A stretch of 64,000 nt of DNA from Onchidella celtica (taxonomy: Eukaryota > Mollusca > Gastropoda > Systellommatophora > Onchidiidae). Below the pieces are notes generated by a model, which was not told where the DNA came from, searched no databases, and saw only the letters and a list, made by a program, of their open reading frames with translations. The position numbers were made by a program, and so were the translations under genes. Shown here piece by piece: positions 1 to 64,000 of this stretch (position 1 is its first letter; each line of letters starts with the position of its first letter). The stretch lies in NCBI GenBank assembly GCA_963931925.1, contig OZ007576.1, positions 16,252,802 through 16,316,801 of the forward strand. The letters run 5' to 3'.

Positions 1-3000
1 GAAATACTAAACATTAACTCAGACGTGCATCTCAAAAAAAAAACTCATCACTCAAACATGTTGTCTAAGGATGCCAGTGTGTAAACTTTAACATTCAGGA
101 AAAGAATATATTAATCATAGCTAACATATCAGTTGGCAAATGCTTTTGTGATGTCCTCCTTCTGAACTATCAAGCATTAATATTTTTTTTTTAATTGAAA
201 TACACATTTAACACTTTTCTTGGCTCTTATGATCAGTTAGTTTACAATGGGCTTAGCACCAATAAATGGAGAACAAGTGAGGTAAAATATGCATAATTCA
301 AAATCATGAGGCAAGAAACAGTAGGGTTAATGATCAGATTCAGCAAATGACTTTGCAGTGTAGGATTTGTTTCAACTTTGGAATTAATTGATGTGGTAAG
401 AGCAAATGTTTTCAAAGGATTTCACAAAAGGGGAAGAAGCAAGGTTATTCATGCACTGCCCTGAATTATAAATTCAATTGAGATTGATTTCATTGAAATA
501 TGTCTGAGTCAAATGAATTACATTTTCTGGTTGCTACAAGATTGTCCATACTTATGTGAACTAGAGAGAAAACATTAACATATCAACCTTTTTTTTCCTG
601 TGGGAATAATGACAAAACTGGACATGCACATCCAATTTATGCAAAACAAAAAAGGAAAAAAAAAAATCTGCACTTATTGTCTCATATTAAACTGGTCTAA
701 AAATGACCACTGCTATTTATTGGGACCCCTTGTCATTAATGCATAGAAATGTTAAAGTGATTAAGCAATTATGCAGCACGCTGGTTCATTTAGTTATGTT
801 GATGGTCAGAAAGATATGGGAGTAAAGCAAATGTGAATGAATGGTAACTTCAGGTAATCCTTCCAGCACACCCAGTAATGCAAGCTTAACTTCCTAGAAA
901 ATTCAAACCAGTTTCTTTAAACTAAATTTTTACTTTTTTTTCCTCGGAAGCCTGAAGGACCATATAAGTTATAAATGTATAAGATTAAACTGCAGTAAAC
1001 AAATCAAACATTACTCTCTCCTCAGTATTTTTATTTATTGCCTAATTAAGGTAAATCCTGATTTACCACAATCTTTTGCTTCAATGCACAAACTAACATC
1101 ATTCTACCACTTGAAGTGCCACATATTTGATGTAATTTACTTTCTTATACTGGTAATGGAAAATCTATGGTGCTCAGAAATTAATAAAAGTATGTGGACA
1201 ATGAGAACTACTTACCTCCTAACGAACGTGAATTATTTTCAAGTTATGCACCATTCACTTTTTACCTAAACAGCAGTTTACATTGCTATAAATGAGCATT
1301 TTCGAAGAATCATAGAATCTGCAATTCAGCATGTCTGCAATTATGGATATATATATCTCCAGAACACAGCTTACACTGCATAAATAATTATGACTATATA
1401 AAGAGGCCAATTTTACTGCTCCAGTCTACCCTCAGGCTCCCACAACCTACGTTAAAACAGAGATCTAATTTATAATACATATAAGACACTCTAAAACTAA
1501 CCTAGCAGAAGACTACAACAAATAAAATTTGTTTTTCCGCACAATTTGCATTTAATGAATCTTTGTTCAAATGCAAAAAAATGTCAAATTTGTTTACAAC
1601 CATCAAAATTATCCCCAACAAACAATTTTTAACCCCCCCCCCCCCCCCCAAATTACGAATAGGCTGATCAGCATTTTCAACTTTGTACTTAAAAACTTAT
1701 TTAATTATGCATTTTCCTGACCGGACACTTATCAAGTTTTCTAAGATGTGTTTCCTTACCATATGACTGATAAAAGTACTGCCACTATGAACACTATCCT
1801 GTTTGAATAAATTCCTAACAAAGGTGATGTGTTTTCACCATTACAGAATATCACACTTCTCAAAACAAGGCATGCAGGGTGGAGGCTAAGGGTGATATTG
1901 ATATATGCCCGTGAGATTCAGGACTAGTGTCTGTTTTGTGATTAACTTCAGTGACAAACTCAAAAAGCTGTTTAACGCTATGTGAATGCCCCATACAAAA
2001 CTTTAAAAGAGCAAAATAAACAGAAGCAAACCCAAAGTTAGTTCCACGACAACAGCCAAAACTAAATGGGTGGAGGTTGGTGGGAAAATGTAAAAACTTT
2101 TAAAACAAAAGAAAGGACATTTACAGAAAAAAAAAGGAAAGTAAAAATGGCAAATGATTTTACAAGATGAATAAAATATAGGATGAAAAAAAAATGTGTG
2201 GTCTGACCCTTACCTTCTACATATATATATCCAGTTTCACTCCTCTTTCATTCCTGATAGTTGACAGGAGGAGGAGGAAGAAGAAGACGGGGGGAGATGG
2301 GAGGGTGGATGGAGGAACATTCCCTCCCCGTATTTGAAGCTTGGAATGGAGGGGAGGGGGGAGAGGGGTGGCTCGTGACCTTCAGGTCACTCCAGCCAAA
2401 ACTTTCTGCAGTTCATACAATGTGTGGGTCTTGCCGATGTGATTGGGATCAAAATTTGACACAAGACAAATTTAATTCATTATCCCATACAGTTAATCCA
2501 AATGGGTGAGCATTACACATTTCCAATGCACGAATATCATTTTCAGAAAGCCATAATAATTTGCATTTTTTTTTTTTTTTTAAATTGTTGTAATGTTTTT
2601 GGATTTTAAAAAGTGAAATCAAAGTTTGGATGAAAGGACAATTTTAGTACCGAAAGAAATATTTGTGACATGGGACAGGGGAGGAAGATTGGGAAGGAAG
2701 ATAGAAAACATAAGATCAACAAGCTGGAACATGTGTTGTTAGTGTTTTCTGATCTAACCACATAACAATTGCTGAAAGAGATGTTTCTACAGCAATGTCA
2801 TTAGCCTGGATCTTCAGATGACAGAGTGATTCAAAATTTTAACTATACTCCTGAATGCACCATTCTCCTACTCGACTTTCCACTCAGAAACTGAATTGAG
2901 AAAATTGTAAATGTCTACTGCAGCTAACTTGACATCAACAATCAAGAGGAATGTCAGTGACTGTTGGACAGTCCACGGAAGCCAAACTAATGAGGCACCA

Positions 3001-5583
3001 TCTGTAGAAAAATCTCTTTTGGCTTCCCCACATACACTGAAAAGAATCTCATAAGGATTTGACTAGTCTTTTTTAATATTTTTTTTATCATTATTAAATC
3101 AAATTAAACAACATGATACTACTATGTAAAAATCTTTACATACTATGAGGTTCAGGATGCTTAGATACTGGGAATTAGTATGTGTGCTACTTTTGTTACT
3201 GATTGCCATTCAAGGGGACGGTTCATGCTTTAAGTTAATGTGTGCGGCGATGTGTGATTTTGTGGATCCTATTTCTGTTTTTGTTGCACTCTGCTTCAGA
3301 GCACTGTAACTTCAAGAAATGTGGAGCCGCTCAGTGTTGTGAACACTAGTAGGATGTGTTAAGTTTCAAATTAATACAATCTGCTTTAACAAATTGCTTC
3401 ATTCTGGTAAAAAAAAAAAAAAAGTGGTAAAGATAATAAAATCACAGAAGGATAATCTCAGGCTGCACTGAAAAACCTCAGTAAACTGGCTATGTAGCCA
3501 ATGCCTTTTCATTCTTGTTTGGGTTGCCAAGATACAGAATGTTTATCACACAGAATGCTGTCCAGAAATATTAAATAAGCAAATTGTTCTAGCTGATGCA
3601 ACTGCAGTCCGTCATTTAAATCTGGACATCAAATGAACTTGCCAGCAGACACTGACAAGGGCTTTTCTGAAGAAATTTTTTTTAAATGGAAAAACTATTA
3701 TTTTCATGTGCATCATCTTGATGGAGCTGTTTTTAAAACAAGATGTTGCATGTAAGTGTTTTTACAATATTATCATTAACTCATCAGGCGGCAGTGGACA
3801 ATACTCATCCACATTAATACCTTTCTCCTGATCAACTGTCCCCTCCAAACAGAAGACAACTTTAAATCTCACATCTTGATTTAAAAAATCTAAAACAGCA
3901 AACAAACTTGTGATTTTGGATATTTTTTCTTACAGTTTCTTAAGGCAAATCTTTGGTGAAGATGGACTGTTTAAAGCCCAGAAACAATGGATTTCCTTAT
4001 TTCTCTTAAACCCAGTTTGATCATTGTTGGAATTTCCAAAACTGTGACTGGTATAGACAGTGGTGCGACTTTATGTTCTGAGGTGAGGTGAGGTGAAATG
4101 TAGCTTTTTAACACTGAAGGTAAAAATTTGGTATTGTTAGTATGAATATGCTTGAACTAGCAAATTTAACATGAATTTGAAAGAAAACATTGTAAACATG
4201 TGAAAAGTAGGGATTCAATGAGAATAATGGTATACCCAATTTTACTGGCTGAGATTGGGAAGTGACAGCATTTCCAAGTCAAACAACATTATCTGTTACT
4301 AACTCTGATCATTTCATAAAATAAATTACATTATTTCTACAAAGATATTTCTTTCATATATACAGTTGATTATTTTGTTTGGTAGTATAAACAGTTTTTG
4401 AAAATAAAGCTCTGTGAAGGGTTTTGCATCATTTGAATGATCCCGTAAATAGATAGCGAAACTACAGTATAGCCTCTATCTTCAGACATAAATTCAGGTC
4501 AAAAACTCACATAAATCAAAGATAAGGAACATCAATTGCCAATCTGAACTATTTACATTAAGCGGTATTCTCTTCAAAGGGTTTCACGATAACATTTCAT
4601 AGAAATATCAGCCAAAACACCCTGTCAAATCTCACTTCTAATACAATGTATTAGTTAGACCTTTGGGCTTTTTGCAGTGACAGGAATCGGAAAATTTTAA
4701 GGCAAATTCAGACATTCCTCTTCTATGTGATTTCCCAGTAAGAAGCGAGTGATCAATTTTTCAGTTTCTCTTTCCACTGCTTGTAATTTTAAATAGACAT
4801 ATATCTGAACTGATAAACATTTTTTTGTAGCTTTGGCAAAAGAAAAAAAAGAACATTGAATCCCTCCTTTTTTGCATATCTGAGGAGAAGTGAACACACT
4901 TCATACGAGCTCTCAACTCTCAATGCCAATCTGGAAGCTATGACGCACATCATTCAAATACAGTGTGAAATATCTGTCTACATAAGCCATATCCAAGTGT
5001 TAACCCGTGGACATAACATCTTTGCTAGGACATTCCAACCAACTTAGACTTGCAGCAACAATAACAAAATTCAAATCAAAACCATTCATAAGGGAACAAC
5101 AACTACAAATCAAAAAGCGCAACACTAAGTTCCCCAGTCTGCAAACACTTACGACCAGATATATAAATCACATTAAGAGCTGACTAATAATGGCATTCTA
5201 CAAAAAGAGAGGAATCCATGATGCCATGGCAACAGGACTAAAGCCAAGATAATTCTCCATTCTTCAGTCAAGTTTCTTTTCATGCCATGGAATTCTACAT
5301 CTACAGACTGAAATTCTGATTCTTTTGGGTGACCTTTGAAACTAATTTTCTCATTGTCCAACTTAATGTGAATGTTCAACCATTATACATTAACTGAAAG
5401 ACTCTCACTTGAGAGGTTCCTCATGGGAATTTCTGCTCCAACAGACTCAAGATTGAAGAGGTTTAATCAAAGATCAAAACAAATTTCAGTTTCATTCCTT
5501 TTTGTTGCCATTACTAATCAGCAGTTTACAAAGGTCACAGCCATTCAGTCCAGGAAGACCTATCATCCAGGGAGATTACTCAC
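1..5583. other. Intronic sequence left of CLIP1 exon 14; no exon recognised
   Basis: This AT-rich stretch has poly-A/T and one 17-base poly-C run (1633-1649), plus a purine-rich GA block near 2262-2365. I searched the minus strand for donor/acceptor pairs enclosing open frames. Donor-like sites near 1210, 2210, 4508 and 5151 gave no convincing exon. Open minus-strand frames at 4697-4897 and 5173-5379 lack splice signals and coiled-coil character. Most likely all of it is intron 14 of CLIP1. Confidence 0.6.
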
Positions 5584-5700
5584 CACATCACTGAGTTGCT
5601 GGGTCATGGCCGACATTTCTCGCCTCTGTGTTGCAAGTTGGTCTTCCAGATCCTTGACACGCTGATTCTTCTCAGCTAATTCAATGCTCACTTGGCTAGT
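5584..5700 (-). CDS. CLIP1: CLIP1 exon 14 (coiled coil, last exon recognised)
   Basis: The exon codes [20 protein letters not shown] and [19 protein letters not shown], 39 codons, phase 0-0. The acceptor is cgtttttctcag and the donor GATGTG|GTGAGT. It resembles the human [28 protein letters not shown] stretch. A strong donor at its end shows that the transcript continues to the left, but no next exon could be recognised before the window edge. Confidence 0.93.
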
Positions 5701-8700
5701 CTGAGAAAAACGAAGCAGACACAAACATAAATCTCATCTGAGCCTGGTCAAATTAAGTTCCACATTATAATTTGATGGAGATATATAAATTAAAGTTAAC
5801 ATTCATTATCTTTTTTTCATGAACTAGATGAAGTTCCCGGCATTATCAGGGACAAACCTGTGAACCCACAGTTCTCTCTTTCTCTCTCTTTTTGGTCTAG
5901 AAAGCTTCCCATATTCTACAGTTTTACTTCAGATTTCGTGCGCACCAGGGCAATAGGCACTCATTTCTGGAAGGGGGACTGCGCGCACCGAATTGAACGC
6001 GTATTAATACATCGTTTCCGGTGCGGTGGACTTACTACAGGGAGCCAAAACAAAGCTCATTGTATTTTACATTTTACCACTTTTTATTGAAAAATACCTG
6101 AAACTGGAATCAACACAATCGGTCGACACAAAAGCGATTGGGCTGGATTAGTTGACACTTGAGAAAATTAACTTATAATTTTTGAAACTGTCATTTAGGC
6201 TGTAGCGTCGAGCAAAAAAAGAGCCAAGATTGCACCACAATGAATTACTCCCGCCACTATTTTTTTTCATAATAAGATTCCAACTCATAATATTCCAAGC
6301 TTGCAAACTTTAAAAAAGTTTCAATTCATGGCAAATCGACTTTACATTACTCAAATTTTTAATCTCTATTCTAACATGCTTTATTTTGAAACTTCTTATA
6401 AAATATTTCACCTCTTTTACACTCATCAACAGCAGGACAAGTGAAAAACGAGAAAGACTATTCTTCGCATGTTTTTTAAGGCCAGAAAAACAAAAGTGTA
6501 TGAAGAAAAAATCTGACAGTACATAAGATTTCATTATCAACAACTTCAGCCCAAAAATAATTACCAGATTTCAATTATCCAAACCACAAGACCTATCAAA
6601 ATATTTGATATGCACACCAGAATTTTAATTACTGGATCACAGACAGAATAATTATGTACACAACCTAAGCAGACATATTTCATTAGCCTTTAAAGCCTAT
6701 GCCAACCTTCGCTCCATCTTCTATGCGAGATGACTCGTAAGCTTTAGCCTTTGACTCTGCCTGTGTCAGTTTGTAGGTCAACTCTTCAATCTGATCCAAG
6801 TAGCTTGTCTGTGCCTTTTCAGCATCTTTGATTTCTTTCTGGTGGTCTTCCAATTTTTGCTGGAGATGAAGAACATGCAAAAACGCAATGTAGAGAAGTC
6901 AAAGCCTGTTATATAGTATAATTTACATAAGAATATATTTTTCTTATCTTGAAATGCTCTCCTAGGCTTACAAGGAAGGAACTTGAGCTGACCAGAGATA
7001 CAAATTGGTGACATGAGGAAAAATTTTGTACTTAGAAAAAAAAAGTGTTTTTTTTTTTAACAAGAAAAAAATATTCAGTCTTTTGAGCCAATAACTTAAT
7101 CCTGTGGTTGGTGCAGAGTAAATAAACAGTCAAATTGTTTCAAAGTTGTCTGTCAACTGAATTCTCATTTGTCCAGCCTAGTGTAAGTCTGGCCCACAAA
7201 TGAACTCCAGATTATTTCAGATTTTCATATCAAAAGACTTAACTCTTTAACGACGGAATTATTTTCCACGTTTCGTCGTAATTATTTCACAAGGGCACAA
7301 AATGGATTCACAGTGATGTCACAAAAATGCCCATAGAACAATTAAAAAGCGTCCTAAACACATGAATTATACATCAATTAAAGGTAATTGAATGTTCTTT
7401 CTGACTAATATCATGACAGGGATGTGAAGAAAGCTTGAAAAAAGATTTTGAACATAGAGGATAGTAAGAAAAAGACAAACAAGATTTTTTTTAGGACATG
7501 ACACACACTCTAACCTGCATAATGGCATAATGTGTAGCTAAATCCACTTCATAAGGATGTCAAAGTACTTATTTGCAAGGTAATCCACTAGTAATCCATA
7601 TCAATAGTCTGAAACAAGTCCATAGCTTATTGTGCTGTAAGACGTCTTGATCTATTCGCCATTTTGTTGTTGGAGTTGTGAAGCACGCACAGAAATCAGT
7701 CTAAAACTTCAAACAATCCGCCCAAACACAAAGAAGAAACCAAAGAAAGCATCAAACGGAAATAGGTTTACCACTTCCGGATCAAAACTGGCCTAAATAT
7801 TGTCGTAGCAGAAACATTTCGCATGGTATTTTCATGTATTCGCATCGGACGATCGGAGCGTCCGCTCGACATCACGTAGCAGAGGCACTGGACGGTGGGA
7901 CCGTCCTCTCGTCGTTAAAGAGTTAAGACTTACAAACAGGACAACTGCAGTATATATGCACAACAGCAAAAGGCTCCTATTAACAATAAGATGTCTTTGT
8001 CGTCATGTGTTGTGTATAAATCAGAGACTTATACCCCAAGACTCACTTTCATCTGGTGCAGGTCTTTCTCCAGTGTGTCTGCTCTCTCTTTTTCTTTCTT
8101 TGCCTGTCTCTCAAATTCTTTGAGTTTCAGCTCATCAGTAGCATTAGCTTTGGCCTAGCGTAAATGAAATATCAGACCTCTTTGCGTTACAGCAAGTTTA
8201 ACAAGAAAACTAAAAATCCATCATGTTCAAAACCATCTCATTTTGATACCCGCAGTAATTCCAGATATGCGTAATTCTGTCCTTCATGGAAAGTACAATG
8301 ATAAGTCGTTTTAGGACTGTATTTTCTACAATGGGACACCATGCCATACATCACTTAACAATGGCTATTCACACTGTACAAAACAGTTTTGAAAAACATT
8401 CAAGTTTTATTATCTACAACATCATCCCTCATAAATATTACATATCAAGACCTCTAACAATTAAAATTACTGTGCTCCTTACTGAATTATTATTACAGTC
8501 CATGCCATCAAAATGATGAACACAGAATTGGACGACATCATAAATCCTCAGCCCTGTGAAATACAGTTACAGCATGGATCATTACTACCATTTTTTGTAA
8601 ACACAAAAAAAAAAGTACCACACAGAAAATAAAGAATGCATTTTCAACCCAAATGTTTTCATTTCAAGCCCCATTAAGCAATAAACACACCTTTCCATAT

Positions 8701-11700
8701 CTGTTTGGCAATCAAATTGGGTATATCAATCTTAAGAAGCCAATTAATCTAACTGTAATTGGATCCATTTAAAACAGACAAAAAGTAAACCTAAGACAAA
8801 TGATAAAAACTTACGTCTCCTTCTTCCTTAAGAGCTTCCTCTTCTAACTGGAACTGCAGATCTTCTACTTTTCTGTAAAACATCAAGAAACAAATATACA
8901 TCAAAACAGGAACATCCCACACAAAACACAGCTTGTCACCTTGAAATCTTCATTCAGTAATTTGGTTCTTAGGATAATTAATCTTCACAATATTTCAAAT
9001 TTTTTATTTACAAGTTTTACCACTTGAAGAACCTCCCAGTTTATGGTTTTCTTTGGTGTTTTGGGGGAAAGTATGAGAATCTGCAATCCATGCACATAAT
9101 TTCCCTTTTTGTACTTTAGTTACTGAAAATTTTCCAACCTTATCAGTAATTTTCACACATTATCTCTACGCTTGACTTTGACATCAAACCTTCTATCTAC
9201 TATACAAATCAAGATTTTGTAAATAAAAGTTCTAACCTTTTCTCCTCCTCTAAAAAGGCCATTAATTCTTGTTTCTCATTCTCCAAATCAGCAACCATTG
9301 TCCTGTACTTGTTAATCTGATCTTCAGCTTCCATCCGCAACTTGTCTTGTTCTGTCTTCATTGAGCTCAACTGTCCCTCAGCCTTCAAATGTGAATGTTG
9401 GTCAGAAACAAATAGAAACTTGTTCACACCATAATATAACAGCACACTGACCTCTTCGTGCAAATACTTCTTTCAGAATTATTGTGGCAATAAAAACTAG
9501 AAATGCAATAATACGTACATAATTTCTTTGTCTGTAATACAAACTGTGATTGCAGTGTAAAGATTCTTTTAAACTTTTCATGCTACGGCAATAAAATCCC
9601 CACAATCTCATGGACATGGGGAATTCTGTGGCTTCCTGGCCTGCATATACAGGGAATCGACGGCTTCAGCTCAATGTAACGTGTAATAGTTAAAAAAAAT
9701 TGGGTAAAAAAATATTTTTTTTATTTTTCATTCGCTTTATTGTGTAAATGAAGCAAACCTAAGGTCTCACATTATAAATTCCACAACCAGGAAGAATTTT
9801 GCACCTCAAAAGTAAAATCTGATATTAGCACAAATAAAACTAATGCAAGGAGTTACAAGTGGCCCATTTTGACAGAATTATATACAGCATCAAGGTTTGC
9901 TTCAAAAACTCAAATGTTGGGTTTGTCTTACCTCGTCCACATGTGCAGCAGCACGTGCAACCTCTGATCTCTCCAAGTCTCTCTCACGAAGCAACTGTTC
10001 TATATGCTCTTCTTTCTCCTTCAAAGCTTTCTGCAAGAGTGACAAACATCAAACACTACAATATCTTTTCTCCTAACTTGTAGTTTCGGTAGTGTTCAAT
10101 AGAAAAACAAATAAAACATGTCAGATGTTCTTCTATTTACCTTGATGTCGATCTAGCCTGGGTGCTTGTGAATACAACAACAACAACAAAAAAAAAGTAT
10201 TTTCAAAAAAATATAATTTTCTAAATCATGACTACCTGCCACATGAGAATTTTGAACTGAAAATATACTAAATGTTTCAAAGTCTTTGAAAAATATGATA
10301 AGATGAGAATGAAAGCAGGTATATACTATGGAATATAGTAACTAGAACTTTACGGAAAGGTGTTATAAAGGGTTATATAACATAGAAAAAGAGGAAAAAC
10401 AGAAACAAAAACCGTAAAAAAAACACACCAGAATGTTAGAAAACAAAACAAGGGACGGAAATTCAAAACACAATTTGTTAATGACAGCAAACTGCAATAA
10501 TTACAGATGCTCCTCACAGAATGAAAGGATGGCCTACACTGGATAAACTGTTATAAGAAAATGCCTAACCAATTCTGTGACACAATGCCAACTCTTGAGC
10601 AAACAGCGCAATGATTCTTTGCCATCATGTCTGTAGTCATTTTTATACACAACTAGTCTTGAGACAGAAAGCTCCAAAAAGTATTCACCTATGAATACTA
10701 TCATTAAAAGAGCCTTGTCATATGTCAGTAGTTTTATTTATCGTAAGTTTTGCATTTTCCACCACTGTAAATTCAAAACATGACACCTGGACCCATATTT
10801 CAATATTTTGTGTCCATAATATTTATAAACAATTGACTCCAACACCTCTCAATGCTGATATTGCTATTGTTTCTAACCTTGTGATAGCATATTCAATATT
10901 GGTATACTTTAGAGAGATAGTCATGATCTGCATTATGCCTGCATTACCTGGCATTCTATTTGTGGGAATGCCTGAAAGCAATTTCATTTCTCAATGCGCT
11001 CTATCCGTATCTTTTGTTCTTAGACCTGGTGGACACTAACCGATATTGATTGGTCGACTAATTGGATGGTCACATCACAACACTGAGTTTCAATGAGATC
11101 CAACCAGTTGGCTGGGTGCGCAAGGTCTCAATGAAACGTCCAACTATGAATTCCCTATCCAACTAGCTGGGCGATCAAAAGCGGCTGGCATGCCCCTGAC
11201 CTTGTATATTTCCAGTTTTATATGACAACACTTGAACACCCCCTCAATTTGTTTATTACTATGTACAGAACTGTATAATAATGACACAAAAAAAACATTT
11301 TAAAAAATGAAGACCACTTTCATATGGGTGGTGGCAGCTTAGTTTTGTGTATGATCAGAAAATAGTTGTACAAGTGAGAGTAAAATGCCCATCAGCCACT
11401 GAGGTCGGAATAATGAAAAGGAAAATGTTTTAACATCTGTGGAAAGAGGCCACATATTGCTGTCAGTTCCCCCAGAACGTATATAATACACCGTGCCCAT
11501 TAATTTTTAAAGGGTATTTGTCATAATGTGAAAAAAAATATTCACCTTCCCAATTAGTGGTAGTCAGTGTTCATGTTATGAAATAAATGATACAACACTG
11601 ATAAACATGTTTCGTTTCTTCACGCAAGTTTCATTTCCAGTAAAACTGCACAGAACATCGGCTTGACCAGCAACTCAAGAATTCTGATTTATAGTGCTGG

Positions 11701-14700
11701 TGCAACTACAGTGGGTGAAGGGTCACAGAAAACAAGTATGAACTGAAATGCCACTGACTAAACAAAAAATCACAGCCATTTCAAAAGCATGGTCAGACTG
11801 ACCTGACCAAATCAAAACACCAAATCCAAATTTCAGCTGAACCAAATCAAGAAAGCAATACAATCAGTTTCACTTATTATTTTTTAAAAAATACAGAAAG
11901 AACAGAATTGGAACTGAAATAAACCAAACAGAAGTCAGTACTGAACAGAGGAAACAGAAGAACTGAAATCCTGACTCGGAAAAAGAATCTGGAAACCAAA
12001 CAGTTCCTTTGTGGACTGGCTGGTGATGTAGCTACTCACCTGCAGAGCTGCAGTAGTGGCAGACAGATTAAGTGTACTCGGTCTTTGTCCTGTTTTTGAT
12101 GCCTGTGCAGTGGGGGTGTTAATCAAACATGTTAGCCACTAGGATTATAATCGGGTACAAAAAAAAAAAAGCTAAGCTTTGCATGTTTTTGAAAGATTTA
12201 CTGGTCTGACTCTCCTCTCTGTTGATTTTGACACTTATATTCCGAACTGCAGTTTTTGTTGGAGTTTCAGTTTTTATCTCTTTTCTTTTCAGTATCATGA
12301 AGCATTTCTTCCTCTCTATCATCACAAATTGGAGACACATCATTCCTGAAAACAGCCCATGAAACCAAAAATACTGAAGGCATTCTTTCATTTCCAAATA
12401 GCTTCTGAAAGCAGCTGTCTTGTGTCATTTGAACAATCACAGCAAGAGTGTAATAATAATATACTGAAAGATCACAAAATCTTGCTGAATCAACAGAAAG
12501 GTTTCAGATTTTGTGTTTTAGGGTGGCACTCATGATATAATAATTCATGGCTTCACAATGTTTAAAGCTTATCTTGTAAAAATTAACACTACATACGCAT
12601 ACAAAAAAATTCCCTATAAGTATTTGAGTAATCTGGCCAAATAACTACTTTTACTTTGTACAGAATAACTGTGTTAGTTTCTTAAGGTTGCTGACAGCTC
12701 TGAAGAAGTGTTAAGATATTCCACTTAGACTTATACAGAGAATACGTATAGTGTAAGAAAAATAGCGGTTTGTGAGAGTGGCATGTTGTGGAAAGATACA
12801 ACAGAAAGAAAAACATGCAACAACTGTCTCACTAGGAAAATTGACAAATTTAACAAATACCAAATCCGGCATTTATTCTATATCTTTAACTTTGTAAATG
12901 TACAGAAAGTTTTCCAGTCTTGACAGATCTGCCTATTTTTCTTTTCATTCAGTGATATAACACTATGTCCACTTTTCTCAAGGTTTAAATATAAAAAATT
13001 ATGCACAAGATGAAAAGATCAGAAATGTATTGTTTAATTTGAATTTCAGTGACATGACAAAACTACTTTTGTATGCAGTCAAATTGTTTTTCAGTAATTG
13101 GTTGCAGTAAATAAACTTGATGTAATCTATCATGATGCTTGATAAGAATTGGTCTTATTAATAGCTGATCTTGGTCTTATTAATAGTTGATTGATGCTTG
13201 ATAAGAATTGGTCTTATTAATAGCTGATCTTGATCTCATTAATAGTTGATCACACAATTAACAAAAAGAGATATAAGTGACAGATTCTTTTCCATATTAC
13301 TGTTCTCAAAATAAAGAAAATTACCTAAAATAAGAACTTGCACCAAGTCATGCAAAAAAAACAACTGTATAGCAACATGCCCCTGATAGCTGTATTGGAC
13401 AGAAGTACAAAATGAAAGACGAATGTCTGTATACAAAAAACTGAACATTAGAAGCTTTTCCTTCCTTTTTTATTAGGCAAAGTTTTCAGATTTCCAAGAA
13501 TAATTGCTGTTCACAGTACCGTATGTCTCAGTAAATACCTTTCTAGAAGCTGTTATCACAGCTATTTCAGCAAAAAAGGAAAGGTGTGAGAGAGAAGAAA
13601 AAAAAAATGTTCCACAACAATGAATTTTGAGGATAATGCCAAAACAGAACGTACGTGTTCCTTCATAATTCCTCAGTTTTCTTTAATGATTATCATGTTA
13701 GTCTGCTGAGAAGAAAATTACCTATAATTCTGTAAAGATTACCATGATCTAGGTACAGAGTAACTGAATGTTATATATCTAAACCTGTTTAATAACTAAA
13801 ACAATGATGCCCCCAACAATAAATAAATTCTATATATAATTCCACAACTTGCCATTGCAATAAAGCTGAAAATCAAGGAATCTGTTTAAGTTTATTACTT
13901 GTGCTTTTCTTAATTGGTGTCGATTTCCAACTTCTTGTGAGGAAAATTGCAATTTGGCCAAAAAACAAAAACTAACTAGCACTTAGATGATTTACTTTGT
14001 AGCCAAACAACTGCATATCTATTTGAAAAAGGTTTAATTGAATGGTAGTAAAGTGCACTGGTAAATAAAATACCTCTGTCAAAGTGCATAGGTCAGTAAA
14101 TTAATTAGCGGGAGAAGAATAAACAGGGTTGTCAAATCAAAGTGATCAAAAATTTTAATGCAGTATGTAATTAAATGCTGATAGCGAGACAATGTTATTC
14201 TTAATATGGGCAAATAACAGGAATATGAATTTTCCAAAAAAAAGGCAACAGTATTAATAGCAATAATTAATAGTAGTTAAAAGTAATTGTATTAACAAGT
14301 ATATTTAAAGACAGGGGGTACTGGGTGGCATGATTTCTCCTTTCACAATGTTCTCAAGTCAAGAAGGCTGTGAGGAAAGAATTCTGTCACTTGGAAGGAG
14401 AAATTTATGGACGATTATGAAAATGAATTTAGCATTCTTGCTAATGGAGGCAAATGATGCAGGGGTTAACAGTAGTTTTACATGGTGCATCTTCTGAGAG
14501 AGGCATGTGTTTCTCAACTGTGAATAGTGTGTGAGTATGAATGCATTCTTCATTCACTGGATTTTGGTGCAATACCTACCTATGAACCTTTTAAGGCGTT
14601 TCATTTCACAACATTTTAAGATATAAATGAAAGTCAGTGAGAACATACAACATTCAAAAAACATACAACAAGGCCTAGTCAAGTCCATGCAGCACATTGA

Positions 14701-17700
14701 AGCAAGAGAAAGGTGTTAATCCTTTGCTATTTCACAAGAACAAGAAACAGTGGAGAAGGTGTTATTTTCCTGTGAAATTTCTTGAAGTGATCAAGCCAAA
14801 CAGGAATGATGCTGGCCACAATATGCTTTACAAATTAATACCTCACAGAGCAATACTGCCCTGTAACCAAAATGCACAGAGATCTTTGTGATTCAGTGAA
14901 CATGGCATGAACAAAAGTTTTCTCATATGAAAATGAGGGTGACAAACAGAAATGTTATAAATTTAGTAAAATGCTACACTGGTTTAGATATGTACTAACT
15001 CTAAAGCTCTTGACGTTGTGTACAGTAAAAGCTACAAAGTATTTTCATGTCTGTGGTATTTTGTTGTTTTTTTTTTATCAAAATTTTTGCACGTGTCCTT
15101 CTTGTGTATGTTTTGAATGACCATTAAGGGGCTTATTATGAACTAGAACTTGAACTTGTAACATGTATTTTTATATAGCCACAACTTGCCTGGGTTTGAG
15201 ATAAACTCTGGAAACCCAACAATGCGAAGAACTGCGAATGTAATACCCAATGACATGCCATTTCTGTTGCAGTCTTTTTTTTCACACAAACAGTCTTGTA
15301 AGTCTCACTTCAGTTTTATAAATCTACAGAAATAATCATGAAGATAATTTGCTACTTTATCCAGTGAGCCATGAAACCTTCAGGTTTCTCAATCTCCACA
15401 AGATTTCACTTGAATAATACCAACTGATATCTTTGTCTTTAGACAAGCTGGTCAAACAGGCTATAATACTTTATCCACTTTGGTTCTGAAATTGACTGTG
15501 TAGACTACTGACCATTTCATATGAATACAGTCCTGTGCTTAGCTTTTTGGTGTTCTGTTGATAGGCATGCAGCTTCTGCTGTACACGCATTAAAAAAAAA
15601 ATCTGAACTCTGGCCTAATAACAATGATACTAAATGAAAATGATTCTGTGTAAAGTAAATATGTATAATCTATGCTACAGATGCTGGGTGTCCCTGGTTG
15701 AGGATAAAATAACACGAAATCAATGGGATGACTGACATTATGTTTGTGACTGTGTTAGGCATGTAACTATGAAGGACTACAGTTAGAACTATTTTGATCA
15801 ATCCCCTCATCAGGAAGACTTCGGTGACTACACGAGAAAACCCTCTGAGTTACAAATAACGCCACAGTTGGGTCACAGAATTGAGTGATGCTTTTTCACA
15901 ATTTGTCTCTGCACTCCTTGCAAACTTCTGATGTGTAACTACTGTTGAATCCTTAACTTCAATATTATCCGAGCAATACTCCCTTCACCCTTAAAACCTG
16001 CATCTTCTTGAGAATGCTTTTCCAAGGTGTTTTCTAGGGCTGGAATGTTAAATTCCAGGGCTAATTAAATGTAAGAAAATGAGAGAAAACATATTCTTTA
16101 TGTTCAGATTTGTTTTCAACTTTTTAAATGTTTTTTTAAACTGCGGAAGTATTCCAGGTCTAATGCACTACTTCCAAGGCTCTTTCTCAAAGTTTTCCAT
16201 TTCAAGGCTTTTCCAGGGACCCCTTGAATTCCATGGATGTGCTGGAACCCTGCTTAAAGATGCACAAGTCAGTTCTTTTGAATGCAATAGTTAAATATGA
16301 ATATACTGATAAGTTATTGTGAACTTTCCCAGTCTACTCAAACTAAACGGATTAAGGGTAAAAAATAAATGAAAACTGTGTTAGTGAAACTATGAACGAC
16401 GTGAAAGGTGATAGTGTGAAGTGAATATGAACAGGTGAGGATATGAACTAAAGTACCAAAAAAAAAAAAATGGCAGAAATGTGAATGAAACATGATCAGG
16501 TGATAATGTGCACACATGAACCCCTCAGTGAAACAGCTTCTGCCCATTTTAATGCTGTACATGAAATTTTCTTCCTACACTTTTAAATGTAACAAATTCT
16601 TCATCAAAAATGGAAGTGGGTTTGACACATACAATTGAAATCCCACTCATCACAGCCACACATGAACATCTACAAATCATGAGTTTTTAACATGCTGACT
16701 TTTGTTCCCAGTGTGAAATTTGTGGTGTCCAAAAACTCACATTCATTCAATTTTAAGTAGACAAGGAAATGGTACAAGTTATATGACATGAAAAAAAAAA
16801 GTGTCTGCACTACTTAAGACAGAGAGATGTAAGTGGACATTTGGTAAAAGGTAGGAAAATCCCAAACAGAATCCACTCCCATGCACACTTGCTGCATAAG
16901 ACAGCTGCTGTGAACCAGGTCCGCACACACTGGAACATAAGATACTTGAAATTGGAATCATAAGGTTTTAAAAAAATTAGAAAACGACAAAAATTGGTAA
17001 AACTTACATTCCTGATGATCCCCAAATTAAAAAACTGAAAATATTACCCATATAGGGACTGTATGCTGATCAGTGATTCACAATTTTCAGCCCAATTAAA
17101 AAAGGCCACCTCTTCAATATGGCTTAACAGTTCATAATTTCCACATGGCCCAAAATATCTCCTTGAACCTCACACTTCTGAAGAGATTTAGCTTGATTCA
17201 CTGAGAGGTTCTGATAAAAGAACAGGTGATCAGGTGACGATAAATGTTTACATAGCAAAAGGGAAAAAAAACTGTGATTAAAAAAAGTTAATACTTTTGA
17301 CACGATGTTTGTTCTAGGAGTGTACTGAAATAAAATGGTGGAAAGAAATGATGTTGATGGCAAAGATGACCATGATGATGATGCAAGTGATGCAAAACTT
17401 CATTCTAAACAAAACATGCACATGCACTTTATCAAGAATTTCCCTCTTTGGGACAAAAATTTCTCTCTGTATTCTTTATTCCCTTTAGATCCAAATGTAC
17501 GTGCTCAGTTTAAGGCCACAAGGAATAAATCTGTTGTTTTCAGATCCCACTAAAATGAACTGAACTTTCTTGAAAATGACAGTGATATCATATATGACGA
17601 CTCTGATGACAATGATAATGAAAACACAAGATTTCATAGGATGTATAATGATAGAAATGAATACCTATGTGCATCAATGGGTAATAATTTGCACCACACA

Positions 17701-20700
17701 ATTTATGTTCTAAATATGAATTAAATTACAGTACAATGAAAGTGTTTAAAGTACTGATACTATCATTTATTTTAATGATAAATACTCCTTTTCTGCTGAT
17801 CATACAGGGAAAAAAAAAAATCTTCATTACAAAACAAAGGGTGTACAATCATGTAAAATGCTGTATCTGAAAAGAGCTGCAAAGAAATAAATTTGTGCAT
17901 CATTTTTTTTTCCCTAAATATCCCAATTTTAAGTCACCAGAGATGAAAAAGCAGCAGCTTGAACCTTTCTCCAAAATTCTGCTCTATACCCACACACAAA
18001 ACATACTAACAGCGAAGCAAGGAAAAAGGATGCGCAAAATGAAAATTGGTAAGATGTGCTATGAAACTGTCAAAACTTGAGCTCGAAATTCACCATCAAT
18101 CCTGTTTAAATGGGATTTATTTTATTTGAAAATGTGGAAATTCTTTAACCTTAACTACTACGTCAGTCCTGTTCAAATTGTCACTGTTCCCTAAAACTGT
18201 AGTAATCGGTTTTGGCTATTTCTCAGGAGAAGCTAAAAGACTGTTTCATTTAAGCGCAAGTGGTCTAGTTGTGATGAACTTTTGAAAGTTTGCTGTTCGT
18301 TTATTCTTCGGCTTTGAAATCTATAACCAAGATCATACGATGCAGCTTCGAATGTCGAGTATATATAAAAAGTGATTTTTTAAATTTTCGAGTTACTACA
18401 GTCTTACAGAAAAGGGTGACGAAATGTTAGGGCATTATCTTTTTTCTCTTGTCAAATAATTTTCTGACCAGGCAAACACCGGAATTAACTCAAACCAGCG
18501 CCTTGTTTGAATAATGTACACAATGGAAAACCCTCATACATGATTGACAGAAGGCTCTTTCTTGTCTCTTAATGGGACGAAATGCAAGGGCTAACATGCT
18601 TTAAACTTCAACAAATCAAATGACACTTGCTATAACTGAATCAAAAAGGACAAAAAGTGATGCTATATGACACCTGATATTAAAATCTGAACTAAAATTC
18701 AAAGCAAAACCCAATTAAATACATCCTGGGAAGAAATTGATGTTAGAAAATGACACTTAAGCAAGTAAAAAAAAAAAATCTGGCTCTACATAAAGCTGCA
18801 GCCCCACAATTAACATCAAGCAAGATGGTTCAAATGTTGCAAGGGAAAATGTAAAAGAAAACTATCCTCCTTTTCAGCAAGTTTGGAGAGGGGAAAGAAA
18901 CTTATCCAGTATTGAGTGAAATCCTGTTTTGTATTGGCTTTTACAGGAAACTCATGTGTAGCTAATACCACAGTGCAAAAAAAATTTTTTTTTAAATCAA
19001 TATCCTTAGAATCTTATGACATCGAAAGCATTAGTCATCAAAATTTCTTATTGAAATTAATTTCTTCTACCAAAAAGGCAGATGCACACTGAATCAAATA
19101 CTATTGTGTACAACCTTTTAACTGCTTTCTTATAATGCCAACTTAAAAGGCCGAGGTTTCACACTGAACAGGATATCAATTTCTTTACACTTGTCTGGGC
19201 ATGTGGGTGGGATTAACAATATACTTCAAGAGTATTAACCTGTACGATTTCTAATGAATTTGCATACCTTGAATTTTGGTTTAAAAATTCAGCATTTACA
19301 AAACACATGCCACTCAGTTGCCCTGAAGAATGCCAATTAATTATTTCCACCCTAACTTTAAAGTTCAAAGGTTAGTGGGAGGTACAACTTGCTAGCATGG
19401 CCTCTATCTTGAGGTTTTCAAAGAAGCACAGTAAAAATTATAGGGGAAAAAACTTTACAAATGCACACCAAAGCTAGGATCACTATTCAAAATGACAAAC
19501 AAATTACCACAAAGCTTGTTCAATTATGGTTTTTCATTTTTATTTGTAACATTGATACCTCTGCCCACAGTTATCCTATTACTCAGACTACTCAGAGTGT
19601 TTTTTTTTGTTTTGTTTTGTTTTCACCTTTTCAGTTCTGTTTAATGTTCTGCATGCATTTCAAACTGCTGAACAAACTTTGTGGTATGATACCAGATCGT
19701 ATGAAATGTCTCATATGATGCAGAAAGAATACAACATCAGATTTCTGTGCACTTTTTCAAAACAGGCAGAATAAGATGAAACATATAAACACATAACTGG
19801 AATATACAAAAACAAGTTCATATGTTTACCTGGATTTTTTATTTCAACAAGCATTTTAAATTTTTGTTGGTAAATGTTAACGTGGCCTCATGAAGAGATT
19901 TATAAACTTTTACCGCTTCCCGTGCCTTATTGTGTAAAATATAGCAATATAGCAAGGGCATTAAATCCTGACAATGGTTGGCAAAAGTGCAAAGGCTGGG
20001 TAAGGGGAAGTGGGGGAAACAAATTCAAAAATGCTGCATGTACCTGATTGGCCAAGGATGTGACTCCCAACCTTACCCGCGATCTCGACACACTCGAGGC
20101 GGTGGAGGAGATGGATGACACACTTTCTTGGCTTCCACTGCGCTCCCTTGAGCTGCGCAGGCTTGTGGACATGAGGGGGCGCGAGTGGGGTGATGGAGTG
20201 GATGTAGCTGATCCTGCACGCGAGATTTTGTGGACAGGGGCAAATAATCCATGGAGGGGTTTACAGTCAAAGTACCTAAAATACGGATGAGACAAGAAAA
20301 TTTCAGACATTCTAACATGGTGAACTCTGCAAACAAAATCTACAAAGCATGGCATATGACCTGCGATCAGCTGATTAAAAATTTGTAATGAATCAGTTTG
20401 AGTATCACATTGCATTGTTCTGGTGACAAAAAGTCTGGAAGAAACATTACATATCCAGTAATGTCACATATTAAAAACACTCTGGTTCTGAAAAGGTCAG
20501 TAAATACTGAATTAACAGTTCTAACACAATACTGAATTAACAGTTCTAACACAATGCTGGAAATGATGCCATGAAAAAAAAAAATCATGTAAATCATTAC
20601 AATCCCTTGCTGTGGAGTCTGCAAAATTCAGTTTTAGGAGGAATGAAAAACAAGAAAAAACATTCACTTCACTAGAGGCCTCACAATTACCACACTGTGT

Positions 20701-23700
20701 AAATGCTGGTATATGTCTAGGCTAAATTTAGAAACTGCTCACAAAACAAGCCATAAAATAAATCTTTGGCAAAAAAATGTCTGCATTATATCAATACATC
20801 CTGTCATGTACCTCTTGCCGGCAACAGCTCCATCATTTTTGCCTAAAGGGTCGTCCAGTTCCACACCAGCCCACACCCCTTTGGCAAAATCTGTCTCACC
20901 AATATACCGTAGCACTCCTGGTTTGGAACCACTGACAAGAACCTGGTTACAATCAAACAGATTTGGATAAAATCATTAATCACATCCTTGCAGGGCTTTT
21001 ACTGCTGAAAACTTGCACTTCAGAAAAAGCAAATGATAGATAAAAACAAATGATTTAATTGTAGCGACAGACAAAAGCTTGAAGATTTGAATTACTGACA
21101 CATTAAAAATCACAGTATTCCAAACCCCGTGTTCACTAAATTCTAAAAGGCATGCATGCATATCCACAAACATGATTTTCTTGCAAGCTTTTCATTATAA
21201 AGACATAAGTTGATGAACCTTCTGCAGCCTTGCATGCACACCATCCCACAAAACCCAAGCAAAAGCAGATTTACACCACAAAGCAAAACTTTATATGGTT
21301 ACATATAAGCATTTTAATGATCTCAAGGCAATTTGCTAGACACATCTAGTGACATGAAGGCACCACATGGCACTGACACTGCAGTATAAACGATTTTCAA
21401 ACATTTGCAGAATTTGTCTCTCTTTCTCATATCTGGGCCATATGAAAATTAAGGGTACAATGCCACAGATGGCAAATACACAACATATTTTTTAAAAACC
21501 ATAGAAATGGATGAGGTGCAGTAGCTTGTTTTTTTTTTTTGGTTGTTTTTTTTCCTTTCCAAGTCTTTTTATCGTAGCATTTCTGCATTGTTTCTAATGC
21601 AGACCTTTAAAAAACAGAACTATTTTCTCTTTACCTAGGTGGCCGATGCACTTAATTATGTTCCAGCTACCATCTGTACTCACCCTATCCCCAACTTTGA
21701 CCCCACCAGGCATAGTGCCAGGTAATCTCATGGCTGTAGGTGCAGTCCCTGTAGGCGTCGTTCCTGTAGAGGAAGCTTTGTGAAGACTAGAGGAGGAGGT
21801 AGACAGGTTTTTGCTTGCACTCATACCAAGCCGTGACTGAGGACAGAATGAGTTTGAAATTTTTATGGTAACATGGTATTTTGACAGGCTGAAGATCTTT
21901 GCTTTTGAAGGATTACTACATGAGGCAGTTGCACCTCCGACAGTCTTTTTCTACAATATAAATATGAACTTTGAGCCAAACAAGTGTGGTCCAATACTGT
22001 GGTGTAAGAAAAAAAGGATAATGACTTAACTGTCCTTGTGGGCTTATACTGCTCTTATGAGTTTTAATGGTTTGTCTTCAACTGGGTTTTCACAGTGTCT
22101 CTTTTCATTGCTACTTCAAAGCTTTAATTGCAGATTGCAAACAGCACAGACAATCATGTAAAACCACTATTGCCTAGCCTACTTCCAGAAGCGGAGGTAC
22201 ACTACTCCAATTTTGAATAAATTTCTTTTTAAGGAAATGAAATAAAATTCTTCGAATGTGAATTTTGAAGTCCTGCTTTTTGTTTCTGCACCAATGTAAC
22301 CATTTTCATGTAAATATTTTCATGTATCCTTGTTCTATCCTTAACATCACAGATAAATTGTAAAAGTGCTCGAAAAGCCATGTTTATGTACACAAACTTT
22401 AAAAAATACGTTTTCATGAAGGAGAAGTCATGGGTTTCTTGGTATTTCCATTACCAAGCAACCTAGTTGCCAGGAATGCTTGAAAACATCACATCAAACA
22501 TGGCCTTAAGCAGTGCACTAGGCAGGACCTCCCTCCCTATTTTTTGGTGGCACGTCACAGGGTGGTGGGCAGTTCTGGGTTAACAGTTATCAATGGGAAT
22601 ATTTTCATCCTGTTTCTTGTTTGTGTAACAGTTATGTAAAGAAACATCAGAGGGCCTCACCGATGGTCTAGAAGGAATGCTGGATGTGGGAGCTGCTGTA
22701 CCATTGGTGGTGACAGGTGGAACCTCTAATGCTCCACCAGTCATCTTTGATTCACTGGAAGCGCTGTCATTGCTCATTGACAATGGCCGAGATGGTGACT
22801 GTTCTGTGTGGGACAATTTGGTCAGACGCGAGAAGACACCTCTTTTTGGTTCACACTGAAAAGGAGAGAAGGAAAAAACACAACAGCTGACAAGTGCTGG
22901 ATAAATCATAAATCATCAAAAATCTTGACATTATATACTGTGACCAGGAAATACTTTGTGACACATGCAAAGAAAAACAGTTGAGGAACCTGTCAACTGA
23001 CAAAATGTTTGGAAGCTAATTCTATCCTAGGGGATTTCGCACAAAATGAACTAATTCAGATTTAGTGAAAAAAAAATCTTGACTTTAAAAAAAAGCTGTC
23101 CAATCAATAGAAAACTCTCTTTACATTATACACGACAAAAGAAAAAAATATGACCAAAAGAAATAAGAGTTAAACTTTTTAAATAATACTCATTTTCCAT
23201 CATGAAAGATATTGAAAAGTTTCCCTTTTTCTATCAGTGCTAGGTAAGGTTTTTTTATGGGTTACATCCTGATAATGCCACTTCTACAAGTACATACCTG
23301 AAAATACCTAACACCCATGACACTGCCATCATTCTTCCCAATAGGCTCATCCAGCACCACACCAGCCCAGTCCCCAGGGGCAAACTGAGTTTCTCCAATA
23401 AAAGCAATGACACCTGGTTTTGTACCGCTGACCCAAATTCTATCTCCAATTTTGAAATCATCTGTGTTAAACCCATCTATGAGGGGCTCGGGACCTGAAG
23501 AGGACAACACAAATACATGTAAAGAAATGTTTCTCTCCATCTTTGCGCACACCTTCAGCTTCAAAAAAAGAAAATTCAGCTGCAGGCAATTACCTTCTGA
23601 TTTCATAGGGCCCAAATTTTACACAATATTACCATCACTGTTACTACGCGACTATGCTCAATTACTCATATATTCTATAAATCTTCCAAGAGGCTTCTTT

Positions 23701-24248
23701 TTCAGAAGTATCTCTCACTTAATACATCTAACAATTCATCAAAATTAAGAACTTGTTTCATATCCCGGAATGATAACAAATTAATAAACGTGATGCCAAA
23801 CATGTCACAGAAAACCCGCTGTGTGACACTTTTTATAAAAGAGGCATTTGAAATATGTGCTGCTGTGCAAACCAAATGACCAAACACCTTGCTTATCAAT
23901 AAAAGTGCTTTCAAGATTGAAGAAAAATGTTTGCAAGAGTGGTTCATAACGTGAGAACAACCTTGTTACTCTTACCAGTTGAGTTAAAAGCTGAGTTTGA
24001 TATTCTACTTTACTCATGATAAAAGTGATGTACAGATTCCATCTTAACAGACTAGATGGTTAGAACAGCACACCTTTAAATTGCAGATATTTATATCGTT
24101 ATTCTCGGATCAGGGGTTGTCTTTGCACCAGTTAACATTTCACCATACGATAAAGAAAAACAGTTTGCAAAGGTTTTGTTGTTTCTCTTTGCTGACAAAT
24201 TCCATGTTATCTTTAGGACTGTGACTTAATATTTAAAAAAAAGAACAC

Positions 24249-24294
<46 letters not shown>

Positions 24295-27200
24295 AAAATC
24301 TCTCTCTCTCTCTCTCTCACAGTATTTTTGGTTCCAAAAAAAAGAAATGCATTCTTTCATTATGTTTCTGCCATAACTGCAGTGGGGCTCTAAAAGACAG
24401 TTCTTCAACAGAACACCATTTCCTAATTTCTCACTACAAGTATAATGAAGACCTCTCAAAACATGGAGGGGAAGAGAAGGGAGTGCTGGAAATCAACACT
24501 ACAACAAGCGTTTCCAAATGCTCCCAGCACAAACGCTGCTTCACAAGACACAAACAACAGGGGAAAAAATTGCGGGAAATCAATAGCCACTCACAAATTA
24601 CAGGCATGAACAGGGGCTTCAGATGGTGTGTAAGTGTGTTTGTCCCGCCGTGTGGAGTGTCCGACAATTGCCTGTAATCATGATAATAGTGAAGTGCGCT
24701 GCTGCGGTATCTCGACTACAGCATGCTGTGTGCGATGTGGTGTGGGGATGGGGACTTGACTGTTTGTTTGTTGTTTTTGTTTTATGGTTTTGCATGTGTG
24801 TGGGGTGGGGATGGGGGGATTATATATGCTGCATGTGGTGGGATAGAGTATGAATGGGCGGTCTGTTTGGACTTTGGGAGAGGGGGGTGGTATAACATGC
24901 ACATGCTGTTTGAAGTGTGATGTGGGGTCCTGGTGATTTATCTGTTGATTGGGATTTAGCACGTTGGTGCTATGTGAGATATCGGTGGTTTGTGTGCGTG
25001 GGGGGGGGGGTAGCGTTAGATTTTGCCTGGCACTGGTGGGAATTGGCGATGATGTCAATCATTTCAGATATTTTCCACAATACCAACTGCACCATTAGAT
25101 GATAATTTCTCTCAAGAGATAGGGTCTTTGACGGCGTAACTGAGCTTTTCAGGGCTATGTTCATTGTTGTTCTTTCCCCATCATCCAATGTACATTAAAT
25201 TATGTCACGGTCTTTTCTCTGTTCTCTCCCGTGTTTGTAACGGTCTCAAATACAAACACTTTATCTGAGAGAGAGAGAGAGAGATTTTTTAAATCCGCTG
25301 TGACTCCTACAGCGTAAGAATGATGATTTTTTGGGAGAAGATAAGAGTTCGCTCCTGGAAATTCAGAGCCTGCTATGTTAAACAAACAAAACAAAAACGT
25401 CCCTGCCAATATTGACGGGTAAAATAGCCTCATGCAACGCAGAATCGGGCAAACAAGATTAACAAAGCCGAAAACCTCGGAGTATTTTTTTTTTTAATGA
25501 GAGAGAGAGAAAGAAAGAGAGATGTAGAGCTTGCGACAAGAAAGTTTTCGTAGATTTCATCTGAACCTGAGATTTTTTTTTTTGTTGGTTGTTAGTATTG
25601 TTGTTGTTGTTGTTGTTGTCGTTTTCAGCAATGCATAAAATTACTGAAGATTTTTGGGAAACTAAATGAAAAGACATGATGAAGGAATCACCGACACCAT
25701 CGATCTTATTCGGCAACGACGGGGTAGTTTTGCTATGGCGCCTGGGGAAAATGCATTGTTTCATGTATACTGCTACCAGTAAAATTAATTAACCCATAGC
25801 AAATTAATTTAAAGATGACAGAACCCATTCTGACCCAAAGAGTACAGGCAAAGACTTGACTTTTGAAAAAAACACGTCGTCACGAAAAACGGTGTACCGT
25901 GCTAGGAAGAAGCAGGACGATATAGATGGAATGTAAGCAGAGTGACAGTACAGAAGGGGACCCTACCACAAGCACCCACCAACCACCCGCGACCACGCAA
26001 ATGAAGAACTACACAACCACAGCGCCCAAAGAACAGGGGCATTCCAGGATGGAAGGGAACAGTAAATGAAAATATGAAGCAACGTTTGCCAGTGAACAGC
26101 TGGCGAGACAGACAAAAATGATCACTGACACGGGCCAAATGGAACTGAAATGGGTATTTCTTATAGCACTGAAGTTCTTGAAATGAGGAAATAAAGATGG
26201 AACCAGACTGGGGATGCATGAAAATGAGAGGGGTTGATGGAAGGCCAACGGAAAGAAAGAAGGTCCATTGGCAGATTTTGGCACGGTGCAAAGAAAGAAC
26301 GAAGTAAACGCGCGCACTTGAAAGGGCGATAGTAAACTAAACTTTCTTCATGTAATAAATGTAACTGACTGCGTACTGATACCTTGTGCAAAATACTCAT
26401 GCGCAGTGGTTGCAACCACGCTGGAAAGGAGAATGTGACAAGATACGAAACTGGGCAGTCTTGATAGCCCGAGGTAGGCAAATAAATACAATTCGTCATG
26501 GTGCTAACCTTTTGACTTAGGCCAAAACAGAATGTACCTGTTGCGTCATTGCCCTATCCTTGGTGCATCTATTAATGTAAAAAATCATTCAAAAGTGCCA
26601 AGCCGTTATCCTGAAAATAAAACTTTCTGTAATGGCCTAACTCATTCATAGACGTAGACTATTTTGGTTCTGCGGTTGTTTCAGCCCAATGTGGATGATG
26701 GCCACTTTTACCTAGAGTCATTTTGGCCTAAGTCTGACTGCATTGCAAAGAATAAATAAGTTTTTTTTGCAATTTTCTCAGAAGTGCAAAAAATGACTTA
26801 GGCCAAAAGGTCAGCACCATGACAAATGGACTGAGAGAAATTTATTTTCAACGCAGACACGGGGTTACAACATAATACGCTTCCAAGAATTTACAGACAA
26901 ATTTTAAGGCTTTCAAGCACTGCAGATAAGATAACAGTACGCTAATCTATCTCTTGACCCGCCACAGCTCTCTTCTAACGCAGTTTGTGTTCTTGGGGCA
27001 GATAGGGACATTCAGACCTTTAGAAATACCTCAATAAAAAGTGACGCAAGGGAAGTGTCATGAAGTGAAAAAAAAAAGGAAGAAAATAATTTTACACATG
27101 AAGGCAAATAAAATGGACACGATAGAACGGGAGACAGCGGAGTTTTGACTCAATTTCCTTATATAAGTTATAAAATATGCTCATTCAACAACAAACAACA

Positions 27201-30200
27201 ATCAAACGTCACGACTCTGAATACCTAATATTAATATTAGTACGGTACGCAGTGTCCGTACATGAAACATGCATGTAAGATATGAAACAGCATTATTTCA
27301 TGCACTGTTTATCTCCCTCAATTATACTGTCTTTGGCGTATATTATTTTTTCACTCAAATGACATTGCCACGTACAACTAACTGCACATGCACCAGATAT
27401 AGCCATTAACCTACTGACAATACTGAAAAGAGTACATTATGAATTCATCACTATTATTTCAGGCCAAATGAAACACAAGAGCGTATGGAGCCAAAAACTA
27501 CAGACATTTACAACATTACATCAATGAACTTAATGACGTAAAGTCATGCAAAGAACTTTTTCGTACAACCAACACCATTCTAGGAAAGGATACAAGATCT
27601 CCCCTCCCCTGCATAGGGTCAGACGACGAGTTGTGTGATCAATTTATAACATTTTTCAGTAACAAGATTGAAAACATCCGTTCTTCACTCGATCTAGAAC
27701 CAAGCGAGAATTTAGATTTCCCTGAGTTTACTGGACAAGTTTTAGATTCATTTTGTCCAGTCTCAGAAAGAGATGTTTTACTCTGTATCAATAATTCCAC
27801 TATAAAAACGTGTGACCTTGATCCCATGCCTGCTCATGTACTCAAAACCTGTATTGATCTTGTCGTACCTCACATTACTCAAATAGTAAATATGTCACTT
27901 GTCACAGGCACAGTGCCCAGTTCCTTTAAACAAGCCATTGTAAAACCATTATTGAAAAAACCTGGGCTTGATGAAAATGACTTCAAAAATTATCGACCAG
28001 TATCCAATTTGCAATTTGTCTCAAAAATTCTGGAAAAGTTTGTCTTGGGTCAAATTTTGGCACACTTTGAAATAAATGGATTGCAAGAAAAATTTCAGTC
28101 TGCATATAAAGCTCAACATAGTACCGAAACTGCACTCATAAAAGTAACCTCTGATTTCTTAGATTATATTGACAGTAAGAAGCTGTGTCTTTTGACCCTT
28201 TTAGACCTATCTGCAGCTTTTGATACAATCGATCATTCTATCTTACTTACAAGACTTGAGCGCTCTTTTGGTATGTCGGGTACTGCCCTGTTATGGTTCA
28301 AGTCGTATTTACAGAACAGAGTTCAGTCAGTGCAAATTAAGAACAGTTTTTCCAAACAAGTTGCATTAGACTATGGAGTTCCACAAGGGTCTGTCTTTGG
28401 TCCTGTGCTTTTTACACTCTATACGCAGCCCCTTGCAAGTATTTTACAAACTCATGGACTACAATATCACTTTTATTCGGATGATGTTCAGATATATATT
28501 GATGGCACCATTCAAGATCTGTCAAATATGACTCTCGCCACTAAACAATGTGTTCAGGAAATTAAAATGTGGATGACAACAAACAAATTGAAATTAAATG
28601 AAGACAAATCAGACATAGTTCTATTCCACAACCCACGATTAACAAAAGATCTTGAAAATGTCACCATTGATTTCAATGGCCATGAATTATCATGCAAAGA
28701 AGTTGTAAATAATTTGGGTGTGTTTATTGATCACCATTTGTCAATGGGTTCAGGTGTAGGATCTCTGTCTAAATCCTTAAATTTTCAGTTGAGAAGAATA
28801 AGCCTTGTCCGAAAATATCTAAATGAAGAGACCACAAAAACATTAGTTACATCCCTTATCTTGTCTAGACGGGACTACTGCAATTCACTTTTAGCGGGTA
28901 TTCATACAAAATTTTTGAATCGTCTACAGGTAATCCAAAATAATGCTGCCAGGGTGATAACCAAATCCAAAAAACGAGATCATATCACACCACTCCTGAA
29001 AGAATTGCACTGGCTCCCCGTGAAGCAAAGGATAATTTTTAAAATCTGCATCCTGTGTTTCAAATGTCTGAATGACTCGGCTCCTTCTTATTTACAAGAT
29101 TTGATAAAACTGTATACACCAGGGAGAAGTTTAAGATCCTCCACTGATTCCACCATGCTAGTGACACCTGTGAAATCATACAGATGTTATGGTGAACGAT
29201 CATTCACATATATTGGCCCCTTAATGTGGAACAAGTTACCTATGGAACTGAGACAAACAAAATCATTAGTAAGTTTCAAAAGGCAGCTAAAGCATTTTTT
29301 GTTCCAGCAGGCTTATTTTTCTTGACTTACCTGAGGGGAGAGAGCATGTGATAGAAGGAGTGAGAATGTGATGGGAAGAGAGAGAGAGGGGGGTGGGGAG
29401 AGGGAGTGTGGGAGAGAGAGGAATGAGTTTTTATTACTTGTAAAGCGCATTGAGCATTTATTGGAAATGCGCTATATAAATGTAATTTATTATTATTATT
29501 ATTATTATTTACGATGGCATATTACAAGACATATGATGGCTTTGGCTGAATGGAACTAAAATACATGTATTGTGTTTGTGGGGCAAATTGGAGTTTCTGC
29601 TCCGGTGGCGATTGTATTTCAACTGGTAAATATCTCTAATATAGAAAATCATCATCAACTGTTCTGATTTTTTAAATTTATGGGATGAGATAATTGGCCA
29701 ATCGTGACATATTAATAGGCTAGTTTATTAACGCCACAACAGAATTAACACAAAACTACATAAAGAAGCAATATGAGCCTGAATAATCAAAAAAAAAAGT
29801 CATTCATGCTGGTCAACCAAGCTCGCTTGAAATTTCTTCATACAGTGGATCAGAATAAACAATAACAGTAACAACCACAACACTTGATACCTTTGAGAGA
29901 CCTGGAAGCTTCGTTGGCGTAGGCATCTGCTCGCTGGGGAGCGAACCCCACCCCTCGGGCTGATTTGGCGATAGCACCTTCATTAGCAAGAAACAGCAAA
30001 ACAACAACAGCATGCATTTATTACAACAAATCTCAAAAGCAAAACTCAAAGAAAATGGGCAAAAACCATGCTGTTATTAAAAAAAAACAAAAAAACAAAA
30101 AAACGAAGTAAGTAGCTGGTCAAATATGTTTGCGGCGAAGTGGCGCAATTGAGCTGGCAATGGAAGCACTTCTCAAGCAGTGTCTCCCAATGAAATGTTC

Positions 30201-31745
30201 AAGAAAATATCTTGCTGTCTTCTCTTCTTGCTGGGGGCAAAATGAGTTGGCGCTCAAGCGAAGCAAACTGGGTAACAGTAGTCCAAAATGACTAGGGTTT
30301 TTCTGAACTTTGTGCCCAACGAAAGGGGTTTTACGCAAAATTTAATGTTCTACTGAATGAGCTGGAAATACTTCCGTTCCAGCCAGGCCTCCCTTGTCAA
30401 TTTTTCTCAAGATTCTTCTCAGCTATTCAGTGAAACTACACGTGACCAAATATAAATGAATTTAAATGGCTTTGATCATGAAAATGTCAACATAAAAGGG
30501 CAAGTGGTTTATCTGCCGGGCAAAACTTTGTGTATACCACTGCTTTATACGATTACGAATTATATCGCTGGTTATTATATTTAGTTATATTTAACCCTTT
30601 GCTGCCAGTAGGAGTTTTAAGTCCTGCTACTAATAAACACTTGTATTGAAAAAAAATTATCTTGCTGCCGAAGTTTATATGGTAGGGTTGTCTAGAAATA
30701 GGATTTGGTCTCATCACACAAACCAAAAATGATTCAAAAACTTTCATTCTTCAAAATGTTCTTCAGGGTCACGATTTGTATTGTTATACCAAATCTCAGT
30801 AAATAAACAAAAGGTAAAAAATGTGTAATGGGATACATTCAAACGAGTTACATCAGTCTGAAACTTCAATCAATTATTTTTATCTTCTTTTAAACGACCG
30901 CCGCCACTGAGTTGTTGCTTTTGCTAGTCGTCTTGCTGCTGTTCAGGGCAATATGACTTTTCATGTAAACTTTTGTTTGGTCTTCAAGCTATAAAATTTT
31001 GGGTCAAATTTCCCCATTGTTCTAATGCAATGCAATAACACCACAGGTAAAAATTTATTATATTGTAGAAGGTTTAAGCTGAAAAGAATGTGCAGGATAC
31101 ATCACATTTATGGTGAAACTGACCCCGTTTTTCCGAAAGTGGGTTCTGCATGATATTACTGGGGGAAGAGGATACTGCTGCAAGCACAAGCGTTCAACAA
31201 TTAGCACACAACATGAACGAGGGATTCACCTAACCGAATGGAGACACTCCAAATTAATTTAATTCTCAAAAATACAATGCTATCATTATTTTTAAAGGGG
31301 AAAATGCAAGAGTCGTGCAAAAAAAAAATTAATAATATAAGATTTCTGTTTTCATTCAGCATGGTTCAACATTCTCTGAAACTGAACAGAGTGGCACAAA
31401 AACAGTAACGAAAAAACATGTTTTTTCCTTTGTAATCATTACCGTGCTGGCCTGGTTGAGGTTCAAACTACTAAAAATAATGAACATTCATGCTGGTTAC
31501 TTTTCCAGTATAAACAAATGGTAATCTGTAAATAAGAAATCAGAAACAACTCAGTCTCTGTACTGTCCCGAAGCTACACAAACAGAAGACTTACTCTGTG
31601 CTTTGCTACCGGGTGCTGGTATTCCACTGGCTGGAGGGTTCTGACTGGTTCCTCCAGCAGGGGTAACTGGCCGATGAGTTGGTAATCCTGAGGGCCGCCC
31701 TATCCGCGAGGGCTGCTTGATGCCCGAGGGCCTGGGTAAACTCAT
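5584..31745 (-). CDS. CLIP1: CLIP-170/CLIP1-like microtubule plus-end tracking protein, 5' part (14 exons, 3' end outside window)
   Basis: This gene encodes a cytoplasmic linker protein that binds growing microtubule plus ends through two CAP-Gly domains and dimerises through a long coiled coil. Fourteen exons on the minus strand join with matching phases into 630 codons without a stop. CAP-Gly 1 covers about residues 94-158 with GKNDG at 132-136. CAP-Gly 2 covers about 256-321 with GKNDG at 295-299. Ser/Thr/Pro-rich basic linkers lie before, between and after them, and heptad-like Glu/Lys/Leu sequence runs from about residue 404. Short blocks such as [14 protein letters not shown] and [12 protein letters not shown] closely resemble vertebrate CLIP-170 as I remember it. 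Vertebrate CLIP-170 is about 1,400 residues, so more than half of the coiled coil and any C-terminal zinc knuckles are missing and presumably lie left of the window. The start is the ATG at 31745, with A at -3. The promoter and first non-coding exon were not found. Introns range from 0.36 to 7.9 kb. Confidence 0.95.
6707..6859 (-). CDS. CLIP1: CLIP1 exon 13 (coiled coil)
   Basis: The exon codes [20 protein letters not shown] through [17 protein letters not shown], 51 codons, phase 0-0. The acceptor is good (ttcttcatctccag). The donor GCGAAG|GTTGGC is the weakest in the gene. It is chosen because it keeps phase with exon 14 and because the frame stops a few codons further on. If the donor were not used, translation would end with VGIGFKG and a stop, giving a short isoform. 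Confidence 0.88.
7243..7922. mobile_element. piggyBac-like non-autonomous element (MITE) in CLIP1 intron 12
   Basis: Both ends carry the inverted repeat CTCTTTAACGACG (7243-7255, complement at 7910-7922). TTAA stands directly outside each end (7239-7242 and 7923-7926). TTAA duplications and CYCTTT-type ends are hallmarks of the piggyBac superfamily. The 680-bp body has no open frame, so it needed transposase in trans. Each end can fold further: GGACGGT/ACCGTCC at about 7889-7907, and ACGACG/CGTCGT on the left. It lies entirely within intron 12. Confidence 0.85.
8047..8154 (-). CDS. CLIP1: CLIP1 exon 12 (coiled coil)
   Basis: The exon codes [20 protein letters not shown] and [16 protein letters not shown], 36 codons, phase 0-0. 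It has strong coiled-coil composition, comparable to the human [23 protein letters not shown] region. The donor is ATGAAA|GTGAGT. The acceptor is ttacgctag with a modest pyrimidine tract. Confidence 0.93.
8815..8872 (-). CDS. CLIP1: CLIP1 exon 11 (coiled coil, short)
   Basis: After completing the split Arg codon the exon codes [26 protein letters not shown] is identical to vertebrate CLIP-170. The acceptor is gatgttttacag and the donor GGAGAC|GTAAGT. It is 58 nt, phase 2 in and 0 out. Confidence 0.95.
9237..9382 (-). CDS. CLIP1: CLIP1 exon 10 (coiled coil)
   Basis: The exon codes [20 protein letters not shown] onward to [14 protein letters not shown]. It matches the human segment ending EKVELLNQLEEEKR. 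The acceptor is cacatttgaag. The donor AAAAG|GTTAGA splits an Arg codon (phase 2). Confidence 0.95.
9932..10030 (-). CDS. CLIP1: CLIP1 exon 9 (start of coiled coil)
   Basis: The exon codes [20 protein letters not shown] and [13 protein letters not shown]. This is nearly the human [32 protein letters not shown] block, which makes the orthology firm. The acceptor is cactcttgcag and the donor GACGAG|GTAAGA. It is 33 codons, phase 0-0, with a heptad pattern of Leu/Ile/Val. Confidence 0.95.
12040..12102 (-). CDS. CLIP1: CLIP1 exon 8 (21-codon pre-coiled-coil exon)
   Basis: This short exon codes [20 protein letters not shown] plus Q. The end resembles the SGTTALQ that precedes [13 protein letters not shown] in vertebrate CLIP-170. 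The acceptor is cccccactgcacag and the donor CTGCAG|GTGAGT, phase 0-0. It lies alone after a 7.9-kb intron and before a 2.0-kb intron, and could be skipped in frame. Confidence 0.88.
12103..20043. other. CLIP1 intron 7 (7.9 kb), no element resolved apart from small repeats
   Basis: This is the largest intron of the gene and is AT-rich. I saw no transposon with recognisable ends. At 17335-17700 (plus strand) two nearby open stretches read like old coding sequence: an acidic run rich in Asp with [12 protein letters not shown], then [20 protein letters not shown], and after a stop [10 protein letters not shown] do not recognise them and there are no splice signals, so they may be chance or a decayed insertion. 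Confidence 0.5.
13133..13250. repeat. 59-bp tandem duplication
   Basis: Two adjacent 59-bp units (13133-13191 and 13192-13250) differ at about three positions. Each unit itself holds two halves built on tcttattaatag followed by ctgat or ttgat, so the unit is a doubled shorter motif. It sits in the 7.9-kb CLIP1 intron 7. Confidence 0.9.
20044..20275 (-). CDS. CLIP1: CLIP1 exon 7 (end of CAP-Gly 2, Ser-rich basic region)
   Basis: The exon opens with [20 protein letters not shown], the last strands of CAP-Gly 2 (human: [17 protein letters not shown]). A Ser/Arg-rich tail follows, including [20 protein letters not shown]. This matches the third serine-rich, phosphoregulated region of CLIP-170 that tunes microtubule affinity. 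The acceptor is cgtattttag and the donor AATCAG|GTACAT. It is phase 2 in and 0 out. The region is locally GC-richer than its introns. Confidence 0.95.
20503..20552. repeat. 25-bp tandem duplication in CLIP1 intron 6
   Basis: The unit aatactgaattaacagttct plus aacac occurs twice in a row without differences, at 20503-20527 and 20528-20552. It is a recent local duplication. Confidence 0.9.
20812..20942 (-). CDS. CLIP1: CLIP1 exon 6 (CAP-Gly domain 2 core)
   Basis: The exon reads [20 protein letters not shown], then [18 protein letters not shown] and AVAGKR. It contains the conserved Trp and the GKNDG signature (residues 295-299). The donor AAGAG|GTACAT splits the Arg codon (phase 2), which the first base of exon 7 completes. 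The second CAP-Gly of CLIP-170 is the stronger binder of tubulin tails and of the protein's own C-terminus. The residues visible here are consistent with a working domain. Confidence 0.97.
21684..21836 (-). CDS. CLIP1: CLIP1 exon 5 (inter-CAP-Gly linker and start of CAP-Gly 2)
   Basis: The exon begins [20 protein letters not shown], continues through a Thr/Pro/Gly-rich stretch and ends in PGGVKVGDR, the first strand of CAP-Gly 2. The acceptor is ctgtcctcag and the donor GATAGG|GTGAGT. It is 51 codons, phase 0-0. The internal Met is not needed as a start because the frame is continuous with exon 4. Confidence 0.95.
22661..22855 (-). CDS. CLIP1: CLIP1 exon 4 (end of CAP-Gly 1 and Ser/Thr linker)
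   Basis: The exon starts with [14 protein letters not shown], the last strand of CAP-Gly 1, where the human protein has CEPLKGIFTRPSKL. It continues as a linker rich in Ser, Thr and Pro with several SxxS/SP pairs, as expected for the phosphorylated region between the two CAP-Gly domains. The acceptor is ctccttttcag and the donor CCATCG|GTGAGG. It is 65 codons, phase 0 at both ends. Confidence 0.95.
23298..23494 (-). CDS. CLIP1: CLIP1 exon 3 (CAP-Gly domain 1, main part)
   Basis: The acceptor is tcctcttcag and the donor TTTCAG|GTATGT. The exon codes for most of the first CAP-Gly domain. Visible features are the entry [20 protein letters not shown], the conserved Trp in [12 protein letters not shown], the signature GKNDG (residues 132-136), and VRYFQ at the end. 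GKNDG forms the groove that binds the C-terminal EEY/F motifs of alpha-tubulin and EB proteins in this family. All expected residues are present. The phase is 1 in and 0 out. Confidence 0.97.
24246..24320. repeat. Compound microsatellite (CT)n(CA)n(CT)n
   Basis: A run of CT dinucleotides is followed by CA dinucleotides, a short gagaaaat interruption and another CT run ending in a CA. It is an ordinary hypervariable intronic microsatellite. Confidence 0.95.
24610..25020. repeat. GT/G-rich strand-asymmetric tract
   Basis: About 400 bp of the plus strand is strongly enriched in G and T, with repeated cores such as gtgtggggatgggg and an 11-G run at 25000-25010. Several GGGG clusters lie close together, so the plus strand could form G-quadruplexes. 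On the minus strand, the direction of CLIP1 transcription, the RNA would be C/A-rich. The Pro/Thr-rich open frame there is a by-product. Confidence 0.75.
26491..26827. mobile_element. 337-bp inverted-repeat (MITE-like) element in CLIP1 intron 2
   Basis: The ends are inverted copies: ATTCGTCATGGTGCTAACCT at 26491-26510 and its near-complement at 26808-26827, with about two mismatches. The motif ACTTAGGCCAAAA or its complement recurs at about 26515, 26730 and 26796. No coding capacity and no clear target duplication were seen, so the superfamily is unknown. Confidence 0.6.
27472..29325 (+). CDS. LINE reverse transcriptase (L2/CR1 clade), partial ORF2
   Basis: The frame is open for 617 codons from the first sense codon after a stop. 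It codes the RNA-dependent DNA polymerase of a non-LTR retrotransposon. Counting codons from 27631, motif A is [12 protein letters not shown] (191-202), motif [14 protein letters not shown] (249-261) and motif C FYSDD (281-285). The three catalytic Asp are present. Motif C has Ser where this clade usually has Ala (YADD). The C-terminal part has [17 protein letters not shown] and the [14 protein letters not shown] block typical of CR1/L2 proteins. An N-terminal endonuclease is absent, so the copy cannot move alone, but the frame lacks stops, suggesting a young insertion. Confidence 0.93.
   Translation, partial: NTRAYGAKNYRHLQHYINELNDVKSCKELFRTTNTILGKDTRSPLPCIGSDDELCDQFITFFSNKIENIRSSLDLEPSENLDFPEFTGQVLDSFCPVSERDVLLCINNSTIKTCDLDPMPAHVLKTCIDLVVPHITQIVNMSLVTGTVPSSFKQAIVKPLLKKPGLDENDFKNYRPVSNLQFVSKILEKFVLGQILAHFEINGLQEKFQSAYKAQHSTETALIKVTSDFLDYIDSKKLCLLTLLDLSAAFDTIDHSILLTRLERSFGMSGTALLWFKSYLQNRVQSVQIKNSFSKQVALDYGVPQGSVFGPVLFTLYTQPLASILQTHGLQYHFYSDDVQIYIDGTIQDLSNMTLATKQCVQEIKMWMTTNKLKLNEDKSDIVLFHNPRLTKDLENVTIDFNGHELSCKEVVNNLGVFIDHHLSMGSGVGSLSKSLNFQLRRISLVRKYLNEETTKTLVTSLILSRRDYCNSLLAGIHTKFLNRLQVIQNNAARVITKSKKRDHITPLLKELHWLPVKQRIIFKICILCFKCLNDSAPSYLQDLIKLYTPGRSLRSSTDSTMLVTPVKSYRCYGERSFTYIGPLMWNKLPMELRQTKSLVSFKRQLKHFLFQQAYFS
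27472..29510 (+). mobile_element. L2/CR1-type LINE, 5'-truncated, antisense in CLIP1 intron 2
   Basis: The insertion runs from about 27472, where homology-like coding sequence begins, to an (ATT)n tail at 29486-29509. Before the tail lies the sequence gtaaagcgcattgagc, then gcgctatataaatgtaat, which is the characteristic 3' end of L2/CR1-group LINEs. The endonuclease and any first ORF are missing, as usual for 5' truncation. A GA-rich 3' UTR lies between the stop and the tail. The element is oriented opposite to CLIP1. No convincing target duplication was found, which is common in this group. Confidence 0.93.
29891..29977 (-). CDS. CLIP1: CLIP1 exon 2 (87-nt, phase 1-1 cassette)
   Basis: This small exon is bounded by a pyrimidine-rich acceptor ending in aatgaag and a donor AAAG|GTATCA. 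Read in the phase set by exon 1 it gives [20 protein letters not shown] followed by NEASRSLK, with no stop. It is symmetric (phase 1 at both ends), so skipping it would leave exon 1 in frame with exon 3, and alternative splicing is possible. I do not recognise this stretch from other CLIP proteins. It is called on phase agreement, splice sites and composition. Confidence 0.75.
29978..31594. other. CLIP1 intron 1 (1.6 kb), with a lone piggyBac-like end
   Basis: It is AT-rich and non-coding. At 30591-30608 stands TTAA followed by CCCTTTGCTGCCAG, which resembles a piggyBac-type end with its target site. No partner end was found nearby, so it is at most a fragment. Confidence 0.5.
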
Positions 31746-31750
31746 CCTGT
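31595..31750 (-). CDS. CLIP1: CLIP1 exon 1 (start codon exon)
   Basis: The exon begins with [20 protein letters not shown], which parallels the MSMLKPSGLKAPTKI start of human CLIP-170. It codes 50 residues plus one base and is rich in Pro, Ser, Gly and Arg, a basic unstructured leader that in the family helps contact tubulin. The donor reads AGA|GTAAGT and ends in phase 1. Upstream of the ATG there are five untranslated bases, then a plausible acceptor (ggcag) with a CTAAC-type branch site just before it. A non-coding 5' exon therefore probably exists farther right. The start is chosen because it is the first in-frame ATG of a conserved N-terminus. Confidence 0.9.
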
Positions 31751-32885
31751 CTGCCGAGACAGTTAGCAGTCAATAGTATCCACTTTTGTGCAGCTACAAC
31801 TCAGTATGTTGTAGCTCGTATCTTTGAAATAAACTTCAATAACGAAGACTCCAAATTGTTAGATACAACTGGAATGTCTGTCCATTAGATGCCCTGTATA
31901 TATCCACAAGAATCCAGCCACAGTGGGCTTCACTCTGTCTAACAATGTTATGGATGTCTGTACCAGTTGTCTTTACTTGGCCTTTCTCTCATAAAACAAA
32001 GTACACAGCAGAGACATCTGGAGATGATAAAGAAAGAAACATGTGATTAAGATTCCTAAGGCTCATTCAATGAAATATAAAAAGGTCTCCATTCATAATG
32101 ACAACTTTCACTACTTCATTATCAACATGACCAAACAAAAAAAAAAAAACAACGCCATTTAGGTATCCATCAAAGATTTGAAATTTAAACCCCCCAAAAA
32201 ACAAACAACTGTTACATAATGTAACCAAAGGCGTGGCTTCCATCTCCACTCTCTTTAGAAACAATACTCTGAAGAAACGGCCAATTCTTCACTCGCTCTT
32301 AACAGGGCTCTCTGGGTGTCGAGGTCATCGTTTTTGGACCATCTCTGCCTTTGGCCTTTGCACCTTTCTTTTTCTTGTTTCTATTTTCCTTGTTCTTGTT
32401 TCTGCTTTTGTTGTTTCTGATGTCCTCTTTCTTAGTCCCCCGGGGGCTTTCCGAGCGGATCATTCCTTTCGATGACTAAGAACATTTAATTTACTGCAGA
32501 TTTCACAATGATTCTGGGTTCTCTGATGAAATGTAACAGACCTGCGCCCGTTGCTCAACGTCAACACAATGCGTCAATAAAATTCTCAAGATCTTGCAAA
32601 TCAGCATTTTAGCGGAAAACTAATAAAATTAAAGTATGACTAAGAAACACCCCCTGGGGTTTGCGGCAGATTAATAATAACGGCAGTATAATATCCCAAA
32701 TTAACATCAACAGGGTGCAAACTGCGGCTCTAGAAGTGAAATGCGGTCCCTGCGTCTGGGCGGATTCGAATACTGTATTCCGAATCGATAAGCAGCGGTG
32801 AATACACTGAGGGAGGAGTACCTTAGGCTACTCGAGCGCCACTTTGTCAGATTGTCAGATTGATAAGTAACGACGTGAGGGTCTA

Positions 32886-32982
32886 GTCAGTTTGTATCAT
32901 CGAGGCCGTAGGCCGATGTTCGTCTGGGCAGTAGTCAGATTGACATATCAGGGAAAGCCCCCGGGGTAGCTATGTATCATCT
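32886..32982. repeat. Dispersed repeat, copy 1 (related to 34455-34535)
   Basis: The segment contains gtcagtttgtatca, then ggcagtagtcagattgac and atcagggaaagcccccgggg. The same blocks in the same order occur at 34455-34535, where about 26 bases between the first two blocks are absent. The gggaaagcccccgggg end is also the complement of a motif at 32437-32452, so this copy may be one end of a decayed inverted-repeat element. Confidence 0.65.
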
Positions 32983-34454
32983 CTTTTAGCATCTGGTCTT
33001 TGGCGCTCGAGTACGGAACTCCTTCCTCGATACGCGGAATCGATTCCGGCCACACGCAGGTAAAATGGCGAACGAGGCGACGGGACCGCATTTATCTGCT
33101 AGTACCCAAACTGCATCACCGATGTAAAGAAGAGCAATTTTAAATAACCTAAACATCCAACAAGCTGACATTAGTAAGAATCCTTGTTCTTCATGTGTTG
33201 GATCATCTTTGAAAAGCGGAAACCAAACTTCTTCTCTTGACGGTGACTTCATAAGAAGCCGTGAATTTGGAGACCTAAATAAACTGGACATTGCACGCTT
33301 CTTTCGATCGCAGAAAAGCACACTTACTTACAAGGGATCGCTCATCAAATCTTAATAATACATCCCATTGTTTATTGTTGTTGTTGTTGTTTTCCAAAGA
33401 TATACCTTAACAAGCCCAGATGTTACAGTGTTAAGCACTGGCCTGGCTTAGCTTATCACATCATAATGACCATAAGATAAAAGTGCAAGGACCTTTCCAT
33501 CTCAGCCCCGAGGTGAACTAGGTATGACTCATGACAGCAGCATGCTTAAGGTGACACAACCTGTTTCCACATTCCACTATGGATGGAAACTCCGAAAAGC
33601 CATAGTTACAATGGGAGCACTCTGCACAACTACAAACAAACCTGTTTGAAACTCCTATAAAATATATGTCGATGAAGTCATTCAATTATCTTCAGTCAGA
33701 GACAATTATGATCAGCTTATAATTAGATCATGGAAAGTTAGCCAAAATTTCAAGAAGACCACTCCAAATTATAAGATATGTGTGTAAAACCCATGTGTGT
33801 GTCATCTCTCACTGAGCCTGTCCGACTAGAACATCATGTCAAACTACAGGATGTCAACCCTACTCGTGAATGACTCACCGAACAAATACCACATCGTAGC
33901 GTATTATTGATTTTTCTTGTATCAACCAGATGTTTACTGCACTGCGCGCATTTTTAATTCACGATGCAAGGAAAACCCATAAAAACTGCTGTATGCCGTC
34001 AAAACAACACCAGGCAGAATCTACAGATAATGGGAGTGAAAAATGCATGATATATCGATAAAACGTTAAGTTATTTTCATGTACCTGTACATGGGTAAGT
34101 TTATGGGAGTTTGTAGCAGCATGATGGCAGTTTTACACTGCAGTGTTGAGGTGGTGAAAAAACAACCTGACGCAGCAAATTAAAAAAAATTCAGGAAGTG
34201 CTGATCACGATAATATTTCCAGCGACAATCGCTGATCCTGGTTTTTCCCAGTGAGCAATTTTTAATAGGAAGTTTCTGTGTATATAGATCTCTCAATAAA
34301 ACAGAAGGAAGTGTATATCCGTACAACATGTTTACCAAAAGCGCGACTTGTGAAGGTTTGCTGAAACAAAACTTGGTACCGGTATGGTGTTCACGAATTT
34401 AAAGTGACAACACATGGAATAGTCAGAAGGACGGGGAGGGGGGGGGGGGGGTAT

Positions 34455-34535
34455 GGTCAGTTTGTATCAATGGGCGGTAGTCAGATTGACTAATCAGGCG
34501 AAAAGGGGCTGGGATAGCCATTGGTGATCGATGTA
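34455..34535. repeat. Dispersed repeat, copy 2 (related to 32886-32982)
   Basis: It shares gtcagtttgtatca, ggtagtcagattgac and atcaggcgaaa with copy 1, lying immediately right of a 14-base poly-G run. The family is not recognised. Confidence 0.65.
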
Positions 34536-37463
34536 CACTTAAGTATATTATTAGCGCAGATCACGCAATCTCCGAGCAGAAGTCTGATTGTTTTGCTACT
34601 AAGCCGATTCATATTTTTAAAAACTATGCAAATTAACAAGGTCAGTAATATACAACATGTTGTACGGATATGCGCTTCCAAAACAGAATACAACTGATAG
34701 TCAGGTTCGTTGGAATCGTGGCGGGGTTTTTGACGTGAGAGAGACGATTTATTGTAGTACAATGCTGGATGAATACTCATGATGTCAGAGTCTTAAAATC
34801 TAGATTGAAGCTATTCTGAAGGCATTCAGACATAATTATAGTTTTTTAATCATTGTGGGTCACCACCCCCCCCCCCCCCCCCACGAAACACAGGAGTAAA
34901 AATTGTCCGAAGTTGAATTTAATTCAAACACCAGACCTGTGACCTGTGGAATTATACATTTCAGCTGCGTTTCCACAGATTAACCATTCAAGGTTTCAAC
35001 CATGTTGATAATGCTTACCAAAGATCAACATGATTGTTAAGTTTTCCGATGTAGGCGACAACGACGCGACAAACGGGTATTCTCTCAAAGCTTGCTACCA
35101 ACAGGTTATCTCTATCTGTCTTTACATGCACTGAATCCTATATAAAGTCTAGTTACAACTCTATGCCATACACATGTACACCATACTATTAATTCCACCA
35201 AGAGCCTTAAGGTTAAGGAATTCTTCCATGAAATACTGATATTCTCCACAATGCGTCTCTGCTGATGGCTATGGAAAACACATTGGTAATGCTATTAGGA
35301 ACACTTACTCCTAGTTGAACAATTGCCAAGCCCACATTCATAACACATCAAGAAGCTCTGTGTCCCTTGAGAAATCAAGAATGCACATAATTCTGAGTTT
35401 CAGCCGGCGGAATAAGTTTATGAGACACAACACACGCCGCATTCTTTTAATGGCACTAGCTGTTGCATATTGCTGTTCAGTCTGCTCGGCTATTTGGAGC
35501 AGCAAGGAACGTCCTCACCGTCTCAGGTACTGATTTCCATCATGTGGCAATTTCACATGCATCCATCTAGCATAAAAACTGTTGATGTTTGTGGCATATA
35601 TTGTCTTAATGGATTAAGTTTTACAGTAAATGAAATAAACGCGCATGTCCACCGTCCAAGGAGAAACACAAAATCTCTCACACTGCTAGTGTCCTAGCCA
35701 TCAAATCCGATTGTACGTGCTTTGATGTTTGAATACTGTTGAATCCAATGAAAACTGACGGGAATCCAAATTCTCACCAATAAAAGAAAAGAAAAAATGT
35801 ACAATGAAGCACCATGAAATACGCAACAGGGCCCAGTTATCTTAACTACATGTACCTGCATATCTTTAAAAAAAAACAAGCAAAATACCCTCTAGCCAAT
35901 AATACGCCTTCCACATGACGCTCGGCCGGGAAATTGTCCCGTGGTGTACACGCGGCGGCTTCCCGTTGTCATACTGGTATTAAACTTGGTTTCGAGAGGT
36001 GTAGGGCTCTGGATTTTGGGAATACAAGAAGCAAGACTGCGGAGAATCAAACAATCCGTCTCGTTTTTTTTTTCTTTCATATTCACGTGCCTGTTGTTAT
36101 CCTTACACTATATAATACGTGTAGCAAGAATGTCCTTTTCGAAACAATCCCAACACAGTGGAAATGATCGGTCGGTCAGTTGCCCCACTATCTCCCTGTT
36201 TGGTTCACTCTCCTCGTTACACAGTTGGCAGTATCATTCGTTTCCAATGAACAAAGGAGAAAGAGCTTTGGCACGTACAAGGCGCAGATTCCACTTCACA
36301 TCAAGGAAGATATTTGAATGTTTGCTTTGCCTGGTTATACGACGTCATTATTACTCAAAATTTGAAAATTTGTGGTAGGTATGACAAAAGGTGTTATTGT
36401 GTTATTTTCAGACACATGATCAGACACATTCAGACACAAAATATTAGCAAAAGCTTAATGGTTACAACTTCCCATCATTTCATGCTGCTGAAGAGACGAT
36501 ACTAGTGGTGGAAAGGAAAGACTCAATGGCGGAGTATCATGAACACACTCGACACATTTTCGACAACGGTAAATAATAGACTGGGTCTTGTCTTGCTCTT
36601 TTCACTTCTGGCGCAAATCTCAATGGGTTATTTCTGTTGCCTATGTGGAAAGTATGTGTACGGTAGTGGTACATCCGATACACTGGGGTTACATGTATGC
36701 CTTGAGAGTACAAGCTGACCTTTTGGCGTGCAAGAAGACTGACTCTGGGCACGCACAGACAGGAAAACAAACGCCAAGAATTTAAGAAGAGAAGCGCTAG
36801 GTCACGTCATGCTGGTTATTGATTTCAATATCAACCGAGTCGAACACACAAAAAAAAAACATCCTACAACGAGAAAGATGGGACTTTACAATCAACTGAA
36901 AACCTGGCGATCCCCGGTAATACTTCTTCTCTTGAAGTCAGTGGGAAATGAATGTATTCTCAAAGTGAGGAGGCCGAGCAGTTGTGCAGCTTGCAACATA
37001 TCAATTCACAGTGTGTGTGGGTGTAACTCTTTCCTGACCTAAGATGTGTAAAAATGGTTGGGAAGGCCAGACGCCAATGTATAATTTCAGGAAGAGAACA
37101 GAAAACAGGAGTGGAGAAAGAGAAAGTAAAGCATGAAGAAATGAAAAAATACATTACCTGCCCTCTGGGGGAAAGATGTGTGTGCATCTTTTCATTTATT
37201 GTCTCTAACCTACTGAATAACTATGACATTCACTAAACTTATCTTTCTTTTATTCACCCCCCCCCCCCCACATACACACCAAACAAAACACATAAACCAA
37301 CAATCATCGGCATTTAAACCCTATATTGCTGTGTTTGAACTGCTTGTATGGATGACTGTTTCAGAGATAACATTTGCGCTAAACTATCAGACATTCCAAG
37401 AATGATACGAGTGTCATAAAAGGCCGAGTATTACAAGATAACAATATGCTATTTCTGACTCAC

Positions 37464-37578
37464 TGATCAACTCCATGCGGTGCTTAAGCCCCCGTGCGCC
37501 GTTGTTTTCCACGATGAAAGGAAGAATGCCTACACAGCTGAGCAGTTCAGGCTCCAGGGCATGGTAACGTAACAGCAT
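37464..37578 (-). CDS. Candidate coding exon of unknown gene (possible alternative CLIP1 first exon)
   Basis: The minus strand reads MLLRYHALEPELLSCVGILP, then FIVENNGARGLKHRMELI, and ends at a strong donor ATCA|GTGAGT. The segment is richer in GC than its surroundings and its composition is protein-like. It ends in phase 1, the phase in which CLIP1 exons 2 and 3 begin, so an ATG-initiated alternative first exon (37578) spliced to CLIP1 is formally possible. No homologue is recognised, and a random open stretch or an exon of another gene fits as well. Confidence 0.3.
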
Positions 37579-39072
37579 GAGTTGGTGATGAGAAATACAT
37601 GTACCACAGGTTTTCTACTTTCTACTGTTTCACGTGTAAGCGCAAGCGCTCATGCATGTGAGTGTGAGACAGTGAGTGAAAGAGAGAGACAGAGAGAGAG
37701 GGGGGGGGGGGGGGAAGAATGCTAAGATTAAAAAACTGAACAATAAAAACCCAGTAAAGATGTGCATACTCGCTTTCTGATACAGCATTTCGTCACATTC
37801 TTTGTTCATTAATTTAGGCAAGTATGATGTGAGGGTTATCTACCTCCACAGTGCTGAACAACTGTATCTAAAATTCCGTGTACGTGTCAACATGACGTAT
37901 CAATCGACTTCTTTCATACCGAATTTCAGCAATATCAATACCACAGTATAGGTACCGCGTTGAACAATGAATGAACATAATCATCACTTTTTATCAGACT
38001 ATATCAATCGATTGTTTACTCCAACACTATTGCCAAAATCTGATAATCACTCCCACCTCCATGTCCTCTGTCCACATGTAATTCCTGTTATTTACAACAT
38101 TTCTTTACTTCAGGCGACCAAGAAAGCGTAACTTGCCAAAACTGCACAATACCCCTTAACAATTCAATACCAGCTTACTACAGTAACATGCTACAAGAGC
38201 GGAACACCTTGTCAATTGTCACTGTTGGAGAGTATACAAAATCCTCGAGCCATAACACCTTTTTTTTTCCTGTCTTCAGTTTCTTCCAACCAACTACCTC
38301 CATCTTTCCTTCCTGTTCTTCTTGTCGCCAACATGAGACGGTAGTTTTGTTTTTCGTTCTCCTTTTTAACAGATTGTAAACGTAAAAAATTTGCATACAA
38401 TTCGACATTTGAAAAATATAAAAGAAACATATAACTATTACTTAAAACATCTGTTCAAATAATATAGTTACAGAATCTCGACTTCGCTCGCCCCCCCCCC
38501 CCCAATTCCTTCACAATTTCAATTTTCATCCATCTTGATTTGGCCAGACATCCCGCCACTCCTACCCTTCAGTAAACTTTAGAATCCGTCAGCAACTTCA
38601 CCACGGATGTTTACGGCCAATGGAGTAAATATTAAGCAAATGAAATATGGCAGAATGTGGTCAGGGGATCTTTCAATTTCGTTCTGGCACTCTATGCCGA
38701 CTGCTCAGGCACAGAAAACAACAAACTCAAATGGCCAACAAGACGCTGAGGAAATCACAAGCTTTCGCCGTACCTGTCAACACTGAAGCCATTATTCGTG
38801 CAAAACGATCGATTTCTTTTATGATTTATGAGGAAATGGGAAATTCACACAGCCATGATGATTCCCGAAGAGAAGCGCACGAGAAATAGAAGGACGATTA
38901 AGATAGAAAGATAGCACTGGGTTATGACGCTGAAAACAGAATGTGGACATGAAATGACACGGTATCAACAAAAAAAAAATCAATAAAACGGGAGTGGCCG
39001 AAAATCACGTTACGCATATGAAGACACAAGTCATTACGACAATAACAATAGTTCCGAAAGACTACAGCAGGC

Positions 39073-39356
39073 ATGGGCAACCCTTCATAAAATAGGTGCC
39101 TGACCTCAACAGTGTAAGAATGCAGAGGGCCGGACACTCTCACTTCCTTACATGACGTAATTTGCATACGCAAGCTAGTAAGTGCACTGTTATGTAAGAA
39201 AAAGATCAATTCTGACTTCGCATTATTGGTGTGATGTTCTGGTTGAACGCTTTTTTTTGTTGTTGCCCCCCCCCCCCCGGTTGAGAACCACTGATATAAA
39301 TCAACCTTAAATCAACCTCAGGGGCCGGCCAAAATTGCTTGACCGACCGTACGCTG
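39073..39356. mobile_element. Cluster of hAT-like element ends (decayed)
   Basis: CAGGCATGGGCAAC at 39073 resembles a common hAT end, GGTTGAGAACCACTG around 39279-39293 is the complement of another, and GGGGCCGGCCAAAATTGCTT near 39322 resembles subterminal sequence of the same broad type. A 13-C run lies beside the second. No matching pair of ends and no 8-bp duplication was found, so boundaries are uncertain and two overlapping elements are possible. Confidence 0.35.
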
Positions 39357-42300
39357 CCTATGAGTATGACTGGTCTACAGGGTGGCGAGGACAGCTGACT
39401 GAAAAGAAAATAAACACATCTGACAGACCGGCGTGCACATTAACACACAGACGAAATGAAAATTACTTCTGTATTGTTTTATCTTATTTTTACTCCTTAA
39501 ACCTTTGCAAAAATACCAGTCGTGCGCTATGCCAGACTGTCTCACACATATAATGCAATTAATGATGTGAAGTGCGAGCAAACACGGCGCAAGCACACGT
39601 GGGAACATTACAAAACGAAACAAAATCAAAAAGAGAGGGAGAGAGAGTAATGCGAATAAGGAGATGCGCTCAGGAAACAATAGGGGATAGAATGAAGAGA
39701 AGGTACAAAAACAACGAGGGAGTGCCAGAAAAAACGAAAGAAAGGAAGAAGTGCCATAATAAAATGCATGGCAGTTGAATGAATCAATACACTGGATGGG
39801 TTCCAAAACATTTTTCTCTTCCACTGGCTTTATGGGTGCCATGGCTGGGCCCATTATTATTCAGTCAGGTCGCAAATACCATCCTCTTGTTTTGTCCGAA
39901 AATGCCATCTCGCCGTACAATTATCAATAGGAGCAGCTGGGTAGGTGTGTGCTCGAGCACACTTTAAAAACTCCATTAAAATAATACAAATGTCAATAAT
40001 CAATGATGTCATTGCTGGTCTGGATCACAACAGGCAATCGGCTTGTGTGTGGCCACTTGAGTTGAGGCCTATCTTTCCCGAAGGAACTTAGTTTGATACT
40101 GTTACCCCTAATATGTGGACATTTAAGTCTGATTTTGGGTCTTATAGCATGTCAGATCGACAACGTCTGCATGGTACATAGTGCTCTATGCAGTTCCTAC
40201 ACAACTACACATTACAGCATATAATTAACAATGGAAAGTTTTTTGCTTGAAAATTCGTATACACTGAATTAGAAGTAGCCTACTGACTCGCAGACATGCA
40301 GCAGAAGCAACGGTTGAATAATAATTTTACATGTTATTATTTGTTATAACATTGCGTAGTTTAATGAATACTATGTGGCTGAGTGCATGTCTGCAAAGAT
40401 GCTTGGGGATCACATTAGTACGATGTACTATAATTACATGTGCTCCTAAGTGCGCGTGGATCGCACTAATGACTGTCATGCGTGTGTGTGAAACAGCATG
40501 TGGCTAATACTGTCAGCAGGTGAATGTATAATGAACCGCAAGTTCACGCGCACATTTATCTGTGTGAATCAATCAAGTTAGAGCCCCGTGTGTTTGTTAA
40601 ACTTCAACACTTAAGAATAAGTGTGTCGTTTTCAACCCTCTTTCTACCTTTGCAAATGGTGTTTACGCTGATGAGAAAATATTTATGTGCCAAGGGAAAT
40701 AGTAGTGGCTGGTAGTAATGGGAGACCAGAACAATTTGATGGAATGTCTGCCAGCAGTCTCTCCAATAAGAAATGATTCGATTCCGAGCTCTGGGAAGTT
40801 CTCGTCCAAATTCAATTTAGCAAAGTAAAAGAAAAAAAATTACACAGATTTGGAACTGCGTCTTGAGGTGCTGGGTTGGGGGAGGGGTGGGGGTAAGGAA
40901 GGAAGCAGAATGAGCGTGTAGGCGACAGGAAAAGAGGGAGCTTCTTCTCTTGCACCGTTCAATCAAAGTCCGAAGCTGTGACAATACAGTTGGTACTGGT
41001 GGGCCGGAAGAGAAGAAAGAGGAGTTAAAAGGCGAGAAGGCTGCAGATTTCTGCTACAGAAATGATGTAGCCAGTTAGACAGAAATACAACACGCACTGG
41101 CGAATGAGACAGACGAAAGAGAGAATAAAATACATGCAGGCCTTTTAAAATATTTGTTATTAATGAACTCTGAAAACGACAGAATGACAAGACAACCGTG
41201 CGAAGAGAGGACACACCAAAAAATAACTATAGTCTATTCACAAAACAAACAAAATTTACAAAAAACACGTGGACTTTACAAAGATTGCCCCCCCCCCCCT
41301 TACCACCACCCCTGGAAACGACAATAATAATCATTATTATGCATAAACACAGATATTAAGGACAAACAAAGGTGAACAGTTCCATCTTATCTTAATGACG
41401 AAATTCTGATGGAGTCATCGTGCACGCCATTCTAATTTCTATTCAAAAATATTATTGCGCGAGATGGCGTCAATTTCGTAGATCTCATGTGAGAAACGGG
41501 GTCGTCCCTTTTCCACCGTTGCTGCCAAGACAAAATGGCTGGTAAACTAAACAGTAAACGCATTAACCGCTCTCGCTAACCTCTCGGAGTCTCCCCCCTC
41601 GAACGAAAAAGAAGCTATTAATTAAGTGCCGCCTGGCTCTCCCAAACAGGAAATGATGTTATTTGCCGCCAACTAACCATGTGATCACCATCATCTCAGA
41701 ACTGTACTGGGACTGGATCGCCCAAGACTTGAAAGAGAACCACATTTTACCAACATTCACCAGCAATACGGTTACTTTAAGCTAGCTAGGTGAATGAATC
41801 CCTTGGACAGGGGGAGCGCTTGATATTCGTGCCCGGATTTGGTGCATCGATGTTGGTAAAATTTCACCGTCTCTTTTGTCTCTGGCAATATTATTCAGTT
41901 CCCCCTGCCATTATTTATATGTATTTCGGGGTATCGATTTATGATAATAATCCTGTCTTCTCTGTCTAGGGCTCTTGCAATACCCAATCTTTGCAGTGCC
42001 TGACAATGCCATTACCCCTTTGCCAAAGTCAGTCAACAAAAAAATCTCAAACTACCTAAAACAGCGAAACTACATGTATTATAACTCAGCTGCGCCATGC
42101 GAAGGCTCACAAAGAATGAACAATGCTTCCACAATTTTACTTTGCTGCTCTGATATCCTTCTCTTCATATGAGATGTTAAGAAAATAATTACATGTATAT
42201 CCTTAAGCATTCTTTGCAAAGCCATTCACTCCAGTGCCCATTTCTGAGTTTTCTCATTATAAATAATTAATAATTCAGCGTAGTAAAGAAGGAAACTTAT

Positions 42301-43008
42301 AAACCGTTTGAAGCAGAAATATACAACTGAATGACTTATTGCAACGAGAGCATTTACTGATCACGTCACTTTGAACGTCTAGTTTAACAAAGTTCTGTTC
42401 TGTCAATGAAAATTTCAGTTAGCGAAAGATATTCATCTTCGACAACAATAAGCAACAACAAAATAGCCATCTGTTGCAGGTGTGAAGTGAAAGGGGGAAA
42501 ACACAGGCGTAGCCCGTGTGTATTCTGGTCGTATTATATTGCTCTGGTAGATCGATTTTCCAATGTTAAGTAAAATATTGTAAATGAGGATTATTTTCAA
42601 GCACCCCGGTGTGATTTATTTAAAACCGATGGTAGTGACTAATTCTATTTCTTTTCCCAACGATTGTTATGATCATTGCTTTTCAGCAGAAATGTAAGCT
42701 CTACGAGCCCCACCTGACTCCACGATTGATTACTGTGGATTAATTAATGCCACATAACATTAGGTGAACCAGTCCCTGCGACAAACTATCTCAGATCTGA
42801 ATGTCAGTCTTTATCTTCTCTACTTCCCGCATCTATCAAATACTGTTGTGCAGGACACACTTGTGATGGAGAATAGACCCCAAATCGAACAACGCACAAT
42901 TTAAAGAGTGAGCATATTTATATGACGCTAAAAATCCATTTCGCTATAGGCCTAGTACGCTAGCCGACTCACAGACTAATAAAATACCCAGACTGGATGA
43001 TCCCATTG

Positions 43009-43020
43009 TGTGACGTCACA
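43009..43020. promoter_or_regulatory. CRE-like palindrome (TGACGTCA) inside MITE
   Basis: TGTGACGTCACA contains the full 8-bp cAMP-response element consensus bound by CREB/ATF factors. It is a sequence match only. No promoter is known nearby. Confidence 0.5.
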
Positions 43021-43217
43021 AAACAGCGAAAGGTCATGAACCATCCGCCACATTAGGTTTACGCTAACGACCGACGCTTCAGCATAGCTACAATTTTGAA
43101 TGACACCATTTTGACTCGCCTATTGAACGCGGAAGTTTGGTTCCGCACCAAGAAATTAATATGTACAACCAATCTTGACAAATAAAAAGAAATTTCTACT
43201 GCAGATAGAACTAGAAT

Positions 43218-43274
43218 CGGAATTTCCCGAGCGGCGGCCATGTTGATTATACGGCCGCCGCTCGGGAAATTCCG
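43218..43274. repeat. GC-rich perfect hairpin inside MITE
   Basis: The arms 43218-43239 and 43253-43274 are perfect 22-bp complements (CGGAATTTCCCGAGCGGCGG plus CC) around a 13-base loop. GGCGGCCATGTTG at the loop edge also resembles a YY1 site. The perfection of the arms within an AT-rich region suggests a recent origin or selection. Confidence 0.95.
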
Positions 43275-43339
43275 TAAAAAACGACACAGCCCGAAGCTCG
43301 TGTTTCCAGTCTGGTTAATTTATTAGTCTGTGAGCCGAC

Positions 43340-46300
43340 GGCCGTGTAATACTGAGGGTTCAAATTTTACCACTTCATTAACGTACAATACCGATCTCTT
43401 GATTTATTAGGACGCTGTTTTCCTATTCAGCAATAGTCAGTAGAAAGCACGATCAATACATGTATACAGTTGGAGACGCTGATTTTAGTGACATACAGAT
43501 TCGTCAGCAACTGAATAATTATGTTCCGGCCAGACCGATTTAGCATCGTCGTGGCAAAACAAAAAATACTTGCTTGCTGGGATTTACTGAGTTTTCTCAA
43601 ACTAGCTGAGGTCCCTGGCCCTGCCGGGGATAAATCGGTTTGAATATTGGTTTCAGTTCTGGGTGGTTATTATGGACCTGCTTCATCTGGCTTGTTCCTA
43701 TTTGTTTATTTTATTTTTGTTTGTTTGTTTTTAAATAAGTCTTACTGCTCTGCCTTTGTGAGTTGACACCCTGCGCATCCCGTACAACTGCATGATTTGC
43801 GCACGGGTTAGTGTGTTTGATAGTGAACACATCGCATGTAATGATAACGAAACCTTAAAATGGCGAACCATGACTCGAAATAGATCTGAATGATGGCGAA
43901 ACAATAAATTTCCAATAAAAAAAACTACAGCGATTTGAGACTTGTATGCCTACCGATAGTACGTTTTTTATGGGGCATGCTGCATCAGTGCATGCTAGAT
44001 CTAGCTCTCACAGACACTACTGTGATTATGAATCGAATTCCGGGGCCGGAAGTGGAAAAGCGATTAACAAAGAAAGAGGTCATAGGTTAACGAAAGTACA
44101 ATTCGGATCAAACGCTCTCGCAAATTTACTGTTCCATTCTTATCGCATTATTGGAATAACTCACGAATCCCATAAGCTTTTTTATGCCTATGTACATAGG
44201 AACACTGGTCAGTATCGTACAATTGTGTGTGCCAAATTTCAGTTCAATACGTCCAGTAGTTTTTGAGTCCATAGGGAACAAAGGGGTTTTCTTACATTTT
44301 TTTTGTATAGATTCTAAATAACTATCATTAAAATGTTCAAGGACACATAAGCTGTCAATGCGGGATAATATCGCACTGTCGTTTCCTTATTAAACCACAG
44401 TGCAAAATACAGTAACAAAAAGTGAATAAACTCCGGTAGCCCTTGCTTTTTCGAGATTTGAAATTATCTCTCTCCAATAAAAGCCGTAGTCGAAAAGGGC
44501 AGCGTTGGGGGCTATGGTACACTGTACGGCAAAGTAAGCCAATACAACCCAAACACTGAAAGCTAGGATTTCATAGCCATGTATCCCTGAGCGCCTTCGG
44601 TATTTGAATATTTTATGAATGTAGTCCGATAGGCTTTTGACAAGACTTATCAGTATGGAAGATTTAGAGGTTAAGGACTTCGAACAGCGGCCGATGAATG
44701 CTGACATATGAGGTGTAATTGTGATACATTTGATCTATCCATGATACCTCTCGACGACCGTGAAAGAAAAATTCATGGTAGGAATCTTAAGGGTTTTTGT
44801 GTGAATGAAAGAAATTTTTCAACAATTGGTTTCCAATTCCCCCCCCCCCCCTCCCCACACCCATGCGACAGTGCCAGCACATATTTCGGCCCCACTGTTC
44901 TGGTTATAAAATTGCATTTTTTGCATGGCACAAGCGACCTGATATTTCCTGAATGCTAGTGAAATTTCTTACCTGGCCGGCACATAATCCTTAGGTATAA
45001 ATTTATTCGTTTGTTTTTGCAGTCAGAATGCATGCGGTGGGCATCGGAAGAGCTGAAATGTTTCTTTTGAGAGCAGTACTGGGTCAAAAGGTGAAAGAGA
45101 ACGGATGACAAAGAGAAAAAAAAAAAAAAAAGAATAAACGCGCAAAGGACCCATGAACCCACCTTACCGGTTTATGACAGAGACTAAGGCAATATAAATG
45201 CCGATAATTTCTCGCTGCAAAAAAAGAAAAAAAGAGAGAGAGACACAAGTGGATACCACTGACAAAGGCATTGACATTTTTAACATGTTAATATTATGTT
45301 AAATGAATTCGTCACTGTCATTCACCTGACCCCTTCTTCCACGACTTAGTAGTCACTTGCTCAGAAAGAATAATGGCTTCGTCCAAATGCTTTCAACTGC
45401 TCCGACTGTCTCGTGCACCACCATCACTAAAATCAATACATGTAATGTGTAGTCCCGAAATAATAATATGCTGGAACTTTAAGCCTCGGTTATGAGTGGT
45501 CCAGAGCGGTAATTTACTAATGTTATTAGCATAGCGTTGTGCCGCATATTTTATACACGGATTGTCACATTAATATACAATGATCTAATCGTTCATGCAT
45601 GATTACTACCACATCCGATAGGAAATGAACACAGTGAAAAATATGTCCGCATTTATAATTAAGTTGGGAGGTAAAGGGGGAAGAGAGAGTCCAATGGGTG
45701 TGTGTCATATGAATGAATCATCAGGAGCCCACATCAGAAATATGTCATGTGCATTAAACAAATATGTGTTTATTTCAAATTCAGTGTTGCATTTCAATGC
45801 TGAAATTGAAATTAATTTCCTCTGTAAAACACTATAAATAAAAACGCTGACAAAGGTGTGGCCTCTTTTTTTTTTTTTTTGCTAAAAACTGGGCGCGCTA
45901 GCGCTGCACACAACATTTTCAAGTGGGATTTGCAAGACGAATGAAAGAGAAATCTTGAAGAAAACTAATGACAACAAAGCAACGCGAAGCCTGAGATATA
46001 ACTAAATCAGACCATGGTGAAAGGCACATCCCGGCAACTAAAGAATTTGTATTTCGCAATGACAATACCCATAAAATGAAATATGAAAGCTGTGGCATCA
46101 AACGGGCTCACAGAATGCGTAGTATACGACATAAAAACAAATGCTTCATACACAAGGCTTCCTTCTTAATCACTGCAAAATCTGTTATCATAACTATGAA
46201 ACGCTATTTGGACTGGCCTGAAGACCAGAATTTTCAAACTGATAGTGGACGTCTACAATTTTTTATACCACTCTGGTCACTGTAACCTTGTATCAAAAGT

Positions 46301-46409
46301 GCAAACAAATCTCCCCGCCCTCAACTCCCATGCCTTGTCAGCTGTCTCATTAAGCCTACCAATGGTATAATTATTATGCCCCACTCGTGTTTATTTTTAG
46401 CCTTGCGCT
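43340..46409. other. Unassigned non-coding region
   Basis: No gene was recognised. A minus-strand frame at 44390-44707 (105 codons from an ATG, with a hydrophobic stretch EILAFSVWVVLAYFAVQC) has protein-like composition but no known relative. A 13-C run lies at 44839-44851, a poly-A stretch near 45117-45131 and a poly-T stretch near 45868-45881. Confidence 0.4.
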
Positions 46410-46424
46410 ATAAACTTTGGAAGT

Positions 46425-46710
46425 GCATAGGTAGGGAAGATATCCCCCACCTATACACTTTGCATAGGTAGGGAAGACACCCCCTACCTATTCACCTTGC
46501 ATAGGTAGGGAAGATATCCTCTGCCTATTCACTTTGCATAGGTAAGGAAGATATCCCCAGCCTGTGCAATCCCTATGTGCATGCAGAGAAGATATTATTT
46601 CTTGACTATTCACTTAACTTAGGCAAGGAAAATATTTTTGTCTCTGCATATTTTTTAGGTCGGGAAGATATTTCTTGTGTAATAGGCCTACTTTGCTTAG
46701 GCAGGGAAGA
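46425..46710. repeat. 37-bp subterminal tandem repeats within the 1.6-kb element
   Basis: Units beginning gcataggtagggaaga start at 46425, 46462, 46499 and 46536, an exact period of 37. About four further degenerate units follow to about 46710 (forms such as ttaggtcgggaagatattt). Each unit repeats the terminal motif, so they are probably transposase-binding sites or copies of the end. Confidence 0.92.
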
Positions 46711-47197
46711 TAGTCCTTTCTACCTGTATTTTGCCTGCTCTGTTTGCGACAGCTATGAAACATAATTATACATAATGGTCATGTATCACACTCATCATCC
46801 GGCGGTAAGCAGTGCTTATCCCCATTACCTCCCATTGGCGACAGCAAACCTAACCTACCTCTGTCAAAATATGGCAAAAAGAAAAAGCTGTAAGAGGAAA
46901 GATTTTCTGTTGTTCTTATGCTTCTTCAATTTACGTTCATGTGAGAGGGAACAATGAATTTGACAGGCTTTAATTTTAAGCCCATGGAGCCAGAATGTAA
47001 TTTATACATGTATTATTGTAATTGAGCATGGCACCTATGAAAAGTCCAGAGTGGATCTATTGGGAGAGGAGCAAGGGGAACTAGCTGTTTCCTGCCTGCT
47101 CAGGAAAACATACAGTAAAGCACATGTACTTACACGAATATATCGGCATTTAATTTGTTGAGGCACTTGTAGGTCAAGCATTCCAGGGAATTTCCCA

Positions 47198-47345
47198 GCC
47201 AGCACCCCTGCGTCAATCCGACGTATTTGTGCAAGATATCCCCGTAGAGTAGGTAGGATTACCGTAGGGGTGGGGTCCCTACATCAAACAGATGTCGGTC
47301 AATGCTGTAAACAGCGGATCTACGAGGAACAATACCATTGCTTTG
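47198..47345. repeat. Ancient dispersed repeat, copy A (related to 60939-61091)
   Basis: Shared blocks with the other copy, in order, include gccagca, tgcaa/tgtca tracts, ggattaccg, cctacatcaaac and cagcgg. Identity is roughly two thirds by eye over about 150 bp. The family is not recognised. This copy lies inside the 1.6-kb element and may have been carried with it. Confidence 0.55.
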
Positions 47346-47629
47346 TGCAAACATCCTATACAGAGGACTACCTTAGGGTTGCTGGCTGGAGTGATGAAAC
47401 TTCGACTACGCAGTAGTTCGATGATCGAACCCTTCACATTTCAGGTCATTCTCCACAAATTACACGGGAGGGGAGAAACAAAAATTTTGAAACTATTTGA
47501 AGCTAATTTGCTTCTTGCAAGTACAGTATTGTCCACGCAGATTTTTTTGTTTGTTTGTTTTTCAATTTTGGGAATAAAGAAATCGACTGATCCCCCCCCC
47601 CCCCCACACACACACAAGTTCAGTAAGCG

Positions 47630-47860
47630 CATGGTTATGTCCATGCTGCCGCACCACGAGGTCGGCTTCCGTCTTGACCTTCTCTGCTCGGAGTGGGCGA
47701 TGGAGCAACGAGCCTTTGTCCCTACGTTTTGCTTTGAGCTCGGTCTAGGCTGTTTGTCTGTCTCCTGTCTTTGCTGACTCGCCGACTGATTCGAATGATT
47801 TTGATTCATATAACCTCCTGTCGTCGACTGACTCGAATCGCGAGTCGCTCCTGCCGCCAC
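47630..47860 (-). other. Open minus-strand frame inside the 1.6-kb element
   Basis: The frame reads GATRDSSQSTTGGYMNQNHS and NQSASQQRQETDKQPRPSSK, then NVGTKARCSIAHSEQRRSRR, which looks like disordered Gln/Ser-rich protein sequence. The underlying DNA is GC-richer than its surroundings and partly built from repeated gattcgagtcagtcg-type motifs. It could be a captured host exon fragment or a repeat-driven chance frame. There is no clear start or stop context. Confidence 0.25.
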
Positions 47861-48154
47861 TGGCTTGCCGACAACTAATTCTAAGATCGCGATTTAAATC
47901 AAACGAACTAAATTTAGACCAATAATAACTCCACACGTTTAGTGATGACGTAGTACACTATCTTCCCTACCTATGCAAAGTGCATAGGGAGGGAATATCT
48001 TCCCTCCCTATGCACTTCCATAAACTTTCTCTCCATCCCGGCATGCTATAAGAAGAGGCTTGGCGTTGGAGTGTATGAGCTCAGATGGACACTGCAGAAA
48101 GCCCAGAAGGACGTAGAGAAAGTAAACAAAGAGGTCGCCTGTGAGAAATTGTAC

Positions 48155-48216
48155 TGCAGAATAAGAGAGAGAGAGAGACTGAGAGAGTAAGAGAGAGAGG
48201 AGAGAGAGGAGGTGGG
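48155..48216. repeat. GA-rich microsatellite
   Basis: Interrupted GA repeats run over about 60 bp with small changes (gagactgagagagtaagagag). It is an ordinary simple repeat. Confidence 0.9.
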
Positions 48217-51200
48217 GAGCATGAGATTACGCGAGAAATACCACTGGTGGCTATTTGAAAATAAATGTACTGGGATGAAGGACGAATACTGTTCATGTTC
48301 TTCCGCGTTCAATCTTCACCATTATATAATAAATAATACCATTTGTACCTAACAATAACATTCACACGACCAGCTCCACTGCCTGACAGCGACTTACGTA
48401 ATGCTCGCCGCATGCTGAAATTCTCTTCCCAATCCCAGCCTCTCTCTCACAGAGATCACAACCAGATCTACGTCGCCACAATGAACCCAAAGGCACGAGG
48501 GTAAAAAAGACCAGCACAGGAATTTTGGGAAGGGAGTACCCGGTGAGTCAATCTGTGCACAAACATGTGAGTGGAGAAAGTAGACAGAAAAATGAAGGCT
48601 GTGTGGGGAATCCCGACAGAAGAAAAGGAAGAATGGTGGAAAATTAGAATGGCAAACTGAGCGAAGAAGAAACATTGGTTATATAACAATTGCGGTAACA
48701 GACTTCGCAGCTGCCTTTCTGCATATTTCTTGTGTCTGATGTTGCATTTCTTGTACTATAAAGATATGTTTAGCAAAAACTGAGGAGGGAAGGACAGAAA
48801 TCTAAAACAATTCTACGAGATAAAAATTTCTTTTTTTTTTTTCGCTGTTTCCCTCCTGCTATCCTCGGCCTCCGTGGAGACTGACTCATGTACATGTAAT
48901 TCTTTCCTGAACTTTCAAGGTCCATGGACCTGGCTCTAAATATTTCCGTCTTGCATATGCCATGCGCTAAACAAACGGCTCACCTTTCCTCACATGTGTA
49001 TGCTAAAACAAACAATCAAGAAAAGGGAGACCCTGGAGCGGGGTGGGAAGGGCACGTGCAAAAATAGCAGCTCAAGCATCTGTCAGGTAAGGTTCGCACC
49101 TGGGGCTTAACACACATTATACATTCTCACATCGATCCACAAACATCTGCCTTAACCTTCAGATTTTCACCCTATTCTTTTCTCGCAATTATTTTCCTGC
49201 ATCACGCTTAGCAAACTACACAAATACAAAACACTGCAATTACTCGGAGCTTCTGCTCAAACACCTAAAATGCCCGCACTCTTAGGCAACAATGGAACAC
49301 AGTGTTTTTAAAAGTGAATTGGAATCTCTACTTTAACTTAAGTGACTTTGGGGGGGGGGGGGGTGTCTCATCCCCCTCGGAAAAAAATGCCACACAGAGA
49401 TCTTGCACATATATACAGTGTAGACATGTATAATATATTTTTTTTTACATCGCGAATCTCTTGAAGTCTTTTACTAGTTCTCAAGGCCCACGTACCTGGA
49501 TTATTTTTTACGGGGAAAAAAAATTACAGAAAAGAGGAACTCTGCTTCTCAATATTGGAACTCCTAACATCTGAAGGAAAGTCTCGGGGGGGGGGGGGGT
49601 GGATTTTTAAAAAGTCTGTTTTCCTGCAAAGAACTCACCAATGCCGATATAATGTAGGTCAAACGCGTCTGCCTAACAGCGACAGTAAGGCTAAAAGCTT
49701 CTTCCAGTGCTGAATGTGTCATTACAGAACGAGGTTCAGGTGAGGATTCACGTATGTGAGGCCATTAGTAGACTGGTGTATTCATGAATAGGACTGGTTT
49801 GCAACAAGATAAACCTTGGGCCAATAGACGTGGTAACGTGGTAAACTGAATACGACACTGAATGAATTTGAAGAATGTGCCTCGCTGCGCTTGCAAACAG
49901 AAGATCCCTCTACGTGATAAACACCAACTTGACAGAAGCGCAGATTGTCTCCATTGAAACCACAATTAATGTCACAATGAGAAACACATTTCCTGCACCT
50001 TAAAATTTTCACATTGTATTCAAACCATTTTCGGGTCCTATTATCGCTTCGCCTTCATCAAAAAAAATCTAGTTACAAAAGTACAAAGAGATGACCCAAA
50101 GTCACCAATTATTGAAAACCAACAAAAAGATACAAAGATGGTTATCTTGGTCTTTCTTTGGAAGTAGATCTAAGACTATGAGAGAAAATTATAAGAGAGC
50201 TGAGTCTGTCACACAGGAATGCGAAGAGTAACATTAAGTCTGCTTCTAGTCGTCTCCTGGGACTTGAATGCACCATCAAATTTGGAAGATGTTAAGGACG
50301 AAAAGAAGAAGGAGAAAAAATGCATTTCAAAGGAAAGATTACCTTTGTTGCCAACAGCTGCCTTCCTGTCGCTTTCCTAGAGCATACATGTAAACAAACA
50401 TACGGGATGGCTTGCTACGAAGTAGCCGACACGTGTAACATTTGTTTCTCTGGCCAAGCTTGGCTTTCAGTTTAGGGATCACAAAGCCAGAAAAGGTGCT
50501 CTACTAATGCCAGCGTTAAGAAGGACACGGAGGTGAAGAGAGTTTAAAAAAAAAAAAAAGGCAAATGAACTGGATGTGGATGAACGTGCAATCTTTGACA
50601 ACATTCAACTAAGTAGCAATACATGGCTAGAAAGAGAAAAGAGAGACAGTCGCAGTTCACGGGAAGGGAATGTTTGTATTGACCACCTCTCTGTATTATT
50701 CCCTCTCTATTTCTCCACGAAATAAAAATGACAACAGAATAGAACACAAAACACTGCCAATTACCCATCAAGATATGATTAATATGAAACAGTATAAGGA
50801 TTCATGCAGCTGTACTGATTGTTTTCTTCAACTTCTATGTTAACAAACAGCGGACATAAAAGGTCGGGTTGAATTTCCTCAATGCAATAGGTGAAGAAAG
50901 GTAATTAGATTTACCCGAACTAGCTTTAAACAAATCTTGAAAACACAGACCGCACTACCCATGTGTTGTTTGTTTACAAGAGTAGAGGCATTCATGGCAT
51001 TCGGCCACTAGGCTCCGCACTTCAACGATTGCAATCTCCGAGAAAGAAAGACAGCGGGTGCTTTTACGTAATGCTGCCAGAAGATCTTAACCTATAATTT
51101 CCACCCGACTTCGGCTGGATAGAGGGCTGTGCTACCACTTTCCTACCCAAACATACACACACACGTTCAGAAAAGGGTTTTCAAGCTCTTCAACATTAAC

Positions 51201-52044
51201 TCCATGAACCAACATATTTTTGTTCAACTCGCAAATGAAAACCACAATATCATGTTTTTCTGTTAGTAGGACTTCAATAACATGCACACATGACATATGA
51301 TTAAACACACCTGCAACCTACCAGTCCCAGTCTGCACCCGCACGCATGTACACACATTTAAACATGCCCTCTCTCCCATATATCTGATTCTGTCGTCTAT
51401 TCAAATCTGTCCATCATTGACAACAATGTTTATTCAAATAGATCTCGTCTGACACCCACACTGACAGATCATGGAAAAGTACACAGAAAAAATTAAAATG
51501 CCCTACAAATGAAAGAAGTCCCAATGCCATCAATTCACACATTTGACAACCACTGCAAGGAAAACTATGCCAAAAATGCACGGACTGTAGGTAATTTCCC
51601 CAAATACACAGGTTGCAGAGGTCAAGTTCTCCTGTGTGGGAAACACTGTATGGACACAAACTGTTGTGGAATACTCAACCACTGGGCATTTGTTCATAAG
51701 AAATCAAATCTACACAATTTATAGGATAATATAAAAACTCACTCTGAAAACAAGAATCTTCCCAAAAACTCCAGTCTTATCTGCTTTACAGAAACTGCAT
51801 CTGACGTAATTGTAAACAGTTGTTTTCTGTTTTGGTTTTTTCGGCAAAGTGTTTGATTTTTCAGATGACAAATTAGTTCAATCAGCAGGGAATAATCATT
51901 CAAACATGCAACACTGACCAAAGACATGAGCAATACAAATTGCATCATTGCATTCAAACAAATTTTCAAAAGGATGTAGTTCACAGGTTATTTCTGTTGT
52001 TGTTGCGGGAAGGCCATAGTAATAGAAAAGGCATGGATATGAAT

Positions 52045-52122
52045 AAAATGGCATCAACAGTATTCAAAGGTGAATTTATTAACAAAATGGCATCAACAGT
52101 ATCAAAATGTGAATTTTTCAAC
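52045..52122. repeat. 39-bp tandem duplication
   Basis: Units 52045-52083 and 52084-52122 both begin aaaatggcatcaacagtat and differ at a handful of positions. It is a local duplication with no known role. Confidence 0.88.
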
Positions 52123-53631
52123 AGTTCAGATGGTTTCAAGATTATTTCATAAAAAGAAAAAAATCAATGTTCTGCCTCTAGTTTCTTGCAAATATTTGAA
52201 ATTAGCAGTGTCAGTAATTCTCTTCTACTTTAAATTTAATATTATTATCAACACCAGAAAATTTATTCCCTTTATAAAAATCAAAATTCAGGTCCTTTGG
52301 TTCACTTGTTACTTTTGTTTTTCATTCTTGTCCACTCTTGCTAGTTCAATTCAACCTGACTAAGTAGCAAGAAATCTTCTGAAATATTAAAATTCAATTA
52401 AAATTCAAACTGCAGACCTGGAAATGCTGGTTCTTCATGTGATAAACTGAAGTGTACATGTAATAATGACAGTATCTCACACAAATTCTAACACTGATTT
52501 CCTATGATTTAAAAATTAAAGGGGCACTTCACTGTATGGGGGGCTGGTAAAAGTAAAAGTGTGCTACACCCAGGGGTGTTTATATTTGACTTCAGTAAAC
52601 AGATGTTATCAAATTTTCAGTTTTCCTATCGTGTATCATCAATTAATGCGCCCAACCTGACTCCTCGCTCACAATAAACGGACAGTGTGATTTAACAATC
52701 AAATTCGCTTAAATCATGCATAAAGCTTCACATTATCAAGGTGCACAGTACCCATTTTATGAACATGTTCAATTATAACCACTTGACATATACGTTTCAT
52801 CAGTCTGTACATTAAGTCATTATGCTGTCAGTCTCATCACTGACACACCAGGGCATCTATACAGTCATTCAAATAAAGTGTGAATCTCATTTAAAGCTTA
52901 ATATCTTCATAATGCCTTTCTCTACTGCAAACAAAGTGCTCTCAACAATGAACTTAATTGTAAAATATTAATACTATTTTGTACTAAGAAGAAAAGACAG
53001 GCACTGATACAGTAATTAGCAAATAGAAAATGACAGCATGAAGAACTGATAGACAGAACAGACAGTACTGGATACAGAATCATAAATTATGGGTTCTAGA
53101 AACTCTTCTTTTTTTTGCAAAAGATCAATCTAATTATAATCCTTTACACTGTGTTCATGAAAATTTTGAACAGAATTACAGAAGTAATAAATGTATTCCC
53201 AAAATAATTATTTACCCAATTGAACACAAGAAAACGGCTGATATCTGTGACAGGCCAACGAGACAAATTTCAGTATTTTGATGAGAAACATGAACAAAAT
53301 ATGTCAGATCAACAGAAACATCTGTTTCCACCAAAATGTTAAGATTATTTAATTCCCAACTAACTCTTCCTAATTTTTCTGCTTTGTCAGTTTTACATTT
53401 GACATCATTTTCTTTGTATTCAATTATTATTTAGACATTATTATATGTCACTTTTCTGACTAAACAGAAATGAACATTAACAATTTCAACAAAAGGCGCT
53501 GAAACACTGAAATTTTCTGGTCTCATTTCACTTAAATTTCATGCATGATCATTATCTAATCATGGTTTATAATACATAATCATATTATGTGCGCAATGCT
53601 ATTTTCTAACCAATATGAAATCATTAGAACG

Positions 53632-54011
53632 TTAAAAATGTATCACTGTGATTGTGATCATCAAGTCTGTCGTAATATTTTTCTGACCCTGTCTAACTGA
53701 GTTCTGTTCATATTTCCATTTCAATGGTGCTGGGTGTCCTTGAATTGTGGTGATAGTGGGATTTACACACGCCCTCCCACCCCACCTGTGTTGTGTGGCA
53801 TGTGCAATTAGTAGCTGCAAAACACTTGGTAATAATTGATTTCTGAATTCTTGTTCATCCATTTCAGACTTTCAGTTCCTTTAGCAATGTGGGCTACTTG
53901 GGCACCAATTTTCATATCAGAGTATTCACAATTCTGTGAGTAGGTTAACTCACGTTCCATGAATAACTGTGCACTAGTTCTATAATGCCAAGCATACAAG
54001 TCAGACCCCAT
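53632..54011 (-). pseudogene. Possible decayed coding fragment, unknown family
   Basis: Two overlapping minus-strand frames read as if one protein were broken by a frameshift: MGSDLYAWHYRTSAQLFMER, with SQNCEYSDMKIGAQVAHIAK, and then in the next frame MDEQEFRNQLLPSVLQLLIA and VNPTITTIQGHPAPLKWKYE. Composition is protein-like and the frames overlap at KWM. I do not recognise the family. It may be a remnant of a DNA-transposon gene near the MITE at 54302, or chance. Confidence 0.25.
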
Positions 54012-54301
54012 GGCACTGATAATGCTGATATTTATTTATTTCACCCTTTCCTGTTTAACCCGGCCTCAAGATATGGCCACGATTTGTTCAACCTGGCTGA
54101 ATTCAGCTTTATCTATGATGCCCGCCATGTGTTCAACCTGACCATATCCAGCTGGCCAGCGTCTCCTAGTTTTGTATACAATTTTAAAAGGAAGAACAGT
54201 GTATGAATAGCTATAAATAGTAAATGACATTACCAGATAATCTTCAGATGCCCGCTGACCCAGTCTGAACCAAAAAGCGTGAGTGCGACCTACAAGTAAT
54301 A

Positions 54302-54904
54302 TGTGAGCGAGCCTCACAAACCTCAACGGAAGTCGCATTTTTCAGTTTTGACTTATGAATATCACCGTAAAATATGAAATCTCAAATTTAATGTGGTGTA
54401 AAAATTATTGCAATGCTCCTTTGCATCGCAAAGTTATGGCTATTTATAGACACCAACCCCATGGTAAAAAAACGGAAGCAAACTTCCAAGAAAATCGCCA
54501 TTAAAGATGGCGGAGTGATTTTCGCTTTCGGTGAGATGGGTGGTTTTACTATCTTGTAATTAAACTACGGCTTTGAAATTTTGTATGTCTATGCCAATAT
54601 AAATGATACATGTCGTGTGAAAAGTTTGTGACGATAGGCTTATTAATTTTGAAGTTATCAAGAGTTCAATGAACCCCATTACTGAAGTGATATTCGATGA
54701 CAAAGGCAAAATTAAAGGCATTAAAAGCAATATTTAGAAGCTGCTTTGAGACCTAATATTTTCATAAAATGCAGAAAAATAGTTGAACTTCAAGTTCTGA
54801 CCAAAATATAAAAATCGTTGAAAAATCGCATATTTGTGTTTCACCGCGATTTTCTCCGTTTGGTCCAGTGCGACTTCCGTTGAGGTTTGTGGGGCTCGCT
54901 CACA
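54302..54904. mobile_element. 603-bp MITE with 36-bp terminal inverted repeats
   Basis: The left end TGTGAGCGAGCCTCACAAAC and onward (54302-54337) is complementary to 54869-54904 with one mismatch over about 36 bp. TA stands on both outer sides (alternatively a 4-bp ATAT if the ends are shifted by one), so a TA-duplicating superfamily such as Tc1/mariner is possible. The AT-rich interior has no open frame. Confidence 0.82.
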
Positions 54905-55500
54905 TATGTATTATGGTCATCCAACAGGCCCGTTCCTCCCCTCTAAGCCTATGCCTATAATAATAAGTAATAATGCTGCTAGTGATCTCAATGGATGCAA
55001 ACACAACACTGATGTCACACTGCAATTACCATTACCAGTGACTGCACCTAATGCAAGGTGTCAGATGAATGCATGTCAGTGATGTCAGCGCCATATATGT
55101 GCATAATCACGCTCATAATACCCAGAAAACATATTTTTAATGAAAGAAAATCCATCCAAAGTAGAGTGTCCAGAGCACTTCTGTGAACTTACACCAGACC
55201 ACTAAATCACAAATGGAGAAAACTGTAGGGTCACATATTTACCTTTGAACTCAAGATGGAAGTTGTGGGGACACAAAATTTTGGAAAATTATCCAAGGCA
55301 AAATACAAGCTTAGACAGCAGTCAATATATTCTGATGTGGTGTTGTGATGTCTTGGATATAACGTCACAAAACGTGGATTAGTCACAAAAACACTGGTAA
55401 ATGAAAACTGTATGGAAAAACAAATATTGACCGCACCTAGTGCATTGACTATATAACAATTTTATGAAAATCCGTCAAAAATTGTAAAAGTTCTCCTGCC

Positions 55501-55740
55501 AGATAGATCTAGATCTAGAGTCTAGTCTAGATCTAGCCATACTAAGTTACTATGGATTCCAGAATCTGTTTTGGTATAAATGATTTGCATCTATTTTTCT
55601 GCGCGCAGTAACAGCACAGTGCTTACTCATTCTGTGTTAGTCAATGAAAAATTTAAATAGATCTTGATCTCTAGTCTAGCATTAGACTTTTAGAGACTTT
55701 ACTGTCTTTTGAGTCTAGATTTGCACTAGTCTAGTCTAGG
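55501..55740. repeat. CTAGA/TCTAG-rich simple repeat region
   Basis: Two clusters (55501-55536 and about 55663-55740) are built from interleaved tctaga, gtctag and agatct words, almost all palindromic. They are degenerate simple sequence with no coding role seen. Confidence 0.75.
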
Positions 55741-56083
55741 CCCAAATAACACGAAGTCCTTAGTCACCTTTGCACTGCATTCAATGATATTACTACAGTC
55801 CCAAGGTCCGTTTGCGTATGCAATGTGTACATTGGTATCTGGAAGGGATCTTCCTAAGTAAACTTTGATCATTCCCAGCGTACACAGCCCCACTCTGTTT
55901 TCTGATCTTTGAATATGTGCCAAGTGTCAAGCTAGGTGGGCAGGAGGGGGAGGGGAGGTGGCATTGGCTGCGAACATAAGATGGATTTCGACGAAATACT
56001 TTGTTCTGTGTCCGACTGATATGAATGTACGGCACTGTACTATTACAAAATGAGGCAGTTTTGTATAGTAATGTCACACTTAC

Positions 56084-56179
56084 CCATAAGGTAACCACTG
56101 GTTCTGATATAACTTTTTCGAGTGGGCCTTGCAGAAGATCATAGTCTCCCAATTCAGGATATGGCAGGACGTGAATCAT
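56084..56179 (-). CDS. Candidate first coding exon of an unidentified gene
   Basis: From an ATG at 56179 the minus strand reads MIHVLPYPELGDYDLLQGPL, then EKVISEPVVTLW, and ends at a strong donor TGG|GTAAGT after exactly 32 codons (phase 0). Just upstream is a CpG-containing, CT-rich promoter-like region. A possible next exon in phase 0 starts near 55891 after an ag and reads SGAVYAGNDQSLLRKIPSRY, but its donor is unclear. I do not recognise the protein. No further exons were found to the left. Confidence 0.4.
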
Positions 56180-56290
56180 TTACGCATGCGCAACCCAGAT
56201 AAAATACCTGTCCCAGAACAGGAAGTAGCTCCTCCCCCGTAGTCCCGTTCCCAGTTCATTTCACTCGTTCCGTCCCTCTCTCTTAATTAA
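56180..56290 (-). promoter_or_regulatory. Promoter-like region with NRF-1 and ETS-type motifs
   Basis: Directly upstream of the candidate start codon lie ACGCATGCGCA (56182-56192, an NRF-1-like palindrome), CAGGAAGT (56219-56226, ETS core) and a CTCCTCCCCC box (about 56230-56239), followed by a CT-rich stretch. This combination is typical of TATA-less housekeeping promoters in animals. The direction is inferred from the exon candidate. Confidence 0.45.
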
Positions 56291-57075
56291 TTTTCTTTTT
56301 CCGTCGTCTTGTGCCTGTTTCTCTTTTCCATTCCCCCTCCCCCGTCTTCTTCCCTCTGCTTTCCATCATTAATGAATGAACAGCACTTTTATATCCACGC
56401 AGTGTCTTTTGAGCGTTGATTCTCTTTTCAGTGACCTTATTTTATATGTACCATAATATATGTTCTCCTGCCAAACTGATTTTCCACTACAACAACAGCA
56501 ATAACTAATTTCTAATCAAAATGTGTTGATTTTAACACACATGGGCAAGGTCGATGTATCTGAAGCTGCATTTTCCCCTAAATTTCTAAAAAAAAGAAAA
56601 AAAAGCAACAAACAAAAAAACAAAAACATTTTGCCGTCTTTGGTAGACAGTTCGTCCGCTCTTTATTGCATTAAAGTGTTTTTCCGGTCTTCAAATTTAT
56701 ATCTGACCTAATCTTCCATCCATGTCCATAATTCGTCTCAACTTAATTTATTTTATCCTCTTTTATCATCTATATCGGCTATAGTGAATAGGTCGAGCTA
56801 GTGTTGGGCCTTCTTCACTGTTCTGCAATTCATTATGGTAGGCCCTCATTAGGCTTTATATCAAACGGATCCGCGGAAGTCTTCTCTCCTCTCCCTCCAT
56901 CTATTTTAAGTGATATTTTGAACTACAATTGTCTACTGTCTTTGCCAGAAACCTCTTCTGTAATTACTGTCACAGGCCTATCTAAAACAGCATTTCGTGC
57001 ACTAAGCGTATGTACAGGCTACATGTACCGGTGTAGCAGGCCAGACTATACCCCCGCCAGACTATACCCGGGGTT

Positions 57076-57129
57076 AAACTGGCCTAGCCCAGAATATGCC
57101 CCGGGGTATATTCTGGGCTAGGCCAGTTT
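57076..57129. repeat. Near-perfect 54-bp palindrome in the left end of the foldback element
   Basis: Two 27-base arms meet without a loop at 57102/57103 (centre CCCCGGGG) and differ at one pair (57098). The arm reads AAACTGGCCTAGCCCAGAAT and onward to CCCC. It would extrude readily as a cruciform. Confidence 0.95.
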
Positions 57130-58439
57130 ATACCCCGGGGCATACTTTGGGCTAGGCCAGACTATACCCCCCCCAGTCCAGATTATACCCCCTACATTTT
57201 TTTGAAAACAAGTCAAGACCACAGTTTATTTCAACTTTAGTTTAAATTGTTCATTATCTCTGTCATCACTTATCACATTGAAGCATACATTCTTGGCTGT
57301 TGTAAATTATGATACATTTAAGAGAAAATAAACATGCAGTAAAAAGCATTGATATACAAAAGGTTTGAAAACCCATTCAAATTGATATGATTAGACTTTA
57401 ACACTAATTTTACTTGTGTCCGTTGGTAATTGGTATGATTATTGTTTTTTTGTTTTTTTTTACAATTAGTTGTCCATGAGTTAAACATAATTATATTGTA
57501 TTTTTTTGTTTGGCACCACTGACATATACTTAGTGGCAAGGTGTGAAATAATTATAAAACTCTTAAGTGTAAAGTCATCTGAATTTTATTTCTAATTTTT
57601 GAAAATCAGAATTGTGCTTGATATGTCAGAACAATTAGATCTACATATAAAGTTACAATAATGCAGAGAGAAAAGGCCGAGAAAGAACACACAGAGAAAA
57701 CAACAACAACATTTTAACAACTGAACTGACAGATGGTGCAATTCCATCATCCAGCAAACATTAAATACTTCACACAAAACTAAAAATACATACTAAACTT
57801 TTTTCACATCATGAACTTAACCTGTCCTAATCCACCTGAGACGTTACAGGATGCTAACCAGTAACATACAGTAATAAAAATAAGAACACGAAATCATCTT
57901 ATTTACTCTTGAAAATAAAGTGAATATAATCAATATCAGAACCATCATCATCATTATCTTGGAATATTATAAAGATAAGAGGGAATGTAAAAATGACCCA
58001 CACATCATTCTAAAATCTATAAGCAGCAGTGTGTACCAATTACATGTATGTGTAAAACATGTGTTCAATCTTTTCAACTATTCAAGTAGAACTGGACAGA
58101 AAGCTTTAGTAAAGTAGCTTTGATAATCGTGAAAACTGACAGATTAAATCCATTGAGACAACAGTGCCTTGCAGAAAGTAATTACAGTATGTTACGGCAA
58201 AAATTCGATGGGTCATGTTGCGTTAATATTTCTTGTTAGTAAATTCTTTGATAGCTTATTTGTAGAAAGGTATACATTTCATGTAGCTGATGGTTTAAGG
58301 CACTGGATTAGTTTGCAGGGCATTTGAAGGATTGCAACCATGTGTTATAGTGAATTTAATAAAGGCGTGTCACTTGCGAGTGAAATAAAATTTTAAAAAC
58401 TTAATGTTGTATCCTGGAATATTTTGCCTGAATATGTTA

Positions 58440-58850
58440 GTATAATCTGGACTGGTGGAATATAGTTTGGCCTAAACACCATAGTTTATTTCAATCAAAG
58501 TTTAATTCATTTTTTTATCACTGTCAACGGGCACCATAGTAATACATACATACATACATTCTTGACTTCCGTAAATCATAATACAATTCAAAGGAAGAAA
58601 CATGCATTATTATGTATTGATATGCTATGGGGTGAATACCCATTCAAACTGATATGATTCAACTGTAACCCTCATTTCACTCACGTTCGTTGGCATGTAG
58701 TTTTTGTAGTTTGTTGCCCATGAGTAAAATTTGCACTGTATTCTTTGTTTGGCAGTGACATACACTTAGTCGCAATGGATGAAATAATTAACACACTCAT
58801 AAAAATGAAGTCATTTTGGAGTATTTTTGTGTGCGAATACACAGTTGTTA
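58440..58850. repeat. Third, direct copy of arm sequence in the foldback spacer
   Basis: The segment begins with a terminal-module piece (tataatctggactgg, then atagtttggcct) and continues with sequence parallel to 57205-57600: accatagtttatttcaa, cattcttg, aaacatgca, gaatacccattcaaa, and gcagtgacatacacttag. It has the same orientation as the left arm and is more diverged than the termini, so it is probably an older nested or duplicated arm. Confidence 0.8.
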
Positions 58851-60114
58851 AATCCTCTGGCAAGGGAGGTGTCAAGCTTAGGAAGGTAAAGACGGACAAG
58901 GTTTTTTGTTTTTTTTAAATTTTATTTCACTCGCGAGTGACAAACACTTATTCACTAGAATGCGTAAGTTCAATCTTTCCAATGCCTTGCAAACTAATCC
59001 AGTGTCTTAAACCATAAGGCACATGAAGATGAAATGTATATATCTTTCTACAAATAAGCTATCAAAGAATAATATTCACTAACAAGAAATACTGTTAATG
59101 GAACATGATCCATCGAATTTTGTCTTAACATGCTATAGATCAAATTACTTTCTACACTGCATTACTTTTGTCTCAGTGGACTTACTCTGTCGGTCTACAC
59201 AACTGTCAAGGCTATTTCACTAAAGCTTTCTGTCCAGTTCTACTTGAATAATTGAAAAGATTTAACACATTTTTTATATGTAGTTGATACACACATATTG
59301 CTGCTTATAGATTCTAGAAGGATTTGTAGGCTTACACTGCCGTTTTTACACTCCCTCTTATTTCTTTGTATTATTCCAAGATAATGATGATGATTCTGAT
59401 ATTGATATTTCTCTTTATTTTCAAGAGTAAATAAGATGATTTCGTGTTCGTATTGTTATTATTGTATATTACTGGCTAGCATTCTGTAACGTTTCAAGTG
59501 GATCTGGACAGGTGGAGTTCATCAGGCGAAAAAATTTAGTGCCTATTTAGTTTTATGTGAAGTGGATGATGGAATTGCACCATCTGTCAGTTGGGTTATT
59601 AATATGTTTTTTTTTTTTTTATATGTGTGTTGTTTTCCGGCCTTTTCTCTCTGAATCATTGTAACAAGAAATACAATGCATGTTTCACTCATGGCCAACC
59701 AATTATCAAAATAATAATAATAATATAATAATATCAACAGGCCCGAGTGAAATTAATGCTGAAGTCTAATCATATCAGTTTCAATGGATACTCAACCCTT
59801 TTGTATATCAATGCACGTTAATGCATATTTCTTTCCTCTAAAATGTATCATGATTGACAGGAGTCAAGACTGTATGTATGTACACCAATTTAAACTAAGG
59901 CTGAAATAAATTATTATCATTTCCTCTAAATTGTATTATGATTTATGGGTGTCAAGAATGTGTTCATGTATGTATTAATATGATATCTGATGACAGTGAT
60001 ACAGAACAGGCTGAAATAAAGTGCGGTCTTGACTTGTTTTAACAAAAAAGTAGGGGGTATAATCTGGACTGGGGGGGTATATTCTGGCCTAGCCCAAAGT
60101 AACCCCGGGGTATA

Positions 60115-60166
60115 AACTGGCCTAGCCCAGAATATACCCCGGGGTATATTCTGGGCTAGGCCAGTT
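60115..60166. repeat. Perfect 52-bp palindrome in the right end of the foldback element
   Basis: Two 26-base arms meet without a loop at 60140/60141 and are exactly complementary. It is the counterpart of the left palindrome at 57076-57129. Confidence 0.95.
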
Positions 60167-60221
60167 AACCCCGGGTATAGTCTGGGCGGGGGGTATAGTT
60201 TGGCCTGTTACACCGGTATGT

Positions 60222-61592
60222 AATATTTCTCCTTCTTCCCGTATAGTTATGTTGTTGTTGTTCCTAATACGCTTTAATTGTGACATGAATTACAAAGAAA
60301 ACAACTTTTGGCCACATTTCACTGTAATCGGTGTTTGACTTTAGTTTGAGAAATATTACAGAAAACCCATTTCGAGCCTCGATCCGTATATTGACGGACG
60401 TGCTGCGCTCCGAAAATCTAAGTCTGGACTCGCATCTAAGTACTCGAATTGACTTAACAGTGTACATTTTTGTAAAATTTGTTAAATTGTTTTCTTGGTT
60501 CAGTTTTTCATCCTGTTACATTTTTTGCCTGATGAAGGTTAATAGGCCTATATTGGAAGCTTGATTTGTCTTCCCTTTCACCTTGCGTTATATTGTATCG
60601 TTTCTGCAGTGTTTCTTACGTGGGCTTTGCTGCATAGAACTTTTTATTTTTGTCACAATTATTTTAACTTTGTTATTAGTGTTGAAACTTCAACCTTTTT
60701 CGGTGGAAAAGACTGACGTAATAATAAGTTACGGCCTGTTTCATTTACGTGCGACTAGAAGAGAATTTCTGAGAACAATTTAGATATTGAATCAGAATTT
60801 GGCTTTATTTATTTAAAAGAAAAAAAAATACATTTTTACTTCTTGTAAGTCATGAATTAACATTGAATCAGGACTTTTGTCGGATATACAATGCATGTGT
60901 TGTCCTTAGATTATGGGCGACAAGCACGAGGCATCCATGCCAGCATTCCTATGTCAATCAGTTGTAGATTTGTATACAATTTCCATCCTGTTGGAGGATT
61001 ACCGCATGGGGGTTTATTCCCTACATCAAACTGATGCCAGCATGATGTCATAACCAGCGGCCCTTGGCAGGAACGATGCCACAATGCTGCGTCTTCATCT
61101 TGGTAACTAACCTAATGCGTCAGTTCGAGCCTCCACACACTCGCAGCTAACTAGACATATTCTATTTAGATTCTATATATTTCATATTCAAATTTTTTTT
61201 ATTGTTCGATAATTTTATGTGATAAATTTTCCAGTTGTCGTTTTTTTCTTTTTTTTCCTTGAAAGGGGCTGTTTCTGAAATGTAGGCCATTTTCTGTCTT
61301 CTTTCTTAGTTTGCGTTTCATTGTACCGTTGGATAATTATTTCTTACACGAGGCTTTGGTACATACAACTAAGTCTTTTTCTTTCTGGCAAATTTTGACT
61401 TTGCATAATTATATAGCCTTGCTGCGACCCCACAGTTTTTCTGTGGTTTTTATAATATTTCACCACTCCCATGAGCAAAGGTCAATCATACACGTCGGAT
61501 TTCCTTGGGATTGCGCTTTTTTGCAGGCTGGGGTATTGCATGGAAATCAGGACTGAGCAGGCTGGATGTGAGCCTGAGCGAATAAAATAATG
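60222..61592. other. Unassigned AT-rich region with one dispersed repeat
   Basis: No gene was recognised. It holds copy B of the dispersed repeat at 60939-61091. Confidence 0.5.
60939..61091. repeat. Ancient dispersed repeat, copy B (related to 47198-47345)
   Basis: It shares gccagca, ggattaccg, ccctacatcaaac, gatg and ccagcgg in the same order and similar spacing as copy A. The class is unknown. Confidence 0.55.
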
Positions 61593-61600
61593 TTATAATA

Positions 61601-62253
61601 CAGGGGTGACCAAACCGCGGCTCGCGAGCCACATTCGGCTCTTTGACCCCAATATGCGGCTCGTGGAAATAATTATGTTGGCTTCTCCTTCTTCTTCTTT
61701 CGGTCACTAAATCTAAATCTGCAGATTTGTTCTTTTAAGAAAATCTACGGTTTTCTGCAGTTCTGGCAGAGCACCACAGAGTTTGATATTCAGGTCGGTG
61801 GGTTTGGGCCAATATATATGTTTCTCGCAGTGCTGAGAAGAGTGTGCAATTCTGCAATATATGCTCTGTGTTTTGAGGAGTCTGGCTACACTCACATTTG
61901 GCAGGTGTTCCTATTTTAAACTTGGTGAACATATGGTGGTGGAGCCTAATAAATTGTGGCCCGTTCTTAGTCTGAACAATATCGCTTGAATTATGTTGGC
62001 TGAGCTTTTTTGTTTTTTTTTAAACATTTGGAAACTAATACAAACTGACAGTTTCAAAACCTGCACAGATGAGTAAATATTGTTGCATACGCGTATTTCT
62101 TAATATTTACGTATCATTTTTGTCACAAAATATGTAGGCCTATTAGCAATAAAAAGTAAACGTGTGTGTAAATTTTGTTGACATCTTGCGGCTCTCGAAC
62201 ATCTGAAGTTGATTGCACGTGGCTCTTCCATCAAGCGAGTCTGGCCACCCCTG
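61601..62253. mobile_element. hAT-like MITE with 8-bp target duplication, split by a LINE insertion
   Basis: The ends are CAGGGGTGACCAAAC (61601-61615) and the complement of CAGGGGTGGCCAGAC (62239-62253), with GCGGCTC motifs just inside, a classic hAT pattern. The flanks TTATAATA (61593-61600) and TTATGATA (62254-62261) match at 7 of 8 positions, the size of hAT target duplications. Without the nested LINE and its duplication the element would be about 335 bp and non-coding. Confidence 0.88.
61684..61988 (-). mobile_element. 5'-truncated Jockey/I-like LINE fragment nested in the hAT MITE
   Basis: The 305-bp insert is flanked by a perfect 13-bp duplication AATTATGTTGGCT (61671-61683 and 61989-62001). 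Read on the minus strand it codes the very C-terminus of a LINE polyprotein in pieces: QAILFRLRTGHN, then after a frameshift HHHMFTKFKIG and CECSQTPQNTEHILQNC (a Cys/His motif), then after another frameshift YWPKPTDLNIKLCGALPELQ and KTVDFLKRTNLQI before a stop. A GAA-rich 3' tail ends the element at the left. Only the C-terminal end is present and it is non-functional. Confidence 0.9.
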
Positions 62254-62261
62254 TTATGATA

Positions 62262-64000
62262 ATTCTTCCTCGAGCAGGCGCGTGCGAAACTGGCAATAGG
62301 TCCAGGCCAGATGGGAAATGTAGGCCCCTTTTCAAACTGCTTATTGAATATTTTTGTAATCTTTTATGAATCCACTCTGCTGTATTAATATTTTGTGCTA
62401 TAGGATCCCCATTGACTCTTTACAGTTTCCGCATTTTCTTAAATACCACCCCCCCCCCCCCATCCTTTGCCTCTTCCAAGGAGAAAAACCCCTTTCAAAA
62501 TCCTAGGCCCATGAAAAAAACTCCCCCCCCCCCCCCCCCTTTCCCGTTTGGCCTGTTCTTCGAGGCTTCCTGCCATCAGCTGTGTTGATCTTTGTTTCTC
62601 GAATGCCACAGCTAAAACTCTGTTCATGATTTCTGTACTGCTCATTTAAGTTTTTCTTTAGTCTGCTCTTGTCAGTCTGATCATTGCATGTAGGTTGTGA
62701 GGGCTTGGATTCTGAGGAAGAAGAAATTACAATAAGTCGTTTTCATTGAGGGGAGCTAAGGGCCTGTCCCTGAAATCTCGGTCCCTTTCTGGGGTTCTTT
62801 CCCTTTATTAATGAGTCGCTGAGAAAATTATTTAGACTCACAAATTTAATGGTCTGCGGGCCCATTATTTATCATGGAGTTAATAAAATGGATAATCAGA
62901 CAAGAGCAGACGACTGGGCCATTACTAAAATTTGATTTCTGCGGGCAAATAATTGCTATCTAAGACATCATTTGCAAAATTGTGTACATAATAATAAAAT
63001 TTAATTAGATATAGGCCTACGCTGTAAACGATGTGTAAATTTAATGTCGAGAGCAATGAACCCACTTAAATAAAGACCTCAAACGAAGTTACCGTGTATG
63101 GTCCATCTAATTGCAAGAAAGATTCAGTGTGCGATAATTTACACTGAAATTAATGAAATTCAAAATCATTTATGCGAGAGTCAATGTCAAGTACAAAAAA
63201 AAAAATAAGTGTCTAATGCCCGAGGCTCTCTAAATGGTGGGGCCTGGTTTGGTACGCATAAATTCAAAGATACTGACTGTCACGAGTGGAGTGAGCGATA
63301 GTTAATAATTACGGGGGGAAAGGAGGAGAGTAAAATTAACGCACGTAGACAAGTAAGTTAAAGCGTGCTGTTATGAGTGGTGGGGGGTCTGAATGAGGCG
63401 AAAGCGCTGTATTACTATCACTGCAAGTTAGAAGGTCCTACTGAACGGACGCAAGAGAAAGCCCAGCGGGCGAACATAAGGGGAGCAGTCGGAAGACGGA
63501 TGAGAGTGTTTTTTCCAGTGATGACTGGTAGGTAGAACGTTGATTGATAATTATGATTGATGTATTATATTATAGTCGTCTATTACCATGATGGAAATAA
63601 GTATATGTGAGGAATGTGGAAGTCCTTGATATTGGATATAGCAATGTGCGCCATGAGCGATAGATGAAAGTTGAGTTCATGGATTTGTAGCGCGAGTGAG
63701 TAGTGTGTACTCCGATGGAGGTGTGTTACCATAAGATGTTTGGTGAGTGAAATGTGAACTATTGTGTGTACGCTTCATGGGTTGTGAGGAGAGGTGGAGT
63801 GAATAGAAATGGTAGGGTATTATACCAATGTAATGTTATTCTTGTAGGTGTCGGGGACGGGCCGAAGAGCCACCTCGATGAGCACAGGGGATAGGCCAGC
63901 ATAGGGCCGGAGGCCACACATAGGCCAGAAGTGAGGCTGTCGGTGCAGGACAGTAGAGGCACATAAAGTCGTGGCAGTCAGGCCACGGACAGGGACGTAG
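62262..64000. other. Right-edge region, no gene recognised
   Basis: Apart from the two poly-C runs, nothing was identified. From about 63845 the sequence becomes GC-richer after ttattcttgtag, which could be a plus-strand splice acceptor. All three frames of that segment (63850-64000) contain stops, so it could only be a non-coding exon or an unrelated repeat cut by the window edge. Confidence 0.4.
62449..62539. repeat. Two closely spaced poly-C runs (13 and 17 bases)
   Basis: Poly-C at 62449-62461 and 62523-62539 are separated by 61 bp. They are members of a class of long C/G homopolymers scattered over the right half of the window. The Gly-rich minus-strand frame across them is an artefact of the runs. 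Confidence 0.95.

Follow-up and report, generated by a model that had tools for sequence, protein, structure and literature searches.

The TU elements of the sea urchin, reportedly described by Liebermann et al. in 1983, are said to be foldback transposons whose arms join a repetitive outer domain to a unique inner one; the outer domain reportedly consists of 15-bp direct repeats, and insertion is said to create 8-bp target-site duplications. In the account given with the description of Tetris, the superfamilies to which foldback elements had so far been linked are Mutator, in most cases, and P, represented by Galileo (PMC4079207). The Drosophila element Galileo, which is Foldback-like, is characterized by 7-bp duplications and a THAP transposase (PMC3688188, PMC3573991), and its long, repetitive terminal inverted repeats (TIRs) are described as containing several transposase-binding sites (PMC3688188). 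Tetris of D. virilis, a foldback element for which a Mutator affiliation was suggested, has TIRs of up to 1,735 bp and 8-10-bp duplications (PMC4079207). For Ginger1 transposons, the available text of Bao, Kapitonov and Jurka 2010 (PMC2836005) reports (i) target duplications of 4 bp, CCGG (75%) or CCGT/ACGG (24%); (ii) 5' termini TGTNR and TIRs of about 40-270 bp; (iii) full-length elements of about 2.6-7 kb, of which the autonomous ones encode an integrase-like transposase of ~500-800 aa with H2C2, DDE and GPY/F, usually together with OTU or Ulp1; and (iv) in the lancelet, a few non-autonomous copies with the same ends.

The element discussed here lies near one end of the window (the whole 64,000-nucleotide stretch of DNA that was analysed). 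By structure it almost certainly belongs to the foldback class: long inverted arms account for 2,670 of its 3,181 bp, and its ends are internally repetitive. Its features, in order of position, are:

57028..57031: proposed left target-site duplication CCGG (alternatives ATGT 57023-57026, TA 57026-57027, ACCGGT 57027-57032)
57032..60212, 3,181 bp, plus strand: foldback element with termini TGTAG / TTACA (preferred boundary, one copy)
57032..58399, 1,368 bp, plus strand: left arm
57032..57196, plus strand: outer segment of the left arm, matching its right-hand counterpart at 96%; nine 17-bp words lie in 57038-57191 (change point, word scan, fold)
58400..58910, 511 bp, plus strand: middle segment separating the arms
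58437..58473, minus strand: a pair of degenerate end-type words, opposite in orientation to the arm copy next in this list
58475..58814, plus strand: third, partial and older arm copy, which corresponds to the outer half of the left arm (57215-57578) at 67% (blastn)
58911..60212, 1,302 bp, minus strand: right arm, inverted relative to the left arm
59832..59974, minus strand: right-arm tandem duplication whose copies, 59832-59882 and 59920-59974, have diverged to 80% identity
60054..60212, minus strand: outer segment of the right arm, which has nine 17-bp words and, at 60115-60166, a perfect palindrome of 52 bp
60213..60216: proposed right target-site duplication CCGG (alternative ATGT 60218-60221)

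When the element is compared with the window by blastn, three principal matches between the arms (57026-57329 with 59919-60218, 82%; 57284-57497 with 59670-59876, 77%; 57652-58399 with 58911-59665, 78%) span almost the whole right arm and the majority of the left arm; in the same comparison, left-arm positions 57498-57651 have no right-arm counterpart. The inverted arms of about 1.3-1.4 kb that an earlier note had perceived in the sequence are thus real, and chance as their source is ruled out by the blastn and word-count evidence. Its reading of the locus as a foldback transposon likewise gains support from the arms, the internally repetitive ends, the direct duplication at the borders and the lack of any coding capacity found. 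The partial third arm copy in the middle and the tandem duplication of the right arm are additions to what that note described. In the predicted fold of the whole element as RNA, 1,041 of 1,256 pairs connect the two arms, and a transcript, if made, would be a long hairpin. Both inner arm edges (58371-58399 and 58911-58940) carry a CACTYGCGAGTG motif followed by AATAAAATTT and an A-rich, tail-like run; the CACTYGCGAGTG motif at the right arm's inner edge is a perfect palindrome.

The outer segments consist of arrays of short words, as had been proposed for the terminal module. CTGGCCTAGCCCAGA, allowing up to 2 mismatches, occurs six times in the window, each time in one of the two ends (expected 0.05), and in each end the mosaic is made up of nine copies of a single 17-bp word, AGGCCAGANTATACCCC, in a scan that allows up to 6 mismatches (an extra 6-mismatch match at 57216 was discounted). 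With no more than 4 mismatches the word has 19 matches window-wide, and the element accounts for 18. Reading inwards, the words of both ends are oriented + + - + - + - + +. The ends are palindrome-rich because words 2-8 alternate in orientation, and as single strands they fold better than each of 200 shuffles (200/200; z -6.9 and -5.7 for the two ends). Matching words of the two arms are similar variants in the same order, which indicates that the word array predates the separation of the arms. CCGG occurs seven times inside the element, in six cases at a joint between words of the end arrays, as in TATACCCCGGGGTATA.

Along the arm-to-arm alignment, identity falls at a change point at 57196, from 96.3% over 161 outer sites to 83.3% over 1,005 inner sites; the likelihood ratio of this step was reached by 0 of 300 permutations (Fisher p 2e-6). 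In the left arm, the GC content also differs between the outer part (55%) and the remainder (30%). A contrast between diverged inner arms and outermost ~190 bp that are almost identical had been noted before: the step is significant, but “almost identical” is slightly generous, as the first 200 left-arm bases contain 11 substitutions at 197 aligned sites plus a few indels. The most plausible cause of the step is that the ends were under constraint throughout the life of the family, with gene conversion as a partial rival. Recent conversion between the two ends of this very copy, in place of constraint before insertion, is possible, if somewhat unlikely, and would be compatible with a Ginger1 classification. 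The palindrome-rich ends could pair, and identity along the inner arms is patchy (of 2000 shuffles, 3, 119 and 14 attain the variance observed with windows of 30, 40 and 60 sites, respectively), which may fit arm-to-arm conversion as well as local constraint; the differences, however, are scattered across the outer segment and not absent up to an edge.

A second possibility, which is not exclusive of a Ginger1 origin, is that ectopic recombination or an inversion breakpoint brought two related elements together, in which case each arm would stem from a separate insertion. The inner arms differ by 17%, rearranged extra pieces are present in the right arm and in the middle, and with CCGG-specific insertion equal CCGG borders would be no proof of a single event. 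Chimeras of this kind occur in Galileo (PMC3573991); there, as far as that report describes them, they pair two highly divergent TIRs, whereas the outer segments here are 96% alike. Moreover, both ends share one order of word variants, and a chimeric origin thus appears rather unlikely. A four-way comparison of the stretches involved in the third arm copy and in the tandem duplication of the right arm gives identities of 69-77%, with no close pair among them, and the rearrangements are therefore not recent. Two independent insertions, as the term “composite” might imply, are not favoured either: two adjacent insertions were considered and rejected, since the inner arm edges at 58399 and 58911 have no CCGGTGTNR border. 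The three CCGGTGTNR sites of the window are the two outer ends of the element and an unrelated one at 42606, and about one site elsewhere in the window is expected by chance.

The classification depends on where exactly the element ends. Duplications were listed at each symmetric boundary from 57024 to 57041 (18 offsets). Those of at least 4 bp are ATGT (57027/60217), CCGG (57032/60212) and ACCGGT (57033/60211); among those of 2 bp, TA occurs at 57028/60216, a 5-bp ATGTA is obtained with the asymmetric ends 57028/60217, and for starts from 57020 to 57041 and ends from 60200 to 60225 there is no exact duplication of 7-10 bp. With the boundary at 57032/60212, CCGG lies on both sides and the element ends in TGTAG and TGTAA (...TTACA). 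Under a first-order Markov model, CCGGTGTNR has a probability of 7.8e-6 per position and, at one end over the 18 boundary offsets, of about 1.4e-4; allowing for some 20 recognisable superfamily signatures, the chance is estimated at a few per thousand. CCGG is thus the more likely 4-bp duplication, compared with ATGT, and the element would extend from 57032 to 60212, as judged from one copy; ATGT, ATGTA, TA and ACCGGT are possible alternatives, between which a single copy cannot separate. The earlier borders at 57027 and 60217 would accordingly move inwards, and the ACCGGT that had been taken for palindromic ends is better read as a palindromic CCGG target duplication, plus the adjoining T/A, outside TGTAR...YTACA.

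The CCGG reading has a price: the T/A match beside CCGG (about 1 in 4) and the ATGT on both sides have to be coincidences. ATGT is indeed present at 57023-57026 and 60218-60221, as the earlier note stated, and flanks the symmetric boundary 57027/60217 exactly, an agreement found for only 376 of 60,000 4-mers (0.6%) at this spacing. On this basis, and in line with that note, the locus could be a foldback transposon whose ends begin with ACCGGTGTA, which duplicates the 4 bp ATGT and which belongs to another superfamily, known or not. This is unlikely, as the joint match of CCGG and TGTAR to Ginger1 would then be left as a coincidence; to our knowledge, no superfamily has ACCGGT ends. Two further placements are geometrically possible and together very unlikely: an element, Tc1/mariner-like or other, that duplicates TA and ends in CCGGTGTAR, where the TA is implied by the palindromic TACCGG/CCGGTA context, or one that duplicates the 6 bp ACCGGT and has the ends GTARCAGG. 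The latter would give GT..AC, as opposed to the termini TA..TA, occasionally TG..CA, given for the IS3EU/GingerRoot elements with their 6-bp duplications in the available text of PMC10045372.

With the CCGG boundary, the element would resemble Ginger1 in three respects: the 4-bp duplication, provided that the preferred boundary of this one copy is the true one; termini that conform to TGTNR; and a near-identical outer repeat (~165 bp at 96%) that, taken by itself, falls within the published 40-270 bp. It differs in two: the homologous arms run on over 1.3 kb at 83%, compared with published TIRs of up to 270 bp, and the ORFs tested in the element contain no transposase domain, compared with the ~500-800-aa transposase of a typical autonomous Ginger1. 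The earlier note had found the terminal module impossible to assign to a superfamily; Ginger1 can now be put forward, at the level of a proposal, and the link is likely. The element is treated as a candidate non-autonomous derivative of Ginger1 and is not listed among the autonomous members. Taken as a whole, the locus is probably a non-autonomous foldback cut-and-paste DNA transposon in an animal-like genome that is mobilized by a Ginger1 (Gypsy-integrase-like) transposase acting in trans.

All 17 stop-to-stop ORFs of at least 45 aa in the element stay below the Pfam cut-offs. The weak hits, TEBP_beta (E 0.007, 16.5 bits against a cut-off of 26.6), SEN1_barrel (E 0.03) and WTF (E 0.087), were considered as coding remnants and dismissed as sub-threshold chance matches in AT-rich ORFs. 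The element is therefore non-autonomous, apart from the possibility that the ORF scan missed a degraded transposase broken into shorter pieces.

Such an element could be mobilized in the following manner: A Ginger1-type transposase, encoded elsewhere in the genome, would bind to the outer ~165-200 bp at the repeated 17-bp words and make its cuts at TGTAR/YTACA; the ends would then be joined to a CCGG target, with duplication of this tetranucleotide. If the words act as several binding sites, selection on mobility would preserve the ends, and the inner arms, which may contain no required signal, would drift. Lengthening and scrambling of the arms, as seen in the third copy in the middle and the tandem duplication of the right arm, may have occurred before insertion by exchange and duplication among family members. 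By analogy with Galileo, long repetitive TIRs can contain several binding sites, grow and become chimeric by exchange. If CCGG is the insertion target, its position at the word joints implies that the ends carry their own preferred targets. For retroviral integrases, autointegration (self-insertion) is known. A Ginger1 lineage might conceivably have become a foldback in a similar way, by attack on its own CCGG-bearing ends and the resulting inversions; this route is most improbable, and it could yield an alternating word array, long inverted arms and inverted end-words in the middle.

Among the foldback systems, Galileo shares with the element arms of more than 1 kb, internally repetitive TIRs, and TIR growth and chimerism, as far as its published descriptions go, in contrast to its 7-bp duplication and THAP transposase; no boundary scanned here has a duplication of 7 bp, the length of the P superfamily. 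Tetris, as described, is similar in its modular long TIRs and apparently non-autonomous nature and differs in its 8-10-bp duplications, a length found for no combination of the starts and ends scanned. Like the TU elements, as these are reported, the present one would be a foldback transposon of a marine invertebrate, if its presumed host is one, with arms that are repetitive in their outer domain; unlike them, it has 17-bp words that mostly alternate, in place of the 15-bp direct repeats that TU reportedly possesses, and no 8-bp duplication. Foldback structure is already known in several superfamilies, and a Ginger1-type foldback may be new: no such element appeared by title or abstract start among the matches listed in a literature search that covers sources other than Repbase and most subscription journals, and for six end-sequence strings the matches listed included no transposon paper by title. 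If correct, a foldback on integrase-like Ginger1 machinery would support an independent origin of long repetitive arms on unrelated transposases, and would provide a case of a transposase's CCGG target motif embedded in its own ends. For annotation, the lesson is that a palindromic target duplication can mask the true ends and mimic “palindromic termini”.

Searches of viral and prokaryotic collections revealed no second copy, a silence that says little. The longer end patterns have no match in the viral_contigs and zero or one in the genome_contigs. The 14-mer CTGGGCTAGGCCAG is present once each in 67 IMG/VR contigs, which were treated as chance and not as relatives: blastn of the element against these 67 contigs (E 0.01) revealed a single 32-bp place, in L067. 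TATACCCCGGGGTATANNCTGG has one exact match in a micrarchaeal MAG contig (L068 6953-6974), which was also set aside as a relative, with a similarity over 23 bp only, no wider resemblance to the element and an estimated 0.5 or so such matches expected by chance.

The window looks eukaryotic in character, judging by its composition, reading frames and protein domains, and is taken to come from an animal, possibly a marine invertebrate. The GC content is 33-43% in 2-kb steps, and there are four ORFs with a start codon of at least 150 aa, the longest of 564 aa. No Rfam family reaches its gathering score in the window. Outside the element, the Pfam scan covered 11 stop-to-stop ORFs of at least 90 aa (the window has 52 in all), and two of these 11 overlap or adjoin the element borders; a transposase fragment may thus lie elsewhere in the window. 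A 617-aa stop-to-stop ORF at 27472-29325 on the plus strand contains a reverse transcriptase domain (Pfam RVT_1, E 6e-31), has no relative in the viral_contigs and is apparently part of a non-LTR-type retroelement. On the minus strand, an exon-like CAP-Gly domain at 23262-23618 (E 3e-21), together with a second, sub-threshold CAP-Gly piece at 19927-20463, suggests a CLIP-like gene in 19927-23618. Two tandem repeats are also present: two copies of a 59-bp unit at 13133-13250, 96% matching and overlapping a 22-bp repeat call, and a 37-bp repeat at 46424-46558 in 3.6 copies, each unit of which has a short inverted repeat around GGTAGGG...CCTACC.
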